Source: Candidatus Peribacteria bacterium (GTDB taxonomy: Bacteria; Patescibacteriota; Gracilibacteria; UBA1369; LOWO2-01-FULL-3). Taken from it: 64,000 nt of DNA. The position numbers and the translations under genes are program-made. The notes beneath the pieces were generated by a model. That model searched no databases and had not been told where the DNA came from. It was given only the letters and a program-made list of their open reading frames with translations. Below are positions 1 through 64,000 of this stretch, in pieces (position 1 is the stretch's first letter; each line of letters begins with the position of its first letter). Location: NCBI GenBank assembly GCA_943357285.1, contig CALRGJ010000001.1, positions 62,001-126,000 of the forward strand, written 5' to 3'.

Positions 1-723
1 ACACCTGACAATACGGTAATTGCAGTAGTGGGAAATGTAGATCATAAACAAGTAGTGGAGTTGATTGGTAAATATTTCGAGATGGAAGCCGGTGAAAAAG
101 CTTATGAATTCAAGGCTATTGAGAATATGGATGGTGGAAAGTTGTATTTGAAAGAAAAAAAGACGGAGCAGGCTCATATTGCTGTTGGTTTCCCTGGATA
201 TAAGGAAGATCACAAAGATCATTGGGCTCTTAAGCTTTTATCGGTGATTCTTGGAGGAAATATGAGTAGCAGAATGTTCCTTGGCGTGAGAGAGGCAAAG
301 GGTCTTTCTTATTACATTCATACTTCTACTGATAATTACATGGATGGTGGTGTGATTGTGACTAATGCCGGGGTGGATTTGCTTAGAATCGATGAGGCGA
401 TTGAAGGTGTGATTAATGAATATAGAAGAGTGAAAGAGGAAAATGTACCGGCCGCTGAATTAAAAAAGGCTAAATCTTATTTGAAAGGTAAGATGGTGTT
501 GAGTTTGGAAGATTCCGAGGAATTCGCCCATTTATTGGCTAAATACGAACTTTTGCACGGAACAGTAAGAGATCCAGAAGAGATTATGAAATTGATTGAT
601 AAAGTAACAGTGGAAGATGTGAGAAGGGTAGCGGAAGATTTATTCCAAGAAGATAAGATGAAATTGGCTGTGATAGGACCTTACGATGATAGAGAGAGAT
701 TTTTGAAGTTGCTCAAGTATTAG
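1..723 (+). CDS. M16-family zinc peptidase (insulinase-like), C-terminal part; 5' end lies outside the window
   Basis: Reading frame is open from base 1 (TPDNTVIAVVGNVDHKQV...); GGNMSSRMFLGVREAKGLSYYIHTS is typical of the M16 C-terminal domain. Confidence 0.88.
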   Translation, partial: TPDNTVIAVVGNVDHKQVVELIGKYFEMEAGEKAYEFKAIENMDGGKLYLKEKKTEQAHIAVGFPGYKEDHKDHWALKLLSVILGGNMSSRMFLGVREAKGLSYYIHTSTDNYMDGGVIVTNAGVDLLRIDEAIEGVINEYRRVKEENVPAAELKKAKSYLKGKMVLSLEDSEEFAHLLAKYELLHGTVRDPEEIMKLIDKVTVEDVRRVAEDLFQEDKMKLAVIGPYDDRERFLKLLKY

Positions 724-840
724 GCGGGTCCTGCCTGACAGGTGTCACTGTGTTTTCTAGAAACTGCTCGAGTATTTGCTGCGCAAAAACTCTGCGCGTT
801 GTTTCGTCGAAAACAAGTAACACACTGTCAGTCTCCCGCC
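723..840. other. Intergenic long imperfect inverted repeat, possible structured RNA or terminator
   Basis: GGCGGG(723-728)...CCCGCC(835-840), with nested CTGACAG/CTGTCAG, GTTTTC/GAAAAC and GCGC/GCGC. Confidence 0.5.
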
Positions 841-908
841 TTTCCCTTACAGCTGCTTGATAAAAAGGCTGTTTTTTGGTATAATGTTGAGAAATAAAAA
901 CAAAAACT

Positions 909-2450
909 ATGGCTACAGAAATTACACCAGAACAGCAACCGGCATTTGAGAAAATGAAGACTGAAGGAGGATTTAAGAATTCCGACGGTAGTTTTTTCAA
1001 TGTATCTACTGGAGAATATTCCGATGGTAAGAGTAGTAGCCAGTTGAGTCCTGAAGATGCTTTTGAATTTAGAAAGGAAGGATATACGCCACTTAAGGAG
1101 GCTCAAGTTGTTGCTGCGGCTGCTGTGAAAGATGTCGGAAAGGTGGAAACTAAAACTACAACCGGGGAATCTGTTACAGGCCTACGTACTATTGTGGAAT
1201 TAGATGCTCTAAAGTCTAAATTGGGAACGAAAATGTCCCCATTGGGTGATGCACTTGCTGTTAATGGAAATCCATTTTCTGGAAGTTTAGATTTAGATAA
1301 GGATTTTAATTTGAATACGGTAAAAGCTGTTGTTACTCCAGCTTTGGCGAATATTTTTAGCAGTAAGGCTGATGTGGTTATTAATTTATATAATTCCAAT
1401 TTGAGTGATGGTGAATTGCCTTTAGCTCCTCAGGATGCGATTAAGTTGTTAACCGATATTTATACTGAGGCTGCATTGAAATCTGTAAGATCGTCTTTTA
1501 AAGCCACTTATCCAAACTATGTAGCTTTTAAGAATTCTTTGAGTGCTGGAAAATCTTATAAATTTACTTACGATATATCTGTCGATAAAAATTCAGTCTT
1601 TACTTCTACTATTAAGCCGGATGCAGATCCAGCAAATCAGTTTTTGCCTGAATATACAGCTTATGACAAGATTAATCCGAAGCCAGTAGAGCTCACTCCT
1701 TCTGAAGTAAAATTGAATGAAAGAGCTAAGAATTTTAAAAATTCTGGAGTTGGAAGATTTTTGGGTGCGATGGGTGTGATTAATGTGGGTGAAGCTGTTG
1801 AAGGTGAGACAAAGGAGCAAGCAGAGGCTCGTGAAACTAAGGCTTATGCTGAAGCTCTAAATGGAAGTAATTTTATTGCTCAGTTTTTTATTTATTTTAT
1901 GGGAGGATCAGCGATGCTGGCAGATGGTGGTGCTTCGATTAAAGATACTCTTTCCGGTTTGGATCCAAAATTCCAGGCGGTTGTAAAAGGTATTGAGGCC
2001 AAGGTGCCAAAAATGATGGCAAAAATGGCGGAAGATCCTAAGTATAGAACTCCAGAGGATGAGCTCGAGGCTGCGAAAACTGAACCTGTTAAGGCTGAAG
2101 ATTTTGCAAAGATTCTTTCTGGAGAAAAAGCTCAGCCGGAGAAAACTATAAAATTAAGTGATAAGTATGATGCTGGAGAAACTGGCTTAACTATTACTCT
2201 TAAAGATGGTGCAGAAATGATTATTCCTGAGGGAACATCTATTAGAATTAAAGATAAATCTGAGCCTAAAAGAGCTGAGGATAAGAAGCCTAGATCTTTC
2301 ACTTCTACTATTACTGTGACAGGTGAATTACCTGTTGGTACTAAGTTTAATAGCAAGGTCGTGTTTGAAAAACCAGGTGATAAAGCAGCTACAGCTAAAA
2401 AGGAAGCTGAAAAACCAGCTCCAGATACTAACGAGAAACCTGCAAGCTAA
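909..2450 (+). CDS. Hypothetical protein, 513 aa
   Basis: Long ORF followed by a terminator-like hairpin; no family recognised. Confidence 0.8.
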   Translation: MATEITPEQQPAFEKMKTEGGFKNSDGSFFNVSTGEYSDGKSSSQLSPEDAFEFRKEGYTPLKEAQVVAAAAVKDVGKVETKTTTGESVTGLRTIVELDALKSKLGTKMSPLGDALAVNGNPFSGSLDLDKDFNLNTVKAVVTPALANIFSSKADVVINLYNSNLSDGELPLAPQDAIKLLTDIYTEAALKSVRSSFKATYPNYVAFKNSLSAGKSYKFTYDISVDKNSVFTSTIKPDADPANQFLPEYTAYDKINPKPVELTPSEVKLNERAKNFKNSGVGRFLGAMGVINVGEAVEGETKEQAEARETKAYAEALNGSNFIAQFFIYFMGGSAMLADGGASIKDTLSGLDPKFQAVVKGIEAKVPKMMAKMAEDPKYRTPEDELEAAKTEPVKAEDFAKILSGEKAQPEKTIKLSDKYDAGETGLTITLKDGAEMIIPEGTSIRIKDKSEPKRAEDKKPRSFTSTITVTGELPVGTKFNSKVVFEKPGDKAATAKKEAEKPAPDTNEKPAS

Positions 2451-2479
2451 TTTGGCTTGTTTCGCTTAGAGGCATGGGC

Positions 2480-2501
2480 TAGAATGGCCCTGCTTTTTTC
2501 A
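2480..2501 (+). terminator. Intrinsic terminator after the 513-aa ORF (approximate coordinates)
   Basis: GCATGGGC-tagaatg-GCCCTGC followed by TTTTTT. Confidence 0.6.
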
Positions 2502-2523
2502 GTATATCCTTAACTTTTTTTAT

Positions 2524-3003
2524 ATGGCGAAAGTAAATGAACAAACATTGATTTTGATCAAGCCAGATGCTATTCAGCGCGGTTTGGTTGGTGAAATCGT
2601 TACACGTTTTGAACGCAAAGGTTTGAAATTGGTTGGTATGAAAATGATGGCTTTGAACGAAGCTGTTTTGCGTGAACATTATGCGCATATTGCTGATAAG
2701 CCTTTCTTCCCTGGTGTTGCTAAATTTATGCAAAGCACTCCTGTTGTAGCTATGTGTTGGCAAGGTTTACAGGTGGTAGATGCAGTTAGAAAAATCACTG
2801 GTATCACTAAGGCTCGTGAAGCTGAAGCTGGTTCAATTCGTGGAGATTTAGCTATGAGCGTTGCTTGTAACGTAATCCATGCTTCTGACACTGTTGAAAA
2901 TGCAGAAAAAGAAGTTAAGAGATTCTTCAAAGATGACGAAATTCATTCTTACGATAAATCTGAATATACTCATGTATATGCAGAAGACGAGAGGGCTGTT
3001 TAA
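2524..3003 (+). CDS. ndk: Nucleoside diphosphate kinase
   Basis: TLILIKPDAIQRGLVGEI and NVIHASDT active-site motif. Confidence 0.95.
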   Translation: MAKVNEQTLILIKPDAIQRGLVGEIVTRFERKGLKLVGMKMMALNEAVLREHYAHIADKPFFPGVAKFMQSTPVVAMCWQGLQVVDAVRKITGITKAREAEAGSIRGDLAMSVACNVIHASDTVENAEKEVKRFFKDDEIHSYDKSEYTHVYAEDERAV

Positions 3004-3014
3004 TTAGAAAATTC

Positions 3015-3866
3015 ATGAATATAAGGGAGCTGGAACAAAAAGCTGCGCAAATCCGATTGAGTACTCTGGAAACTTTGCATAAAGGTGGTCAGGGATACGT
3101 AGGGAGTTGTATGTCAGTTGTTGAAATTCTAGTCTCTCTTTATTATGGAGAACTTTTTGGTCAAAAACAGGTAATGAAATATAATCCTAAAATTCCCGGA
3201 GCAAAAGATCAGGATTTTTTGATTTTATCCAAGGGTCATGCGGTGGCTGTACAGTATGCTATTCTTGCGGATCTTGGTTTCTTTGATAAATCAGAATTAA
3301 ATTTTTTGGGAAAACCGGGGGCGATGCTCAAAAATCGTCCTTCATCAAAAGTTCCCGGAATTAGTGCTTCAATGCTGTCTTATGGTCATGGGCTTTCTGT
3401 GGCTTTGGGATTGGCTTTGTCTTTGAGAATGGAAAAGACAAATCAGAAAGTTTTTGCAGTACTTGGAGATGGAGAATTGGCGAATGGCCAAGTATGGGAA
3501 GCGGCAATGATGGCATCAAAATATAAACTAAATAATTTGGTGGCTTTTGTGGATAATAATAAAGTGCAATCTGGACATTTGCTTCAGGTGGAAAATTTGC
3601 AGAGCAAGTTTGATTCATTTGGTTGGCAGGTAATTCAGGTAACAGATGGTCATGATTGTGATCAGATTTTGAATGCATTACAGAAAGCAGAGACGTTTAC
3701 TAGAAAGCCTATCTGTATTTGGTGTCATACTATTGTTGGCAAAGGTGTAGATTTTGCAGAGAGAAAGGCTAATTACCAAGGAGCGACATTGAGTGATAAT
3801 GAAATGTCGGCAATTATTCCAAAACTTAAGAGAATTTATGAACAGTACGTTACTCAAATTAGGTAA
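3015..3866 (+). CDS. Transketolase N-terminal (TPP-binding) subunit
   Basis: SKGHAVAVQYAILADLGFF; GDGELANGQVWEAAMMASKYKLNNLVAFVDNNK. Confidence 0.93.
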   Translation: MNIRELEQKAAQIRLSTLETLHKGGQGYVGSCMSVVEILVSLYYGELFGQKQVMKYNPKIPGAKDQDFLILSKGHAVAVQYAILADLGFFDKSELNFLGKPGAMLKNRPSSKVPGISASMLSYGHGLSVALGLALSLRMEKTNQKVFAVLGDGELANGQVWEAAMMASKYKLNNLVAFVDNNKVQSGHLLQVENLQSKFDSFGWQVIQVTDGHDCDQILNALQKAETFTRKPICIWCHTIVGKGVDFAERKANYQGATLSDNEMSAIIPKLKRIYEQYVTQIR

Positions 3867-4290
3867 GCATTTTAAGAACATTGTTGTTCTTGATACTGGA
3901 TCAGTAAGAAATTCTGATTGCGAGGAATTTATTAAATTTTTCGGTGAAAGATATTTCAATTTTGGTTTAGCGGAGTCAAATATGATTTCTGCTGCTGCCG
4001 GATTTGCGATTGCCGGAAAGACTCCGGTGATTTTTGGTAGTGCAAGGTTTCTTTTGAGTACGGCTTTTGATCAGGTTTATAATGATATTTGTATTCCAAA
4101 TTTGAATGTGAAAATTGTGGGTCTTGTCGCTCACTCCGAGCGACACGGAGCCTTAGCCTCGGGTGACGGTGAGGTGGATATGGAGTTGGTGAAAATTCTG
4201 CCAAATCTCAAAGTAGAAGATGGTGATTTTGCCGTTTTGGAAAAGATGATGGGTGAATATGGTCCGGCCTATTTGAGGGTTGCGGTCTAG
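3838..4290 (+). CDS. Transketolase pyrimidine-binding subunit, short form lacking the C-terminal domain
   Basis: FNFGLAESNMISAAAGFAIAGKTPVIFGSARFL; ends at GPAYLRVAV; overlaps the N subunit gene. Confidence 0.85.
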   Translation: MNSTLLKLGKHFKNIVVLDTGSVRNSDCEEFIKFFGERYFNFGLAESNMISAAAGFAIAGKTPVIFGSARFLLSTAFDQVYNDICIPNLNVKIVGLVAHSERHGALASGDGEVDMELVKILPNLKVEDGDFAVLEKMMGEYGPAYLRVAV

Positions 4291-4343
4291 TGTGATATTA
4301 TTGTATCCGATCTTGATGATTGAAATTATTAAAAAAAGATTTT

Positions 4344-5291
4344 ATGAAAGAGTTTCCAATTAAAATTTTTTCTGGCACTTCTCATCCAGAATTAGCTAAG
4401 GAAATAGCTAAAGAGCTCGGATTACCGCTTTCAGAAATGCTTATTTCAAGGTTTGCTTGTAAAGAAATTTACGCAAAACCGACAGAAACTGTACGTGGTA
4501 CTGATGTATTTGTGGTTCAAACAGGAAGTGAAAATGTGAATGAAGATTTGATGGAACTTTTTATCATGCTTGATTCTTTGAAGAGATCTTTTGCAGGAAG
4601 AATTCATGTAGTGATGCCTCATTATGGTTATGCGAGACAAGATCGTGTAGCTACTCCACGTGAGCCAATTTCTGCAAAACTCATTGCTGATCTTATTTCT
4701 ACAGCTGGGGCAGATCATCTTATTACAATGAAACTTCATAGTGATCAAGAACAAGGATTTTTCAACTTTCCGGTAGATAATGTAAATACAGAAAGACTTT
4801 TTGCTGACTACTTTCTTAAGAAAAAATTGAAAGATGTGGTAGTGGTTTCTCCAGATGCAGGAGGAGCAAAAGATGCGAAGAAATTTGCGGATTTAATTGG
4901 TGCGGAATTAGCAATTATTCATAAGACAAGACCTGCACATAATAAAGCTCAGGTGATGCATGTAGTAGGTGATGTAGAGGGCAAAACTTGTGTGATTTAC
5001 GATGATTTGATTGATACAGCAGGAAGCGTGACTGCTGCTATTACAGCTTTACGATCTATGAAAGCCGGTAAAGATATTTATTTGGCAGCTACTCATGCGG
5101 TGTTTTCCGATCCTGCAACTGAGAGATTCAAAGAAGCTGGATTTAAAGAAGTAGTGGTTTCAAATTCGATTCCAATTACAGACAGAAAAATGTTTAAGGG
5201 TTTGAAAGTTTTGTCAGTGGCTCCACTATTGGCAAAGATTATTAGAAATGTTCACGAGGCTAGGTCAGTAACCACAGCATTAATTAACTAA
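4344..5291 (+). CDS. prs: Ribose-phosphate pyrophosphokinase
   Basis: HYGYARQDRVATPREPISAKLIADL; VIYDDLIDTAGSVTAAITAL. Confidence 0.95.
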   Translation: MKEFPIKIFSGTSHPELAKEIAKELGLPLSEMLISRFACKEIYAKPTETVRGTDVFVVQTGSENVNEDLMELFIMLDSLKRSFAGRIHVVMPHYGYARQDRVATPREPISAKLIADLISTAGADHLITMKLHSDQEQGFFNFPVDNVNTERLFADYFLKKKLKDVVVVSPDAGGAKDAKKFADLIGAELAIIHKTRPAHNKAQVMHVVGDVEGKTCVIYDDLIDTAGSVTAAITALRSMKAGKDIYLAATHAVFSDPATERFKEAGFKEVVVSNSIPITDRKMFKGLKVLSVAPLLAKIIRNVHEARSVTTALIN

Positions 5292-5297
5292 AAAATT

Positions 5298-5753
5298 ATG
5301 TTTGGAGATAAAGAAAAACAGTTGGTATATATTGGTAGCGATCATGCAGGTTTTAAGATGAAGGAACAATTGCATAAGCATCTTCAAGAAGCAGGTTTTG
5401 ATGCCACCGACTTAGGAACTTTTACAGAGGATTCTTGTGATTATCCGGATATTGCTAGAGAAGTGTCTGAAAAGGTAAAAGAGCATGAGGGATCATTGGG
5501 AATTTTGATGTGTGGTACAGGAATTGGCATGTCTATGGCAGCAAATAAGATGCGTGGAATTAGAGCGGCAATGGTTACTGATGAAAATATGGCCGAGATG
5601 AGCCGTAAACATAATAATGCGAATGTTCTTTGTATGGGGGCGAGAATTAGCACTCCTGAAATGATTGTTAAAATGACAGATAAGTTTTTAGCTACTACTT
5701 TTGACTCTGAAGAGAGACATGCAAGAAGAGTACAAAAAATTGATGAATTATAA
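5298..5753 (+). CDS. rpiB: Ribose-5-phosphate isomerase B
   Basis: YIGSDHAGFKMKEQL; GILMCGTGIGMSMAANK. Confidence 0.95.
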   Translation: MFGDKEKQLVYIGSDHAGFKMKEQLHKHLQEAGFDATDLGTFTEDSCDYPDIAREVSEKVKEHEGSLGILMCGTGIGMSMAANKMRGIRAAMVTDENMAEMSRKHNNANVLCMGARISTPEMIVKMTDKFLATTFDSEERHARRVQKIDEL

Positions 5754-5760
5754 TCTGAAA

Positions 5761-6414
5761 ATGTCTAAAAAAGTACAAATTGCCCCGTCTATTTTATCAG
5801 CAGATTTTGGTAAGCTATCAGCAGAAATTGCTGAGATAGAACCATATTCCGATAGAATTCATTTTGATGTGATGGATGGAAACTTTGTGCCAAATATTAG
5901 TTTTGGTGCGCCGATTTTGAAATGGGTGCAAACGAAATTACCGATAGATGTTCATTTGATGATAGCGCGTCCTTGGCTTTACTTGGAGGATTTTGCGAAG
6001 TCTGGAGGTGACCTGATTATTATACATTCTGAAGCGTGTGCGAAGAGTGGAAAATTTACGATGGCGAATGTTTTGAAAATGATTAAGAAATTGGGAGTAA
6101 AGACTGGTGTTTCTATTAAGCCAAAAACTCCAGTTAGTGTTTTGAAAAATGTTTTGGGTCTTTTGGATCAGGTTTTGATTATGACGGTGGAGCCAGGTTT
6201 TGGCGGACAATCTTTCATGCCTAAGATGGTGGGAAAAATTGGGCAATTACGAAAAATGGGATTCAAGGGAGATATTGCAATTGATGGTGGAATTAATGCC
6301 GAAACTGGAAAAATTTGTGCCGAAGCCGGTGCGGATATTTTAATTGCCGGTAATTATATTTTTGGGGCGAAGGATAGGGTGAAGGCGGCGAAGAGTTTAA
6401 CCTTCTTTAGCTAA
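5761..6414 (+). CDS. rpe: Ribulose-phosphate 3-epimerase
   Basis: APSILSADFGKL; HFDVMDGNFVPNISFG; MTVEPGFGGQSFM. Confidence 0.95.
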   Translation: MSKKVQIAPSILSADFGKLSAEIAEIEPYSDRIHFDVMDGNFVPNISFGAPILKWVQTKLPIDVHLMIARPWLYLEDFAKSGGDLIIIHSEACAKSGKFTMANVLKMIKKLGVKTGVSIKPKTPVSVLKNVLGLLDQVLIMTVEPGFGGQSFMPKMVGKIGQLRKMGFKGDIAIDGGINAETGKICAEAGADILIAGNYIFGAKDRVKAAKSLTFFS

Positions 6415-8094
6415 AAGTTCTCTATTGTGCTCCATTACGGCTTGGATTTTTGCAGGTACTTGGAAGCGTATTACTTCTACTTGCCATTGTTTTAGTTTTT
6501 CCATGTATTGTCTATCTGTATCTTCTATTTCTTCCGGATGAGTGGTCATGAGATGTTCGTATCCTTTTAGTGTTGTATCAATACAACGTGGTAGGGCGTT
6601 GTAGAGTGGATGAGTAGTATTATTGTGGTCTAGCATTGCCCAGGCGATGACTCTGGAAGTTGTGCTGCGAAGCATGTTGCGTTGTTTTTCAGGCTTCATT
6701 TTGCCTACTGATAGAATATTATTTGCTCTATCTTCTAGCTTCATGATTAAGGCAACTTGTCTGCTTTCCGCTCCATGCATGGAGTTTAGACGCATAAGGA
6801 AGGCGGTGGATTTGTTTTCTTTCTCGTCGCTTTCTTCCGGGAATTCTTTAAATGTTTTGCTCTCTTTATCCGGTTTTTCTGATTTCCATCCTCTATATTT
6901 TCCAGGAGTAATACCTAAAATTTTCATTGTGATGTCTCTACCAGGAAGCGATTGCTGTACAGCTGTGGATTTTTCCTCATCTGTCCATTCTATATTATGA
7001 CTTAGTAGTCTTAGTACTTCTTGTACTGTTTTAAATACGTCCGGCTTGAGAAGGTTTAGGACTTTTTCTTTTATTTTATCGCGAGTGGTATCCGGACTAT
7101 TAAATCCACTTTTTATTTTTGGATCCAAGCTGGTGTCATAGACATCGGCCAGTCTTTTGAGATAACCATTTTCTCCAAAAAGATCTTCCATTTTTAAATC
7201 CGTGTCCTCGATCACATCATGAATAGGCCCTACTAAAGCTATTATTACGGCTAGATTGGCCATTCCCTTATCTAGAGTGTAGGGGATAACATCGAGAGAT
7301 GTAGCATGAGTTACGTCCATGCCGTGAATGATGTAAGGGAGTTTTTCAGTTTTTCTCATGCGCCCTTTTTCTTGGCCATGATGAGCAGCTTTTCCAACGG
7401 CAATACCTTGGTGAGCTGCGTCTATGTATCTTAGATAGCGATTTCTTTCTACTATTTCACCGCGATGTGGATGGTCTTTTGGTAGGACATAATCTTCAGC
7501 AGTTTTTTCTTCAGGTTTTTTGTCAGGTGCACTTTCGAGAAGCATTTCGTAATATAGGCGAAGTGAAACAATATATTTTTTCGTGGTTTCATAGAGAGCT
7601 TTTCGAAGGGCTTTTTCTTCTCTTTTCCAACTTCTTAGTTCGCGGTTCTCTGAGGAATTTTCCACCATGGCGCGTACACCATTTCTTAATCTGGGAATCA
7701 TTCTCACTTTTGAATTTTCAACTATTTCGTTTGAGTATTCGCCGAGATGATCGACAGGGGCTCCGGTTGTCCATTTTAGTTCTAAATCTTCACAGGTTTC
7801 ATAAAATTCAAAGTAGTTTGCTTCTACCGATTTCCAGATATCTCTAATTCTTGCTCTATGTTCTATGGGAATAGAATGTTGAATGACGTCGTACTCTAAG
7901 CGCATCGGAATGTCTAAATATTTTTTTTCAATATCTAGAATGTAAGCATTCTCATCGTTGAAAGAGGCAACGTCTTCTGGTTGAAATGGATATCTTTGCT
8001 GAAGTATTCCGGCATAACCGGCTTTGAGCATGGCATCTTCATCATCTCTTTCGGAGGTGTCACTATCTATTTTGTGCGGGTCTCTATCTGTCAT
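6397..8094 (-). CDS. Large protein with a RelA/SpoT-type HD hydrolase-like region
   Basis: AAHHGQ...KLPYIIHGMDV...ALVGPIHDVIEDTDL resembles the HD/EDT signature of ppGpp hydrolases; start placed at Met43 of the ORF because the first codons lie in the tRNA. Confidence 0.6.
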   Translation of the reverse strand: MTDRDPHKIDSDTSERDDEDAMLKAGYAGILQQRYPFQPEDVASFNDENAYILDIEKKYLDIPMRLEYDVIQHSIPIEHRARIRDIWKSVEANYFEFYETCEDLELKWTTGAPVDHLGEYSNEIVENSKVRMIPRLRNGVRAMVENSSENRELRSWKREEKALRKALYETTKKYIVSLRLYYEMLLESAPDKKPEEKTAEDYVLPKDHPHRGEIVERNRYLRYIDAAHQGIAVGKAAHHGQEKGRMRKTEKLPYIIHGMDVTHATSLDVIPYTLDKGMANLAVIIALVGPIHDVIEDTDLKMEDLFGENGYLKRLADVYDTSLDPKIKSGFNSPDTTRDKIKEKVLNLLKPDVFKTVQEVLRLLSHNIEWTDEEKSTAVQQSLPGRDITMKILGITPGKYRGWKSEKPDKESKTFKEFPEESDEKENKSTAFLMRLNSMHGAESRQVALIMKLEDRANNILSVGKMKPEKQRNMLRSTTSRVIAWAMLDHNNTTHPLYNALPRCIDTTLKGYEHLMTTHPEEIEDTDRQYMEKLKQWQVEVIRFQVPAKIQAVMEHNRELLAKEG

Positions 8095-8175
8095 ATAATA
8101 TGCAAAAGGCTTAATTTTGGCACTAATAAGACGTTTTGTCAAACCTATTCTATACCTCTTTAGTCTGAATTGAAA

Positions 8176-8252
8176 TGGTGCGCCCGACAGGAGTCGAACC
8201 TGTGACCCCCAGCTCCGCAAGCTGATGCTCTATCCATCTGAGCTACGAGCGC
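8176..8252 (-). tRNA. tRNA-Arg(GCG), CCA encoded
   Basis: Manual cloverleaf: acceptor GCGCUCG/CGGGCGC, D-arm GCUC/GAGC, anticodon loop UUGCGGA, T-arm ACAGG-UUCGACU-CCUGU, A73 + CCA. Confidence 0.93.
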
Positions 8253-8316
8253 ACGTGAAGGTGTTTGCCTTTGAAGGCCCGCCAATAGTAATAGAAAAGC
8301 CATTTTTAGGCAAGTT

Positions 8317-9144
8317 CTAGATGTTTTTGAAGATGTTTAGGGTCTCTTGGTGGATCTTGTTGTTGCTGCCAAAAATGTCTGCGCCAAAGAGGTCTATTTG
8401 ATTACCGTTGGTGTCGGTGACAGTTCCTCCGGCTTCTTCGATTATTAGAGCTCCAGCGGCGATATCCCAAGGTTTGAGACCAAATTCCCAATATCCTTCA
8501 AAACGACCAGCTGCTACGTAGCAAAGGTCCAATGAAGCGGCCCCGAGTCTGCGTATTGCCTGGCAATGTCCCATCATGGCATTGAAGTATGGAAGATTTA
8601 TTCCTTGGTTTTTATAGGGGAACCCTGTAGCGAAAAGTCCGTTTTTTACTTCGTTGATTTTTGTGACTTGGATTTTTTTATCGTTCATATAGGCTCCCTC
8701 GCCTTTTGTAGCGGAAAAAAGTTCATTCATTCCTGGTGCGTATACTACGCCGACAATTAATTCACCGGTAAGATATTGAAAGTTCTTAGATTTTTCTTTT
8801 TTTGATAATTTGAAGAGACCGATAGAGACGGCATATTCCTTTAATTGATGAGCATAATTAGTGGTGCCGTCGATTGGATCTACAAGCCAAATATATTCAG
8901 AATCGGCATAGTCGCTAAAGTCTGATTTGCGAATAAAACTGGATTCTTCGCCGATAATTGCGTGGTCGGGATAGGCTTTGTTTATTTCTTTTATAATCAT
9001 TTCTTCCGAAGCACGGTCAGCATTGGTGACTAAATCATTTTTACCTTTCTCTTCAATAATTAGGCCTTTTTTTTGTTCGGCTAAAACATATTTCCCAGCT
9101 TTTTTTGCTGTTTTGATGGCAAATTTGAGGAGGTCTTTGTACAT
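8317..9144 (-). CDS. Inositol monophosphatase family protein
   Basis: GEESS; WLVDPIDGTTNYAH; KPWDIAAGALIIEEAGG. Confidence 0.93.
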   Translation of the reverse strand: MYKDLLKFAIKTAKKAGKYVLAEQKKGLIIEEKGKNDLVTNADRASEEMIIKEINKAYPDHAIIGEESSFIRKSDFSDYADSEYIWLVDPIDGTTNYAHQLKEYAVSIGLFKLSKKEKSKNFQYLTGELIVGVVYAPGMNELFSATKGEGAYMNDKKIQVTKINEVKNGLFATGFPYKNQGINLPYFNAMMGHCQAIRRLGAASLDLCYVAAGRFEGYWEFGLKPWDIAAGALIIEEAGGTVTDTNGNQIDLFGADIFGSNNKIHQETLNIFKNI

Positions 9145-9265
9145 GAGTTTATAATAATCGATAATGATTTTTATTCAAAGAGCTGTTTTAAAAGGTGAAT
9201 TTAAGGGCATAAACTAGACGAGCAAAGCAATGCATGGTATCATCCTCAGGCTGTTTTCAGAAATT

Positions 9266-11248
9266 ATGAAAAAATTTGTACTTAAATCACCGATGCAACC
9301 GAAGGGCGATCAGCCTGCGGCAATTAAGGCATTGTGTGCTGGATTAAATAAAGGAGAACAATTTCAGACACTACTCGGAGTTACCGGTTCCGGTAAAACT
9401 TTTACGATGGCGAAAGTAGTGGAGGAATTGCAGAGACCTACTATTGTGCTTGCTCATAATAAAACTTTGGCGGCGCAGCTTTGTAGTGAGTTTCAGGAAT
9501 TTTTTCCGGATAATGCGGTGAGTTATTTTGTTTCATATTATGATTATTATCAACCGGAAGCGTATTTGCCTTCTACTGATACTTATATTGAAAAGGATGC
9601 TTCAATTAATGAAGAAATTGAGAAGTTTAGACATGCGGCTACAGTGAACTTACTTACTCGTAAGGATGTTTTGATTGTGGCTTCTGTGTCATGTATTTAC
9701 GGCCTTGGTTCTGTGGATGATTACCAGACTTTGGCGAGAACAATTACGGTAGGTGATAGTATTCCTCGTGATCACTTGTTGCGTCAATTGACGGAGATTC
9801 AATATACCCGTTCGGCAATGGAATTTAAGAATGGTATGTTCCATGTGCTTGGTGATACGGTGGAAGTTTTTCCTCCGGATAGAGATACGGTTTTTAGAAT
9901 CGAATTTTTTGGTGATGATGTAGATGCGATTTCAGAAGTGGATTCTTTTACCGGTGAATTAAAAAATGAATTAAAGAGCATCACTATATTTCCGGCGAAA
10001 CATGATGTTACAACAAAAGATAAGATAGAAAGAGCTATTGCCGGAATTAGAGCGGACATGGAACTTCGTCATGCGGAGCTATTGAAACAGGGTCGTAATA
10101 TTGAAGCTGAGAGAATTAGAACTCGTACAGAATATGATATAGAAATTTTGCAGGAAACTGGATATTGCAGCGGTATTGAGAACTATACTCGTTACTTGGC
10201 CGGTAAACTTCCTGGAGAACCACCTACAACTTTGATGGATTATTTACCGAAGGATTTCTTGTTGTTTATTGATGAGTCCCATATGACAGTTCCTCAAATT
10301 GGAGGTATGCATAATGGAAATTTTTCTCGTAAACAAACTTTGATTGAACACGGTTTCCGTTTACCTTCAGCTCATGATAATAGACCTTTGAAATTTGATG
10401 AGTTTGAAAAGTATATGAACAATACTGTTTTCGTTTCTGCTACTCCTGGAAAATATGAGGATGCGCATACTCCAAAGCATGGAATTGTGGAGCAGGTGGT
10501 AAGACCTACAGGGCTTGTGGATCCGGAAATTTCAGTGCGTCCAATTGCCGGACAAATTGAGGATTTGATGAAGGAAATTACTGCGCGTGTCGTAAAAGGT
10601 GATCGTGTGCTTATTACTACTTTGACTAAACGTGGCGCAGAAGATCTTACTGAATTTTTGTCTGATGCGGATATTCGCGTGAAATATTTACATTCAGATA
10701 TTGATACTTTAGAGAGAATTGAAATTTTGCGTGATCTACGTCTTGGAAAATTTGATGTGCTTGTGGGTATTAACTTATTGCGTGAAGGTTTGGATTTGCC
10801 GGAGGTGAGTCTTGTGGCAATTCTTGATGCTGATAAAGAAGGATTCTTGAGAAGTGCGAGTGCGCTCATTCAGACAGTTGGTCGTTGTGCCCGTAATGTG
10901 AATGGATATGTGATCATGTATGCGGACAAGATGACTGATGCGATGAAGAAGGCGATTGGAGAAACAAGCAGACGTCGCGCTAAACAAATTACTTACAATA
11001 CTGAGCACGGAATTACTCCTGAAACAATCGTGAAAGCAGTTAAGGATATTAGTCAGTTTGGTGGAAAGAAGAAGGGCAAGAAAGGAGATAGAGATCTCGA
11101 TTTAAAGAAAATGCCTAGGGATGAAATGGAGAGAATGATTAAGGTGATGGAAGCAAAGATGGATTTGGCTAGTCAGAATTTAGAATTCGAAAAAGCTGCA
11201 GAGATTAGAGATGAAATTGAGAATATGAAAGAAGAGTTGGGTATGTAG
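9266..11248 (+). CDS. uvrB: Excinuclease ABC subunit B
   Basis: LLGVTGSGKTFTMAKV; YYDYYQPEAYLPSTDTYIEKD; C-terminal UVR motif. Confidence 0.97.
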   Translation: MKKFVLKSPMQPKGDQPAAIKALCAGLNKGEQFQTLLGVTGSGKTFTMAKVVEELQRPTIVLAHNKTLAAQLCSEFQEFFPDNAVSYFVSYYDYYQPEAYLPSTDTYIEKDASINEEIEKFRHAATVNLLTRKDVLIVASVSCIYGLGSVDDYQTLARTITVGDSIPRDHLLRQLTEIQYTRSAMEFKNGMFHVLGDTVEVFPPDRDTVFRIEFFGDDVDAISEVDSFTGELKNELKSITIFPAKHDVTTKDKIERAIAGIRADMELRHAELLKQGRNIEAERIRTRTEYDIEILQETGYCSGIENYTRYLAGKLPGEPPTTLMDYLPKDFLLFIDESHMTVPQIGGMHNGNFSRKQTLIEHGFRLPSAHDNRPLKFDEFEKYMNNTVFVSATPGKYEDAHTPKHGIVEQVVRPTGLVDPEISVRPIAGQIEDLMKEITARVVKGDRVLITTLTKRGAEDLTEFLSDADIRVKYLHSDIDTLERIEILRDLRLGKFDVLVGINLLREGLDLPEVSLVAILDADKEGFLRSASALIQTVGRCARNVNGYVIMYADKMTDAMKKAIGETSRRRAKQITYNTEHGITPETIVKAVKDISQFGGKKKGKKGDRDLDLKKMPRDEMERMIKVMEAKMDLASQNLEFEKAAEIRDEIENMKEELGM

Positions 11249-11250
11249 AA

Positions 11251-13026
11251 TTATAGTCCGCGTCCACCGCCACCTCCAAAACCACCTCCTGAAAATCCTC
11301 CACTGAATCCGCTGCCACCTCCCCAAGCGCCGTGTCCTCCCTGTCCACCTGGTTTGGTTGTGAGATTGTTTGTTGTAGAATTGGAAAAGCTATTTAGGCT
11401 GTTGGAGAACATAACCATATTGAAGTGGCTATAAGGACTCATAGGATAGTACCAAGAAGGGGGTTTGCTGAGAATTCCGTCGAAGGCGCGGGTCCATTTA
11501 TCTATGATTCCGAAGGCCATAGCGTAGGGTAGAAGTTTTTCGAAGAGAATGTTGTTTTGTTCTTGAAATTTCATTCTGTCTTTTTCGGCGGTGTTTATAT
11601 ATTCGTAAAGTCCCTTTAGTTCGTAATAAGTTTTTGTACCTTTGGTGGTTTTCCTTGGCATTATTGCTCCAAATAAAACGATAATTAATCCGGAAAGTGC
11701 GATTGAGAAAATTTGAAGAGGTGATTCTATGCTGGCGATAAAAAAGGCTACGAAGACCATTCCAAAGCCAATAAATTGATAGGTGGAGCGTACTGTTTCC
11801 GGATTGTGAGGAAAATAATCTCCATCAATTAGGGCTTCCATTACGGAATCAGTAATAGTAGGAACATGAGTGTAAAAACTATTGGCGAGGGCGGATATTT
11901 TTTTCTTTTGGCCCGGTTTATTTTGATTAAAAATTCCCAGAATAATTTCTTTTTCGAATTTTTTTTCTAGAAGACAGGGTTTTACTAATTCTAATTCGTA
12001 ATCTGTTTTTTTGCCGAAAAGCCCCGGATTTTCTATCTCTTTTATTTTAATATAGCCGCGAATTGCGTAGTCAATAATTGTAGCGGTAATATCTCTAGGA
12101 TCGAGTTTTTCATCTAGTATAGTTCCTGTCTCCGTAGGGGATAGACCTTTAGGAGGAATGAAGGTTGGAACAATGGTGTCGGATACTTTTTCATCATCAC
12201 GCCCGTGTTTGTACCAACGGAAAAACATAGTAAGAAAAACGACCAGAGGAAGGAAAATTATTAAATTATCTTTTACAAACCATATTACGATTTGGATGGT
12301 AGATGGGGGAGTGATTGTGCCTTTTGGTAGGCCAAAAACTACCGTCATTCCTTCATATGAATTGAGAGGTGATGTTGTCGAAATTGAAATTGTTTTTTCG
12401 TCTATTTTTTTGAATTCACAGTTGCGGTCTGTTGATCCATATGATCCTGTGAGGCAGGACACTTGAGGTGTTTCCGGTATGTTTATTGGTGAATGAATGG
12501 TCGTAGTTACTGATCTAGTCGGGACAGTCCATTCTGTTCCGTTGGCGTTCCAGTAAAATTCATCGTGGTCTTCGAAAGTATTGAAAACATTATCGATGTG
12601 ATAGTTAATGATGAATTTAGCTTCATTGTTCATTAAACTATCATCTTTCGTAGTCATTTGTACTTTGAGATATCCATTTTCTTTGGATGTTTTTCTATCC
12701 CATGGTTGTCCGTTTTCATCTATTGTTTTGATGATTTTTATTGGAGTGCTTCTGTTGTTTGTGAAATAGTATGGAATATCTCGTTCAATTCCTCTATGAG
12801 ATTCTTTGCTGAAGTCCGCTACGATTGTTTCGTTTATATCTGCGGAACTGTCCGTATTTAAATAGATGTCTGAGTTGAAAGATTTTATTTCCCAATTTTC
12901 TATTAGGTTTCCTTGATTATCGTAGGCTTGAATTATTTCATTGGGGTTTGTCTCAGCAAAAACTAAATCTGCCTGTAGAAACAGGAAAATCCCTAAGAAA
13001 AATGAGGCTTTTTGCTTTAATGTCAT
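11251..13026 (-). CDS. DUF2207-family membrane protein with Gly-rich C-terminus
   Basis: Signal peptide, IERDIPYYF-type N domain, TM segments, GGGSGFSGGFSGGGFGGGGG tail; directly follows lemA. Confidence 0.8.
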   Translation of the reverse strand: MTLKQKASFFLGIFLFLQADLVFAETNPNEIIQAYDNQGNLIENWEIKSFNSDIYLNTDSSADINETIVADFSKESHRGIERDIPYYFTNNRSTPIKIIKTIDENGQPWDRKTSKENGYLKVQMTTKDDSLMNNEAKFIINYHIDNVFNTFEDHDEFYWNANGTEWTVPTRSVTTTIHSPINIPETPQVSCLTGSYGSTDRNCEFKKIDEKTISISTTSPLNSYEGMTVVFGLPKGTITPPSTIQIVIWFVKDNLIIFLPLVVFLTMFFRWYKHGRDDEKVSDTIVPTFIPPKGLSPTETGTILDEKLDPRDITATIIDYAIRGYIKIKEIENPGLFGKKTDYELELVKPCLLEKKFEKEIILGIFNQNKPGQKKKISALANSFYTHVPTITDSVMEALIDGDYFPHNPETVRSTYQFIGFGMVFVAFFIASIESPLQIFSIALSGLIIVLFGAIMPRKTTKGTKTYYELKGLYEYINTAEKDRMKFQEQNNILFEKLLPYAMAFGIIDKWTRAFDGILSKPPSWYYPMSPYSHFNMVMFSNSLNSFSNSTTNNLTTKPGGQGGHGAWGGGSGFSGGFSGGGFGGGGGRGL

Positions 13027-13637
13027 TATTGCTTTGGTTGCTCTGGTGTCACAGGTGTCACAGGAGTTGCAGGAGTTGCTGGAGTCGGAGCTGGTGTGAA
13101 ACTTACTTTAACATTCTCTTTTTCTCCTTCGTTTGCCTGGAAAAATTCTTTTTTACTTAAACCTAGAGGTCCGGCAATAATGTTATTTGGGAATACTTCG
13201 AGTTTAGTATTGAGATCACGAACTGTAGCATTGTAATAACGACGAGAAAGCTGAATATGTTCTTCTATTTCAGCAAGAGTTCTTTGAAGATCCATGAAAT
13301 TTTGATTGGCTTTCAAATCAGGATAGCTTTCAGATAGAGCAAAAATTGTTTTCAAAGCTCCGGCCATCATATTCTCCGCTTGCTCTTTCTCCGGAAGAGT
13401 TTTTGCATTCATCGCAATATTACGAGCTTGGATTACTTTTTCTAAAGTTTGAGCTTCGTGTCCGGCATAACCTTTTACAGTTTCAACCAAGTTTGGTATT
13501 AAGTCATAACGTCTCTTGAGCTGAGTATCTATATCTGCCCAAGCTTCTTCAACTTTATTCTTTAGAGTAATTACTCCATTATAAACGCTTACAACCATTA
13601 CTGCTAAAACAGCTAGAATTAAAAGTGCGTAAATCAT
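13026..13637 (-). CDS. lemA: LemA family protein
   Basis: N-terminal TM; YNGVITLKNKVEEAWADIDTQLKRRYDLIPNLVETVKGYAGHE. Confidence 0.95.
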   Translation of the reverse strand: MIYALLILAVLAVMVVSVYNGVITLKNKVEEAWADIDTQLKRRYDLIPNLVETVKGYAGHEAQTLEKVIQARNIAMNAKTLPEKEQAENMMAGALKTIFALSESYPDLKANQNFMDLQRTLAEIEEHIQLSRRYYNATVRDLNTKLEVFPNNIIAGPLGLSKKEFFQANEGEKENVKVSFTPAPTPATPATPVTPVTPEQPKQ

Positions 13638-13698
13638 ATAGTCATTAAATATTTAATAATCTTATTTGATTCTACTAGTAATTGGATTTTTGGCAAAT

Positions 13699-14298
13699 CT
13701 ATAAGGATTTTTCTACTTCAGTCCAATTCACTACATTCCACCAAGCATTCATGTAGTCTGGGCGACGATTTTGGTAATTGAGATAGTAGGCATGTTCCCA
13801 AACGTCTAGTCCAAGAATTGGTTTTAAGCCTTCGGAAAGAGGGGAATCTTGATTTGCTGAAGAAGTGACGATTAGAGCTCCAGTCTTATCAATTGAAAGC
13901 CAAGCCCAGCCACTACCAAATCTATTTGCAGCTGCTGTGTTGAATTCTTCTTTGAATTTATCGAAGCTGCCAAATTTTGTCGTGATCATTTCTGCAAGTT
14001 TCCCGGATGGTTGTCCGCCGGCATTTGGAGCCATTATTTTCCAGAACATGGAGTGATTGTAGTGTCCTCCTCCGTGATTTTTTACAGCCGTCCTAATATC
14101 TTCCGGTACTGCATTTAGATCTTTTAGAAGTTCTTCAGCAGGTTTGTCAGCAAGTTCTGGATATTTAGAAAGAGCAGCATTTAATTTATCGATATAAGTT
14201 TGATGATGTTTAGTGTGGTGAATTTCCATTGTGCGTGCATCGATGTGTGGTTCTAGGGCGTCGTATGCGTATGGAAGGGCAGGAAGTGTGTGTGCCAT
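13699..14298 (-). CDS. Superoxide dismutase (Fe/Mn)
   Basis: [56 protein letters not shown]. Confidence 0.96.
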
Positions 14299-14418
14299 AT
14301 CTGTTGTTGTTAATTAGTACGTCTATAGTCCAATTTAACATTATTTAGCATTTTTGGCTAAAAAATTTTTAAAGTCGGTGAATTCTTTGGATAGTTTTGT
14401 GGTGACTTTCTCTTTATA

Positions 14419-16224
14419 TTAGTTGAGGTAATTGGCTATTCTAATTACATCTGCAAATACGCCAGCTGCGGTGACTTCTGCTCCTGCGCCCGGTCCTTTG
14501 ATGACTAGTGGTCTTTCTAGGTATCGTGTGCTTGTAAATGAGACAATATTATCGCTTCCGGAAAGGGCGCTGAATGGGTGAGCTGAATCTACGGTCTCGA
14601 GTTTTACGCTGGCTTTTCCGTTTTCAATTTTTGCAATGTAGCAGAGTCTTTTCCCTTCTGTTTTTGCCTTGGCAAGTTTTTCTGAATAGTCGGAATTGTG
14701 GGTGGAAAGTTTTGAGAAAAATTCTTCTATGCTCGAAGTTTGTCTACAATCTTCCGGTACTAAATTTTCTACTGATATATCTTTCATTTCCAGTGGTAAT
14801 CCAATTTCTCTGGCGAGTATAAGTATTTTTCTGGCTGCATCAATTCCGTTTAAGTCATCTCTTGGGTCTGGTTCTGTATAGCCTTTTTGCTTGGTTTCTA
14901 GTACGACTTCGCTGAAAGCTTTTTCTCCTGTGAAGGAATTGAAAATGTAGCTAAGTGTACCTGAAAGTACCGCTTCTATTCTTATAATTTTGTCTCCACT
15001 GTAAAGAAGGTCATGTAGTGTATTGATTATAGGTAAACCAGCTCCAACATTTGTTTCGTATAGAAATTTGATGTTTGATTTTTTTGCGGTCTCTTTGAGT
15101 TTTAAGTAAGTTTTATAATCACCTGAATTGGCTTTTTTATTTGGGGTTACAATTGAAATACTGTTTCCAAGAATTTTTTCATAATTTTCGGTAATTTTTT
15201 CATTGCCTGTGCTATCTATGAAAATGCTGTTTGGCAGATTGAGTTTTATCATTTTTTCGACAAATTCTTCTGTAGTTGATGGTTCGCTATTTTCTAATGT
15301 TTCTTTCCAATTTTTTAAATCTATTCCGTCTTTATCAAAGAATGATTTTTTACTATTTGCGATGCCAATTAATTTTATTTCTAGGGATTGGTTTTGTTGA
15401 AGAGAGGCACTTTGTGCTTGAATTTGATCGAGTAGGGTAGAGCCGATTTGTCCGCAACCAATCATGAAAATATTTAGGGTTTTTGTTCCCGATAGAAAAA
15501 ATGCATCATGAATGGCGTTCAGAGCTTTTTCTTCATCAGTTTTACTTATTACTGTAGAAATGTTGAGCTCTGATGATCCTTGAGCAATGGCGGAAATATT
15601 TATGCCATTTTTTCCGAGAGCAGAAAATAGTTTGGCGGAGATACCAGGTGTGTGGCGCATGTTTTCGCCTACGATGGCGATGATAGAAAGATTTTTTTCG
15701 ATAAAGACTGGATCTATCTGATTGTTTTTTATTTCTTCTGAAAATTCTGATTCAATGGCGTTTTTTGCTTGTTCGGCTGAGTTTGGCTCTACGGCGAAGC
15801 AGATTGAGTGTTCGGAAGATGCCTGACTGATGAGAATGATGTTTATTTTTTCATTGGAAAGTGCGCCAAAAAGTCTTTTTGAAACTCCTGGTACTCCTAC
15901 CATTCCACTACCTTGTAAACGTAGAAGCGCGATGTCTGAAATAGAGGAAATTCCCTGGATGATGAAATTATGATTAGTTTTTTTGCTAATAACTGTTCCA
16001 GGGAAATCAGGATTTAGTTTATTTTTAATAACTATTGGAATGTTTTTTCTTTGGGCTTCTTGTATTACTGTTGGGTGAATTATTTTTACTCCGAAATGGC
16101 ACATTTCCATCGCTTCAATGTAACTTATTTCCTTGATTGGAAAGGCCTTTTTTACTTTTCTAGGATTGGCTGTCATTAGTCCATCTGTATCTGTCCATAT
16201 CTCTATTTTTTGAGAATTTTCCAT
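14419..16224 (-). CDS. ACT-domain homoserine dehydrogenase: thrA-like AK-HSDH lacking most of the aspartokinase catalytic domain
   Basis: Begins at IEIWTDTDGLMTANPRKVKKAFPIKEISYIEAMEMCHFGVKIIHP (end of AK domain), then ACT repeats, then HSDH (MIGCGQIGSTLLDQI; GTLSYIFN). Confidence 0.88.
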   Translation of the reverse strand: MENSQKIEIWTDTDGLMTANPRKVKKAFPIKEISYIEAMEMCHFGVKIIHPTVIQEAQRKNIPIVIKNKLNPDFPGTVISKKTNHNFIIQGISSISDIALLRLQGSGMVGVPGVSKRLFGALSNEKINIILISQASSEHSICFAVEPNSAEQAKNAIESEFSEEIKNNQIDPVFIEKNLSIIAIVGENMRHTPGISAKLFSALGKNGINISAIAQGSSELNISTVISKTDEEKALNAIHDAFFLSGTKTLNIFMIGCGQIGSTLLDQIQAQSASLQQNQSLEIKLIGIANSKKSFFDKDGIDLKNWKETLENSEPSTTEEFVEKMIKLNLPNSIFIDSTGNEKITENYEKILGNSISIVTPNKKANSGDYKTYLKLKETAKKSNIKFLYETNVGAGLPIINTLHDLLYSGDKIIRIEAVLSGTLSYIFNSFTGEKAFSEVVLETKQKGYTEPDPRDDLNGIDAARKILILAREIGLPLEMKDISVENLVPEDCRQTSSIEEFFSKLSTHNSDYSEKLAKAKTEGKRLCYIAKIENGKASVKLETVDSAHPFSALSGSDNIVSFTSTRYLERPLVIKGPGAGAEVTAAGVFADVIRIANYLN

Positions 16225-16234
16225 AATTTTGAGT

Positions 16235-16264
16235 AAAAAAATAACCGACTACTTTGGAGTCGGT
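16235..16264 (-). terminator. Attenuator terminator upstream of the AK-HSDH ORF
   Basis: On minus strand ACCGACT-ccaaagt-AGTCGGT then TATTTTTTT. Confidence 0.85.
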
Positions 16265-16291
16265 GTAATGAGTGTATTACCAAGACTCCAT

Positions 16292-16345
16292 CTACATAAT
16301 TGTAGTGGTTGTAGTAGTCGTGATAATTAGTGCGAACTTGTTCAT
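16292..16345 (-). CDS. Threonine leader peptide MNKFALIITTTTTTTIM
   Basis: ATG AAC AAG TTC GCA CTA ATT ATC ACG ACT ACT ACA ACC ACT ACA ATT ATG TAG; 7 consecutive Thr plus Ile codons directly before an attenuator and a Thr/Ile pathway gene. Confidence 0.85.
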   Translation of the reverse strand: MNKFALIITTTTTTTIM

Positions 16346-16351
16346 GGCTTA

Positions 16352-16381
16352 TGTATAACAGAGAGAAGTTTAGAGTGTCAA
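16352..16381 (-). promoter_or_regulatory. Putative sigma70 promoter for the Thr leader
   Basis: TTGACA (16381-16376), 18-nt spacer, TATACA (16357-16352). Confidence 0.6.
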
Positions 16382-16758
16382 ATCTTTGGTTTGAATTTTT
16401 TGTCTTTGAGAAATTTTGCTGTTTGGCGGAGACGGTCTAGTGTTATTTGGCTTAGGCTGTGCTCGATTCCGTGGATATCTTTTTCTTGGATATTTTCTGG
16501 TATATCAAGAATTGTTAATAATTCAGCGAGAACTTCATGTCTCTCAGCTACTTTTTTGCCGATTTTTTTACCTTTCACTGTTAATTTGAGAGGTAAGTAT
16601 GGCTTATAGATTACGCATTCATCTTTTTCTAGACGTTGCATCATCTGGGTGACGGAAGGCTTGCTGAGTTTTAAAATCTTTGCGATATCTGATATGCGAA
16701 CTAAGCCTTGTTCTATGGTTAGTTTGTATATCGTTTCTAAATAATCTTCTTGTTCCAT
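16378..16758 (-). CDS. mntR: DtxR/MntR-family metal-dependent repressor
   Basis: EDYLETIYKL...VRISDIAKILKLSKPSVTQMMQRLEKDECVIYKPY; divergent from an Nramp transporter. Confidence 0.88.
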   Translation of the reverse strand: MEQEDYLETIYKLTIEQGLVRISDIAKILKLSKPSVTQMMQRLEKDECVIYKPYLPLKLTVKGKKIGKKVAERHEVLAELLTILDIPENIQEKDIHGIEHSLSQITLDRLRQTAKFLKDKKFKPKI

Positions 16759-16819
16759 GTAGATATATTAACTTTAGATGTCGACATTGACAAGGTGAAA
16801 GTAAGGGTGTATTAATAAA

Positions 16820-16835
16820 GTTAGTATAGCCTAAC
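16820..16835. promoter_or_regulatory. Putative MntR operator
   Basis: Inverted repeat GTTAG-tatagc-CTAAC between divergent mntR and mntH. Confidence 0.5.
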
Positions 16836-16855
16836 ATTTAGCCGTTACAGATACG

Positions 16856-18223
16856 ATGAAGAATTTTTTTAGATCTCAATCGGCTGATGAGCCAGTGTGG
16901 AGATTGCAAAATGGAAATCCGAGTTTATCAGAAGTAAATAGAACTATTCCTATTCCAAAAGGAGTGGGATTTTGGCGTAAAATGTTTGCCTTTGCCGGTC
17001 CTGGTTATTTGGTTGCGGTAGGGTATATGGATCCGGGAAATTGGGCTACAGATTTAGCCGGTGGATCGGCTTTTGGTTACACTTTGCTTAGTGTGATTCT
17101 GATCTCTAATCTTATGGCGATTTTGCTGCAGTCTTTATCTGCAAAATTGGGAATTGTGACAGGTAGAGATTTAGCACAGGCTTGTCGTGATCATTATTCT
17201 AAACCGGTGTCTTTCATTTTGTGGGTTTTGTGTGAGTTGGCAATTGCAGCTTGTGATTTGGCGGAGGTTATTGGTTCAGCCATAGCCTTGAATTTACTTT
17301 TTGGTATTCCTTTAGTTTGGGGTGTGTGTATTACATCTCTTGATGTATTATTGGTTTTATTTTTGCAGAATAAGGGTTTCAGATATATAGAGGCGCTTGT
17401 GGTTACTCTAGTGTTGACTGTGGGTGCGTGTTTCTTTGCTGAAATTATTTTCTCAAATCCGGCTATCGGGCCAGTGCTTGCAGGATTTGTTCCTTCTTTT
17501 GAGATTATCAAAAATCCAGAGATGCTTTTCATAGCAATTGGAATTTTGGGGGCTACGGTGATGCCACATAATCTTTATTTACACTCTTCTATAGTTCAGA
17601 CTCGTAAGTATGAATTGGATACTGAAGGTAAAAAGGAAGCGGTGAAATTCGCTACAATTGACTCTACTGTTGCTTTGATGTTTGCCCTATTTATTAATGC
17701 GGCAATTCTAATTGTTTCTGCTGCGACATTTTTTGCGAGTGGTCAGCATGAGGTAGCGGAAATTCAGCAGGCTTATCAATTGTTAACGCCTACTTTAGGT
17801 GTGGGAATTGCTAGTACACTTTTTGCGGTAGCTCTTTTGGCTTCGGGCCAGAATTCGACGCTTACGGGTACTCTTGCAGGTCAAATTGTTATGGAGGGTT
17901 TTTTGAATTTACGTTTACCTCCGTGGTTACGTCGTTTAATTACTAGACTTATTGCGATTGTACCAGCAGTGATTGTTACTATTCTTTATGGAGAGAGTGG
18001 AACTGCTAAATTGCTTATTTTGAGTCAGGTTATCTTGAGCTTGCAGTTGCCTTTTGCAATTGTGCCATTGATTATTTTCACGAATGATAAGAGAAAAATG
18101 GGTCAATTTGCTAATAAGACTTGGATTAAAGTTTTGGCATGGATTGTGGCAGCAATAATTATCACTTTGAATGTTAAACTGCTCGCTGATTTCTTTGGAA
18201 TTACCAGCTTAATATTTAATTAG
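16856..18223 (+). CDS. mntH: Nramp-family divalent metal (Mn2+) transporter
   Basis: [37 protein letters not shown]. Confidence 0.96.
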
Positions 18224-18239
18224 AGGAGTGTTTTATAAT

Positions 18240-18400
18240 TTAGAGAGACGATTTTTATAGTGCTGAATATCCAGATTCCCTGGGGCGCCTAGGCTTACTT
18301 TTGTTTTGAGGTTTTCTTTGCCTTTTGATAAGCGGTGAGAAAAGGTGTTTTCTTGTTTTTTGCGAGATCGATGGCGAGATCAGCGTGGCGACGGTGGCGG
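18240..18400 (-). pseudogene. Decayed argH 3' fragment
   Basis: Minus-strand frames give ADLAIDLAKNKKTPFLTAYQKA and, after a frameshift/deletion, KENLKTKVSLGAPGNLDIQHYKNRL; intact argH has ADLAINLAKNKKMPFRTAYQKA...KENLKTKISLGAPGNLDLQHYRYRL. Confidence 0.9.
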
Positions 18401-18509
18401 GAGTTTTATTGTTTTTGATGCTGGTGGTTTCGCGGATTTTTAGGGTTTAAGAAAGTCCGTTTTTGTGCTATAATTAAAAGATAGTTTGTTTGATAATCTT
18501 GATTGAAAA

Positions 18510-21500
18510 ATGTCTGATAATGAACCTAGAAAAGGAAATATTAAAAAGGGGGTGGAGTCGACCTTTGGCGCTTTGTATAGCGAAAAAGTTTATGGGAAGG
18601 GTGGATTTTTTGAAAAAACCGCAGACTTACATGATGCAGATCGTTTGAGAATGGAGAAAGAAATGGCGGAGCTCTTGGTTAAGATTGATGCTGAAATAGA
18701 TCAAAGTAAAAAAGAAGAACTTACAGGTCAGATTGATTCCATGTTGGCTACGGTTGAAGCGAACTCCGAATATGAAAAGTACAAGAGGTTAAACAATATG
18801 AATTATGGTGCTCCCAGGTTCATGAATGATTTTAAGGATTTTGCTGATGAGGAGTGGGCTTTTCGTTTTACACAATACCTTGCGGAAAACTTTGATAGAG
18901 GCTGGGTGGCTAGCGCTATCCTTAACCGTGTTTTGCCTTACCAATCTAAGTTTTTGGATAAGCCTTGGGCAAAGGAAATTTACTTATTATGTCTTGATGA
19001 GGAATGGAACGCATACCATGCTTTGAGTTTCTTACCGGTTTTTATTGATAAACCTTGGGCGCATGAAGTCTTGGAAAAGGTGGCAAAAATGACGGATAGG
19101 GGTTTTCTTGCGAATGCTCGTCTTTTGGAAAGTAAGGATTGGGGACGGAAGATTCTTGAGGTTAAGAAGAGAGAAGTATTGTCAAAGGCTGGTGCCGACA
19201 TCTCGTCATTCTACGTGCTTACTCAAGATTTTGATGGTTTTATAAATATGCCCTGGGCACAAAAATTTGTTCAAGATTATGTGCAAAAAGTTAGTGTGGC
19301 ACGAGAAAATAACATAAACGAGTTTGGTTCTTTTATTAAAAAGTGTATTCCGTATGCTTCTATCTTTCCTTGGGTTAGGGATTTTCTTTTTTGGGCCGCT
19401 GAGAATGTTCCAAAAAGTTTTCAATTTAATCTAGGGTTGATACCTAAAGATGCAAGCTATAGAGAGGATCTAATTAATGATCTTCTCCGGTTTTCTTTAG
19501 ATGAGCATCCGGATTATATTTTAAGCTGTGTTTATGAGGATGCTCTAAGTGAAAATTCTGAGCAATTTCAAAAGAAAGTCTTAAAACATAAAGAGATTAT
19601 TAAGGTTGCCGTTTTTAAGCTGCTTTTAAAGAAAAAAGACTTAGGTTTCATTATTTCATATTTGCAACTTTTTAAAGCTGAGCCTTGGGCGTCAAATGTG
19701 ATTTTGCAGGCATTGCGAGATTCTGAAGATACGCAAGTCGCCGATCATACTGTGCGCTCTTATGATTCATACAAGGATATACCTCAGGCATTGGATATTT
19801 TCAAAGAAGCCTGTTTTAAATGTCCCGAGGCAGTTTTTGATAGTTATGATTATGATCTGCCTATGAAAACGGCAAGTCCATTTTTGAAAGAACTTTTTGA
19901 AGTTCTACTTCAAAAAGATCATAAAAGGTATGTTTTGTTTGATGTGAAAAATATGGCGAAAATCTTGAGTCAACCCTTCGGTCCTGAATTTTTGACGCAT
20001 GCTTTGGAAGCTTATCCTGGCGAGATGAACTTGTCTAAGTTAGAAGTTGATTCACCTAACGCAGTAATTTCTTTTTTAAAAGCGGGAAAATCTTCTATTA
20101 TTAAAAGAATCTACGAGCTTTATGAATTCTATGCGAAAAACGAAATTATCCCCTCATATAGATGGGATGAGTTTTTTCTTGTGCCGGAGTTTGTTCAGGG
20201 GAATATGTCTCCTCAGGAATTCATTGATATAACAGGAGATCCTGGCAGATGTTTTGCAAAGCTTGTTGAGATTGGATCAGTCCGCCAGTCATCCATTCAT
20301 ACTCCGCGACTTCTTGAGGCTATGAGAGGGGCGAGTCTTAGGTTTGTTCGTAATATCAATGATTTACATAATGAATCAAACGAAGTGCGTTTTGCCGATG
20401 TCCAGAATTTCAATTCTCAATATCTTTATACTTTGATGGTCAATGGGGGGGAGGAAGTTTTTACTTCTACTTTTAACGGGCTTTACAACAGAATGAAAAA
20501 TGCTATATCTAACGAAAATATTTCTTTTCATGAGTTTTTGGATGCGCAATCTTTCACTGGGTTGATGGAATTCTTTAGACTTTGTTCCAGATATGGAAAA
20601 TTACCTGAAATGCTTCAGGGGTTTACTGATGAGCAGCAGCGGGATGTTTTTCAGAGACTTATTTCTAGTATAGAGGATTCGGATGATCCGATGCAGGATT
20701 CAGTTTCCTTGATAGAAATCGGTACACTTATTGATGATTCGAATTTGTTAAGATTCTTTCAGGATAAGATTGGTGAACGTTATGAGACACTAGTGAAATC
20801 TAATATGGAAAACAAGGATGATCTTCTTATCCTGTATCAGTTAATCGCGAGCTTTATTGGGAAAAAATCAAAAAATCCGTGGATTAAGGAAATGGTAAAA
20901 AAATATCCGATAAAAAAAACAAATACTATTCGTTCAAAAGATCTTTTCAACAAAAATCACGAAAATGTTCAGGAATATTTTTTCTATGATGATCGAGAGG
21001 CTGGTGAAAACCAACAATTATGGGATGGGCATAATTCCTTCAAAAGTTTTATCCAGTTTTATGGTGCAAAAGTGGAGTGGGATAGTGAGGGTAATATTAA
21101 AAAAATTTCTGATGGGAAGTATGGAGATTGGACTATCAAGGATTTTGACAGTTACGTTCTAATTTCCGGAGCTAAAGAAGGGAGGAAAATATCTATTTAT
21201 GCGAACAAGCCTGACAGTCCTGAGGGGAATGACGAAATCGAGAAAATTTTAAAAGATAAGAATGTAAAAACTCTTGTTGTTGTGCATAGAGGTCATAGTT
21301 ATCATGCGCCGGAAACAATTGCCAGAATTCCGGCTATTGCCAAGATTGTGAGTCTTGGTTCGTGCGGTGGCTATCAAAACATCGCGGATGTTCTGAAAAA
21401 TGCTCCAGAAGCTCATATTATTTCCACGAAAGGTACGGGAACAATGGCTATTAATGATCCTGTTTTTAGGGCGCTTAATAAGGCTATTTTGGACGGTAAG

Positions 21501-21653
21501 GATATATCATGGCCGGAATTTTGGTCGAGGATTACGCCTTTGGTTGAGGGCAATCCTAATTTTAAGGATTATGTGCCTCCACATCTAAATATGGGTGCTA
21601 TTTTTATAGCAATGTATAACAAGGCGATTGAAGAGGAGATGGCTAAAAAATAG
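18510..21653 (+). CDS. Large protein with PW-motif helical repeats and a possible clan-CD (caspase-like) C-terminal domain
   Basis: Repeated KPWAKEI/KPWAHEV/MPWAQKF/FPWVRDF/EPWASNV/NPWIKEM; C-terminal LVVVHRGHSYH ... KIVSLGSCGGYQ gives a His/Cys pair after hydrophobic strands. Confidence 0.6.
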   Translation: MSDNEPRKGNIKKGVESTFGALYSEKVYGKGGFFEKTADLHDADRLRMEKEMAELLVKIDAEIDQSKKEELTGQIDSMLATVEANSEYEKYKRLNNMNYGAPRFMNDFKDFADEEWAFRFTQYLAENFDRGWVASAILNRVLPYQSKFLDKPWAKEIYLLCLDEEWNAYHALSFLPVFIDKPWAHEVLEKVAKMTDRGFLANARLLESKDWGRKILEVKKREVLSKAGADISSFYVLTQDFDGFINMPWAQKFVQDYVQKVSVARENNINEFGSFIKKCIPYASIFPWVRDFLFWAAENVPKSFQFNLGLIPKDASYREDLINDLLRFSLDEHPDYILSCVYEDALSENSEQFQKKVLKHKEIIKVAVFKLLLKKKDLGFIISYLQLFKAEPWASNVILQALRDSEDTQVADHTVRSYDSYKDIPQALDIFKEACFKCPEAVFDSYDYDLPMKTASPFLKELFEVLLQKDHKRYVLFDVKNMAKILSQPFGPEFLTHALEAYPGEMNLSKLEVDSPNAVISFLKAGKSSIIKRIYELYEFYAKNEIIPSYRWDEFFLVPEFVQGNMSPQEFIDITGDPGRCFAKLVEIGSVRQSSIHTPRLLEAMRGASLRFVRNINDLHNESNEVRFADVQNFNSQYLYTLMVNGGEEVFTSTFNGLYNRMKNAISNENISFHEFLDAQSFTGLMEFFRLCSRYGKLPEMLQGFTDEQQRDVFQRLISSIEDSDDPMQDSVSLIEIGTLIDDSNLLRFFQDKIGERYETLVKSNMENKDDLLILYQLIASFIGKKSKNPWIKEMVKKYPIKKTNTIRSKDLFNKNHENVQEYFFYDDREAGENQQLWDGHNSFKSFIQFYGAKVEWDSEGNIKKISDGKYGDWTIKDFDSYVLISGAKEGRKISIYANKPDSPEGNDEIEKILKDKNVKTLVVVHRGHSYHAPETIARIPAIAKIVSLGSCGGYQNIADVLKNAPEAHIISTKGTGTMAINDPVFRALNKAILDGKDISWPEFWSRITPLVEGNPNFKDYVPPHLNMGAIFIAMYNKAIEEEMAKK

Positions 21654-21655
21654 GT

Positions 21656-22945
21656 CTAGATTTTATCCAGGCGGTATCTGTAATGCTGGAGGTCCAGATT
21701 GCCGGGCGCGCCAAGACTGATCTTGGTTTTTAGGTTTTCTTTTACGTCGATTTTTTCTTTTTTGATGAGCTTCATAGCTTTCTGATAAGCCGTTCGGAAA
21801 GGCATCTTTTTATTCTTTGCAAGATTTATCGCCAAGTCGGCAGTGAAAATATTTTTATTTATTTTCTGCATAATAGATTCTTCTTTTGGAGTGATACCTT
21901 TGAGATAGAGGTCCACTACATCCAAACTATCCATCACAATATCTGTGCTTTCGAATAATGGTTTTTTGATGAGTTGAAGGTCGCGATTGTAGCCGGAAAT
22001 AAGACCTTTAACGAGATCTTTGATTTGTGATTGATTGTTTTGAACTACCGAATTAAATCCACGTAATAATTCCATGGCATCGAGATTTCTTTTTTGTGGC
22101 ATGATGCTGGAACCGGTGACGAGATTATTTTTCACTTCAAAGAAATTGAATTCTTGAGAAGTGAAAAGTAAAAGATCAGTCGCAAAACGGCTCAAGGTCA
22201 TCATTATCTGTGCCAAGCTTTCTAGGTAAATACTTTCAAATTTTCCACGGCTATTCTGGCAGTAGAGAGAATTTATTTGAACATGGCGGAATTTCATTTC
22301 TTTAGCGGTGAGTTCACGGTCCAGCATGAGCGATACTCCGAATCCGGCAGCGCTTCCCAGCGGATTTTTGTTGATATGCTGCATTGTGTAGTCTAGGAAG
22401 TCTATATCGTCCAATAGGCTCTCTAGAATGCTGCAGGCATAATGTCCAACACTAGAAAGCATGGCTTGCTGAGTGTGGCTGTAGCCTGGGAGTGGCATGC
22501 TTTGATATTTCTGGGCGAAGTCGAGAAACTCACGCGCGAGTTTTTTTGTCTTTGCACGTATCATTTTTAGATGATCTTTCATGTAGAGACGAAGTGCAGT
22601 GAGCACCTGATCATTACGGCTTCTACCAGTGTGAATTTTGAGTCCAAGTTTTTTAATTTTCTTGGTAAGATAATTTTCAATTACTGTATGGCAATCTTCA
22701 TCTTGAACTGTGATTTTCACACGGCCTTTCCTGAAATCTCTTTCGAGTCTATTTAGGCTGGAAAATATGCGGCGAATCTCTGCTGCTTTGAAAATTCCGA
22801 TCTGTTGTAGCCCTTTGGCATGAGCTTTTGTAGCTTGAATGTCGTAGGGCATTAATTTGGCATCGAGAATATAGTCCGTGCCGACGGTATATTTTTCAAC
22901 TAGGGGATGCAGAGAATTTCCTTTTTTTGCCCAGAGTTTAGCCAT
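21656..22945 (-). CDS. argH: Argininosuccinate lyase
   Basis: GRSRNDQVLTALRLYMKD; GSSIMPQKRNLDAMELLRG. Confidence 0.96.
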   Translation of the reverse strand: MAKLWAKKGNSLHPLVEKYTVGTDYILDAKLMPYDIQATKAHAKGLQQIGIFKAAEIRRIFSSLNRLERDFRKGRVKITVQDEDCHTVIENYLTKKIKKLGLKIHTGRSRNDQVLTALRLYMKDHLKMIRAKTKKLAREFLDFAQKYQSMPLPGYSHTQQAMLSSVGHYACSILESLLDDIDFLDYTMQHINKNPLGSAAGFGVSLMLDRELTAKEMKFRHVQINSLYCQNSRGKFESIYLESLAQIMMTLSRFATDLLLFTSQEFNFFEVKNNLVTGSSIMPQKRNLDAMELLRGFNSVVQNNQSQIKDLVKGLISGYNRDLQLIKKPLFESTDIVMDSLDVVDLYLKGITPKEESIMQKINKNIFTADLAINLAKNKKMPFRTAYQKAMKLIKKEKIDVKENLKTKISLGAPGNLDLQHYRYRLDKI

Positions 22946-22990
22946 GATAAGGTGTTTGCTTCGCAAACTTTTTAATTAATATTTTGAACA

Positions 22991-24259
22991 CTACGTGTTC
23001 TGATTGTAAATATCTTTAGTAAGATTGTATGCAGTTTTTTGTGGTAAGTTCCAAAGCTCAATGAATCCAGCTGATGAATTCTGATTGAAAGAACTGTTCT
23101 TCATGAAAGTCGCTAGATTCTCATTGAATAGCGAATATTTCGACTTTACTGCTACCACGGAAACCTTGCCTTTGTAAAGCTCTACAGTCACAGTTCCGCA
23201 TACTTTTTTGTTTACACTATCGATGTAAGCGTTCAAATGATTCATCAATGGATGGAACCATTTTGCGCCGTAGCAAAGATAAGCCCACTTCTGGTCGATG
23301 GCTGTTTTGAATTCATTTTCATCTCTAGTGCAAACAAGTTTTTCAAGATTTTTGTGAGCTTGGATGAGAATTTCAGCAGCTGGCTCTTCGAAAATTCCTC
23401 TTACTTTGAGACCAACAACCCTATCTTCAACCAAGTGAGTAATACCAACGGCATGTTTAGCTCCGATTTGAGCGAGCATTTTAATGAGTTTCCAAAGAAC
23501 CATTTTCTCTCCATTTACAGCGGTTGGGAGACCTTCCTCAAATTCTATTTCTAGAATTTCTGATTGGTCTGGAGCATTCTTCGGAGTTTTGCAGTTGATC
23601 AAAATATTATCTAATGGTGGAATTTTGCTCATGCTTTCTATTTCTCCACCTTCGGCGCTGTCACCCCAAAGATTTTCATCGTAAGAATAAATTTTCGCTG
23701 CAGTTTGAGTGACTGGAATGCCGTGTTTTGCTGCATATTCCAATTCTTCTTCTCTGCCCATGCCCCATTCTCTTACCGGTGCAATTGTTTTTAATTGAGG
23801 GTCGAGAGTAGTGATATAGCCTTCGAACCTTACTTGGTCATTGCCTTTTCCAGTACATCCATGGGCAATTACTTGAGCGTTTTCTTGATGAGCGATGTCT
23901 ACACCAACTTTTGAAATGATGGCTCTGCCGAGTGGGCAAAATAGGTGATAGCCACCTTGGTAATCAGCGTTCGCCTTGATAGCTTTTGACAAATAATTAT
24001 TAGCAAATTCTTCTTTGGCATCAATTACATGTGCAGATACTGCTCCGAGTTTTAAGGCTTTTTCTTTGATTGGGCCGAAGTCTTCGTTTTGACCAATATC
24101 GATAGTGAGAGCAATGATTTCTGCTTGATATTCATCTTGAATCCATTTGAGCATTACGGATGTGTCGAGTCCTCCGGAGTAGAGAAGTACGGCCTTTTTA
24201 AACTCTCCTTTTTTTGCTTCGTGAGAAGCGACGGCTTGATATTTTGTAGTGTTTTGCAT
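22991..24259 (-). CDS. argG: Argininosuccinate synthase
   Basis: KKAVLLYSGGLDTSVMLKWIQDEY; HGCTGKGNDQVRFE. Confidence 0.96.
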   Translation of the reverse strand: MQNTTKYQAVASHEAKKGEFKKAVLLYSGGLDTSVMLKWIQDEYQAEIIALTIDIGQNEDFGPIKEKALKLGAVSAHVIDAKEEFANNYLSKAIKANADYQGGYHLFCPLGRAIISKVGVDIAHQENAQVIAHGCTGKGNDQVRFEGYITTLDPQLKTIAPVREWGMGREEELEYAAKHGIPVTQTAAKIYSYDENLWGDSAEGGEIESMSKIPPLDNILINCKTPKNAPDQSEILEIEFEEGLPTAVNGEKMVLWKLIKMLAQIGAKHAVGITHLVEDRVVGLKVRGIFEEPAAEILIQAHKNLEKLVCTRDENEFKTAIDQKWAYLCYGAKWFHPLMNHLNAYIDSVNKKVCGTVTVELYKGKVSVVAVKSKYSLFNENLATFMKNSSFNQNSSAGFIELWNLPQKTAYNLTKDIYNQNT

Positions 24260-24291
24260 TGTGAGAAATTGTTAGTTTGTATGGTTTAAAT

Positions 24292-24320
24292 AAAAAAAGA
24301 CTTCATTTTTGTGAAGCCTT
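24292..24320 (-). terminator. Attenuator terminator upstream of argG
   Basis: On minus strand AAGGCTTCA-caaaa-TGAAGTCTT followed by T-run. Confidence 0.85.
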
Positions 24321-24348
24321 GTAGTTTGAATGATTATTTTTCATCAAA

Positions 24349-24414
24349 TCAACGCAGCTTCTGACGTAAGCGGCTGCGGCGAACTACACTTGTTGTAGAT
24401 GTTAATTTGATCAT
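24349..24414 (-). CDS. Arginine leader peptide MIKLTSTTSVVRRSRLRQKLR
   Basis: ATG ATC AAA TTA ACA TCT ACA ACA AGT GTA GTT CGC CGC AGC CGC TTA CGT CAG AAG CTG CGT TGA; 5 Arg in last 10 codons, upstream of terminator and argGH. Confidence 0.82.
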   Translation of the reverse strand: MIKLTSTTSVVRRSRLRQKLR

Positions 24415-24434
24415 GTAATTTTTATTACGATGTG

Positions 24435-24463
24435 AATGTATTCTTATATTTTTTTTGTGTCAA
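24435..24463 (-). promoter_or_regulatory. Putative sigma70 promoter for the argGH leader
   Basis: TTGACA (24463-24458), 17-nt spacer, TACATT (24440-24435). Confidence 0.6.
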
Positions 24464-24498
24464 TTGCTTTATTTTTTTAATTTCTGGATAATCTAGTC

Positions 24499-25230
24499 AT
24501 GAGTAAAAAAGATGATGCTTTAGACAGAGAGGAACATTCCACTTCCAATGATTATAATTGGATAGCGGATTTTGTGTATGGAGGAATTGATGGGGCTATC
24601 ACTACGTTTGCTGTAGTAGCGGGTGTGGAAGGAGCTTCTCTTGCTGTTCCGATTATTGTGATTTTAGGTTTTGCTAATTTATTTGGAGATGGTTTTTCAA
24701 TGTCTGTAGGAAAGTATTTGAGTGATAAAGCTAATTTAGAACAGTACGAGAAAATTCGTCAGATTGAATTTAGACATTTGAAAGAAAAGACTGAGCATGA
24801 AATAGGTGAGGTGAGAGATATTATGAAAACTTACGGATTTAAAGGAAAAGATTTGGAGCGTGCGGTAGCTATTATTACTTCTAATCCTGATGGCTGGGTG
24901 GATTTGATGATGCGAAATGAATTTAATATGACGAATGAAAATGTAAATCCAATGAAGGGTGCCTTGATTACATTTTTCTCTTTTGTTGTTGTTGGTTTTA
25001 TTCCTTTGATTGGTTATACATTTAGATCTTTTGTTAGTTTTACTGATCAACAAATGTTTTATGTGACGGCTGTGACTACTTTGTGTGCTTTGTTTTTGGT
25101 TGGCACCGTGAAATCAAAATTCTCAATGCGTAATTGGTTTTTTTGTGGACTTGAAACTGCATTGGTAGGAGGAGTGGCAGCAACAATTGCTTATATGGTT
25201 GGCTATTTTATCAAGCAGTTAGTTGGTTAA
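24499..25230 (+). CDS. VIT1/CCC1-family transporter
   Basis: DFVYGGIDGAITTFAVVAGVEGASL; ANLFGDGFSMSVGKYLS; C-terminal TM helices. Confidence 0.9.
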   Translation: MSKKDDALDREEHSTSNDYNWIADFVYGGIDGAITTFAVVAGVEGASLAVPIIVILGFANLFGDGFSMSVGKYLSDKANLEQYEKIRQIEFRHLKEKTEHEIGEVRDIMKTYGFKGKDLERAVAIITSNPDGWVDLMMRNEFNMTNENVNPMKGALITFFSFVVVGFIPLIGYTFRSFVSFTDQQMFYVTAVTTLCALFLVGTVKSKFSMRNWFFCGLETALVGGVAATIAYMVGYFIKQLVG

Positions 25231-25299
25231 TTTATTTGTAAATTTGATTAATTTTATTAAAGGCAATAAAATGTTTTTGATATTTATTAATTTTTTTTT

Positions 25300-25890
25300 A
25301 TGAAAATGTCTAAGAAGTTTTGGGCTTTAGTGCCGCTCGCGTTGTTAGTATTAACAGCTTGTGGATCTTCTGCTCCAGCTGAAAATTCTGCTGAGTCGTC
25401 AGTTAAAACTGATTTGAAGACTACGACAGTTGAACCGTTTGTTTCTAAGGAAGGTAATTTTAGCATTAATTTTCCTGGAAAGCCTGAGATAAGTTCAGAT
25501 AAAATTGATGGTGGCGAGGGTGGGTTTGATGCAACTATGACTTCATATAGCTATGCTCCAGATGATACTTTTGCATTTTTAGTGGCGTACACTGATATTA
25601 CTGTAGGAAAATTTTCGAAGGAAGAATCTAGAAATATTTTGAAGGATGAGCAAATTGGTGCGCTTGAATCTTTTGGAATTAAGGCTCCTGAAGAAGAGAA
25701 GGAGATGGATTATGACGCTAATAGTGCAGGTTTGAGATATAAGGCTAAGGGTGAGGATGGAACACATTTGGTTGCACAGACTTATTTTATTGGAAATAGA
25801 TTGTACCAAATCGAAATGTTAACTATGGACGCCTATCCTACTGATGAAGAAATCAAAAATTTCACAGGAACTTTTAAAGTTTTGAAATAG
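25300..25890 (+). CDS. Hypothetical lipoprotein
   Basis: Signal peptide with lipobox LTAC-GSS. Confidence 0.75.
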   Translation: MKMSKKFWALVPLALLVLTACGSSAPAENSAESSVKTDLKTTTVEPFVSKEGNFSINFPGKPEISSDKIDGGEGGFDATMTSYSYAPDDTFAFLVAYTDITVGKFSKEESRNILKDEQIGALESFGIKAPEEEKEMDYDANSAGLRYKAKGEDGTHLVAQTYFIGNRLYQIEMLTMDAYPTDEEIKNFTGTFKVLK

Positions 25891-25939
25891 AAAAACTAGT
25901 TGAAAAGATAGAAGGCTTAATCGAAGGATTGGGCCTTTT

Positions 25940-28261
25940 TTATAGAAGAGTATGAAGTTTTATAACGCTTGTTGGAGCGATAAGATTTAAATTCTCGAGG
26001 AATACGTCCGCGTATTTTTTGTTTGTTAAACGAATGTCAAAGATAATTACTTTTTTGAGATTGGCGTGGCTGCTCTTTAATCGATTGATAATTTTCTTAG
26101 TGGCTTTAACGGCTAGAGGAACTTGTAATTCCATGAAGGCGTTGGCGTAATTACGGCTTAGAGCAATAATTTTGGGATCACTTGGTGGATCAAAAGGAAT
26201 TTTATAAATAATTAGCGTATCAATGTCTTGATTTGGTTCGAAATTTTCCCAAATATGGGAAGTGACAAGAAGAACTGGTGGGGTAAGAGATTTTTTTTCC
26301 TTTATGTATCGTTCTTGTATTTTGCCTAAGGATCCAGCTAATTGAGGAAGGACGGGTACATTTTCTTTGCTTAACTGTAGTGTGGTAAGTTCCAAGTCTT
26401 TCTTTGCGCTGAAAAGCATCGCAATGTTTTGAGATTTTTCTTTGTAGTACTTTTCTATGAATCGCGGAATTTTATTTGGATCACTGCCGTCAGTGTCTTT
26501 GGTAATGTAAATTTCGATTTTTTCGTCTTTTGGATTGAGATCGTAAATTGGTAATTTCGAATCTAAGTTTCCGAGAGATTTTATGAAATTTCCATCGTCG
26601 TTAATGGTCACGCATTCGTCGATAATTTGGTAATTTTTTGCTTTGCTGAAGATGTTGTTTAGGTCTTCTTTGAGGGAAAAAGGAGCTTTGCGTATTACTA
26701 TATTTGATTGAGGATCTTTTTCTAGCCAAACCATATTGTTTGCTAAGTCTGGCTTGGAAAGAATGCCGTGTAAATTCTTCAAAAATGTTTTCCATTGTTT
26801 GAGTGAACCGGCAGTTTCTTCGTTTTTTACATTTACTAATTCTTGGGAAATTTCGATGACGTTATTTAAGCTATTTACGGCATCTATCCATTCTTTGGTT
26901 TGGAAAATATCAGTATTGATTGTGCTTTTTGCTCCATAAATACTCTGATCATTGTGTCTTTCGAAAATAATTCCAAGTAGACCAAATAGGATGGTGGTCT
27001 TGGTGATTAGAGTAGTGATAGTCAGATCACTAGGAAAATATTCTTCCAATGTTTTGAGAATATCTATTGCCGGTTCAAGCTTTAGATAAGTAGAAGCGTG
27101 AAAGTGAAGTGAGTTTAAAAAATTATCAAAGTCGATGAGAATTAATCTTTTGTTTTCCGGCGGATTTTCTATGAGTGCTTGATTGGTGTAGAGAGATGCT
27201 TTGTTTTTGCCTTTCTCAAGCGCTTTTTTGAAGAACGTCTCTTCTTCAGGGTTTGTGATGTTTTCGTCGATATTTACTTTGAGAATTGTGGTTCTTTCAT
27301 CGTGGAAAAGTGCGACTTCGCTTAAGAGTCCTGTCTGAGTTTGTTTGCTCCAGTTTAGGTATTTTAAAAGTGCGCTGATTTCGTAATTTTCAAAGAATGC
27401 TTTTTCGCTAAATCTCTTTAATCTTTGTAAAGAAACGTAGCTTTTGGCAACGTCTACTTTACTTACCTCGTCAGATATTTCGCTGTTTATTTTTCTGAAG
27501 GTTTGATAGGGAACAACTATGCAAGTGTCGCCATCTGCTTTCTCACAAAGTGTTTTAATTAAATTATCGTATGGTGGAATGAATTCGAAAAGTGCGGATT
27601 CTGTGCACTCAAGAATTTCGAGAGAATTCTCTGATGGTGTGAATTCTTTCGGCTCTTTTTTTGTAGATTTAGCCTCGGAATTTGGTTTGCTAGAGATGCT
27701 GGAAATTAGATCCTTCAGCGGCCAATTAGACTTTTGAGTTAGAGCTTTCATCTGTTCTAAAAGTTCCGGCTCAAGGTTTTCAAATTCTTTAATTAATTTC
27801 AAGAAGAGTTCCATAGCTGCGATGGAGTCGTCGAGGGCACGGTGTTTTTCGCAGTGTGTGAGATTTAATTTTTCGCTGAGAATTTCCAAACTGTATGAGG
27901 GCATGTTTGGTAAAAGAATTCCGCTGATTTCTTGAGTATCGTAGCTTGGATTTTTAATTTCAATTTTGTTCGCTTCTAGAAATGAGAGATCGAATTTTAT
28001 GTTGTGACCTATGATAGGGAGGTCGCCAATAAAGGCTTGTACTTCAGCTCTTTTATCTTCGAATGGGGGAGCGTCTTGAAGGTCTGAGTCTTTGATGTTC
28101 GTAATGTGTGTGATGATTTTTGGGAGAGTAACTCCAGGGTTTACAAAAAACTTCAGAGTTTCTTTTTCTCCTGTTAAATCAAATTTCACTGCACCAAACT
28201 CGATAATTTTATCGGTATTTGGATCAAAACCTGTGGTTTCTAAGTCGAGAGATACGAACAT
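25940..28261 (-). CDS. DnaQ-like 3'-5' exonuclease fused to a degenerate DinG-like region
   Basis: FVSLDLETTGFDPNTDKIIEFGAVKF; IIGHNIKFDLSFL; HRALDDSIAAMELF; C-terminus resembles DinG but lacks Walker A, DEAH and motif VI. Confidence 0.8.
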   Translation of the reverse strand: MFVSLDLETTGFDPNTDKIIEFGAVKFDLTGEKETLKFFVNPGVTLPKIITHITNIKDSDLQDAPPFEDKRAEVQAFIGDLPIIGHNIKFDLSFLEANKIEIKNPSYDTQEISGILLPNMPSYSLEILSEKLNLTHCEKHRALDDSIAAMELFLKLIKEFENLEPELLEQMKALTQKSNWPLKDLISSISSKPNSEAKSTKKEPKEFTPSENSLEILECTESALFEFIPPYDNLIKTLCEKADGDTCIVVPYQTFRKINSEISDEVSKVDVAKSYVSLQRLKRFSEKAFFENYEISALLKYLNWSKQTQTGLLSEVALFHDERTTILKVNIDENITNPEEETFFKKALEKGKNKASLYTNQALIENPPENKRLILIDFDNFLNSLHFHASTYLKLEPAIDILKTLEEYFPSDLTITTLITKTTILFGLLGIIFERHNDQSIYGAKSTINTDIFQTKEWIDAVNSLNNVIEISQELVNVKNEETAGSLKQWKTFLKNLHGILSKPDLANNMVWLEKDPQSNIVIRKAPFSLKEDLNNIFSKAKNYQIIDECVTINDDGNFIKSLGNLDSKLPIYDLNPKDEKIEIYITKDTDGSDPNKIPRFIEKYYKEKSQNIAMLFSAKKDLELTTLQLSKENVPVLPQLAGSLGKIQERYIKEKKSLTPPVLLVTSHIWENFEPNQDIDTLIIYKIPFDPPSDPKIIALSRNYANAFMELQVPLAVKATKKIINRLKSSHANLKKVIIFDIRLTNKKYADVFLENLNLIAPTSVIKLHTLL

Positions 28262-28366
28262 GCGAATATATTTATATTTAATAGTTAGCAATTTTGGCGA
28301 TTTATTACAAGTGTGAATATCTTTAGGTTAAATTGTTTCACAATATTATTAGACATGTGTCGAGAA

Positions 28367-28804
28367 CAGAATTTTGACAATAAATTTAGTCCTGCTATAG
28401 TGATGTGATTTCAACAAAAAGAAATCAAATGCCCTAGAAAAGCAAAGTCGCTCATTAACACTCAAGAAAGTTCAAAACAAAAACAAAAAAATCTTGTCTT
28501 AGCGACGAGAGATGGAGTGAATGAAAAATGTCGTTCGCTCTTCTGTCCCCGCTAAGGGATGGTTCTCTGCCTTAGGTAGACAGCCGAAGCAGCTCAGACA
28601 GTTCTGAGCACCGTTCTGCTTCTAGCAATTCGTCTTCATTGACATTTCGTCTAGAGGAGCCCAGACGGCCGGTGGTGCGGCTGAAAACAACACTAAACCT
28701 TGGCTGGATGTAAAAACAAAAATAAAAGCTCCCAGTAAAAACAAAAATTTCTTACTGATTAAAACTTTCCCATCGATTCGTCGGTGGGTTTTTGGTATGT
28801 GGGG
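28367..28804 (+). ncRNA. Structured ncRNA copy 1 with own promoter and terminator (transcript about 28408-28793)
   Basis: TTGACA(28374)-16 nt-TATAGT(28396); many stems; terminator CCCATCGA-TTCG-TCGGTGGG-TTTTT (28769-28793); homologous to copy 2. Confidence 0.82.
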
Positions 28805-28811
28805 GAAGTTT

Positions 28812-30944
28812 TTATTTAGGTAATCCGTCTATAGTTCTTATGAATGCTTCAACTGCTTCTACCGGAATGTGATCACCATTTCCTTTTTCTTGTAAATCTT
28901 TAAGTGCTTTTACAATTTTTACTCTTGTATCATGTAGCCAAGAATCTTTTCCAAATTGTAGGTTTGTTAATGCATTGCGAAGCTCTCTTAATTTTGACTT
29001 TGGTAGTCCGTGTTGAGTGGTTCCTGCGTTTAGGGTGAGTGCTTTTGTCGCTGCATTTATCAATTCTTCGCTATTTCTGAAGTCAGTTTTTTCAATTTTT
29101 TTAATTGAGTCTTCAACTGGAGCAGGTTTAAGTTTTGGCGCTTGAGTTGGCGCAGCTGCTGTAGGGGTTTTTGGTGTTGGAGCTTGAGTTAAGGTTGGGG
29201 TTTGAACTGCAGCAGGTGTTGAACTAGTTGCTGATTCGAGAAGTTCATTTGCTATGCCAAGTTCCTCGGTTAAGCTTGTGACTTGTTGGGCTGATTGAGC
29301 TAGATCTTGTTGAGCTTTAATTAGAGCTGCATCTTTTGCCGCTAATTCTGCTCTTAATTGAGCTAGTTCTGGTGAATCTTTTTGCTCAGGTTGAGCAGGG
29401 GATTTTCTTGATTCTAGATCTTGAATTCTTCTGTCTTTTTCACGTACTTGTCTTTGTAAATCTGTAACTGTTGATGTAGTGCTAGCTAATTCCGTGGAAG
29501 CTCTTTTTAATCTCGCTAATTCTTCTGGGTGGATGGTTGCTAATCCATTCTGTCTTTGAAGTTGTTGTCTTAATGATCGAAGTTGCTCTTCTCCTCTTCT
29601 TATTGTTTCTTCTAAATTTTGGATGGTTGCTTTGTCTCTTGCTGAATCAACATCTACTCCACCTCTACCAGCTTTTCTCATGGCTGCACCTCTTGCTTCT
29701 TCAGCTTCAGCTGCTTGTTTTTTAGCTGCATCTAATTGTTTTTTCAGATTTGATTCAAATGATTTTGCTACACGGGCTTCTTCACGTGCAGTTCTGGATT
29801 CTTCTCTTGAGGTAGTAAGTTCAATCGTTTTTGCTTCCAATTTTGCTTCTAGTCTTTTTATTTCTGCTTCCGCTTTTTCTTTTCCTCTTTTTAGATCTTC
29901 TAATCCGCTTCCTTGTGCTGTTTCTGCGGATATTCTTAAAGATTCCTGAATGTCTAATTCTAGTTGAGCTACTTGGGTTTCAAGAGTTTTTTTATTTTCT
30001 TCAAGACTTGTGACTTTAGATTCGGCTTGTCCGGCTTTTTGATCTGCTTTTAAGGCTATTTCTTCTGCTTCTGAAAGTTGTCGTGTTAGTTCTTTAACTT
30101 TGCTTTCTGCATTTGCCGCTCTGGTTTCGGCAGCAGCAGTTTTTTCTCTTTCTCCTGATAATTCTCCTAGAGCTGCGCTTAATTCAGCTTCCAGTCTTGT
30201 GGCTTTAGCATTCGAAGTTTTAGTTTGTATTGCTTCTTTTTTTGGTGGAAAAAGATTTTTTCTAGTTTCGGCGTTGTCGAATATATTTACATATCCGTGG
30301 ATATCTCCAATTATGGCTACTCCATTGCGGATTTGAATTTTTACTTTTGAAGATTTTAATTCTTCGTTGATGGATTCAATTGCTGATGATATATCCGCTT
30401 CTTCGACATCTAAATATGCCGATAGGTTTACTAAAGGAATTCCTAAATATTGATCGACAATTAGTTCTAGTAATTCTGCTTTTTTGGAATATTGTGGTGG
30501 GATTTTTTCTCTTACTGCTTGGTGGAGTGCGAGTGTTGATGGGTGAACTGGTTGTCCTGATATCTGAATTCTAGTGTTGCAAAGAACTCTACTGACTACT
30601 GCGGCACTATTTTTTGGTGTTTCAGAAATTATATTGAGTCTACGTGTTCTAAATAGTTCTGATTTATTCAGATTGGTAATTTGTGCAGATGGAGCTGTTT
30701 TAGGGTTAGCTTCAGCAATATCTTTTATTTCAGCTTTAGTTAATCTAGGGAGTTCTTTTTCTGAAAAGGCTTTTAGATATGGCCTTCCTCCTTCATGGCT
30801 ATCTTTTAAAGCAGCTATTATTTCTTCTTTTGTGGCAAATTCAATGGCGTCTATTCTTGATTGGACTTCTGTATCTATGTCTTCTTGAGTAAGCTCATCT
30901 CCTGAAAGTGGATCTATTACTAATATTTCCTCTTGTTCTGCCAT
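28812..30944 (-). CDS. Hypothetical 710-aa protein with a long coiled coil and Pro/Thr-rich linker
   Basis: Extended heptad-rich Ala/Glu/Lys/Arg region; no family recognised. Confidence 0.75.
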   Translation of the reverse strand: MAEQEEILVIDPLSGDELTQEDIDTEVQSRIDAIEFATKEEIIAALKDSHEGGRPYLKAFSEKELPRLTKAEIKDIAEANPKTAPSAQITNLNKSELFRTRRLNIISETPKNSAAVVSRVLCNTRIQISGQPVHPSTLALHQAVREKIPPQYSKKAELLELIVDQYLGIPLVNLSAYLDVEEADISSAIESINEELKSSKVKIQIRNGVAIIGDIHGYVNIFDNAETRKNLFPPKKEAIQTKTSNAKATRLEAELSAALGELSGEREKTAAAETRAANAESKVKELTRQLSEAEEIALKADQKAGQAESKVTSLEENKKTLETQVAQLELDIQESLRISAETAQGSGLEDLKRGKEKAEAEIKRLEAKLEAKTIELTTSREESRTAREEARVAKSFESNLKKQLDAAKKQAAEAEEARGAAMRKAGRGGVDVDSARDKATIQNLEETIRRGEEQLRSLRQQLQRQNGLATIHPEELARLKRASTELASTTSTVTDLQRQVREKDRRIQDLESRKSPAQPEQKDSPELAQLRAELAAKDAALIKAQQDLAQSAQQVTSLTEELGIANELLESATSSTPAAVQTPTLTQAPTPKTPTAAAPTQAPKLKPAPVEDSIKKIEKTDFRNSEELINAATKALTLNAGTTQHGLPKSKLRELRNALTNLQFGKDSWLHDTRVKIVKALKDLQEKGNGDHIPVEAVEAFIRTIDGLPK

Positions 30945-31110
30945 AAAATAAAAATTAATTTTAGGAGGTTGAAGATAGTTTTTGCTGGTCGAAATGTCAA
31001 AAGATAGGACTTGAAAGGTCTTGGAGAGTGTGGGGAAGTATTGGAAAGGATAAAATTTGCATATCTTTGGTAAATGTTGTTTTGCAATACTTTACCCTGT
31101 TCGTCCACTG

Positions 31111-31540
31111 CAGAATTTTGACAATAAACTCATTCCTGCTATAGTGATGTGATTTCAAAAGAAATCAAATGCCCTAGAAAAGCACCGCTCATTAACACTC
31201 AAGAACGTTCAAAACAAAAACAAAAAATCTCTCATAGCGATGAGAGCTGGAGTGAATGAAAAATATCGTTCGCTCTGCCTTCCTCGCTAAGGAATGGCGC
31301 TCCGCCCTAGGCGGACAGCCGAAGCTGCTCAGACAGTTCTGAGTACCGTCCTGCTTCTAGCAAGTCATCGTCATTGATACTTAGTCTATGAAGAGCCCAG
31401 GCGGCCGGTGGTGCGGCTGAAAACAACACTAAACCTTGGCCGGATTATAAAACAAAAATAAAAGCTCCCAGTAAAACAAAACGTCTTTGCTGTCTAAAAC
31501 TTTCCCACTGACTCGTTTAGTGGGTTTTTGGTATCTGGGG
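31111..31540 (+). ncRNA. Structured ncRNA copy 2 (transcript about 31152-31529)
   Basis: TTGACA(31118)-16 nt-TATAGT(31140); same stems as copy 1 with compensatory changes; terminator CCCACTGA-ctcgt-TTAGTGGG-TTTTT (31504-31529). Confidence 0.82.
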
Positions 31541-31552
31541 ATAATTAATTTT

Positions 31553-32623
31553 TTATAACAGGTCTACGAATTGATCGAAGAATTTTGTTGTGTCTGTAGG
31601 ACCTGGAGTCGCTTCTGGGTGAAATTGGCAGGAGAAGAAGGGAAGTGTCTTGTGTTTGATTCCTTCTACTGTCTGGTCATTGGCGTTGCGGAGCCAAACT
31701 TGCCAGCCTGGTTTAAGGGTTTTTTCATCAACAGCGAAACCGTGATTTTGGCTGGTGATATAGCAGCGTTCAGTATCAACATCTATGCATGGTTGATTCT
31801 GAGAACGGTGACCGAATTTCAATTTGTAAGTTTTAGCACCAGTCGCGAGAGCCATAATTTGGCAGCCGAGACAGATTCCAAAAATTGGTTTTTTGAGAGC
31901 AATAGCTTTGCGGACAATAGCGTGAAGTTCTGTGAGCATAGAAGGATCGCCAGGACCATTAGACAAGAAAATTCCGTCGAACTTTTCGCCGGCAGCAATG
32001 AAATCATAATTCCAAGGAACTCTAACTACAGTGACGTCGCGATCGAGGAAATTACGTAGAATATTATTTTTCATACCACAATCTACGCAGATAATTCTCT
32101 TTTTTCCTTTTTCGTAAACTTTAGGTTTCTTGATGGAAACTTGATCAACTAGATTGTCGAGGTCGGGATTGTAAAATTCAGTGTCAGTAGCTTTTTCTGG
32201 AACAATTTTTCCGAGAATAGTACCTGTCTGACGGATTTTTTGAGTAAGAGCACGAGTGTCTATTCCGGTAATTGCTGGAATATTATTTTCTTTAAGCCAA
32301 GTGCTGAGAGATTTTTTTGCATCCCAGTGGCTGTAGTTTTCAGAGTATTCACTAACGATAAGTCCTTTGATGTGAATTTTTCCACTTTCAAATCTTTTTT
32401 CTACGCCGTCTTTGTCTTTGCCATCGGCACCAACTCCATAATTTCCAATAAGAGGATAGGTAAGAACCATAATCTGCCCTGTATAGGAAGGGTCAGAAAA
32501 GCTCTCCGGGTAGCCCATCATACCGGTATTGAAAACAACCTCTCCCGCAGACGCGACGTCTGCTCCGAAGCTTTCGCCAGTGAGGCGAGTGCCGTCTTTA
32601 AGGATAAGTGTGGCTTTTGGCAT
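31553..32623 (-). CDS. carA: Carbamoyl-phosphate synthase small subunit
   Basis: GMMGYPESFSDPSYTGQIMVLTYPLIGNYG; FGICLGCQIMALATGAKTYKLKFGHR. Confidence 0.96.
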   Translation of the reverse strand: MPKATLILKDGTRLTGESFGADVASAGEVVFNTGMMGYPESFSDPSYTGQIMVLTYPLIGNYGVGADGKDKDGVEKRFESGKIHIKGLIVSEYSENYSHWDAKKSLSTWLKENNIPAITGIDTRALTQKIRQTGTILGKIVPEKATDTEFYNPDLDNLVDQVSIKKPKVYEKGKKRIICVDCGMKNNILRNFLDRDVTVVRVPWNYDFIAAGEKFDGIFLSNGPGDPSMLTELHAIVRKAIALKKPIFGICLGCQIMALATGAKTYKLKFGHRSQNQPCIDVDTERCYITSQNHGFAVDEKTLKPGWQVWLRNANDQTVEGIKHKTLPFFSCQFHPEATPGPTDTTKFFDQFVDLL

Positions 32624-32972
32624 GTGGTGATTTAATGAATGTTATCAAATCTTTGATGAATATTATCCAAATTAATACTGTAAGTCCATACCTACTGTAG
32701 TCTATGGCGGTAATAAGCCAGTCTTGAGAGGTGTATCTTGAGATGTAAACGAAAACATTTGTTGGATATATAGAAAGTCCTGTTATTGCCAAGCTGGTTA
32801 GTAATGAAAACATCAAATCTCCAAATTTTAAATTTTCTTTTTTGAATTTTTTAGAAAAAGTGCGGAGGATTTGCATGGCAGCTAAAACGGCGACGATTGC
32901 GAATGCTCCGGTAAAATAAAAAAGGGCTACTAGAATGATAGTTGAGAGTAGAGTGAGGGTGTTTTTATTCAT
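32598..32972 (-). CDS. Hypothetical membrane protein
   Basis: Several hydrophobic segments; overlaps the carA start. Confidence 0.65.
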   Translation of the reverse strand: MNKNTLTLLSTIILVALFYFTGAFAIVAVLAAMQILRTFSKKFKKENLKFGDLMFSLLTSLAITGLSIYPTNVFVYISRYTSQDWLITAIDYSRYGLTVLIWIIFIKDLITFIKSPHAKSHTYP

Positions 32973-33406
32973 TACTTAATTTTGGTTAGGGAAAGAATCC
33001 TTGGTTTGTGTTCATCGGCTGTGGTTTGGGCGCGATACCAGTGATCTTCGCCATCGATGTCGACGGAAATTTCTACGGTGCTTTCGTTTACTTTTTTAAA
33101 TTCTTTTATTTTGTTGAATTTTTTTATTTCTTCGATGATTTTTTCTTTGTGCTTGGCTTTTTCATCAACCATTTTGTTGAGAATTTCCGGATTGCTACCA
33201 ATAAGAAAAGACATAATCATGCTGCCTGTATCGGAAGGAGCATCAGTTTTTCCCTTGCTCTTGTTTATAACTTTGAGGCGAAGCTTTAGAGAAAAATATA
33301 TAATGATTGCAGTGACAATTACGCCGCCTGCAATTGCAAAATAGTAGTATTTGTCTAGGTAGTTTCCTAGATTTCGCATTAGTTGATCTACATTATTGAT
33401 TTCCAT
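32972..33406 (-). CDS. Hypothetical single-TM protein
   Basis: One TM segment (FAIAGGVIVTAIIIYFSL) and a soluble tail; abuts the next ORF. Confidence 0.65.
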   Translation of the reverse strand: MEINNVDQLMRNLGNYLDKYYYFAIAGGVIVTAIIIYFSLKLRLKVINKSKGKTDAPSDTGSMIMSFLIGSNPEILNKMVDEKAKHKEKIIEEIKKFNKIKEFKKVNESTVEISVDIDGEDHWYRAQTTADEHKPRILSLTKIK

Positions 33407-33472
33407 GTTTATTTTGGTTAGCTTTACAGATTCACTTTTTTATTTTAAAGTGTTTAGGATTAAAAAGAAAGC

Positions 33473-34390
33473 ATGAAATTTAAAGGCCAGCACATCTTGT
33501 CTACTCAGCAATTCGATAAGGAAGGATTGCTAAGTTTGTTTGCTGAAGCCAAGAAAATGGAGAAATTGGTGAAGAGCGGAAAGTTTGGAAAAGAAATGGA
33601 AGGCAAAATTCTTGCGACACTTTTTTATGAGCCTTCGACTAGAACTAGATTTAGTTTTGAAGCTGCGATGCTTAGACTTGGTGGAAGAGTGGTGAGCAAT
33701 GCAGATATGATGCAAACTTCTTCGGTGAGAAAATTGGAAACTTTGGAAGATACCGGAAAAGTCGTTTCTCAGATTGCCAATGTGATTGCAATGAGACATC
33801 CGGAAGCGGGATCGGTGAAAATTTTGGCAGAGCAAAGTGATGTGCCGGTGATAAATGCGGGAGATGGTTCGAATGAACATCCGACTCAGGCTTTGCTTGA
33901 TCTTTATACAATTTGGAAAGAATTCGGAAAGATTGATAGACTTACTATTGGAATGATTGGAGATTTGAAAAATAGCCGTGTGCAGCATTCTCAATTTGGA
34001 TTATTGAAACATTTTAAAGTGAAATTTGTCTTGGTTTCTCCTAAAGGATTGGAGATGCCGAGTGTGATTTTGAAGGAGATGGGTAGTGCTGCGAAAGTGG
34101 TGGCAACTCCAGAAGAAATGGTGAAAGAAGTGGATGTGATTAGCGTAAGTAGAATTCAAAAAGAAAGATTTGTGAGCGATAGAGAATACAAAAAATTTGT
34201 AGGAGTGTTTGTGGTAGATGCGGCGTTGATGAAGAAAGCTAAAAAACATGCGATTATTTTGCAGCCTTTACCGAGAGTGGAAGACATTGCTGTGGAAGTA
34301 GATACAGATCCGAGAGCGAGATATTTTCATCAAGTGGGAAATGGTGTGGCGGTGAGAATGGCGCTGTTGAAAAAGGTTTTGAATGGGTGA
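33473..34390 (+). CDS. pyrB: Aspartate carbamoyltransferase catalytic subunit
   Basis: FYEPSTRTRFSFEAAMLRLGG; HPTQALLDLYTI; LQPLPRVEDI. Confidence 0.96.
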   Translation: MKFKGQHILSTQQFDKEGLLSLFAEAKKMEKLVKSGKFGKEMEGKILATLFYEPSTRTRFSFEAAMLRLGGRVVSNADMMQTSSVRKLETLEDTGKVVSQIANVIAMRHPEAGSVKILAEQSDVPVINAGDGSNEHPTQALLDLYTIWKEFGKIDRLTIGMIGDLKNSRVQHSQFGLLKHFKVKFVLVSPKGLEMPSVILKEMGSAAKVVATPEEMVKEVDVISVSRIQKERFVSDREYKKFVGVFVVDAALMKKAKKHAIILQPLPRVEDIAVEVDTDPRARYFHQVGNGVAVRMALLKKVLNG

Positions 34391-34497
34391 ATATGAATTT
34401 TGCAGATAGAAAACTGTCCCCATGAACATATCACAAATTAAGTTTAAATTGCGTCAATGAAGCAGAGGTGTGTAAATTAAAATGAATATCTTAAATC

Positions 34498-35883
34498 ATG
34501 ACAAAAATTCTTCTAAAAAATGGGCAGGTCGGATGCGCGCTAGGCCTGTACGATGCTGACGTTCTTATTGAAGATGGAAAGATTGTGAACACTTTTGATT
34601 GGGGACAGAAACATGAAGTGGATGAGACAATAGACTGTAAGGGAAAGATAATTTTGCCTGGGGTCATAGATGTGCATGTGCATTTGCGCGAGCCGGGCCA
34701 GAAATATAAAGAAGATTGGACTACTGGAACTAAAGCAGCTGTGGCTGGAGGAGTGACGACTATTTGTGACATGCCAAATAATGTTCCGCCGATTTTGACG
34801 GTGAAAGATTTGGAAGAAAAGAGAAAATTAGTAGCGAAGAAGGCGTATTGTAATTATGGCTTATACATGGGTTTTGACGGCAAGAATATTAGCGAAATTA
34901 ATAAGGCTGAAAATATTCCTGCAGTGAAAGTTTATGTGGCGAATTCGACTGGGAATATGGGTGTGGGCACTGAGACTATTGCCGAGCTTTTCAAGAAATG
35001 TAATAAGTTTATCGTAGCTCATGCGGAGGATGAAGGAATGATTAAAGAAAAAGCTTTAGAATATTTGGCTGAATATGGTGCGAGAATTGATGATGATGGA
35101 AAGCTTATTGTTCCAAAGGAATCTGAAATTGATCCGTCTGTTCATTCAAAAATAAGATCTGCTGATTGTGCGGCAAGTGCAGTGAAGTTTCTTTGTGAAT
35201 TAGCAAAAGAGAATGGCAAAAGATTGCATGTTGCTCATGTATCTAGCGATCAAGAATTGACGATGTTATTGGAATATCAGAATTTGGATGAAGCTGGTCA
35301 GCCACGCATTACTTGTGAAGTGGCGCCTCATCATTTATTGCTTTCTGATGACGATTATGCGACTTTTGGAAATTTGATAAAAGTGAATCCGCCGGTGAGA
35401 AGTAAGATGGATTTGTTTACAATGTGGAAGGCTTTGAAATTTGGTGAAGTTCATATTATTGCGACTGATCATGCACCGCACACTTTGGTAGAAAAGGAGC
35501 AAGGATATATGGATTGTCCATCTGGAATTCCGGAGCTCGATACTTTGTTGCCGATTTTGTTGAACGCGGTGAATGATGGAGGATTGGAGATGAAAGAAGT
35601 GGTGAAATTGTGTTGTGAAAGTCCGGCGAAAATTTTTGGCATGAAGAATAAAGGACAAGTAGAAGCTGGATTTGATGCGGATTTGGTGGTGGTGGATATG
35701 GAAAAAATGTTTGAAGTGAAAAATGAAAAATTGTTTACAAAATGTAAGTGGTCACCGTATGCTGGTAGCACTTTCAAAGGCTGTCCGGTGATGACATTTG
35801 TGAATGGAGAATTGGTTTATAAGAACGGAAAGATTGTGGGAAAAAAGGTGGGTAAGGAAGTGCAGTTTGAAAAAACGGTATAG
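34498..35883 (+). CDS. pyrC: Dihydroorotase
   Basis: GVIDVHVHLREPGQKYKEDW; ATDHAPHT. Confidence 0.95.
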   Translation: MTKILLKNGQVGCALGLYDADVLIEDGKIVNTFDWGQKHEVDETIDCKGKIILPGVIDVHVHLREPGQKYKEDWTTGTKAAVAGGVTTICDMPNNVPPILTVKDLEEKRKLVAKKAYCNYGLYMGFDGKNISEINKAENIPAVKVYVANSTGNMGVGTETIAELFKKCNKFIVAHAEDEGMIKEKALEYLAEYGARIDDDGKLIVPKESEIDPSVHSKIRSADCAASAVKFLCELAKENGKRLHVAHVSSDQELTMLLEYQNLDEAGQPRITCEVAPHHLLLSDDDYATFGNLIKVNPPVRSKMDLFTMWKALKFGEVHIIATDHAPHTLVEKEQGYMDCPSGIPELDTLLPILLNAVNDGGLEMKEVVKLCCESPAKIFGMKNKGQVEAGFDADLVVVDMEKMFEVKNEKLFTKCKWSPYAGSTFKGCPVMTFVNGELVYKNGKIVGKKVGKEVQFEKTV

Positions 35884-35939
35884 AAATTGCTTGGCAAAGA
35901 AATCCGATTTGGTTAGAATGCCTTCTTAACTTTACTTTT

Positions 35940-36455
35940 ATGGCTAAATTGAATGAAGGTTTAGAAGATGTAGGTCAATTGAGAGAGTTGGATCCGGATG
36001 TAGAGCAGAAGGATATTGCGGTTGCGATGATGTTTGTGTTTCCTCGTTTTAGCAATGGATTGATTCAAAAAAGTTCTGAGCATAGGATGGTTGAACATAA
36101 TGGAGAGAGATGTTTGGCTATTGCCGTTAAATTGAATGTTCCTTTATCAAATTTTCAATTAGATTTTTTGAGGGGAAAGTATCCCGAAGTTCTTCCTGGG
36201 TATCCAGACTGGTCTTTTCAACAGCAGGATGGTCTTTTGTACGTTGGTATTCCGATGAATTTAATTTCGAGTGTTGATGAGGGGATAGAGGAGCAATCAA
36301 TGGCTGAGTTTGGAAACTATGATGCTGATTTTCCTGAGATTGTTAGCGATAAAGATGCTGAAGCTATTGTTAAGGCTTTAATTGATGATTTTGGAAAAAC
36401 AACCGTTACTATTGATTTATCTGTGCTTAGGGATGGAGACTATTCTCGAGAATAG
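35940..36455 (+). CDS. Hypothetical protein, 171 aa, within the pyr cluster
   Basis: ORF between pyrC and pyrD; no family recognised. Confidence 0.7.
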   Translation: MAKLNEGLEDVGQLRELDPDVEQKDIAVAMMFVFPRFSNGLIQKSSEHRMVEHNGERCLAIAVKLNVPLSNFQLDFLRGKYPEVLPGYPDWSFQQQDGLLYVGIPMNLISSVDEGIEEQSMAEFGNYDADFPEIVSDKDAEAIVKALIDDFGKTTVTIDLSVLRDGDYSRE

Positions 36456-36506
36456 ATTTTTTTGTAAACTTCTGATAATCTCTTCAAGGAAAATAAATTT
36501 TTGGAC

Positions 36507-37424
36507 ATGGCAAATCTTGAAGTAAATTTTTGTGGAGTAAAGTTTAGGAATCCGACGGTGTTAGCTTCGGGAATTTTGGGTGTGACGGCGAGTTCGCTAA
36601 AAAATGTGATTAAAAAAGGTGCTGGTGGTGTGACGACAAAATCAATTTGGTTAAAGGAAAATGTGGGACATAAAAATCCTACAATGTATGGAACAGAGAA
36701 CTATTTTCTCAATGCGGTAGGGCTTTCTGATGCTGGAATGGAGAAGGCGGCACAAGAGACTTTCCCTGAATATAATAAGAAAAAGCCTGGTCCAATTATT
36801 GCGAATATTGTGGCGGGAAGTATTGAAGATTTTGGTGTGCTTGCGGAAGAAATTACAAAATGTGATCCGGATATTATTGAAGTAAATATTGCTTGTCCTA
36901 ATGTAGAAGATAGCCACGGTAAGCCATTTGCTTGTGTGGCTGGTGATGCCGCGGCGGTGACTCGCAAGGTGCGTGCTCATACGAAGAAGCCGATAATTAT
37001 TAAGCTGACTCCTAATGTTTTCAATATTGGTGAAATTGCTAAGGCTTGTGCTGATGCAGGGGCGGATGGATTTTGTGCGATCAATACACTTTATGGAATG
37101 GGAATTGATATCAATGTGCGTCGTCCGATTTTGACAAATAAATCTGGCGGATTATCTGGTCCGGGAATTAAGCCGGCGGCGGTGAAAGCTGTTTATGAAG
37201 TTTATAAAGCTACTGGTCTGCCAATTATTGGAACCGGTGGAATTATGACTGGTGAAGATGCGATTGAGATTATGATGGCGGGTGCGAGACTCGTGGGTAT
37301 GGGTACTATGGTCTACTATCGCGGGGCTGAAGGATTTGGAAAAGTAGCTAAAGAAATGGCTGAATGGTGCGATAAAAATGGCGTAAAAGATTTGGAAGAA
37401 ATTATTGGCTGCGTACACAATTAA
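36507..37424 (+). CDS. pyrD: Dihydroorotate dehydrogenase (class 1B-like)
   Basis: NPTVLASGILGVTASSL; EVNIACPNVEDSHGKPFA; GTGGIMTGEDAIEIMMAGA. Confidence 0.94.
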   Translation: MANLEVNFCGVKFRNPTVLASGILGVTASSLKNVIKKGAGGVTTKSIWLKENVGHKNPTMYGTENYFLNAVGLSDAGMEKAAQETFPEYNKKKPGPIIANIVAGSIEDFGVLAEEITKCDPDIIEVNIACPNVEDSHGKPFACVAGDAAAVTRKVRAHTKKPIIIKLTPNVFNIGEIAKACADAGADGFCAINTLYGMGIDINVRRPILTNKSGGLSGPGIKPAAVKAVYEVYKATGLPIIGTGGIMTGEDAIEIMMAGARLVGMGTMVYYRGAEGFGKVAKEMAEWCDKNGVKDLEEIIGCVHN

Positions 37425-37434
37425 TTGAGCAACT

Positions 37435-38262
37435 ATGAATATTAAAAAATTTGATTCCAGGTTCGAGATCTTGCCGATTGCAAAGATTGTTCAGGAGAAT
37501 GAAATGACTAAGACTTTTGTGTTTAATTGTAGCCTTGGTGGTAAGCCGGGGCAGTTTCTGATGATGTGGATTCCGGGATTTGATGAGAAACCGATGTCTA
37601 TCGCCTTCGATGACGGCAAAGAATTTTGGGTGACGGTGTGTGCCGTCGGGCCTTTTTCTAAAAAATTACATGAATTGAAGGTGGGGGATAAGGTGGGCGT
37701 ACGTGGACCACTTGGAACTCATTATAAATTTAAAGCTGGAGAACATTTAGCTCTTGTAGCTGGTGGATACGGTGCAGCGCCTATGTATTTTGTGGCTCAT
37801 GAAGCGGTGAAAGCGAAGTGTGAGGTGGAATTTTTGATTGGAGCGAGAAATAAAGACTTACTTTTGTATGGTCAGAAAATTTTGGGACTGGGAGTGAATT
37901 TACATATTTCTACGGATGATGGTTCTGCTGGATTTAAAGGATATGTGACACAGGTTTTGGATAAAGTGATGGCAGAAAAAAAGATTAATCAGGTGTTTAC
38001 TTGTGGACCGGAAGTCATGATGAAAGTGGTGGGTACTGTAGCAGAAAAATATGAAGTGGATGCTTTTATGTCGATGGAGAAATATATGAAATGTGGAATC
38101 GGAGTTTGTGGACAATGTGCGATTGATGATAAGGGAGATCTTTGCTGCATAAAGGGACCGGTGATGAAGTGGAGTTATCTCAAAAAATTGCCTGAAATGG
38201 GCCAATATCATCGTGATGCTCAGGGACGTAAACATTATTTTTTTAAGCCAATGGCGAAGTAA
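37435..38262 (+). CDS. pyrK: Dihydroorotate dehydrogenase electron-transfer subunit
   Basis: VRGPLGTHYKF; C-terminal CGIGVCGQCAIDDKGDLCC 2Fe-2S motif. Confidence 0.92.
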   Translation: MNIKKFDSRFEILPIAKIVQENEMTKTFVFNCSLGGKPGQFLMMWIPGFDEKPMSIAFDDGKEFWVTVCAVGPFSKKLHELKVGDKVGVRGPLGTHYKFKAGEHLALVAGGYGAAPMYFVAHEAVKAKCEVEFLIGARNKDLLLYGQKILGLGVNLHISTDDGSAGFKGYVTQVLDKVMAEKKINQVFTCGPEVMMKVVGTVAEKYEVDAFMSMEKYMKCGIGVCGQCAIDDKGDLCCIKGPVMKWSYLKKLPEMGQYHRDAQGRKHYFFKPMAK

Positions 38263-38265
38263 TTT

Positions 38266-38931
38266 ATGAAACAGTATAAAAAAGATTTTATAGAACTTTT
38301 GGTGAAGGCTCAGGCTTTGAAATTTGGAGAATTTACTTTGAAGAGTGGTCGCAAGGCTCCATATTTTTTGAACGTTGGAAGTTTTTATACCGGTGAATTA
38401 ATTAGTGAATTAGCTAGAGCTTATGCTCAGGCATTTATAGATTCCGGAGTAGAGGCTGAAGTCATTTTTGGTCCTGCCTATAAAGGAATTCCATTGTCGG
38501 TGGTAACGACAGCAGTGCTGCATTCCGAGTTCAAAAAAGAAGTTTCTTTTACCTTCAATCGTAAAGAAATGAAGGATCATGGAGAAGGAAAATTATTGGT
38601 AGGAGCTCCTCTTGGGGCGGAGACAAAAGTGCTTTTGATCGATGATGTGATTACAGCTGGTACGGCAATTCGTGAGACTTTAGAACTTTTGAAAACTAAT
38701 GGAAATCCAAAGGTTCTCGGAGTGTTGATTGCGATGAATAGAATGGAAAAAAATAATGATGGCAAAAATGCTTTAGAAGAAATTGAAAAAGCTGGGGTAA
38801 AAGTATTTTCAATCGTGACTCTAGATGAGGTGATTGAGGCTTTGTATGGCAAGGAAGTGAATGACCAAGTTTATATTGATGAATCAATGATGGAAAAAAT
38901 AAAAACTTATAGAGCTGAATACGGAGTGTAG
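38266..38931 (+). CDS. pyrE: Orotate phosphoribosyltransferase
   Basis: LKSGRKAPYFLNVGSF; VLLIDDVITAGTAIRET. Confidence 0.95.
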   Translation: MKQYKKDFIELLVKAQALKFGEFTLKSGRKAPYFLNVGSFYTGELISELARAYAQAFIDSGVEAEVIFGPAYKGIPLSVVTTAVLHSEFKKEVSFTFNRKEMKDHGEGKLLVGAPLGAETKVLLIDDVITAGTAIRETLELLKTNGNPKVLGVLIAMNRMEKNNDGKNALEEIEKAGVKVFSIVTLDEVIEALYGKEVNDQVYIDESMMEKIKTYRAEYGV

Positions 38932-38951
38932 TATTCTTTAATAAACCGTGT

Positions 38952-40286
38952 ATGGATAAAGAAAAAAGTTATAAACCTACTGAGGCGCTTCCCGATAAAG
39001 ATAAAGTAAAAGGAAAGAGTAAAGTTGAAAGAAGTAATGTTTCTGATCCTTTGGCAAAAGAGGTTGTAGTAAGTCAAAGCCGTAAAGCTCTTATTGAGAA
39101 AAGTATTAATGATTTGCCGAAGTTAAAGGAGGTTTTGGATGGTGCGGAAAAAGTTGATCTTGAGCAATTGAGTGTTAGGGCTTTGATGAAATTGGAAAAG
39201 GCTTATCCCGGAATTTTGCTTTATGCGTTTACAGATGTAATTGGTTCAAAAGAGAAAATAGATTTTGCTAAATGGGAATTATATAAAAAGCCAGTTGAAG
39301 GTCTCCGATTGAAAATAGATTTTCATGGAAATCAGGATGCTTATGACAGAATTGGTGCTGGAGATTTGATGCCGGCTTCCGTTAGGGTGATCACAGTATC
39401 TCCGCTTGATTATAGGGGAAAGAATGCAAAGTACATGCAAAGAACTAGCACTAGAAGGTTGGGTTTGAAGGGTAATGCGGATATTGGTAGCGGTAATGCT
39501 AAAGGAAATTCAGGGAATGGATTTTTTGATCAATATGGTTATATGCCGATTTTTTCAGGTGATGAAATTGTGATAGGGGGTGTTGATAAGACTTTTGAAG
39601 ATAAATTTTCCAAAACAGATAAAGAAGGTAAAAAGGAATTGGATTATGATGCTTATGGCAAATCTGAAGAGGCGGTGGAGGATAAGAAATTTTTAGATAA
39701 ATTGGTGGAGAGCGATACTTTTTTGAAAGAAAGAGGCAATAAATTTTCAAGCGATTATGATGATGAAGATATTAAGAAAATTATTGAGAGATGTGATGGT
39801 AATCCTAAAGTGAAAGAGTTGGTGGAGATGGCCGTAGGCTTTGCAGCGGCATTAAAAAAATATCCAAAGAAATTCAAGGGTCCTTATGAGTATAGGGGAC
39901 ATGTGATTAAACATGCGGCGGATTGTGGAAAATGGATTGCTCAGCTTCGCAGAATGGCTGGATTTAATTCTGCTGGAGGTAGAGTGGTTTTTAATGGGCA
40001 ATCTCGTTATTCAGGTCGTGATTATCGTGGTCACGAGGCAAAACCAGAACAATTGAAAACTATGCTTAGACCAGGAGATTGGATCTGGTATTATAATGGA
40101 AATCAGTATTGGAGAGGATTACATAGCGCGATGTTCTTGGGTTGGAAAGATGAAGATAAAATGATTGCGGATTGTGCCAGTGGTGATGGAAATTTAAAAT
40201 GGCGTATACATAAGGATGGAACAAATTTGAATCCAAATGATCCTAATGGAAGGCCGGTAGTGTATATTAATAAACCGTTCGTATGA
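38952..40286 (+). CDS. Putative NlpC/P60- or CHAP-like hydrolase with N-terminal GAG-x-L-x-P module
   Basis: AADCGKWIAQLRRMAG (Cys) and LRPGDWIWYY...LHSAMFLGW (His) motifs; overlaps pyrF by 4 nt. Confidence 0.55.
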   Translation: MDKEKSYKPTEALPDKDKVKGKSKVERSNVSDPLAKEVVVSQSRKALIEKSINDLPKLKEVLDGAEKVDLEQLSVRALMKLEKAYPGILLYAFTDVIGSKEKIDFAKWELYKKPVEGLRLKIDFHGNQDAYDRIGAGDLMPASVRVITVSPLDYRGKNAKYMQRTSTRRLGLKGNADIGSGNAKGNSGNGFFDQYGYMPIFSGDEIVIGGVDKTFEDKFSKTDKEGKKELDYDAYGKSEEAVEDKKFLDKLVESDTFLKERGNKFSSDYDDEDIKKIIERCDGNPKVKELVEMAVGFAAALKKYPKKFKGPYEYRGHVIKHAADCGKWIAQLRRMAGFNSAGGRVVFNGQSRYSGRDYRGHEAKPEQLKTMLRPGDWIWYYNGNQYWRGLHSAMFLGWKDEDKMIADCASGDGNLKWRIHKDGTNLNPNDPNGRPVVYINKPFV

Positions 40287-41251
40287 AAAACTTTGCAGAC
40301 AAATTGATAGAGGCAGTGAAGGCTAAGGGAAATGCTATTTGTGTGGGACTTGATCCACGTTTGGATAAGATCCCGGCTAGTATTGTGAATCGTGCTTTGG
40401 CATATACGGATGATGATGGACAACATCTTTCTCCTACAGCGGCTGCAGCAAAAGCTCTTTTTGATTTTAATAAAGGAATTATTGATGCAGTATTTGATCT
40501 TGTGCCAGTAGTGAAGCCCCAAATTGCATTTTATGAAATTTATGGAGCTGATGGAATTAAGGCTTATGTAGATACTTTGAGATATGCAAAATCAAAAGGT
40601 TTGCTGACTATTGCTGACGCGAAAAGAAATGATATTGGAACTACGGCTGAGGCTTATGCTCAGGCTTTTCTTGGCGAGGTGCAGATTTTTGAAGGTGATA
40701 ATGAAGTGGTGATGCCAATTTTTGAAGCGGATAGTATTACAATTAATCCTTATCTTGGTTGGGATGGAATTAAGCCATTTTTGGAAGAATGCAAAAAATA
40801 TGGAAAAGGAGTTTTCATTCTCGTGAAGACTTCAAATAAGAGCAGTGGTGATTTGCAGGATTTGATAATGCAGGACGTGGATAATAAGGGAGGACCTGGT
40901 AAAGCTTTGTATGAGATTGTAGGTCACTTGGTTGATAGCTGGGGAGCTGATGAAATTGGAGAGAATAATTATAATTTTGTAGGGGCTGTGGTTGGGGCGA
41001 CTTTCCCTGAGCAAGCAAAGAGACTTCGTGAAATTATGCCAAATACAATTTTCTTGGTGCCGGGTTATGGTGCTCAAGGAGCTGGAGCAGAAGATGTGAA
41101 GCCTTGTTTTAACGAAGATGGTTTAGGCGCGATTATAAATAATAGCCGCGGAATTATTTTTGCTTACGAAAAATTGGGAATGCTTCCGGATGCTTATGCT
41201 GAAGCGGCTAGAACTGCTGTGATGGAGATGAAAAAGGATTTAGAAGGCTAA
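40283..41251 (+). CDS. pyrF: Orotidine 5'-phosphate decarboxylase (type 2)
   Basis: ICVGLDPRLDKIP; LLTIADAKRNDIGTTAEAYAQAF. Confidence 0.94.
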   Translation: MKNFADKLIEAVKAKGNAICVGLDPRLDKIPASIVNRALAYTDDDGQHLSPTAAAAKALFDFNKGIIDAVFDLVPVVKPQIAFYEIYGADGIKAYVDTLRYAKSKGLLTIADAKRNDIGTTAEAYAQAFLGEVQIFEGDNEVVMPIFEADSITINPYLGWDGIKPFLEECKKYGKGVFILVKTSNKSSGDLQDLIMQDVDNKGGPGKALYEIVGHLVDSWGADEIGENNYNFVGAVVGATFPEQAKRLREIMPNTIFLVPGYGAQGAGAEDVKPCFNEDGLGAIINNSRGIIFAYEKLGMLPDAYAEAARTAVMEMKKDLEG

Positions 41252-41267
41252 ACATAAATCGTGAAAC

Positions 41268-42932
41268 TTAATTTCGTTTCCTTATTTCATCGCAAGCAAG
41301 TCTACCTATTTTCCTGATGCCTTCTTTTGCATGATTTCTGGTATCAAAATCCTTTACCATGACTATCATGACAAGTTTTTTAGCGCCGATGGTAAAGGTG
41401 GCTGCCAAATGTTCAACATTATATTTTGCACCTATGCTTTTTTCCAGTTGGCCACCTTTTTGCGCTACTTTTACATCTGTTGGAAGTGTTTTTGCGAGTG
41501 ATCCTGGACTTGCTGTGTCTGCGTTCATTTCCATTAAGTCCATGGCTGATGCCCAGCCGGCTGGAGCCTCTTTATTGATGGCAAGTGACATTATTTTTGT
41601 CATGTCGTTTGCAGAAGTCCAATTTTCTCCCGGTTTTCCACTATCCTTGTAAAATAAAAGACGGTTAAGTTGAGTGTCTTTCATGCCGAGTTCATGAATG
41701 CATTGATTTATCAATGGCATGCCAATATATCGGATGATTTCGTCGGTCGATTGATTATTGCTGTCTACGATCATTTTTTTGGCATGTTCTTGAAGTCGTG
41801 AAACATCTTCTTTGTTTACCCGTCCGTCTCTTACAGCTTTATGCAAAGCAAATAAAATAGGTACTTTGATGAGGGATGCTGGAGGGGTTGGTTTATCTTG
41901 GTTTATTTGAGTGAGATATTTTCCAGTGTCTGGATCGAAGATACTAACTGCAACAGTTCCACTCATATTTTCAGTAATTTTTTCTATTTCTTTCTGAAGA
42001 TCTGTTGTTAGTTTTTCGGATAGAGCTGAGGGAGATGCGGATGGTGCTGCTGTGGCTGCTGGAGCGGTGGCAGGTTTTTCTGCTGGTTGTGGTGTTTGGA
42101 TTTCACTTGGACCAGGAGCAGGTGATGTGTTTTGTGGTTCTGTATTTGGCGTTGCTGTTGTTGGTTGTTCCGATTGTGGTTCGGTGGTCGCAGGTTTAGT
42201 TTTCCTTTCTAGATGATTTTTTCTTTCTGCTTCAACGATTGTTTTATATTCTTCAGAACCTTCCTGTAAAAATTCTTTAGGTTCTATGGTGTAACCGCCG
42301 AAAATAGGGATGTAGCCGTTTTCGTCATAGTAACCAACTTTTCCATTATGAATTTCTCTTTTTCCTGTGCGGGTATTTCCCGATAGATCAGTAATGCTTG
42401 CACTGGAGACACTTGGTGGTAAAAGATGTCCAGCACCAAGACCAAATTTTACTTTGTGGTTGTTATCTAAATCATTTTTTACGACTAATACTTCTTTTTT
42501 AGATTCATTCTTTTTTATTTCCAAATAAGCTTTGGATAATTTTCCAAACTTTTTGTCATAATCTTCTGTTTTAATCCCCAACCATTCTGAATCGTTTTGC
42601 AAATCTTCAAGGGAGGTTTCATCACTTTCTGCTTTTTTGCGGATTTCTGTTAAATCTTTCTCTTCTACTTGGCTGGTTAGTGCTTCTTGATAGGATTTAG
42701 CATATTTCACTAATGATTCTTCTGTTTTGGTAAGGTCATCGCCAATATCATCACCCATTGTTTTAGTTTCTTTTTTAGCATCAACTTTTATGGGTTCTTT
42801 TTTTGTCTCTAAGTCTTTTCGGGGGTGAGCTTCTGCTCCTTCAGGTTCGCGTCTACCTCCTTCCGATGGCGCATCGAAAACTAGGAAAAATTCTTTAAAA
42901 ACACTGATTTTGACAGGCTTTTTTAAAAGCAT
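41268..42932 (-). CDS. Class A beta-lactamase/PBP-like serine hydrolase with N-terminal GAG-x-L-x-P module
   Basis: PPASLIKVPILFALHKAV (SxxK); SNNQSTDEIIRYIG; AQKGGQLEKSIG. Confidence 0.8.
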   Translation of the reverse strand: MLLKKPVKISVFKEFFLVFDAPSEGGRREPEGAEAHPRKDLETKKEPIKVDAKKETKTMGDDIGDDLTKTEESLVKYAKSYQEALTSQVEEKDLTEIRKKAESDETSLEDLQNDSEWLGIKTEDYDKKFGKLSKAYLEIKKNESKKEVLVVKNDLDNNHKVKFGLGAGHLLPPSVSSASITDLSGNTRTGKREIHNGKVGYYDENGYIPIFGGYTIEPKEFLQEGSEEYKTIVEAERKNHLERKTKPATTEPQSEQPTTATPNTEPQNTSPAPGPSEIQTPQPAEKPATAPAATAAPSASPSALSEKLTTDLQKEIEKITENMSGTVAVSIFDPDTGKYLTQINQDKPTPPASLIKVPILFALHKAVRDGRVNKEDVSRLQEHAKKMIVDSNNQSTDEIIRYIGMPLINQCIHELGMKDTQLNRLLFYKDSGKPGENWTSANDMTKIMSLAINKEAPAGWASAMDLMEMNADTASPGSLAKTLPTDVKVAQKGGQLEKSIGAKYNVEHLAATFTIGAKKLVMIVMVKDFDTRNHAKEGIRKIGRLACDEIRKRN

Positions 42933-42980
42933 AAATTATTAGAAATAATCCTCTAATTATAGTCTATTTTTGCTTTTTAT

Positions 42981-43775
42981 TCAATCTGTTAGACTAAGCC
43001 ATTCTTTTACTGAAAGAGTTTCTGGACGGCGATTTGAGGCTATGCCTGCTTTGGCCATTGTTTCTTTGTAGTCGGCGAGGGTATTGGAAAGCATTTTTCG
43101 ACGTTGGGAGAAAGCTTTTTTGGCTAGATTTAGGGCTTCTAGGGCTTTTTTTGTTTCAACGTAATTTTCATCTCCCGGTTTGTATACATCTATGTGAAGA
43201 ATGGCGGATTCTACTTTTGGTGCCGGATAAAAACATCCTGCTCCTACTTTCTTTACCAATTTAGCTTTGCCAAAAAGGGCTACCTGAAGGGATAAGACAG
43301 TCATGTCTGGATCAATGATGCAGATTTTTTCGGCGACTTCTCTTTGTACCAAGATGGTCATTGATTCAGGTTTTAGATCTGCTTGAAGGAAGAGATTTAT
43401 TAATGGGGAAGTGATGTTGTAGGGAATATTTGCCACTACTTTGTATTCTTTGAAACATGGACTGAAGTGTAGGGCATCCTGATTTAAAATTTGCACGTTT
43501 TTGTACGCTGAGAGCGTTTCTTTTAGAACAGGAAGTAAAGTGGTGTCTAACTCGAGGCAAGTCACTCTAGTGACGAGTTTTGCTAGCTCGTTTGTGAGTA
43601 CGCCAAGACCCGGACCAATTTCAATTACTTGTTCGGTGGGTTTGAGTTTGGCAGTTTCCACTATAGTCATCAAAATATCCTTATTTATCAGAAAGTTTTG
43701 GCCAAATTGTTTTTTTGCCCAGAGTCCGTGTTTTTCTAGAATAGTTTTGATGTCGGCAAGGTTGTAGAGTTCCAT
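42981..43775 (-). CDS. rsmA: 16S rRNA dimethyladenosine transferase
   Basis: KKQFGQNFLINKDILMTIVE; VIEIGPGLGVLTNELA; VVANIPYNITSPLI. Confidence 0.96.
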   Translation of the reverse strand: MELYNLADIKTILEKHGLWAKKQFGQNFLINKDILMTIVETAKLKPTEQVIEIGPGLGVLTNELAKLVTRVTCLELDTTLLPVLKETLSAYKNVQILNQDALHFSPCFKEYKVVANIPYNITSPLINLFLQADLKPESMTILVQREVAEKICIIDPDMTVLSLQVALFGKAKLVKKVGAGCFYPAPKVESAILHIDVYKPGDENYVETKKALEALNLAKKAFSQRRKMLSNTLADYKETMAKAGIASNRRPETLSVKEWLSLTD

Positions 43776-43784
43776 GATGGGGGA

Positions 43785-44045
43785 TTAGTAGTCGAATCTG
43801 ATTAGTTTTAATTGAGTGCTTTTGCCGCTGATTATAGTGATTTGATCTTTTGGAATGCTTAGCTCCTTGCTGAGAAATTTTATTAATTCTTCGTTGGCTT
43901 TTCCTTTTTCCGGGACAGCTTTGATACGGATTTTTATGGTTTGTTCGCCACTATCATCCGTCATTATTTCTGTCACTTCATTCGTCGAGCTTTTCGGAAG
44001 GACTTTTATACGCAGGTATTTCTCTATGGGAATTGGTATTTTCAT
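43785..44045 (-). CDS. DUF167/YggU family protein
   Basis: RIKAVPEKGKANEELIKFLSKELSIPKDQITIISGKSTQLKLI. Confidence 0.88.
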   Translation of the reverse strand: MKIPIPIEKYLRIKVLPKSSTNEVTEIMTDDSGEQTIKIRIKAVPEKGKANEELIKFLSKELSIPKDQITIISGKSTQLKLIRFDY

Positions 44046-45813
44046 TTTTGTGAATATGGCGGAGAATTGCTTTATATAATTCTACAATCAGAAGGAAAAG
44101 GAAAGAGCTGAATATTATAACGGCAATTTCATTACTATTAAGGTCTGTGAGATTTAGAAATTTTTCTATAGCTGTGTAGCTGGTGAGAGTTCCTATTATT
44201 AATCCGCAAACTATAGTGGTGAGGATTAAATAAATATTTGAGAGTGTTTTGTTTCTGAAAATACTTTTTTCTTTATTACGAATTTCGAAAGCCATAATTA
44301 TTTGAATTGCTGTCAGCAAAATGAAAACCATAGTGCTTGATTTCGTGTAGGCAATGCTGTTTATAGTAATGTTTTCGCCTGGAATCCAGCCATAACGAAG
44401 CAAGCTCCAGAAATAAATTGCACCGATAATTAGGGAACTTAGTGTTCCGTAAATTAGCAGCTTTGGATTGAAAATTTTCTCCTGATTTATTATGTGAGAG
44501 TCGGATTTTTTATCGTTATTTATAGCTAGTTCCAAGATTATATTAATAAAAATATCGAGGATAATGATAAGAGAAAAAGATAGTGGGAAAGGTGCGCGTA
44601 AAATGAAAGCGGCCAGTAAAAGTCCTATTTCAGCCAATTTGCAATTGAGTGCGTGACTAATTAACTTTCCACGATTTTTGCGATTTTTGCGACTACGATC
44701 GATGTGTTCCAAAAGTTCTTTAATGCCATGGCCGTGTTTTTTACTCGCGAAAGTTGTGATTTCACCAATTTTTTCAAGTGTCTGAACTATTCTGTTACGA
44801 TGGTTAGGTTTTGTATCACAAAATACATAGTCCTTCTCTCTATTCATGAGCATTTTTTCAAATCTTTGATCATCTATATTATCGAGAGCTTCTCCATCAA
44901 TGGCTTCAAAATGGTTGGGATTGATTATTCTCATTTCGGTGGCTATGGCTACTGCTTTTTTTTCTTTTACACCTGAAATTATAATTATTTTAATCCTATT
45001 CTTTTTTATTTCTTCAATATATGGAATGAGTTCGCTATTAATATTCTCCACCAATCCTATTGAGCCCACTAAAACCATTTCTGTTTCGCAAAGTTGTTCG
45101 CTGTAATTTTCCAGACGTTTAATCGGCATCCCTTTATAGGCAAAAGCGATTACTTTTTGACCTTTTTTGTTCATCTTCTCGATGCGTTTCTTGAGTTTGT
45201 GACGGCGCTGGTGGTCAATAGGTTCCTTTTTTCCATTTACTAATTCACGAGTGCATTTTTCGAGAATTTTATATGGATTACCTTTGGTAAAAGCAAAAAT
45301 TTCCTTGGTTTTATTGTTTACTACAACAGTGGTGGAAATTTTTTTTTCGGGGTCGGAGTTTATTTTTGTAATTGCTTGATGTTCTTCACGAATTTTTTTG
45401 AGGTCTATGGCACAAGACTTGAATAAGTTTTCGCTTATTTCTTCAATATTTTTCATTTTTTCATAATGGCAAAAACAGGTGGTGATTGCCATTAAATTCA
45501 TGGCGTTTTCTTTCTGTAATTCAGTTCTTTTTACTTCTATTTCGATTTTGCTTTGGGTATCGAGAAGACTGAATTGATGGCTGTCTGAAACATTTGGGGC
45601 GGCACGGGCTTTGAATTTATCAAAGAAAACTGTTTTTACCTCTACTGGTTCTTTTGTAAGTACACCTGTAATTGGTGTGCAGATACTGGTAGTTCTTGAA
45701 AGTCTGCCGTTAAGCTTAAGATAAAATTTTGGAATGGTTAAAGATGCCGCTAAACTAATCGGAGCGACAGAGCCCAAAAGAGCCAAAATATTGAAGAGAA
45801 TTTCTTGATTCAT
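43978..45813 (-). CDS. Degenerate P-type ATPase-like protein without the phosphorylation Asp
   Basis: TTSICTPITGVLTKEPVEVKTVFF aligns with TTVICSDKTGTLTLNEMTVKKIFS of the neighbour; N domain and C-terminal TM helices kept, N-terminal TM half absent. Confidence 0.8.
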   Translation of the reverse strand: MNQEILFNILALLGSVAPISLAASLTIPKFYLKLNGRLSRTTSICTPITGVLTKEPVEVKTVFFDKFKARAAPNVSDSHQFSLLDTQSKIEIEVKRTELQKENAMNLMAITTCFCHYEKMKNIEEISENLFKSCAIDLKKIREEHQAITKINSDPEKKISTTVVVNNKTKEIFAFTKGNPYKILEKCTRELVNGKKEPIDHQRRHKLKKRIEKMNKKGQKVIAFAYKGMPIKRLENYSEQLCETEMVLVGSIGLVENINSELIPYIEEIKKNRIKIIIISGVKEKKAVAIATEMRIINPNHFEAIDGEALDNIDDQRFEKMLMNREKDYVFCDTKPNHRNRIVQTLEKIGEITTFASKKHGHGIKELLEHIDRSRKNRKNRGKLISHALNCKLAEIGLLLAAFILRAPFPLSFSLIIILDIFINIILELAINNDKKSDSHIINQEKIFNPKLLIYGTLSSLIIGAIYFWSLLRYGWIPGENITINSIAYTKSSTMVFILLTAIQIIMAFEIRNKEKSIFRNKTLSNIYLILTTIVCGLIIGTLTSYTAIEKFLNLTDLNSNEIAVIIFSSFLFLLIVELYKAILRHIHKNENTNSHREIPAYKSPSEKLDE

Positions 45814-45816
45814 AAT

Positions 45817-46464
45817 TTAGGAAAGTTTGCTTTTGCGCCACTTGGCTATTTCTTTGTGATGGCCAGACATTAGGACATCCGGAACTTTCATCCCTAGAAA
45901 ATCTGCCGGGCGAGTGTAGTGAGGGTATTCTTTTTTGCGGTTGAGAGATTTTGAAAATGATTCTTCTTCGTGAGATTCAGCACGGCCCAGAACTCCTGGC
46001 AGTAGGCGAGCTACGGCATCTACAACTGTAATGGCTGGCAGTTCACCACCAGTAAGAACGTATTTGCCTATGGATAGTTCTTCATCCACTAGCGAGTCGA
46101 TAATTCTCTGATCGATGCCTTCATAGTGACCGCATAGAAGAATCATCCCTTTATGTTTTTTGCTGTATTGTTCTACTTTTGATTGAGAAAGAGTTTTTCC
46201 CCTAGGGCTGAGATAAATTACAGGGCCCTTATTGAGCTTTTTAACGTGTTTAATACAGTCATATAGTGGTTGTGGAGTCATTACCATCCCTGCACCACCG
46301 CCAAAAGGAAGGTCATCAACTTTATTGTGTTTGTCTTTGGTGAATTTGCGAATGTCGTGTGTGACAATCTTAATGATTTTCTTTTCTTGAGCACGTTTTA
46401 GTATGCTCGTATTGATGTACGAATCAAAGATATTTGGAAAAATTGTGAGAATGTCGAAACGCAT
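45817..46464 (-). CDS. trmD: tRNA (guanine-N1)-methyltransferase
   Basis: MRFDILTIFPNIFDSY; LLCGHYEGIDQRI; YVLTGGELPAITVVDAVARLLPGVLG. Confidence 0.97.
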   Translation of the reverse strand: MRFDILTIFPNIFDSYINTSILKRAQEKKIIKIVTHDIRKFTKDKHNKVDDLPFGGGAGMVMTPQPLYDCIKHVKKLNKGPVIYLSPRGKTLSQSKVEQYSKKHKGMILLCGHYEGIDQRIIDSLVDEELSIGKYVLTGGELPAITVVDAVARLLPGVLGRAESHEEESFSKSLNRKKEYPHYTRPADFLGMKVPDVLMSGHHKEIAKWRKSKLS

Positions 46465-46522
46465 GCTCCGATTATATACGGGAATGTCTGAAAAATATAC
46501 TTTCTAATTTTTTAGATATTCC

Positions 46523-49129
46523 TTATTTTTTGAAAATTTTTCTAAGAAACTCTGTGATGATTGGAATAAGAAAGGCGCTCATGCTACAGATTGTTACTAT
46601 TACCCATTCCTTTAAACTTAAAGGAGTTGTTTTAAAAATCGTCTGAGCAAATGGCAGATAGATTATCAGTATTTGTAAAGCGAGAGAAAATATTACGGCT
46701 AGATTTAGGCTACCGTTTGAGAAATAGGAGAAAAAGTTTTTATTGTCCTTACCTTTGCATACGAATGCAAAAAATAATTCGAAAATTACTATTTCTGTGA
46801 ATATTAGTGTTCTGGCATGTGAGCCAATAGAGAGAATAGATGTGTCTATATTCATTGCAGAGTCTTCAGTGAGACCATAAAAATAGAGTATTAAGTTTAG
46901 TGTTGTTTGGATGGCTACCGTAACAATTATGATGTCACCAAATTTTTTAAACATGTTTTCCTCTTTTGGATGAGGGTTTTCTTTCATCAATCCTTTCGCG
47001 GCTTTTGATTGACCTAGTGCGAGGGCGGGAAAGGCATCTGTTGCGAGATTTATCCAAAGAATTTGTAAGGGCAGTATTGGTAGGGGAAAGCCCATAATGG
47101 TGACGAGGCCAACTATCATTACACCATTTAGGTTGGCTGCTAGCATGTACTTAATGAACGATAGTATATTGTTATAGATGCGTCGGCCTTCTTCTATAGT
47201 AGTAATTATAGTGCTGAAATTATCATCTTTGAGAATGATGTCTGCGACTTCTTTTGTGGCTTCTGTGCCTTTTATTCCCATGGCGATTCCTACATCGGCT
47301 TTTTTTAGTGCGGGCGCATCGTTGACTCCATCTCCTGTGACAGCGACAACTTCATTATTTTTTTGTAGTAGTTCAACCAAACGATATTTATGTTCCGGCT
47401 TGGTGCGCGCGAAAATTGAAGTTTTATATATTAATTTCAAAAGTTCAGCGTCATTCAATTTATCAATTTCATCTCCGGTTAGAACGTTGGTTATTTTTAG
47501 ACCAACACTTTTGCCGATGGCTTTTGCCGTAATTGGATTGTCTCCAGTAATAATTTTGATTTTTATTCCCGCTTGTTGAGCTATCATGATGGAATTCGCC
47601 ACTTCTTTTCTTGGGGGATCTATCATTCCTACCAGACCAACGAAAATTAATTTATCTTCAGTGAATTTCCCTTCAGATTCTTTGTAGGCAAACCCAAGAA
47701 CGCGCAAAGCTTCTTCAGCGTAGGAATTTGCTGTTTTTTCTATTAGTTGTTTGTCTTTTGAGGTGAGGGTGCGAATTTTTCCATTTATTGAAATGTGGCT
47801 GCATTTTTTGAGAATTTCCTCGAAAGCTCCTTTTGAAAAGACATATTTTTTATTGTTGATGAGATGAAGGGTACTCATCATTTTTCTATCTGAAGTGAAG
47901 GCTATTTCATCGAGCTTTTTGTGGGTTTTTGCTTGGTCAGCTTTGCGAGTAAGAATTTTTAAAGCAATTTCGGTTGGATCTCCAATAATATTTTTATCAA
48001 CGAAAGAGTTGTTACAATTTTCACAAATTTCTAAAAGTTTTTCATCTTCTTTTGTTTTTAGTGAGATCTTATTTGTCCAGTCATAGCCTACTCCTGTGAT
48101 GGTGGTTTCTTTAAAGTTGCTGAAGATTTTTTTTACGGTCATCTCGTTTAGGGTCAGAGTGCCGGTTTTGTCCGAGCAAATTACAGTAGTGGCTCCAAGT
48201 GTTTCTATGGCGTTCATTTTGCGGGCAATCGCATTCTTTTTAGCAAGTAATTGCACACCAACTGCTAACGTAAGAGTTACAATTATAGGCATGCCTTCTG
48301 GAATTGTGGAAACTCCAAGAGATACGGATACGAAAAGCATTTCATATGCTGAAATGTGTTTAAAATAGCCAATAATAAAAATGATTGCGATAAGGGTTAG
48401 GGTAATGACACCAATTTGTTTACCCAGATGGTCAAGCTGTGCGGATAGATGAGATTGCGTTTTTTCCTCTTTAGAGAGGAGATTGACGATTTTGCCGAAT
48501 TCAGTATTCATTCCTGTGCCAATAACTTTAGCTTTGCCTCGGCCATTTACTATTATGGTGCCTTTGAAAAGAAGTGAGGACTTTGGGATAGAAGAGGAGG
48601 ATGTTTTTAAATTCCGTACTACTTGAGTAGCAGCTTTTTTTTCGGTAGCAATACTTTCACCGGTGAGGATTGATTCGTCTGCTTTAAGTGAAAATGATTC
48701 TATTATTTCCAGATCGGCTGGAATTTTTTCTCCTTCGGATAAAAGAATAATATCTTCTGGAACGAGGTCGTGGATGGGAATTTCTTTTTCTGTGCTGTCT
48801 CTTATGACCACGCAGGTTTGAACTACGAGACTTTTTAGCGCTTTCACTGCATTCTCCGCTTTATATTCTTGTATAAAGCCAATAATTGCGTTTATTAGCA
48901 CGATTGTGAGAATAGCTATGCCATCAATCATTTCATTGAGATAAATTGAAATGAGGCCTGAAGCAATGAGTATGACGATGAGGAAGGAAGTGAATTGAGA
49001 GAGAAGAATTTTAAGGGCGGTGAATTCTCTTTTAGTTTTTATTTCGTTTGGGCCAAATTTCGCAAAATTAGCTGCGACTTGTGCAGAAGAAAGACCGGTT
49101 TCCAGGTAATTTTTGGTGAGTGTGGCCAT
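46523..49129 (-). CDS. Cation-transporting P-type ATPase (P2-type, Ca2+-ATPase-like)
   Basis: ILTGESIATEK; ICSDKTGTLTLNEM; VAVTGDGVNDAPALKKADVGIAMG. Confidence 0.94.
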   Translation of the reverse strand: MATLTKNYLETGLSSAQVAANFAKFGPNEIKTKREFTALKILLSQFTSFLIVILIASGLISIYLNEMIDGIAILTIVLINAIIGFIQEYKAENAVKALKSLVVQTCVVIRDSTEKEIPIHDLVPEDIILLSEGEKIPADLEIIESFSLKADESILTGESIATEKKAATQVVRNLKTSSSSIPKSSLLFKGTIIVNGRGKAKVIGTGMNTEFGKIVNLLSKEEKTQSHLSAQLDHLGKQIGVITLTLIAIIFIIGYFKHISAYEMLFVSVSLGVSTIPEGMPIIVTLTLAVGVQLLAKKNAIARKMNAIETLGATTVICSDKTGTLTLNEMTVKKIFSNFKETTITGVGYDWTNKISLKTKEDEKLLEICENCNNSFVDKNIIGDPTEIALKILTRKADQAKTHKKLDEIAFTSDRKMMSTLHLINNKKYVFSKGAFEEILKKCSHISINGKIRTLTSKDKQLIEKTANSYAEEALRVLGFAYKESEGKFTEDKLIFVGLVGMIDPPRKEVANSIMIAQQAGIKIKIITGDNPITAKAIGKSVGLKITNVLTGDEIDKLNDAELLKLIYKTSIFARTKPEHKYRLVELLQKNNEVVAVTGDGVNDAPALKKADVGIAMGIKGTEATKEVADIILKDDNFSTIITTIEEGRRIYNNILSFIKYMLAANLNGVMIVGLVTIMGFPLPILPLQILWINLATDAFPALALGQSKAAKGLMKENPHPKEENMFKKFGDIIIVTVAIQTTLNLILYFYGLTEDSAMNIDTSILSIGSHARTLIFTEIVIFELFFAFVCKGKDNKNFFSYFSNGSLNLAVIFSLALQILIIYLPFAQTIFKTTPLSLKEWVIVTICSMSAFLIPIITEFLRKIFKK

Positions 49130-49195
49130 AGGTGAGAGGGGATGTGCTTATATTAGCAAAGAAGAAGGGATTGTGGAAATGAATGAGATGAGCAG

Positions 49196-49226
49196 ACAAA
49201 AAAACAGCCTTCCGAGTGGAAAGCTG
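49196..49226 (-). terminator. Intrinsic terminator of the ribosomal-protein operon
   Basis: CAGCTTTCC-actc-GGAAGGCTG-TTTTTTT on the minus strand, downstream of rpsI. Confidence 0.75.
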
Positions 49227-49298
49227 CTTTGTAATTTTTGAATGAAACCAATGCCTCGCCGCCTGGGGCGGCTCGCACTTGAGAGCTTCGCTCTCTGC

Positions 49299-49775
49299 TT
49301 AACGTTTGCTGAACTGTGGACCTTTACGAGCTCTCTTGAGACCGAACTTCTTGCGCTCTTTAATACGTGAATCACGTGTTAACATACCTGCTTTCTTTAG
49401 AGCAGCTTTGTTTAATGGATCGTAGATAAGAAGAGCTTTAGCAATACCATGACGGATAGCTTCAGCTTGTGAGCTGATACCACCACCTTGTACCTTTGCA
49501 ACGATATCAAAAGATTTAGCTGAACCAGTAAGTGTAAGTGGAGTTTTTAGAGTTCCAACCAAAGTTTTTACAGGAAGATATTCATTAACTGCTCTGCCAT
49601 TGATTGTAATTTCACCGCTACCTTTGAACATTTGTACTTTAGCGATTGAAGTCTTTCTCTTACCGCAAGCATAGTAATATTTTCCTTTTGGAGTAGCAGT
49701 AAGAGTAGGTTTTACCTCTTTTACTTCTTTCTCTTCTGTTGGTGTTGTGACTTTTGTAGTACGTTTTGTAGCCAT
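49299..49775 (-). CDS. rpsI: 30S ribosomal protein S9
   Basis: YYACGKRKTSIAKVQMFKGSGEITINGR; ends RARKGPQFSKR. Confidence 0.97.
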   Translation of the reverse strand: MATKRTTKVTTPTEEKEVKEVKPTLTATPKGKYYYACGKRKTSIAKVQMFKGSGEITINGRAVNEYLPVKTLVGTLKTPLTLTGSAKSFDIVAKVQGGGISSQAEAIRHGIAKALLIYDPLNKAALKKAGMLTRDSRIKERKKFGLKRARKGPQFSKR

Positions 49776-49812
49776 GGTATCAATTAACGATTAGCGATTA
49801 AAGAATTTACAA

Positions 49813-50244
49813 TTAAATTTCTAGAACTTCAGGTTGCTGTGCTTCGTGACCGTGCTCAGTACCTGTAAACAATTTGAGTTTTCTCATCATTTCATCACGT
49901 AGGTTGTTCTTTGGTAACATTCCTCTTACAGCTGCTATTACAACTCTCTCAGGATTTTTTCCAGAAAGAACTGTCTTAGCGTTTGGAGAAATAAGTCCAC
50001 CTGGATAACCAGTATGACGATCGTAAGTTTTGTCAGTAAGTTTTTTACCTGTAAGTTTCACTTTATCAACATTAGTGATGATAACGAAATCTCCGCAATC
50101 CATGTGTGGAGAGAATATAGGCTTATCTTTTCCTCTAAGTTTGTCAGCTACTTTTGTAGCGATTTTACCTAAAATCTGATCCTTGGCATCAATGATGTAC
50201 CATTTTCTTTGGATATCTACTTTTTTTACAATTGTTGTTTTCAT
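49813..50244 (-). CDS. rplM: 50S ribosomal protein L13
   Basis: RKWYIIDAKDQILGKIATKVADKLRGK. Confidence 0.97.
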   Translation of the reverse strand: MKTTIVKKVDIQRKWYIIDAKDQILGKIATKVADKLRGKDKPIFSPHMDCGDFVIITNVDKVKLTGKKLTDKTYDRHTGYPGGLISPNAKTVLSGKNPERVVIAAVRGMLPKNNLRDEMMRKLKLFTGTEHGHEAQQPEVLEI

Positions 50245-50248
50245 TATA

Positions 50249-50602
50249 TTAGATTAATTCAAGTTGTACGACTGGAGCATTATCGCCTGTGCGATAACCT
50301 AGTTTTGTGATGCGTGTATAGCCAGAAGTCTTATCTTTGTACTTATCAGCTAATACTTCTAAAATTTTCTTAGAGCTATTTTCGTGATCTATAACACTCA
50401 TGATAAGTCTAATAGCTTCTCTCTTGTTTTCACCTTTTCCGTAGTTGATTAATCTTTCAACTAAAGGTTGAACTGCTCTAGCTTTTGCTGATGTAGTTTT
50501 GATTTTCTCGTAGATGATTACAGACATGGCTAGATTTTTCATCAAGGCCGTTGTATGACTTTTATCATTTCCGATTCTGACTTTCTTTACTTTATGACGC
50601 AT
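50249..50602 (-). CDS. rplQ: 50S ribosomal protein L17
   Basis: MRHKVKKVRIGNDKSHTTALMKNLAMSVI. Confidence 0.95.
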   Translation of the reverse strand: MRHKVKKVRIGNDKSHTTALMKNLAMSVIIYEKIKTTSAKARAVQPLVERLINYGKGENKREAIRLIMSVIDHENSSKKILEVLADKYKDKTSGYTRITKLGYRTGDNAPVVQLELI

Positions 50603-50614
50603 GGTATGTGTAAA

Positions 50615-51589
50615 TTATTCTTCTGATAGTTTAAATCCCTTCTTCTCAAGCGCAGAAGCTACTTCTGTGAGTGCTTTCTTACCAAATCCTCTCAAGTTTG
50701 ACAACTTACTTTCTGTGCATTTAGACAATTGTTCGATTGAACCGATGCCGCCATTGATAAGTGCATTAAGAGTTCTTGGTGAGAAACCGAGAATTTCGAT
50801 AGGTGTATATGATTCTTGAGTAGGTTTGTTAGCTTCCTGTTCACGTTCCTTGTCCATGATAGATTTAACATCTGACATGTAATATTCTTCCACCATAGCA
50901 TTTTCAGCATTGAAGAAACCAAAGTATGATTGAAGAACGTTTGAAGCAAACTTGATTGCATCTTCTGGAGTGATAGCACCGTTTGTCTTCACTTCGAGAG
51001 TCATCTTGTCCAAGTTTGTAGCTTGTCCGACACGAGTTGCCTCAATATCGTAACGAACTTTTCTTACTGGAGAATAGATAGCATCCATCAAAATAATCTG
51101 TGGATCCTTCTCTTCTTTTTGTCTATGAGTTGCTGGTACGTAACCAACACCTTTTTCAATACGCATTTCAATCTTAACTTTTGTGCCTTTTTCTACTGTA
51201 CAGATATATTGATCTGGATTCATAATTTCTACTTCTGAAGGACACTTAACGTCTTTACCATAAATCTCTCCTGTCTTATTGATTTCAAGAACAGCAATAG
51301 ATAATTCTGGAGTAGTTTTCTTGATTTCTAGCAATTTCAAATTAAGAGTGATATCCATTACACTTTCTTTTACTCCAGGAATTGTGGAGTATTCATGACT
51401 GATGCCATCGATCTTAATACCAGATACACAAGCTCCTGGAAGGGAAGAAAGAAGGACACGACGTAGGGCATTACCAAGAGTTACGCCGTAGCCAGTTGGC
51501 AAAGGACTCAATGTGAAAATTGAGTGATTTGGACCGATGCTTTCAGCCTTGAGCTTAGGTATTCCTATGTCTTCTTGGATTTGATGCAT
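50615..51589 (-). CDS. rpoA: RNA polymerase alpha subunit
   Basis: PLPTGYGVTLGNALRRVLLSSLPGACVSGIKIDG; C-terminal alphaCTD; start placed at MHQIQEDIGIPK. Confidence 0.96.
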   Translation of the reverse strand: MHQIQEDIGIPKLKAESIGPNHSIFTLSPLPTGYGVTLGNALRRVLLSSLPGACVSGIKIDGISHEYSTIPGVKESVMDITLNLKLLEIKKTTPELSIAVLEINKTGEIYGKDVKCPSEVEIMNPDQYICTVEKGTKVKIEMRIEKGVGYVPATHRQKEEKDPQIILMDAIYSPVRKVRYDIEATRVGQATNLDKMTLEVKTNGAITPEDAIKFASNVLQSYFGFFNAENAMVEEYYMSDVKSIMDKEREQEANKPTQESYTPIEILGFSPRTLNALINGGIGSIEQLSKCTESKLSNLRGFGKKALTEVASALEKKGFKLSEE

Positions 51590-51659
51590 TTGAATAATGT
51601 TATATGGTAGAAGTTGCGAAGTTGCACGAGGGGAAAATGCAAAGGCTACTTCGTCGCGA

Positions 51660-52274
51660 TTATTTAGAATAGTACTCAGTAATGAGCTGATGCTCAATTA
51701 TATTTTCGATATCGTCCTTGCCAGGTAGAGCAGTTATTTCGCCTGATAGATTAGCAAGGTCAACTTTCATCCATTTTGGAGCTTTAACTTTTTTCTCTTT
51801 TTTCGTAGATTCAAAAAGTTTTGATGTTTTCTTTTTAGCGCTTACTTCAAATTTATCGCCAACTTTTACGAGAATAGAAGGAGTGTTTACTCTTTTTCCG
51901 TTCAAACAGATAATACCGTGACTAACCATTTGTCTTCCTTGTGGTCTAGTTTCAGCTAATCCTGAGCGATACATAACATTATCTAATCTTTGTTCAATCA
52001 ATCCGAGATATTTAACACCGGTAACTTCATTAGTCTTAGAAGCCATTTCATAGTACTTGCGAGATTGTTTTTCACTTATTCCATACATAAAACGAGCTTT
52101 CTGTTTCTCTAAAAGCTGTCTGCTAAATTCAGACATCTGAGAAAAACGCTTCTGTCCATGTTGTCCAGGTTTATAGTTCTTTTTATTAAAAGCTTTTAGT
52201 TTGCTTTCACCATTTGTGAAAAGTACTACTCCTAATCTTCTTGATAAACGTGTTACTGGACCTGTGTATCTCAT
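51660..52274 (-). CDS. rpsD: 30S ribosomal protein S4
   Basis: RYTGPVTRLSRRLGV; RLDNVMYRSGLAETRPQGRQMVSHG. Confidence 0.97.
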   Translation of the reverse strand: MRYTGPVTRLSRRLGVVLFTNGESKLKAFNKKNYKPGQHGQKRFSQMSEFSRQLLEKQKARFMYGISEKQSRKYYEMASKTNEVTGVKYLGLIEQRLDNVMYRSGLAETRPQGRQMVSHGIICLNGKRVNTPSILVKVGDKFEVSAKKKTSKLFESTKKEKKVKAPKWMKVDLANLSGEITALPGKDDIENIIEHQLITEYYSK

Positions 52275-52320
52275 GATATGTTATTAATTTTTTGGGATAT
52301 TGTTGTTTGCCTTGCGCGCT

Positions 52321-52800
52321 TTATACTCTTCTAGCTTTTTTCTTACGACAACCGTTGTGTGGAATTGGCGTAACGTCGTTGATAGAAATTAAATCAAGAC
52401 CGCTGCTAACTAAACCACGAACGGATTGTTCACGACCAGCACCAACGCCTTTGATATATACGTGAACTCTTTCCAAACCGTAAACCTTAGCTTTTTCAGC
52501 AGCATGTTCAGCAGAAATTTGCGCAGCATATGGAGTAGACTTTCTAGCTCCTTTAAATCCGCTTGATCCTGAACTGCTCCAAGAAAGAACGTTTCCGTTC
52601 TGCTCAGTGATAGTTACGATTGTGTTATTGTAAGATGCTTGAACATAAGCATTACCAACTTGTACATTACGTCTCTTGCCAGTTTTCTTTTTTACCACTT
52701 TTTTACCCTTGCCCTCTTCTTTAGAAGATTCTTTAGAGTCTTTTTTAGCTTCTGCCTTGTCAGCTGGAGCCTTATTCTGTTTTTTTAATTCTTCAGTCAT
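52321..52800 (-). CDS. rpsK: 30S ribosomal protein S11 with Lys-rich N-terminal extension
   Basis: [45 protein letters not shown]. Confidence 0.97.
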
Positions 52801-52808
52801 GGTTATTG

Positions 52809-53183
52809 TTATTTAGCTATGATTTTCTTGTTTGCAACTGTCTTGCGTTTACCCTTTCTTGTTCTGCAGTTGTATCTAGTACGTTGACCACGAACCGGTA
52901 AGCCTTTCTTGTGTCTGATTCCACGGTATGTTCCAATTTCCTGAAGTCTCTTAATGTCCATAGCGATCTTTCTTTTAAGATCACCCTCTGTAGCAAATCT
53001 AACAAGAATTTCACGAATAGAAGCAATTTCTGGTTCAGTTAGAACTTCAACTTTTTTATTAATATCAATTTTAGCTTCTTTGAGAATTTGTTTACTCAAA
53101 TTGCGTCCAACGCCGTAGATGGCTGTTAGGCCAATTTCAACGCGCTTTTCTTTCGGTAGATTTACTCCAGCAATACGTGCCAT
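52809..53183 (-). CDS. rpsM: 30S ribosomal protein S13
   Basis: [26 protein letters not shown]. Confidence 0.97.
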
Positions 53184-53284
53184 GTGTAGTGATTGTTATT
53201 ATTTGTAAGCTTTGTGCTTACTGTTTTAGCTTAAACTCTAAGTAATCGGTATTCCAAGGGAATTCCGACTAGTAAGGATTTAAT

Positions 53285-53398
53285 TTAACCTTGTCTTTGT
53301 TTATGACGTTTATTCTCGCAGATAACGCGGATTACGTTTTTGCGACGGATAACCTGACACTTTTGACAAATCTTTTTTACTGATGCTTGTACTTTCAT
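53285..53398 (-). CDS. rpmJ: 50S ribosomal protein L36 (not in ORF track)
   Basis: Own translation: [41 protein letters not shown] overlap with infA stop. Confidence 0.95.
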
Positions 53399-53625
53399 GA
53401 TTTTTTTCCGGTATGTCTGTAAGTTATTCGACCCTTTGTAAGGTCGTAAGTGCTAATCTCAACCGTAACGCGATCTCCAGGTAGAATTTTGATGTAATGC
53501 ATCCTCATTCTTCCTGATAAATGTGCAGTGATTAATCGGCCGTCGGCCAATTCAACCTTGAACTCTGTACTTGGTAGTGCCTCTGTTACTGTGCCCTCTA
53601 GTACGATAGCTTCTTCTTTGCCCAT
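53395..53625 (-). CDS. infA: Translation initiation factor IF-1
   Basis: [48 protein letters not shown]. Confidence 0.96.
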
Positions 53626-53733
53626 TTAGATGCCCGTTTTGACGGTTTTTTTATAAAAAAAGCGTTTGGATCTTACATTAGATAATACATCTGTGCAAGT
53701 GATTTTTCACTTTTCATGTAAAAAAAGTGTTTT

Positions 53734-54489
53734 CTAGTTTAATTCGGTTAATACTTCGCAGCCATCTTTAGTAATCAACAGCGTATTTTCGGCTTGTACT
53801 GCAGTAGAACCGTCCACTGTGACAATTGTCCAACCGTCTTTTAAAGTCTTCATTTTGCTTGTTCCGGAAGAGAAAATTGGCTCAATTGCGATGGTCATTC
53901 CGGCTTTTAATGTTGGGCCTTTATTTCCATCGAAGTAATTTGCGATAATTGGATCTTCGTGAAGTTTGCGTCCGACACCATGTCCGGTGAGGTCATAAAC
54001 TACGTGAAAACCCTCTTCTTCGATGGTTTCTTGGATAACCAAACTTAGTTCTCCAATGTGTACGCCAGGTTTTGCTAAATCTATAGCTTTTCCAAGAGCC
54101 TCATTGGCTGTTTTGATTAATCGTTTTTTTTCGTCGGAAATTTTACCAATACCCACAGAGCGAGCGGCGTCAGTGACCATGCCTTCATAAGTGACTCCAC
54201 AGTCTATGGTCAGTAGGTCTCCGTCTTGAAGAATTTCATCAGCGCGAGGAATTCCATGTACGATACGGTCATTTACAGCGGTGCAAAGTGTAGCAGGGAA
54301 GCCATGATAACCTTTGAAGGCGGGAATGGCGCCATTTTTTCTGATTAGATCTTCGGCAAAAGTATCGAGATCTTTTGTGGAAACTCCGATTTGCGCCATT
54401 TTGCTGCAAGCTTCGAGTACTTCGGCGAGAATTTTGCCGGAGATACGCATTAGTTCAATTTCTCTGTCTGTTTTAATTAGGATGGCCAT
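53734..54489 (-). CDS. map: Methionine aminopeptidase type I
   Basis: VNDRIVHGIPRADEILQDGDLLTIDCGVTYEGMVTDAA; GHGVGRKLHEDP. Confidence 0.96.
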   Translation of the reverse strand: MAILIKTDREIELMRISGKILAEVLEACSKMAQIGVSTKDLDTFAEDLIRKNGAIPAFKGYHGFPATLCTAVNDRIVHGIPRADEILQDGDLLTIDCGVTYEGMVTDAARSVGIGKISDEKKRLIKTANEALGKAIDLAKPGVHIGELSLVIQETIEEEGFHVVYDLTGHGVGRKLHEDPIIANYFDGNKGPTLKAGMTIAIEPIFSSGTSKMKTLKDGWTIVTVDGSTAVQAENTLLITKDGCEVLTELN

Positions 54490-54561
54490 GTATGTGAAAT
54501 TAATCGAATTTTATTTGAGTGAAGTTTACATGAGGAGAAGGGGAAGGGCAAACAGTCATAT

Positions 54562-55023
54562 TTACACAGTCCATTTCATACTTTTTAATTTTGCCTCTAC
54601 CTGTTTTTTCTCATTTGCTGGAAAAAGTATAGTTAGTTGGCAAAATGTACTTAAATTCATCAAGATGAATCCAGAGTATATTTTTATTTTTTTAATCATA
54701 CTTTTGCCATATTCTGCTTTCATGTTTCCTGCGATGATACTTATTTTTTCTGGTGAAATATTATATTCAAGGTGTTTCAATCCTAATTTTTTTGCACGAA
54801 GATATGTAAAGAGAGGATCTGTGAAAACTATTAAAGCTAGTCCAATTAAAACGCCTGATATTATGGAAGTAATATCATATTGAAATAAAATTATGACTGT
54901 TGAAATTGCTAATATTGAAATTAATAAAAAAAGTCTAGCATGATTTTTGTAAAAAAAAGTTTTCAAAAAAGCTTTTAAATAAAATTTATATGTTGGTACA
55001 TATTTGAAATTTAGTTCTTCCAT
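54562..55023 (-). CDS. YcxB-like hypothetical membrane protein
   Basis: Two TM segments then a YcxB-like soluble tail; sits between adk and map. Confidence 0.6.
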   Translation of the reverse strand: MEELNFKYVPTYKFYLKAFLKTFFYKNHARLFLLISILAISTVIILFQYDITSIISGVLIGLALIVFTDPLFTYLRAKKLGLKHLEYNISPEKISIIAGNMKAEYGKSMIKKIKIYSGFILMNLSTFCQLTILFPANEKKQVEAKLKSMKWTV

Positions 55024-55033
55024 ATTGATGAAT

Positions 55034-55663
55034 TTATTTTAATATCTTATCCAACGCTTCAAATGCCAACTTTTGTACTTCGTCGATGGCTGGTTCGCCG
55101 TCGATTTTAATCATGCCTTCTTGGTAGAGAGCGATGGCTGGGACAGTTTCGTCGCGGTAAGCTTTGAGGCGAGTTTGGATTGCTTCCGGATTATCGTCAG
55201 AACGAGTAATTAATTCACCGCCACAAGTACATTTATCGGCAGTGTAAGTGATTGGGTAAATTGTTTTACATACTTTGCAAAGACGGCGAGTAGTAAGTCT
55301 CTTGAGAGCGACTTCTTCTTTGATATCGAGAATTACTGCGCGATATGTGCGGCCATTTTTTTTGAGTAGGGCATTGAGTGACTCTGCTTGTTCTACTTTT
55401 CTTGGAATACCGTCAAAAAGGACATTGGTATTTGGTGGAAGTTTTGCTAAGAAGTCTTCTACTATTTCCATTACTACTTCATTTGGAACAAGATGTCCGG
55501 CTTCGATGATGGATTTTACTTTACGAGCAAGTTCACTGTCTTCTTGGGAAAGTGCGCGGAGAGCTCCACCGGTTTCAAAAATCTTAAGGTTGTATCTTTC
55601 GGCTAAAGATTTGCCAATAGTTCCTTTGCCTGCGCCTTGCATTCCAAAGAGTATAAGATCCAT
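55034..55663 (-). CDS. adk: Adenylate kinase (zinc-finger lid type)
   Basis: DLILFGMQGAGKGTIGKSLA; Cys-containing lid CKVCKTIYPITYTADKCTCGG. Confidence 0.95.
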   Translation of the reverse strand: MDLILFGMQGAGKGTIGKSLAERYNLKIFETGGALRALSQEDSELARKVKSIIEAGHLVPNEVVMEIVEDFLAKLPPNTNVLFDGIPRKVEQAESLNALLKKNGRTYRAVILDIKEEVALKRLTTRRLCKVCKTIYPITYTADKCTCGGELITRSDDNPEAIQTRLKAYRDETVPAIALYQEGMIKIDGEPAIDEVQKLAFEALDKILK

Positions 55664-55699
55664 AAGGTTGGGGGTTAGCCCGTCCGAAAGGTCGGGATA

Positions 55700-56998
55700 T
55701 TAGTAGAATTTCTTGTAATCGTGCATTACCATTTGAGCGTTGATTTGGCGTATAAGTTCCAAAACTACACCAACGATAATGATGATACCTGCACCAGAAA
55801 TAACTAGTGGTATTGAACCAAGTCCTGCTGAGCTTAAAATAAATTGAAGGAATACTGGTAATCCAGCAATGAATCCAAGGAAGAGAGCTCCGAAAAGAGT
55901 CAATCTGTTAGAAACATGCGCTAGGTATTCAGTTGTCTGTACACCTGGACGAATTCCTGGAATATAACCTCCACGTTTCTGAATATTCTCAGCAACCTTT
56001 TCTGGGTTGAAAGTGATTGATACGTAGAAGAATGTGAATGCTATTACTAGTAAGAAATAAACAATCATATAACCAAAGCTGTTTGGTTGGAATAGAGCAG
56101 TAAGATTGCTTCCAAGATGGCTTAACCATGGAGTTTTAGCATGGATAAGGAATTGACCTACGATGCCTGGGAAACTAACTAATGCGACAGCAAAGATGAT
56201 AGGAATCATACCTGCTTGATTGATACGAATAGGAAGGAAAGCTTGGTCGCTCTTGCTGCGAACTCCGCGTCCTGCGTATGTAAGTGGAATTTTTCTTTGT
56301 GCTTCTGTAACAAGAATTACGATAGTAACAAGTATAATTGTAAGTAGTGTAATTACTGCAAATGGAATAAGCTTGCTTTCATCGCCTTGAGCCAAGAATA
56401 AACCTTGTCCTACAACCTGTGGAATTCCAGAAACGATGCTCGCAAAAATCAATACAGAGATACCATTTCCGATACCCTTCTCGCTAATTTGTTCACCAAG
56501 CCAAACGAGAAGAAGTGTACCTGCAGAAATCGTAAGCATGATAGGAAGCATAGCAGCTAGACTTGTAGTGTTTTCAATTAATGGGATCTGGGATTGGCTA
56601 TTTAGGAGAATAATCATTCCATATGACTGCAAGAAAGCTAAAGGAAGAGTCAACCAACGAGTATAGGCGTTGATTCTCTTTTGACCGGCTTCACCTTCCT
56701 TAGAAAGGTTTTCAAGTTTCGGAACGATAACTGTTAATAGTTGTACTATTACTGAAGCATTGATATACGGAGAAATACCCATCAATACGATGGAGAAGTT
56801 TGCTGTGCTACCACCTGTAAGTAAGCTGAACATTTCTAGTAGCTGGTTGCGGTTTGCAACTGCTTTTAGAGCATCCATATTTGCTCCTGGAACAGTGATA
56901 TGTGCAAGGAATCTATATAGAATTACGATTCCAAGTGTGAATAAAATTTTATTGCGAAGGTCTTTAGAGTTCCAAATCTGGCTGAGGTATTTAAGCAT
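55700..56998 (-). CDS. secY: Preprotein translocase subunit SecY
   Basis: Multiple TM; GISPYINASVIVQLLTVIVPKLE; GIRPGVQTTEYL. Confidence 0.97.
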   Translation of the reverse strand: MLKYLSQIWNSKDLRNKILFTLGIVILYRFLAHITVPGANMDALKAVANRNQLLEMFSLLTGGSTANFSIVLMGISPYINASVIVQLLTVIVPKLENLSKEGEAGQKRINAYTRWLTLPLAFLQSYGMIILLNSQSQIPLIENTTSLAAMLPIMLTISAGTLLLVWLGEQISEKGIGNGISVLIFASIVSGIPQVVGQGLFLAQGDESKLIPFAVITLLTIILVTIVILVTEAQRKIPLTYAGRGVRSKSDQAFLPIRINQAGMIPIIFAVALVSFPGIVGQFLIHAKTPWLSHLGSNLTALFQPNSFGYMIVYFLLVIAFTFFYVSITFNPEKVAENIQKRGGYIPGIRPGVQTTEYLAHVSNRLTLFGALFLGFIAGLPVFLQFILSSAGLGSIPLVISGAGIIIIVGVVLELIRQINAQMVMHDYKKFY

Positions 56999-57020
56999 TT
57001 TTTAGGTTTTCTAATAGGAT

Positions 57021-57509
57021 TTACGCACTTTTCTTTTCTGCCTTTGGCTTGTCTGCAAATGATGTGCTAGGTAAAATAATTACTTTACCTTTCTTAGCTT
57101 TGATAGCTTCGATAGCACTAGCAGAAGCTTTGCTTACAGTAATTGTAAGTGTTTTTTCCAACTCGCCATTTCCTAGAAGTTTAACAGGTTTGCTTTTCTT
57201 TGAAACCAACTTCTTAGCAAATAGAGAATCTAGATTAACTTCTGTATTATCATCAAAAACGTTTAAATCTCCAACATTTACGACTTGAAATTCCTGATGA
57301 TTTGGGTTCTTGAATCCTCTTAGTTTAGGCATACGGCGAAGCATTGTAGTCTGACCTCCTTCGAAACCAGGACGGATTTGACCACCACTACGAGCTGATT
57401 GACCTTTACCACCACGGCAACAGAAAGTTCCATGACCTGAGCCATTTCCACGACCAAGTAATTTTTTCTTTTTCTTTCCTAATTTACTGCTTAAATTGAA
57501 TAGAGTCAT
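57021..57509 (-). CDS. rplO: 50S ribosomal protein L15
   Basis: LGRGNGSGHGTFCCRGGKGQSARSGG; RRMPKLRGFKN. Confidence 0.96.
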   Translation of the reverse strand: MTLFNLSSKLGKKKKKLLGRGNGSGHGTFCCRGGKGQSARSGGQIRPGFEGGQTTMLRRMPKLRGFKNPNHQEFQVVNVGDLNVFDDNTEVNLDSLFAKKLVSKKSKPVKLLGNGELEKTLTITVSKASASAIEAIKAKKGKVIILPSTSFADKPKAEKKSA

Positions 57510-57517
57510 TTGAATTA

Positions 57518-58150
57518 TTATTTAATTGTTTCATCTTTTTTCTCAACTTTCGGCGCTGGTGCTTTTACTGCAGGAGCTTTTGCTGCTGGAGTAGGAGCTT
57601 TAGCAGCAGCTGCTACAACTGGACTCTTGATTTGAATAGCTTTTTTGGCCGCTCTTCTTTCCATCATTGGAGTAGATCTCAACATTTTTAATGCTGCGAA
57701 TGCTGCCTTAGTATTGTTTAGTTTATTGTTTGTACCGAAAGATTTGCTCATTACATCTTTAACTCCTGCTAGAGCTAATACTTTACGAATTGTTCCACCG
57801 GCCATAAGTCCAGTACCCGGAACAGCTGGCATAAGAAGTAATTTTGAAGATTTCAACTTAAGCTTAACGCTGTGGGGGATAGTAGAACCATCCATAATGA
57901 TAGTCGTAAGATCCTTTTTAGCTTTATTGATAGCTTTTTGAATAGCTCCTTGAACTTCGTTTGATTTACCAACACCAACACCAACTTTTCCTTTTTTATT
58001 ACCAATAGCTACAGTAGCGCGGAAACGAAGTTTACGACCACCTTTAACTACACGAGTAACTCTGTCGATTTGAATCACTTCCTCTTCAAATTCTTTTGGT
58101 TCTCTCTTAACGAATCCACCTTTTTTATTGTTGTGTTCTGGTTTTGCCAT
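57518..58150 (-). CDS. rpsE: 30S ribosomal protein S5
   Basis: VVKGGRKLRFRATVAIGNKKGKVGVGVGKSNEVQGAI. Confidence 0.97.
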   Translation of the reverse strand: MAKPEHNNKKGGFVKREPKEFEEEVIQIDRVTRVVKGGRKLRFRATVAIGNKKGKVGVGVGKSNEVQGAIQKAINKAKKDLTTIIMDGSTIPHSVKLKLKSSKLLLMPAVPGTGLMAGGTIRKVLALAGVKDVMSKSFGTNNKLNNTKAAFAALKMLRSTPMMERRAAKKAIQIKSPVVAAAAKAPTPAAKAPAVKAPAPKVEKKDETIK

Positions 58151-58165
58151 GATAAGTTTAGTAAA

Positions 58166-58513
58166 TTAGAATTGTAGACCACCTGCACGAGCGCCGTCAG
58201 CCAAAGCTTTAACGCGTCCATGATATTTGTAACCGTTTCTATCGAATACAACTTTGTCGATTTTCTTTTCTTGTGCAAGTTTTGCAACTTCTGTACCTAC
58301 TTGCTTAGCTCTTTCACTCTTGTTGTCCTTGCCTTTCATTTTCATATCGGAAGCACTTGCCAACACCTTCTTAGTATCATCATTGATAACCTGAGCGTAG
58401 ATGTGAGTTAAGCTTCTGAAAACTACTAGTCTTGGTCTTTCAGCCGTACCAGAGATTCTTTTACGAATCTTGATGTGTCTGCGTAATCTTGTTTGTTCTT
58501 TCTTTTTAGACAT
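58166..58513 (-). CDS. rplR: 50S ribosomal protein L18
   Basis: RLRRHIKIRKRISGTAERPRLVVFRSLTHIYAQVI. Confidence 0.97.
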   Translation of the reverse strand: MSKKKEQTRLRRHIKIRKRISGTAERPRLVVFRSLTHIYAQVINDDTKKVLASASDMKMKGKDNKSERAKQVGTEVAKLAQEKKIDKVVFDRNGYKYHGRVKALADGARAGGLQF

Positions 58514-58597
58514 TATATTTGATGTAATATGTATAGAATTATTTTCGTAGTTTATTTCAATGCCTCACTTCGTTCGCTTTCGCGACTGCGTCGTGTG

Positions 58598-59167
58598 TTA
58601 TTTACCGCCTGTAGAACCAGCTCCTGCACCAGCAGCCTTACCAGCTTTTCTAGTGATTTTCTCTCCGAAGTAACGGATACCTTTACCTTTATATGGTTCA
58701 GGTTTTCTGTATGAACGGATTTTTGCTGCTACGTGTCCGATAACTTCTTTATCAATACCAGTAATAATGATGATATTCTTGTTTTCAGGATCTAGTTTGA
58801 ACTCGATTTCGTTTGGAGCTACGAATTCAATAGGGTGCGTGAATCCAAGAGTTAAGTTGATCTTATTCTTGTTTGGGTTTGCTTTGTAACCAACTCCAAC
58901 GATTTCCATTTTTCTTACGTAACCTTTAGTTACTCCTTCAACCATATTGTTGATAAGATTTCTTGTAAGACCGTGGATAGCTTTGTCAAATTTCTCGTTT
59001 CCTTCTCTGATTACAACGATATGATTATCTTGAACTTCGATTTTCATTTTTGGATGAAACTCTTTTTTTAGTTCTCCTTTTGGTCCTTTTATGGTTACGC
59101 TGTTTCCTTGAACTGTAGCTGTAACTCCGCCTGGGATGATAACTGGTTGTTTACCTACTCGTGACAT
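58598..59167 (-). CDS. rplF: 50S ribosomal protein L6
   Basis: MSRVGKQPVIIPGGVTATVQGNSVTIKGPKGEL. Confidence 0.97.
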   Translation of the reverse strand: MSRVGKQPVIIPGGVTATVQGNSVTIKGPKGELKKEFHPKMKIEVQDNHIVVIREGNEKFDKAIHGLTRNLINNMVEGVTKGYVRKMEIVGVGYKANPNKNKINLTLGFTHPIEFVAPNEIEFKLDPENKNIIIITGIDKEVIGHVAAKIRSYRKPEPYKGKGIRYFGEKITRKAGKAAGAGAGSTGGK

Positions 59168-59178
59168 GATGAATTTGT

Positions 59179-59562
59179 TTAATATATTTCGCAGATAAGT
59201 TCTCCTCCTAATTTCTGTTTCTTCGCATCTGAATTTGTCATCAAGCCCTTGGAGGTAGAGAGAATACATAGCCCTAATCCGCTTTTTACAGCTTTGAGCT
59301 CAGTATTTTTGATGTAGATTCTTTGACCTGGCTTACTAACTCTTCTGAAAGTAAGATCGTTCACGTTATCTTTTAATACGATGTTTAAGATTTTGAATAC
59401 GCCTTGTTCTTCTGTTTCGTAATCTTCAATGAATCCGTGTTCTTTAAGAATTTTCACAACACTTTCTTTCATTTTTGAGTGACTTACACTTAGTTCTTCG
59501 TGATGAGCATTATAGCTGTTGCGAATTCTAGTTAGTAAGTCTGCTATTGGATCTGTATGCAT
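59179..59562 (-). CDS. rpsH: 30S ribosomal protein S8
   Basis: DPIADLLTRIRNSYNAHHEE. Confidence 0.97.
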   Translation of the reverse strand: MHTDPIADLLTRIRNSYNAHHEELSVSHSKMKESVVKILKEHGFIEDYETEEQGVFKILNIVLKDNVNDLTFRRVSKPGQRIYIKNTELKAVKSGLGLCILSTSKGLMTNSDAKKQKLGGELICEIY

Positions 59563-59617
59563 GATAATGTTTTAATTTGGGGGGATAGTGTTTTAAGTAG
59601 GATTTTCACTTTTCGTC

Positions 59618-59842
59618 TTACCAAGATGATTTTGTGATTCCCATGATTTTGCCTTCTCTAGCCAATTCACGGAAGCAAATTCTGCAGATCTCAAATCTTC
59701 TCATGTAGCCGTTTACTCTTCCGCATAGTTTGCAACGATTGTAAGTACGTGTGCCGAGCTTAATTGTTTTGCCTTTTGCACGCGCAGCTGCAACCTTTTT
59801 CTTATTGCGAGTATTCTTGACTTTTAATGCTAATCTTGCCAT
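59618..59842 (-). CDS. rpsN: 30S ribosomal protein S14 (zinc type)
   Basis: [41 protein letters not shown]. Confidence 0.96.
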
Positions 59843-59850
59843 CTGTTAAT

Positions 59851-60411
59851 TTATTTTAGTGGTTTATTGAATGGGAATCCTAATGCTTTTAATAGTTCGT
59901 AGCCTTCTTTGTTATCTTTAGCACTAGTAGTGATATTAATTTCAAGACCGTGCAATTTGATAACATCGTCCGGGCTGATTTCAGGGAAAACGATATGTTC
60001 TTTGAAACCTACGTTATAGTTACCTCTGCCGTCGAAAGCTCTAGGAGAGATACCACGGAAATCTCTTACACGTGGGAAAACGATATTTACTAATTTATTA
60101 AGGAAGTCGTACATTCTTTTACCTCTCAAAGTTACTACTACACCCATTGGCTCATTCTGCTTGATCTTAAAGTTAGAAATCGCTTTCTTAGCTCTAGTAA
60201 CAATAGGCTTTTGACCACTGATCTTAGTAATATTCTCAACAATGTTTGAATAATCTTTATTGTGAGTCTTTGTGTATGTACCAATACCAGAATTAATAGT
60301 AACTCTAGTTACTTTTGGCACAGCCATAACACTCTTGATGCCCAATACTTCTTTAAGTTTTGGAGCAATCTCTTTCTTGAACTTGGTTTGTAAGTCTACT
60401 GCTTTTGTCAT
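59851..60411 (-). CDS. rplE: 50S ribosomal protein L5
   Basis: VPKVTRVTINSGIG; GQKPIVTRAKKAISNFKI. Confidence 0.97.
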   Translation of the reverse strand: MTKAVDLQTKFKKEIAPKLKEVLGIKSVMAVPKVTRVTINSGIGTYTKTHNKDYSNIVENITKISGQKPIVTRAKKAISNFKIKQNEPMGVVVTLRGKRMYDFLNKLVNIVFPRVRDFRGISPRAFDGRGNYNVGFKEHIVFPEISPDDVIKLHGLEINITTSAKDNKEGYELLKALGFPFNKPLK

Positions 60412-60417
60412 GGTATG

Positions 60418-60741
60418 TTATTTCTTAGATTCTTTATCGATTGATTCTTTACATTTCTTGCAAATACGCTGCTTCTTTCCTGTTGTAAGCTTCTTATATC
60501 CAACGCGTGTCATTTTTTCACAGCTTGGACAAAGTAACATTACATTAGAGATATGCATTGGAGCTTCGAACTGAACTCTTTCTCCAGCTCTTCCTTGCGT
60601 TTTTTTAATATGCTTTGTACGAATGTTTAATTTCTCTACAACAATTCTTTCTTGCTTGCTCAAGATTTTGGTAATTTTACCTTTTTTGCCTTTTTCTTTT
60701 CCGGCAATTACTACTACTTGGTCGTTATTTTTTAACTTCAT
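60418..60741 (-). CDS. rplX: 50S ribosomal protein L24
   Basis: MKLKNNDQVVVIAGKEKGKKGKITKI. Confidence 0.96.
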   Translation of the reverse strand: MKLKNNDQVVVIAGKEKGKKGKITKILSKQERIVVEKLNIRTKHIKKTQGRAGERVQFEAPMHISNVMLLCPSCEKMTRVGYKKLTTGKKQRICKKCKESIDKESKK

Positions 60742-60754
60742 ATTATTTTATGTC

Positions 60755-61123
60755 TTAAAGTACTTCAGTTGCTTGAGAAATAATTTTCTGGAAACCTGTT
60801 TCGCGTAACTCTCTAGCTACTGGACCGAATACACGACTTCCTTTTGGTTGAGAATCTTTATCAACGATTACAACAGCGTTGTCATCGAAGCGAATAGATG
60901 AACCATCATCACGGTGATATTCTCTAACCTGACGAACGATAACAGCTCTTTCAACGCTCTTCTTCTTTACGATACCACGTGGACTTGCTTCCTTGATTGA
61001 AACAACGACAACTTGTCCGAGGTGAGCGTAACGAGCTCTAGTAGCTCCGAGAACTTTGATAACTCTAGCCATTTTAGCTCCAGTGTTATCTACTACTTTT
61101 AAATTTGTACCGAATTGAATCAT
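60755..61123 (-). CDS. rplN: 50S ribosomal protein L14
   Basis: [26 protein letters not shown]. Confidence 0.97.
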
Positions 61124-61125
61124 TG

Positions 61126-61383
61126 TTATTTAGTTACTTTAGTAGTTTCTTTTGCTACTGGTTTTTCCAGTGTCCATCTCTTTAATTTGCTTAGAGGGCG
61201 TGTTTCGTAGAAAGTTACCTCTGTTCCAATTTCAAGTTTCTTATCTTCAGGATTGTGAACATGGAATTTTTTAGAAACCAAGAATCTCTTCTTATATTTT
61301 GGATGGTTCTTGTAAGTATTTACTACTACCACCAAGGTCTTAGTCTGTTTATTGCTGCTAACTGTACCTTTTTTTTCTCTCAT
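61126..61383 (-). CDS. rpsQ: 30S ribosomal protein S17
   Basis: [29 protein letters not shown]; start placed at MREKKG. Confidence 0.95.
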
Positions 61384-61393
61384 ATTGTTTAAA

Positions 61394-61585
61394 TTAGGCT
61401 TTTGGTGAATTAATGATTGTCTGAATTCTAGCAATTTGCTTTCTTGTCTCTTTCAACATGTGAGTATCTTTTGCCTGACCGTTCTTGACACTGAACTCTA
61501 GTCTAACTAGGTCATTTTGCAATTGAGATAGTTCTTCACTCAATTTCTTAGCATCTAATTTTAGTAATTCTTCTTGAGTTTTCAT
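61394..61585 (-). CDS. rpmC: 50S ribosomal protein L29
   Basis: ELSQLQNDLVRLEFSVKNGQAKDTHMLKETRKQIARIQTII. Confidence 0.94.
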   Translation of the reverse strand: MKTQEELLKLDAKKLSEELSQLQNDLVRLEFSVKNGQAKDTHMLKETRKQIARIQTIINSPKA

Positions 61586-61587
61586 AT

Positions 61588-62007
61588 TTATAAGTCGTTA
61601 CCGTTAACAAATTTACATACTACAGGGAGTTTATGACCAGCTAATCTCATAGCTTCTTTTGCAGTCTTTAGATCCACACCTTCCATCTCAAATATAATTC
61701 TTCCAGGCTTGATAGGACAAACGAATAATTCTGGGGAACCTTTACCTGATCCCATCGGAACCTCGGCAGCTTTCTTAGTAAGTGGTTTGTGTGGGAAAAT
61801 GTTGATCCAAATTTTGCCTCCGCGCTCTACGTATCTGCTCATACAACGACGAGCTGCTTCGATCTGACGAGCACTGATTTCACCTGAGCTTATAGCTTTT
61901 AAACCATAAGTTCCGAAGCTTAGCTGAGTACCGCGGTAAGAAATACCTTTAGTATCAGATCTACCTCTCTGCGCTTTCCTATATTTTTGCTTCTTTGGTT
62001 GTAACAT
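61588..62007 (-). CDS. rplP: 50S ribosomal protein L16
   Basis: [32 protein letters not shown]. Confidence 0.97.
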
Positions 62008-62009
62008 TT

Positions 62010-62690
62010 TTAAGCTTGTTTAATTTCTTCTAGATTCGCAGTCATTCTGTCTGTTAAGTCTTTTTTGAAGACATTACCTTTGTAGATCCAGCATTTGATA
62101 CCGATTTTTCCATAAGCTGTAAAAGCGGGAACAGATGCATAATCTATATCAGCACGGAATGTATGTAAAGGGATCTTACCTTTGCTGAAGAATTCGCTAC
62201 GTGAGATTTCAACTCCATTCAACCTTCCTCCTAGGTAAACTTTTGCTCCTAGAGCTCCGGCCTCAAGAATCTTGTCGATAGCCATCTTAGCTGCACGACG
62301 ATATGAAATTCTCTTTTCAACCTGTCTTGCAATATTGTCCGCAACAATTTTAGCGTCCAACATTGGTTTCTTGATCTCTTTAATATTTATAACGAATGTC
62401 TCTTTGAATTCTTTTGCTAAAGCCGCTTTCAATTTCTCAATAACTTCTCCACCGTGACCGATGATAACACCAGGCTTAGATGTATGAACGTTGATAATTA
62501 CTTTACCCTGAGTTCTCATGATTTCAATTTTTCCTAAACCTTCCGCATCGAGATTCTTGAAAATCAATTTCTCAATAGATAAGTCTTGGTGAAATAGTTT
62601 GCTGAATGTATGCTTTCCTGCATACCACTTAGTATTCCAATCATGGGTTATACCGAGTCTGATTACTTTTGGGTTTACTTTGTGACCCAT
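62010..62690 (-). CDS. rpsC: 30S ribosomal protein S3
   Basis: [42 protein letters not shown]. Confidence 0.97.
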
Positions 62691-62703
62691 AGGGGTGAAA
62701 TTG

Positions 62704-63132
62704 TTATTTTTTAGATTTAGGTTTCTTAACTTTGATTTCAGTCGTATCTACAGATTCTGTCTCTTCAGTCTTTACTGTTTTAACCTTCGCAGCTTTTGTG
62801 CTCTGTCCTCTGCTTTCGAGTGTTACTCCAATATGAGCACATCTCTTAAGGATAGGATGAGAACGACCACGAGAGATTTTTACACCTCTTTTCAATGTTG
62901 ATCCTTCTGTTACTACTACCTCTTTAACGAATAAGTTGTCTTTATCTTGTTTGAAATTGTTCTCTGCGTTTGCTACAGCCGCTTCAATAACTTTCTTAAT
63001 AAGTGGAGCTGCTTTCTTTGTTGTAAATCTTAGAATATTGAGAGCATCCTCAACTTTTCTGTTGCGAACAAGGTCAGCTACTAAAGCTGCTTTCTTGCAG
63101 GAGATTCTAACTTGTCTTAGGATTGCTTTCAT
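62704..63132 (-). CDS. rplV: 50S ribosomal protein L22
   Basis: RQVRISCKKAALVADLVRNRKVEDALNIL. Confidence 0.96.
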   Translation of the reverse strand: MKAILRQVRISCKKAALVADLVRNRKVEDALNILRFTTKKAAPLIKKVIEAAVANAENNFKQDKDNLFVKEVVVTEGSTLKRGVKISRGRSHPILKRCAHIGVTLESRGQSTKAAKVKTVKTEETESVDTTEIKVKKPKSKK

Positions 63133-63186
63133 GATTACAGATTAAATTTGAGTAGTTATTTTTTTCATTCGACGACTTGCGGGGGA

Positions 63187-63483
63187 TTATCCGCCTGCAG
63201 GGGCTGGGGCGTCGCCTTTAGCGAGCTTACCACCGTGACCACGGAATGTCTTTGTTGGAGCGAATTCTCCAAGTTTGTGGCCAACCATATTTTCAGTTAC
63301 GAATACTGGGATAAATTGTTTTCCGTTGTGAACAGCAAATGTGTGTCCTACGAAATCCGGGCTAATATCTGAACTTCTCATCCATGTCTTAATCGGTTTT
63401 TTCTGACCAGCATTATTCATCGCTTCAACTTTTTTGATAAGTTTTGGGTCTAAATATGGTCCTTTTTTGCTACTTCTGCTCAT
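63187..63483 (-). CDS. rpsS: 30S ribosomal protein S19
   Basis: [54 protein letters not shown]. Confidence 0.97.
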
Positions 63484-63501
63484 ATTTGTGAGTTAATGTT
63501 T

Positions 63502-64000
63502 TTATCTTCTTCTGTCCTTAACAATCATACGATCTGTATATTTCCTTGTGCGAGTTTTATAACCAAGTGCTGGCATACCCCAAGGAGTTTTTGGATGAAT
63601 AAGACCGATAGATGTATGTCCCTTACCACCTCCGTGTGGATGGTCTTTCGGAATCATCGCTGTACCTGCTACTGTTGGCTTCCATCCCATATGACGTCTT
63701 CTACCAGCTGTACCGTAAACGATATTATTGTGATCGATGTTTCCAACTTGTCCAACGCTAGCGTAGCAGTCCTTGCTTACAAGTCTTACTTCACCAGATT
63801 GCATTTGGATCTGTGCATATTCGCCTTCGAGAGAAACTAACTTAATGCTAGCTCCTGCGCTGCGTCCCATTTGGCCACCTTTACCAGGCTTTAATTCAAT
63901 ATTATACATACTGAAACCAACTGGAATATGCTTAAGCATCATACGATTACCAACTTTAACCTTTCCTCTTTCCTTAGCAATGATTTCATCTCCAACCTTT
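63502..64000 (-). CDS. rplB: 50S ribosomal protein L2, C-terminal part; continues past the window edge
   Basis: Frame open to 64000; GRSAGASIKLVSLEGEYAQIQMQSGEVRLV; MIPKDHPHGGGKGHTSIG. Confidence 0.96.
   Translation of the reverse strand, partial: KVGDEIIAKERGKVKVGNRMMLKHIPVGFSMYNIELKPGKGGQMGRSAGASIKLVSLEGEYAQIQMQSGEVRLVSKDCYASVGQVGNIDHNNIVYGTAGRRRHMGWKPTVAGTAMIPKDHPHGGGKGHTSIGLIHPKTPWGMPALGYKTRTRKYTDRMIVKDRRR

Follow-up and report, generated by a model that had tools for sequence, protein, structure and literature searches.

A previously undescribed candidate family of large structured RNAs with twin copies in Peregrinibacteria

Twin RNA genes and the search for known families

The window (the whole stretch analysed, 64,000 nucleotides of contig CALRGJ010000001.1 from a Candidatus Peribacteria bacterium) carries two direct RNA copies on the + strand, in stretches 28367–28804 and 31111–31540, that are 86% identical. 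Each copy has TTGACA-16-TATAGT at its front and an intrinsic terminator, made of a GC hairpin and a T-run, at its end. The RNA genes proper, whose ends are predicted from promoter and terminator, are ~380 nt each (copy A, 28408–28794, ~387 nt; copy B, 31152–31530, ~379 nt). The copy A promoter spans 28374–28401 (−35 TTGACA at 28374–28379, 16-nt spacer, −10 TATAGT at 28396–28401) and its terminator, CCCATCGA/TCGGTGGG plus a T-run, lies at 28769–28793; for copy B the corresponding positions are 31118–31145 and 31504–31529 (CCCACTGA/TTAGTGGG plus a T-run). A 37-nt core, GGCCGGTGGTGCGGCTGAAAACAACACTAAACCTTGG, is the same in both. The original prediction of diverged twins with these promoters, terminators and an identical core was thus confirmed at the places it named. 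The 710-aa coiled-coil gene between the copies (28812–30944, − strand; no Pfam match) was judged from its distribution to lie outside the system, and the divergent neighbour of copy A (25940–28291, − strand) encodes a DEDDh exonuclease (RNase_T) joined to a DinG-type Helicase_C_2 domain, as assigned by Pfam.

Promoter-like sequences recur across relatives: of 95 homologous loci, 54 have TTGAC-N17-19-TANNNT ahead of the RNA on its own strand, versus 5 on the opposite strand and an expectation of 2.6 from shuffles. The folding energies of copies A and B are well below those of shuffled sequences (z = −4.7 and −4.9; 0 of 100 shuffles equally stable), and no consistent ORF runs through the RNA (longest + strand ORF of 12–78 aa).

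In searches with Rfam 15 neither the window copies nor relatives of either paralogue type matched a family; the scan of the window yielded tRNA only, and relaxed scans of the region and relatives gave nothing above a gathering score. The covariance models of RNase P RNA (RF00010) and tmRNA (RF00023) had no match in the window, and both RNAs are encoded elsewhere in the genome (G000:C19:13436-13873 at 132.8 bits and G000:C5:7260-7687 at 107.9 bits, respectively). 6S RNA (RF00013) was not matched in window or genome, a negative of limited sensitivity since the control found 6S RNA in only 5 of 14 genomes. With cut-offs of E = 10 for the window copies and E = 1 for eight loci of type 2 or from other families, the raiA/ModT model went unmatched, and the OLE, ROOL and GOLLD models matched neither the window copies nor their relatives. 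Identity with a known RNA family was rejected on these scans and on the separate RNase P and tmRNA genes, in keeping with the original view that the RNA is none of RNase P, tmRNA or 6S RNA. No description of this RNA was found in the open-access literature. Within the scope of Rfam 15 and that literature, the missing Rfam match, the strong covariation and the order-wide spread described below support the earlier suggestion of an undescribed large structured RNA family.

Predicted secondary and tertiary structure

In the predicted architecture a long-range helix (PC) shuts a core that contains hairpins P3 and P4 and a compact H-type pseudoknot whose third loop is rich in A. There are three to four hairpins, and the linkers are composed only, or nearly only, of A and C. 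In copy A, a P1 hairpin (TGATTTC/GAAATCA, 28406–28427), read from sequence and MFE and present in most full-length family f1 copies, is followed by the long hairpin P2 (28501–28553), which has 20 pairs, 11 of them changed on both sides, and 95% of cells paired; its copy B counterpart, placed by alignment and covariation, is at 31236–31288. The PC 5′ strand GCTAAGG (28551–28557), which shares 3 nt with the end of P2, is partnered with CCTTGGC (28698–28704) on the basis of covariation and RNAalifold, and the copy B strands are at 31286–31292 and 31434–31440. Alignments place a conserved GATGG at 28558–28562. Hairpins P3 (28561–28585) and P3b (28591–28610; 99% paired) each show both-side change in 6 of 7 pairs, with counterparts at 31296–31320 and 31326–31345, and P4 (28615–28665; stem 28615–28622 with 28654–28665, variable tip) corresponds to 31350–31401. 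Pseudoknot stem S1 (28667–28682) pairs GGCCG at 28667–28671 with CGGCT at 28678–28682, and stem S2 (28674–28694), with order-wide covariation, pairs GGTG at 28674–28677 with CACT at 28691–28694 and leaves an A-rich loop between; in copy B, where pseudoknot and PC 3′ strand occupy 31403–31440, S1 lies at 31403–31407/31414–31418 and S2 at 31410–31413/31427–31430. A 3′ hairpin (CAGTAA/TTACTG, 28733–28757), seen in sequence and MFE, has counterparts in relatives.

This fold was examined with an alignment of 16 full-length family f1 sequences, on which RNAalifold, run unguided, recovered P2, PC, P3, P3b, P4 and S1. With S2 added, 96.1% of cells were paired, versus 37–46% with slid partners. Changes on both sides affect 31 of 55 pairs and 137 cells, the latter compared with 45 in shuffles; 0 of 500 shuffles reached the observed values. 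In 25 divergent sequences P4, S1 and S2 covary again (12 of 19 pairs; 0 of 500 shuffles), and S2 varies across the order as GGUG/CACC, GGCG/CGCC, GGCA/UGCC and GGAA/UUCC, with GGUU/AACC in one genome (G010). PC joins the 7–10 nt before GAUGG to the stretch after S2; across 86 distinct sequences 86% of its cells are paired, compared with 35–51% in shifted registers, and 8.6 of 10 pairs are formed where the best of 2000 shuffles reaches 6.9. Because part of the P2 3′ strand is shared with PC and with an extended P2 base, the RNA may also adopt alternative conformers.

Beyond the window's subtype, most members have a putative second long-range pseudoknot, of the kissing type, between a P3 loop UGACYA and a URGUCA 3′ of PC. 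By six-base complementarity alone the signal is modest (own mean 5.15 versus 4.92 for cross pairs), and support therefore comes from compensatory cases (UAACUA/UAGUUA, UUACCA/UGGUAA and AGACGA/UCGUCU) together with the fixed position. Both predicted pseudoknots are thus supported by covariation.

The helices of the original prediction fared unevenly against this alignment. Most are real or possible, including CTGCC/GGTAG, the terminator and CAGTAA/TTACTG; the long-range AAATGTC/GACATTT helix is unsupported because a sister copy (G002A, 98% identical) carries AAATATC opposite GACATTT. Two local hairpins, UCCC/GGGA and CUUGUC/GACGAG, either adjoin P2 and PC or are in competition with these helices, which are far better supported in the wider alignment, and the pseudoknot and long-range closing helix were missing from that structure altogether.

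Some conserved strands appear to have more than one structural setting. A near-invariant CGCCCUAGAA motif, seen at 28430–28439 as (Y)GCCCUAGAA, at 31170–31179 and in relatives (L091-L096, L117-L122), changes its structural position, lying 5′ of P2 in family f1 but within the P2 hairpin in f2 and f8, much as a mobile recognition module would. The f2 form of the motif is also complementary to the PC strand; by eye, the CCCUAGAA loop could pair with that strand in f2, but such a pairing shows no covariation in f8. The strand CGCUAAGG (28495–28560 and 31230–31295) can pair with the extended P2 base, with PC or with a CCCUAG motif, from which alternative conformers or a switch are possible.

Distribution and syntenic loci

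A DNA search detected relatives in 28 of 99 related genomes. We then relied on two covariance models with rough E-values, R1 for the 3′ domain and R2 built from divergent sequences only, without any window-type sequence. R1 matched 43 of 90 sampled genomes of the order (Peregrinibacteria), and its weak matches have the same anatomy when read; R2 matched 63 of 90 (~70%) and recovered both window copies (E = 2.9e-5 and 3.6e-5). A covariance search of the kind proposed with the original prediction yielded homologues across much of the order. Beyond it, R2 found only four genomes in the class, at weaker values (E of 7e-6 to 0.008, rough), and in an even sample of the phylum 11 of 11 matches fell within the same order, with none elsewhere. 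No R1 or R2 match came from families f10 and f14 or from most of f4, several high-completeness genomes included, which indicates that the RNA is either not universal in the order or diverged past the models. The RNA is ~320–450 nt long across the family, and many genomes of the order have two paralogous RNA genes, at two syntenic loci.

A search for the core pattern over 85,462 GTDB species returned 18 stretches, 16 of them labelled Peregrinibacteria, Peribacteria, Gracilibacteria, Patescibacteria or unnamed bacterium and two Nitrospirota. The two metagenome-assembled genomes labelled Nitrospirae/Nitrospirota (L142, JAACEU010000039.1; L136, JAUVQE010000015.1) appear to correspond to G014 and G028, two genomes placed in the same family as the window, and their labels are probably wrong. 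The core pattern had no match in viral contigs, and a phage origin was rejected.

Among ~98 RNA gene contexts, the RNA occupies two recurrent positions. At locus 1 it stands head-to-head with the DEDDh-exonuclease/DinG-type gene, and its terminator is commonly faced by carA or another gene; at locus 2 it adjoins serine dehydratase, F420-ligase-like or purN-like genes, with an MscS-like gene opposite (locus 2 names being a reading of the sequences, not Pfam assignments). Since families f1, f2 and f8 each have both loci, the simplest reading is that the RNA was duplicated in ancient times, before those families split. In a tree of the core the paralogues separate within families; at ~150 nt the core does not have the length needed for dating the duplication, and the case for its age rests on synteny. 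The window's genus has two tandem locus 1 copies. R2 detected no locus 2 (type 2) copy there, its matches at E ~0.1 looking like chance in protein-coding sequence.

The genes that lie constantly beside the RNA (DnaQ/DinG-like, carA) are ordinary ones, and apart from ordinary synteny the ~98 contexts revealed no conserved partner gene. A dedicated partnership with the DnaQ/DinG protein is weakened by the second paralogue and by several members without that gene. At most loci the neighbours are convergent or divergent, which argues that the RNA is not a leader; a placement typical of a cis-regulatory leader or riboswitch was not seen, as the RNA ends in a terminator and the gene downstream mostly runs the other way.

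Proposed role and alternatives

Structured bacterial RNAs longer than ~300 nt are few, and most have proved to be central machines or unexpectedly built. Here the host is a candidate-phyla lineage with genomes of ~1 Mb, many of which keep two such genes. Taken together, the RNA's own sigma70-type promoter and terminator, the neighbours mostly facing away from or towards it, the lack of a consistent ORF and the conserved tertiary structure indicate action in trans, and the presence of the RNA in ~70% of the order's sampled genomes, often twice, suggests an important job. On balance we favour, with some confidence, a new family of tertiary-structured noncoding RNAs, transcribed independently and acting in trans, that would serve as a stable, protein-binding scaffold of housekeeping type in the manner of raiA/ModT. 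Such an RNA would be stable and abundant and act in trans; one or more proteins would bind to its rigid, pseudoknotted core, a step proposed by analogy, with contacts possibly made through the conserved unpaired GAUGG, CCCUAGAA and the A-rich loop, as the comparison with raiA/ModT suggests.

The model for this comparison, ModT (the raiA motif RNA), is the nearest analogue to have been studied by experiment, an abundant, trans-acting, housekeeping-like RNA with two pseudoknots in C. difficile (PMC11706538). Both are conserved, independently transcribed, structured bacterial RNAs with two pseudoknots; the differences are that the ModT knockout site is 215 nt, that the raiA family occurs in Bacillota and Actinomycetota and at other loci, and that the new RNA, known from sequence, has no Rfam match. 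OLE, ROOL and GOLLD, which form RNA-only multimers, are likewise large, highly structured and of largely obscure function, with architectures of kissing-loop and A-minor type and variable linkers (PMC12286853), whereas the RNA described here exists as two chromosomal paralogues at syntenic loci, lacks an Rfam match and has a core pattern absent from viral contigs. Since no homology to raiA/ModT, OLE, ROOL or GOLLD was found, the analogy concerns mode of action only. RNase P RNA and tmRNA are similar in length, pseudoknots and housekeeping-like conservation, but both are encoded elsewhere in the genome and the new RNA matches neither model. 6S RNA, which some bacteria have in two copies, is also a stand-alone chromosomal regulatory RNA, but the new RNA is about twice as long, is pseudoknotted, lacks the long bubble hairpin, and has no 6S match in its genome.

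Several other readings share part of this evidence. A more far-reaching and unlikely one is that of a lineage-specific core RNA of Peregrinibacteria, kept nearly as deeply in the order as RNase P, whose paralogues would form a heteromeric or catalytic RNA machine new to bacteria. The presence of two genes in many genomes would also suit an oligomer made of RNA alone, homo- or heteromeric, as known from OLE, ROOL and GOLLD and assembled for example through the palindromic CUAG in CCCUAGAA and mixing the paralogues; ornate RNAs do make dimers and cages by kissing loops and A-minor contacts (PMC12286853), and CUAG is nearly invariant despite its shifting secondary-structure position between families, yet the related motif of type 2 RNAs lacks CUAG, and we regard such assemblies as unlikely too. 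That the compact pseudoknotted core with invariant unpaired residues, enclosed by PC, is the active centre of a ribozyme or ligand-binding RNA would agree with the absence of a dedicated protein neighbour, but known ribozyme and riboswitch models went unmatched even at relaxed thresholds and there is no sign of a processed substrate or a controlled downstream gene, which makes this distinctly doubtful.

Regulation in cis, of the divergent exonuclease/DinG-like gene or the convergent carA, appears quite improbable: the locus 1 RNA does stand head-to-head with the former in f1, f8 and some f2 genomes, but the second paralogue lies beside other genes, several members have neither neighbour, the RNA is encoded on the other strand and ends in a terminator of its own, and its fine structure is kept beyond what a promoter region would need. 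The repeated AAAACAAAAAC linkers in the copies examined, on which weak CrcZ matches fall (E = 3–5, not significant), could hint at a decoy or regulator that titrates an A-rich-binding protein such as Hfq in CrcZ fashion; since Hfq was not found in the window's genome and the folded core, not the linkers, is most conserved, we hold this to be very improbable. The original prediction had tentatively linked the RNA to the 710-aa coiled-coil protein, whose gene sits between the copies in the window's genus. That link did not hold up: the protein cluster has 5 members in the ~98 RNA contexts, in the window's genus and one other genome only, and the gene is an insertion in a few genomes and not a partner of the RNA, a partnership to which we give next to no credence. 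No Pfam domain was found in the protein, and no relatives in viral contigs.

The fold is defined enough, with its closing helix and one or two pseudoknots, for direct probing, mutation and structure solving, and a ready covariance model makes the role of conserved noncoding RNAs in CPR bacteria a testable question.

Separately from the RNA, the locus 1 neighbour at 25940–28291 (− strand), the DEDDh exonuclease fused to a DinG-type helicase, differs between families. Walker A and DEAH motifs are kept in all four f2 and f8 relatives checked (AGTGTGKS/T) and are absent from all three f1 proteins checked, the window's included. The exonuclease domain is retained in the f1 proteins checked, which thus apparently represent, judging from their motifs, a motor-dead DinG kept as an exonuclease.
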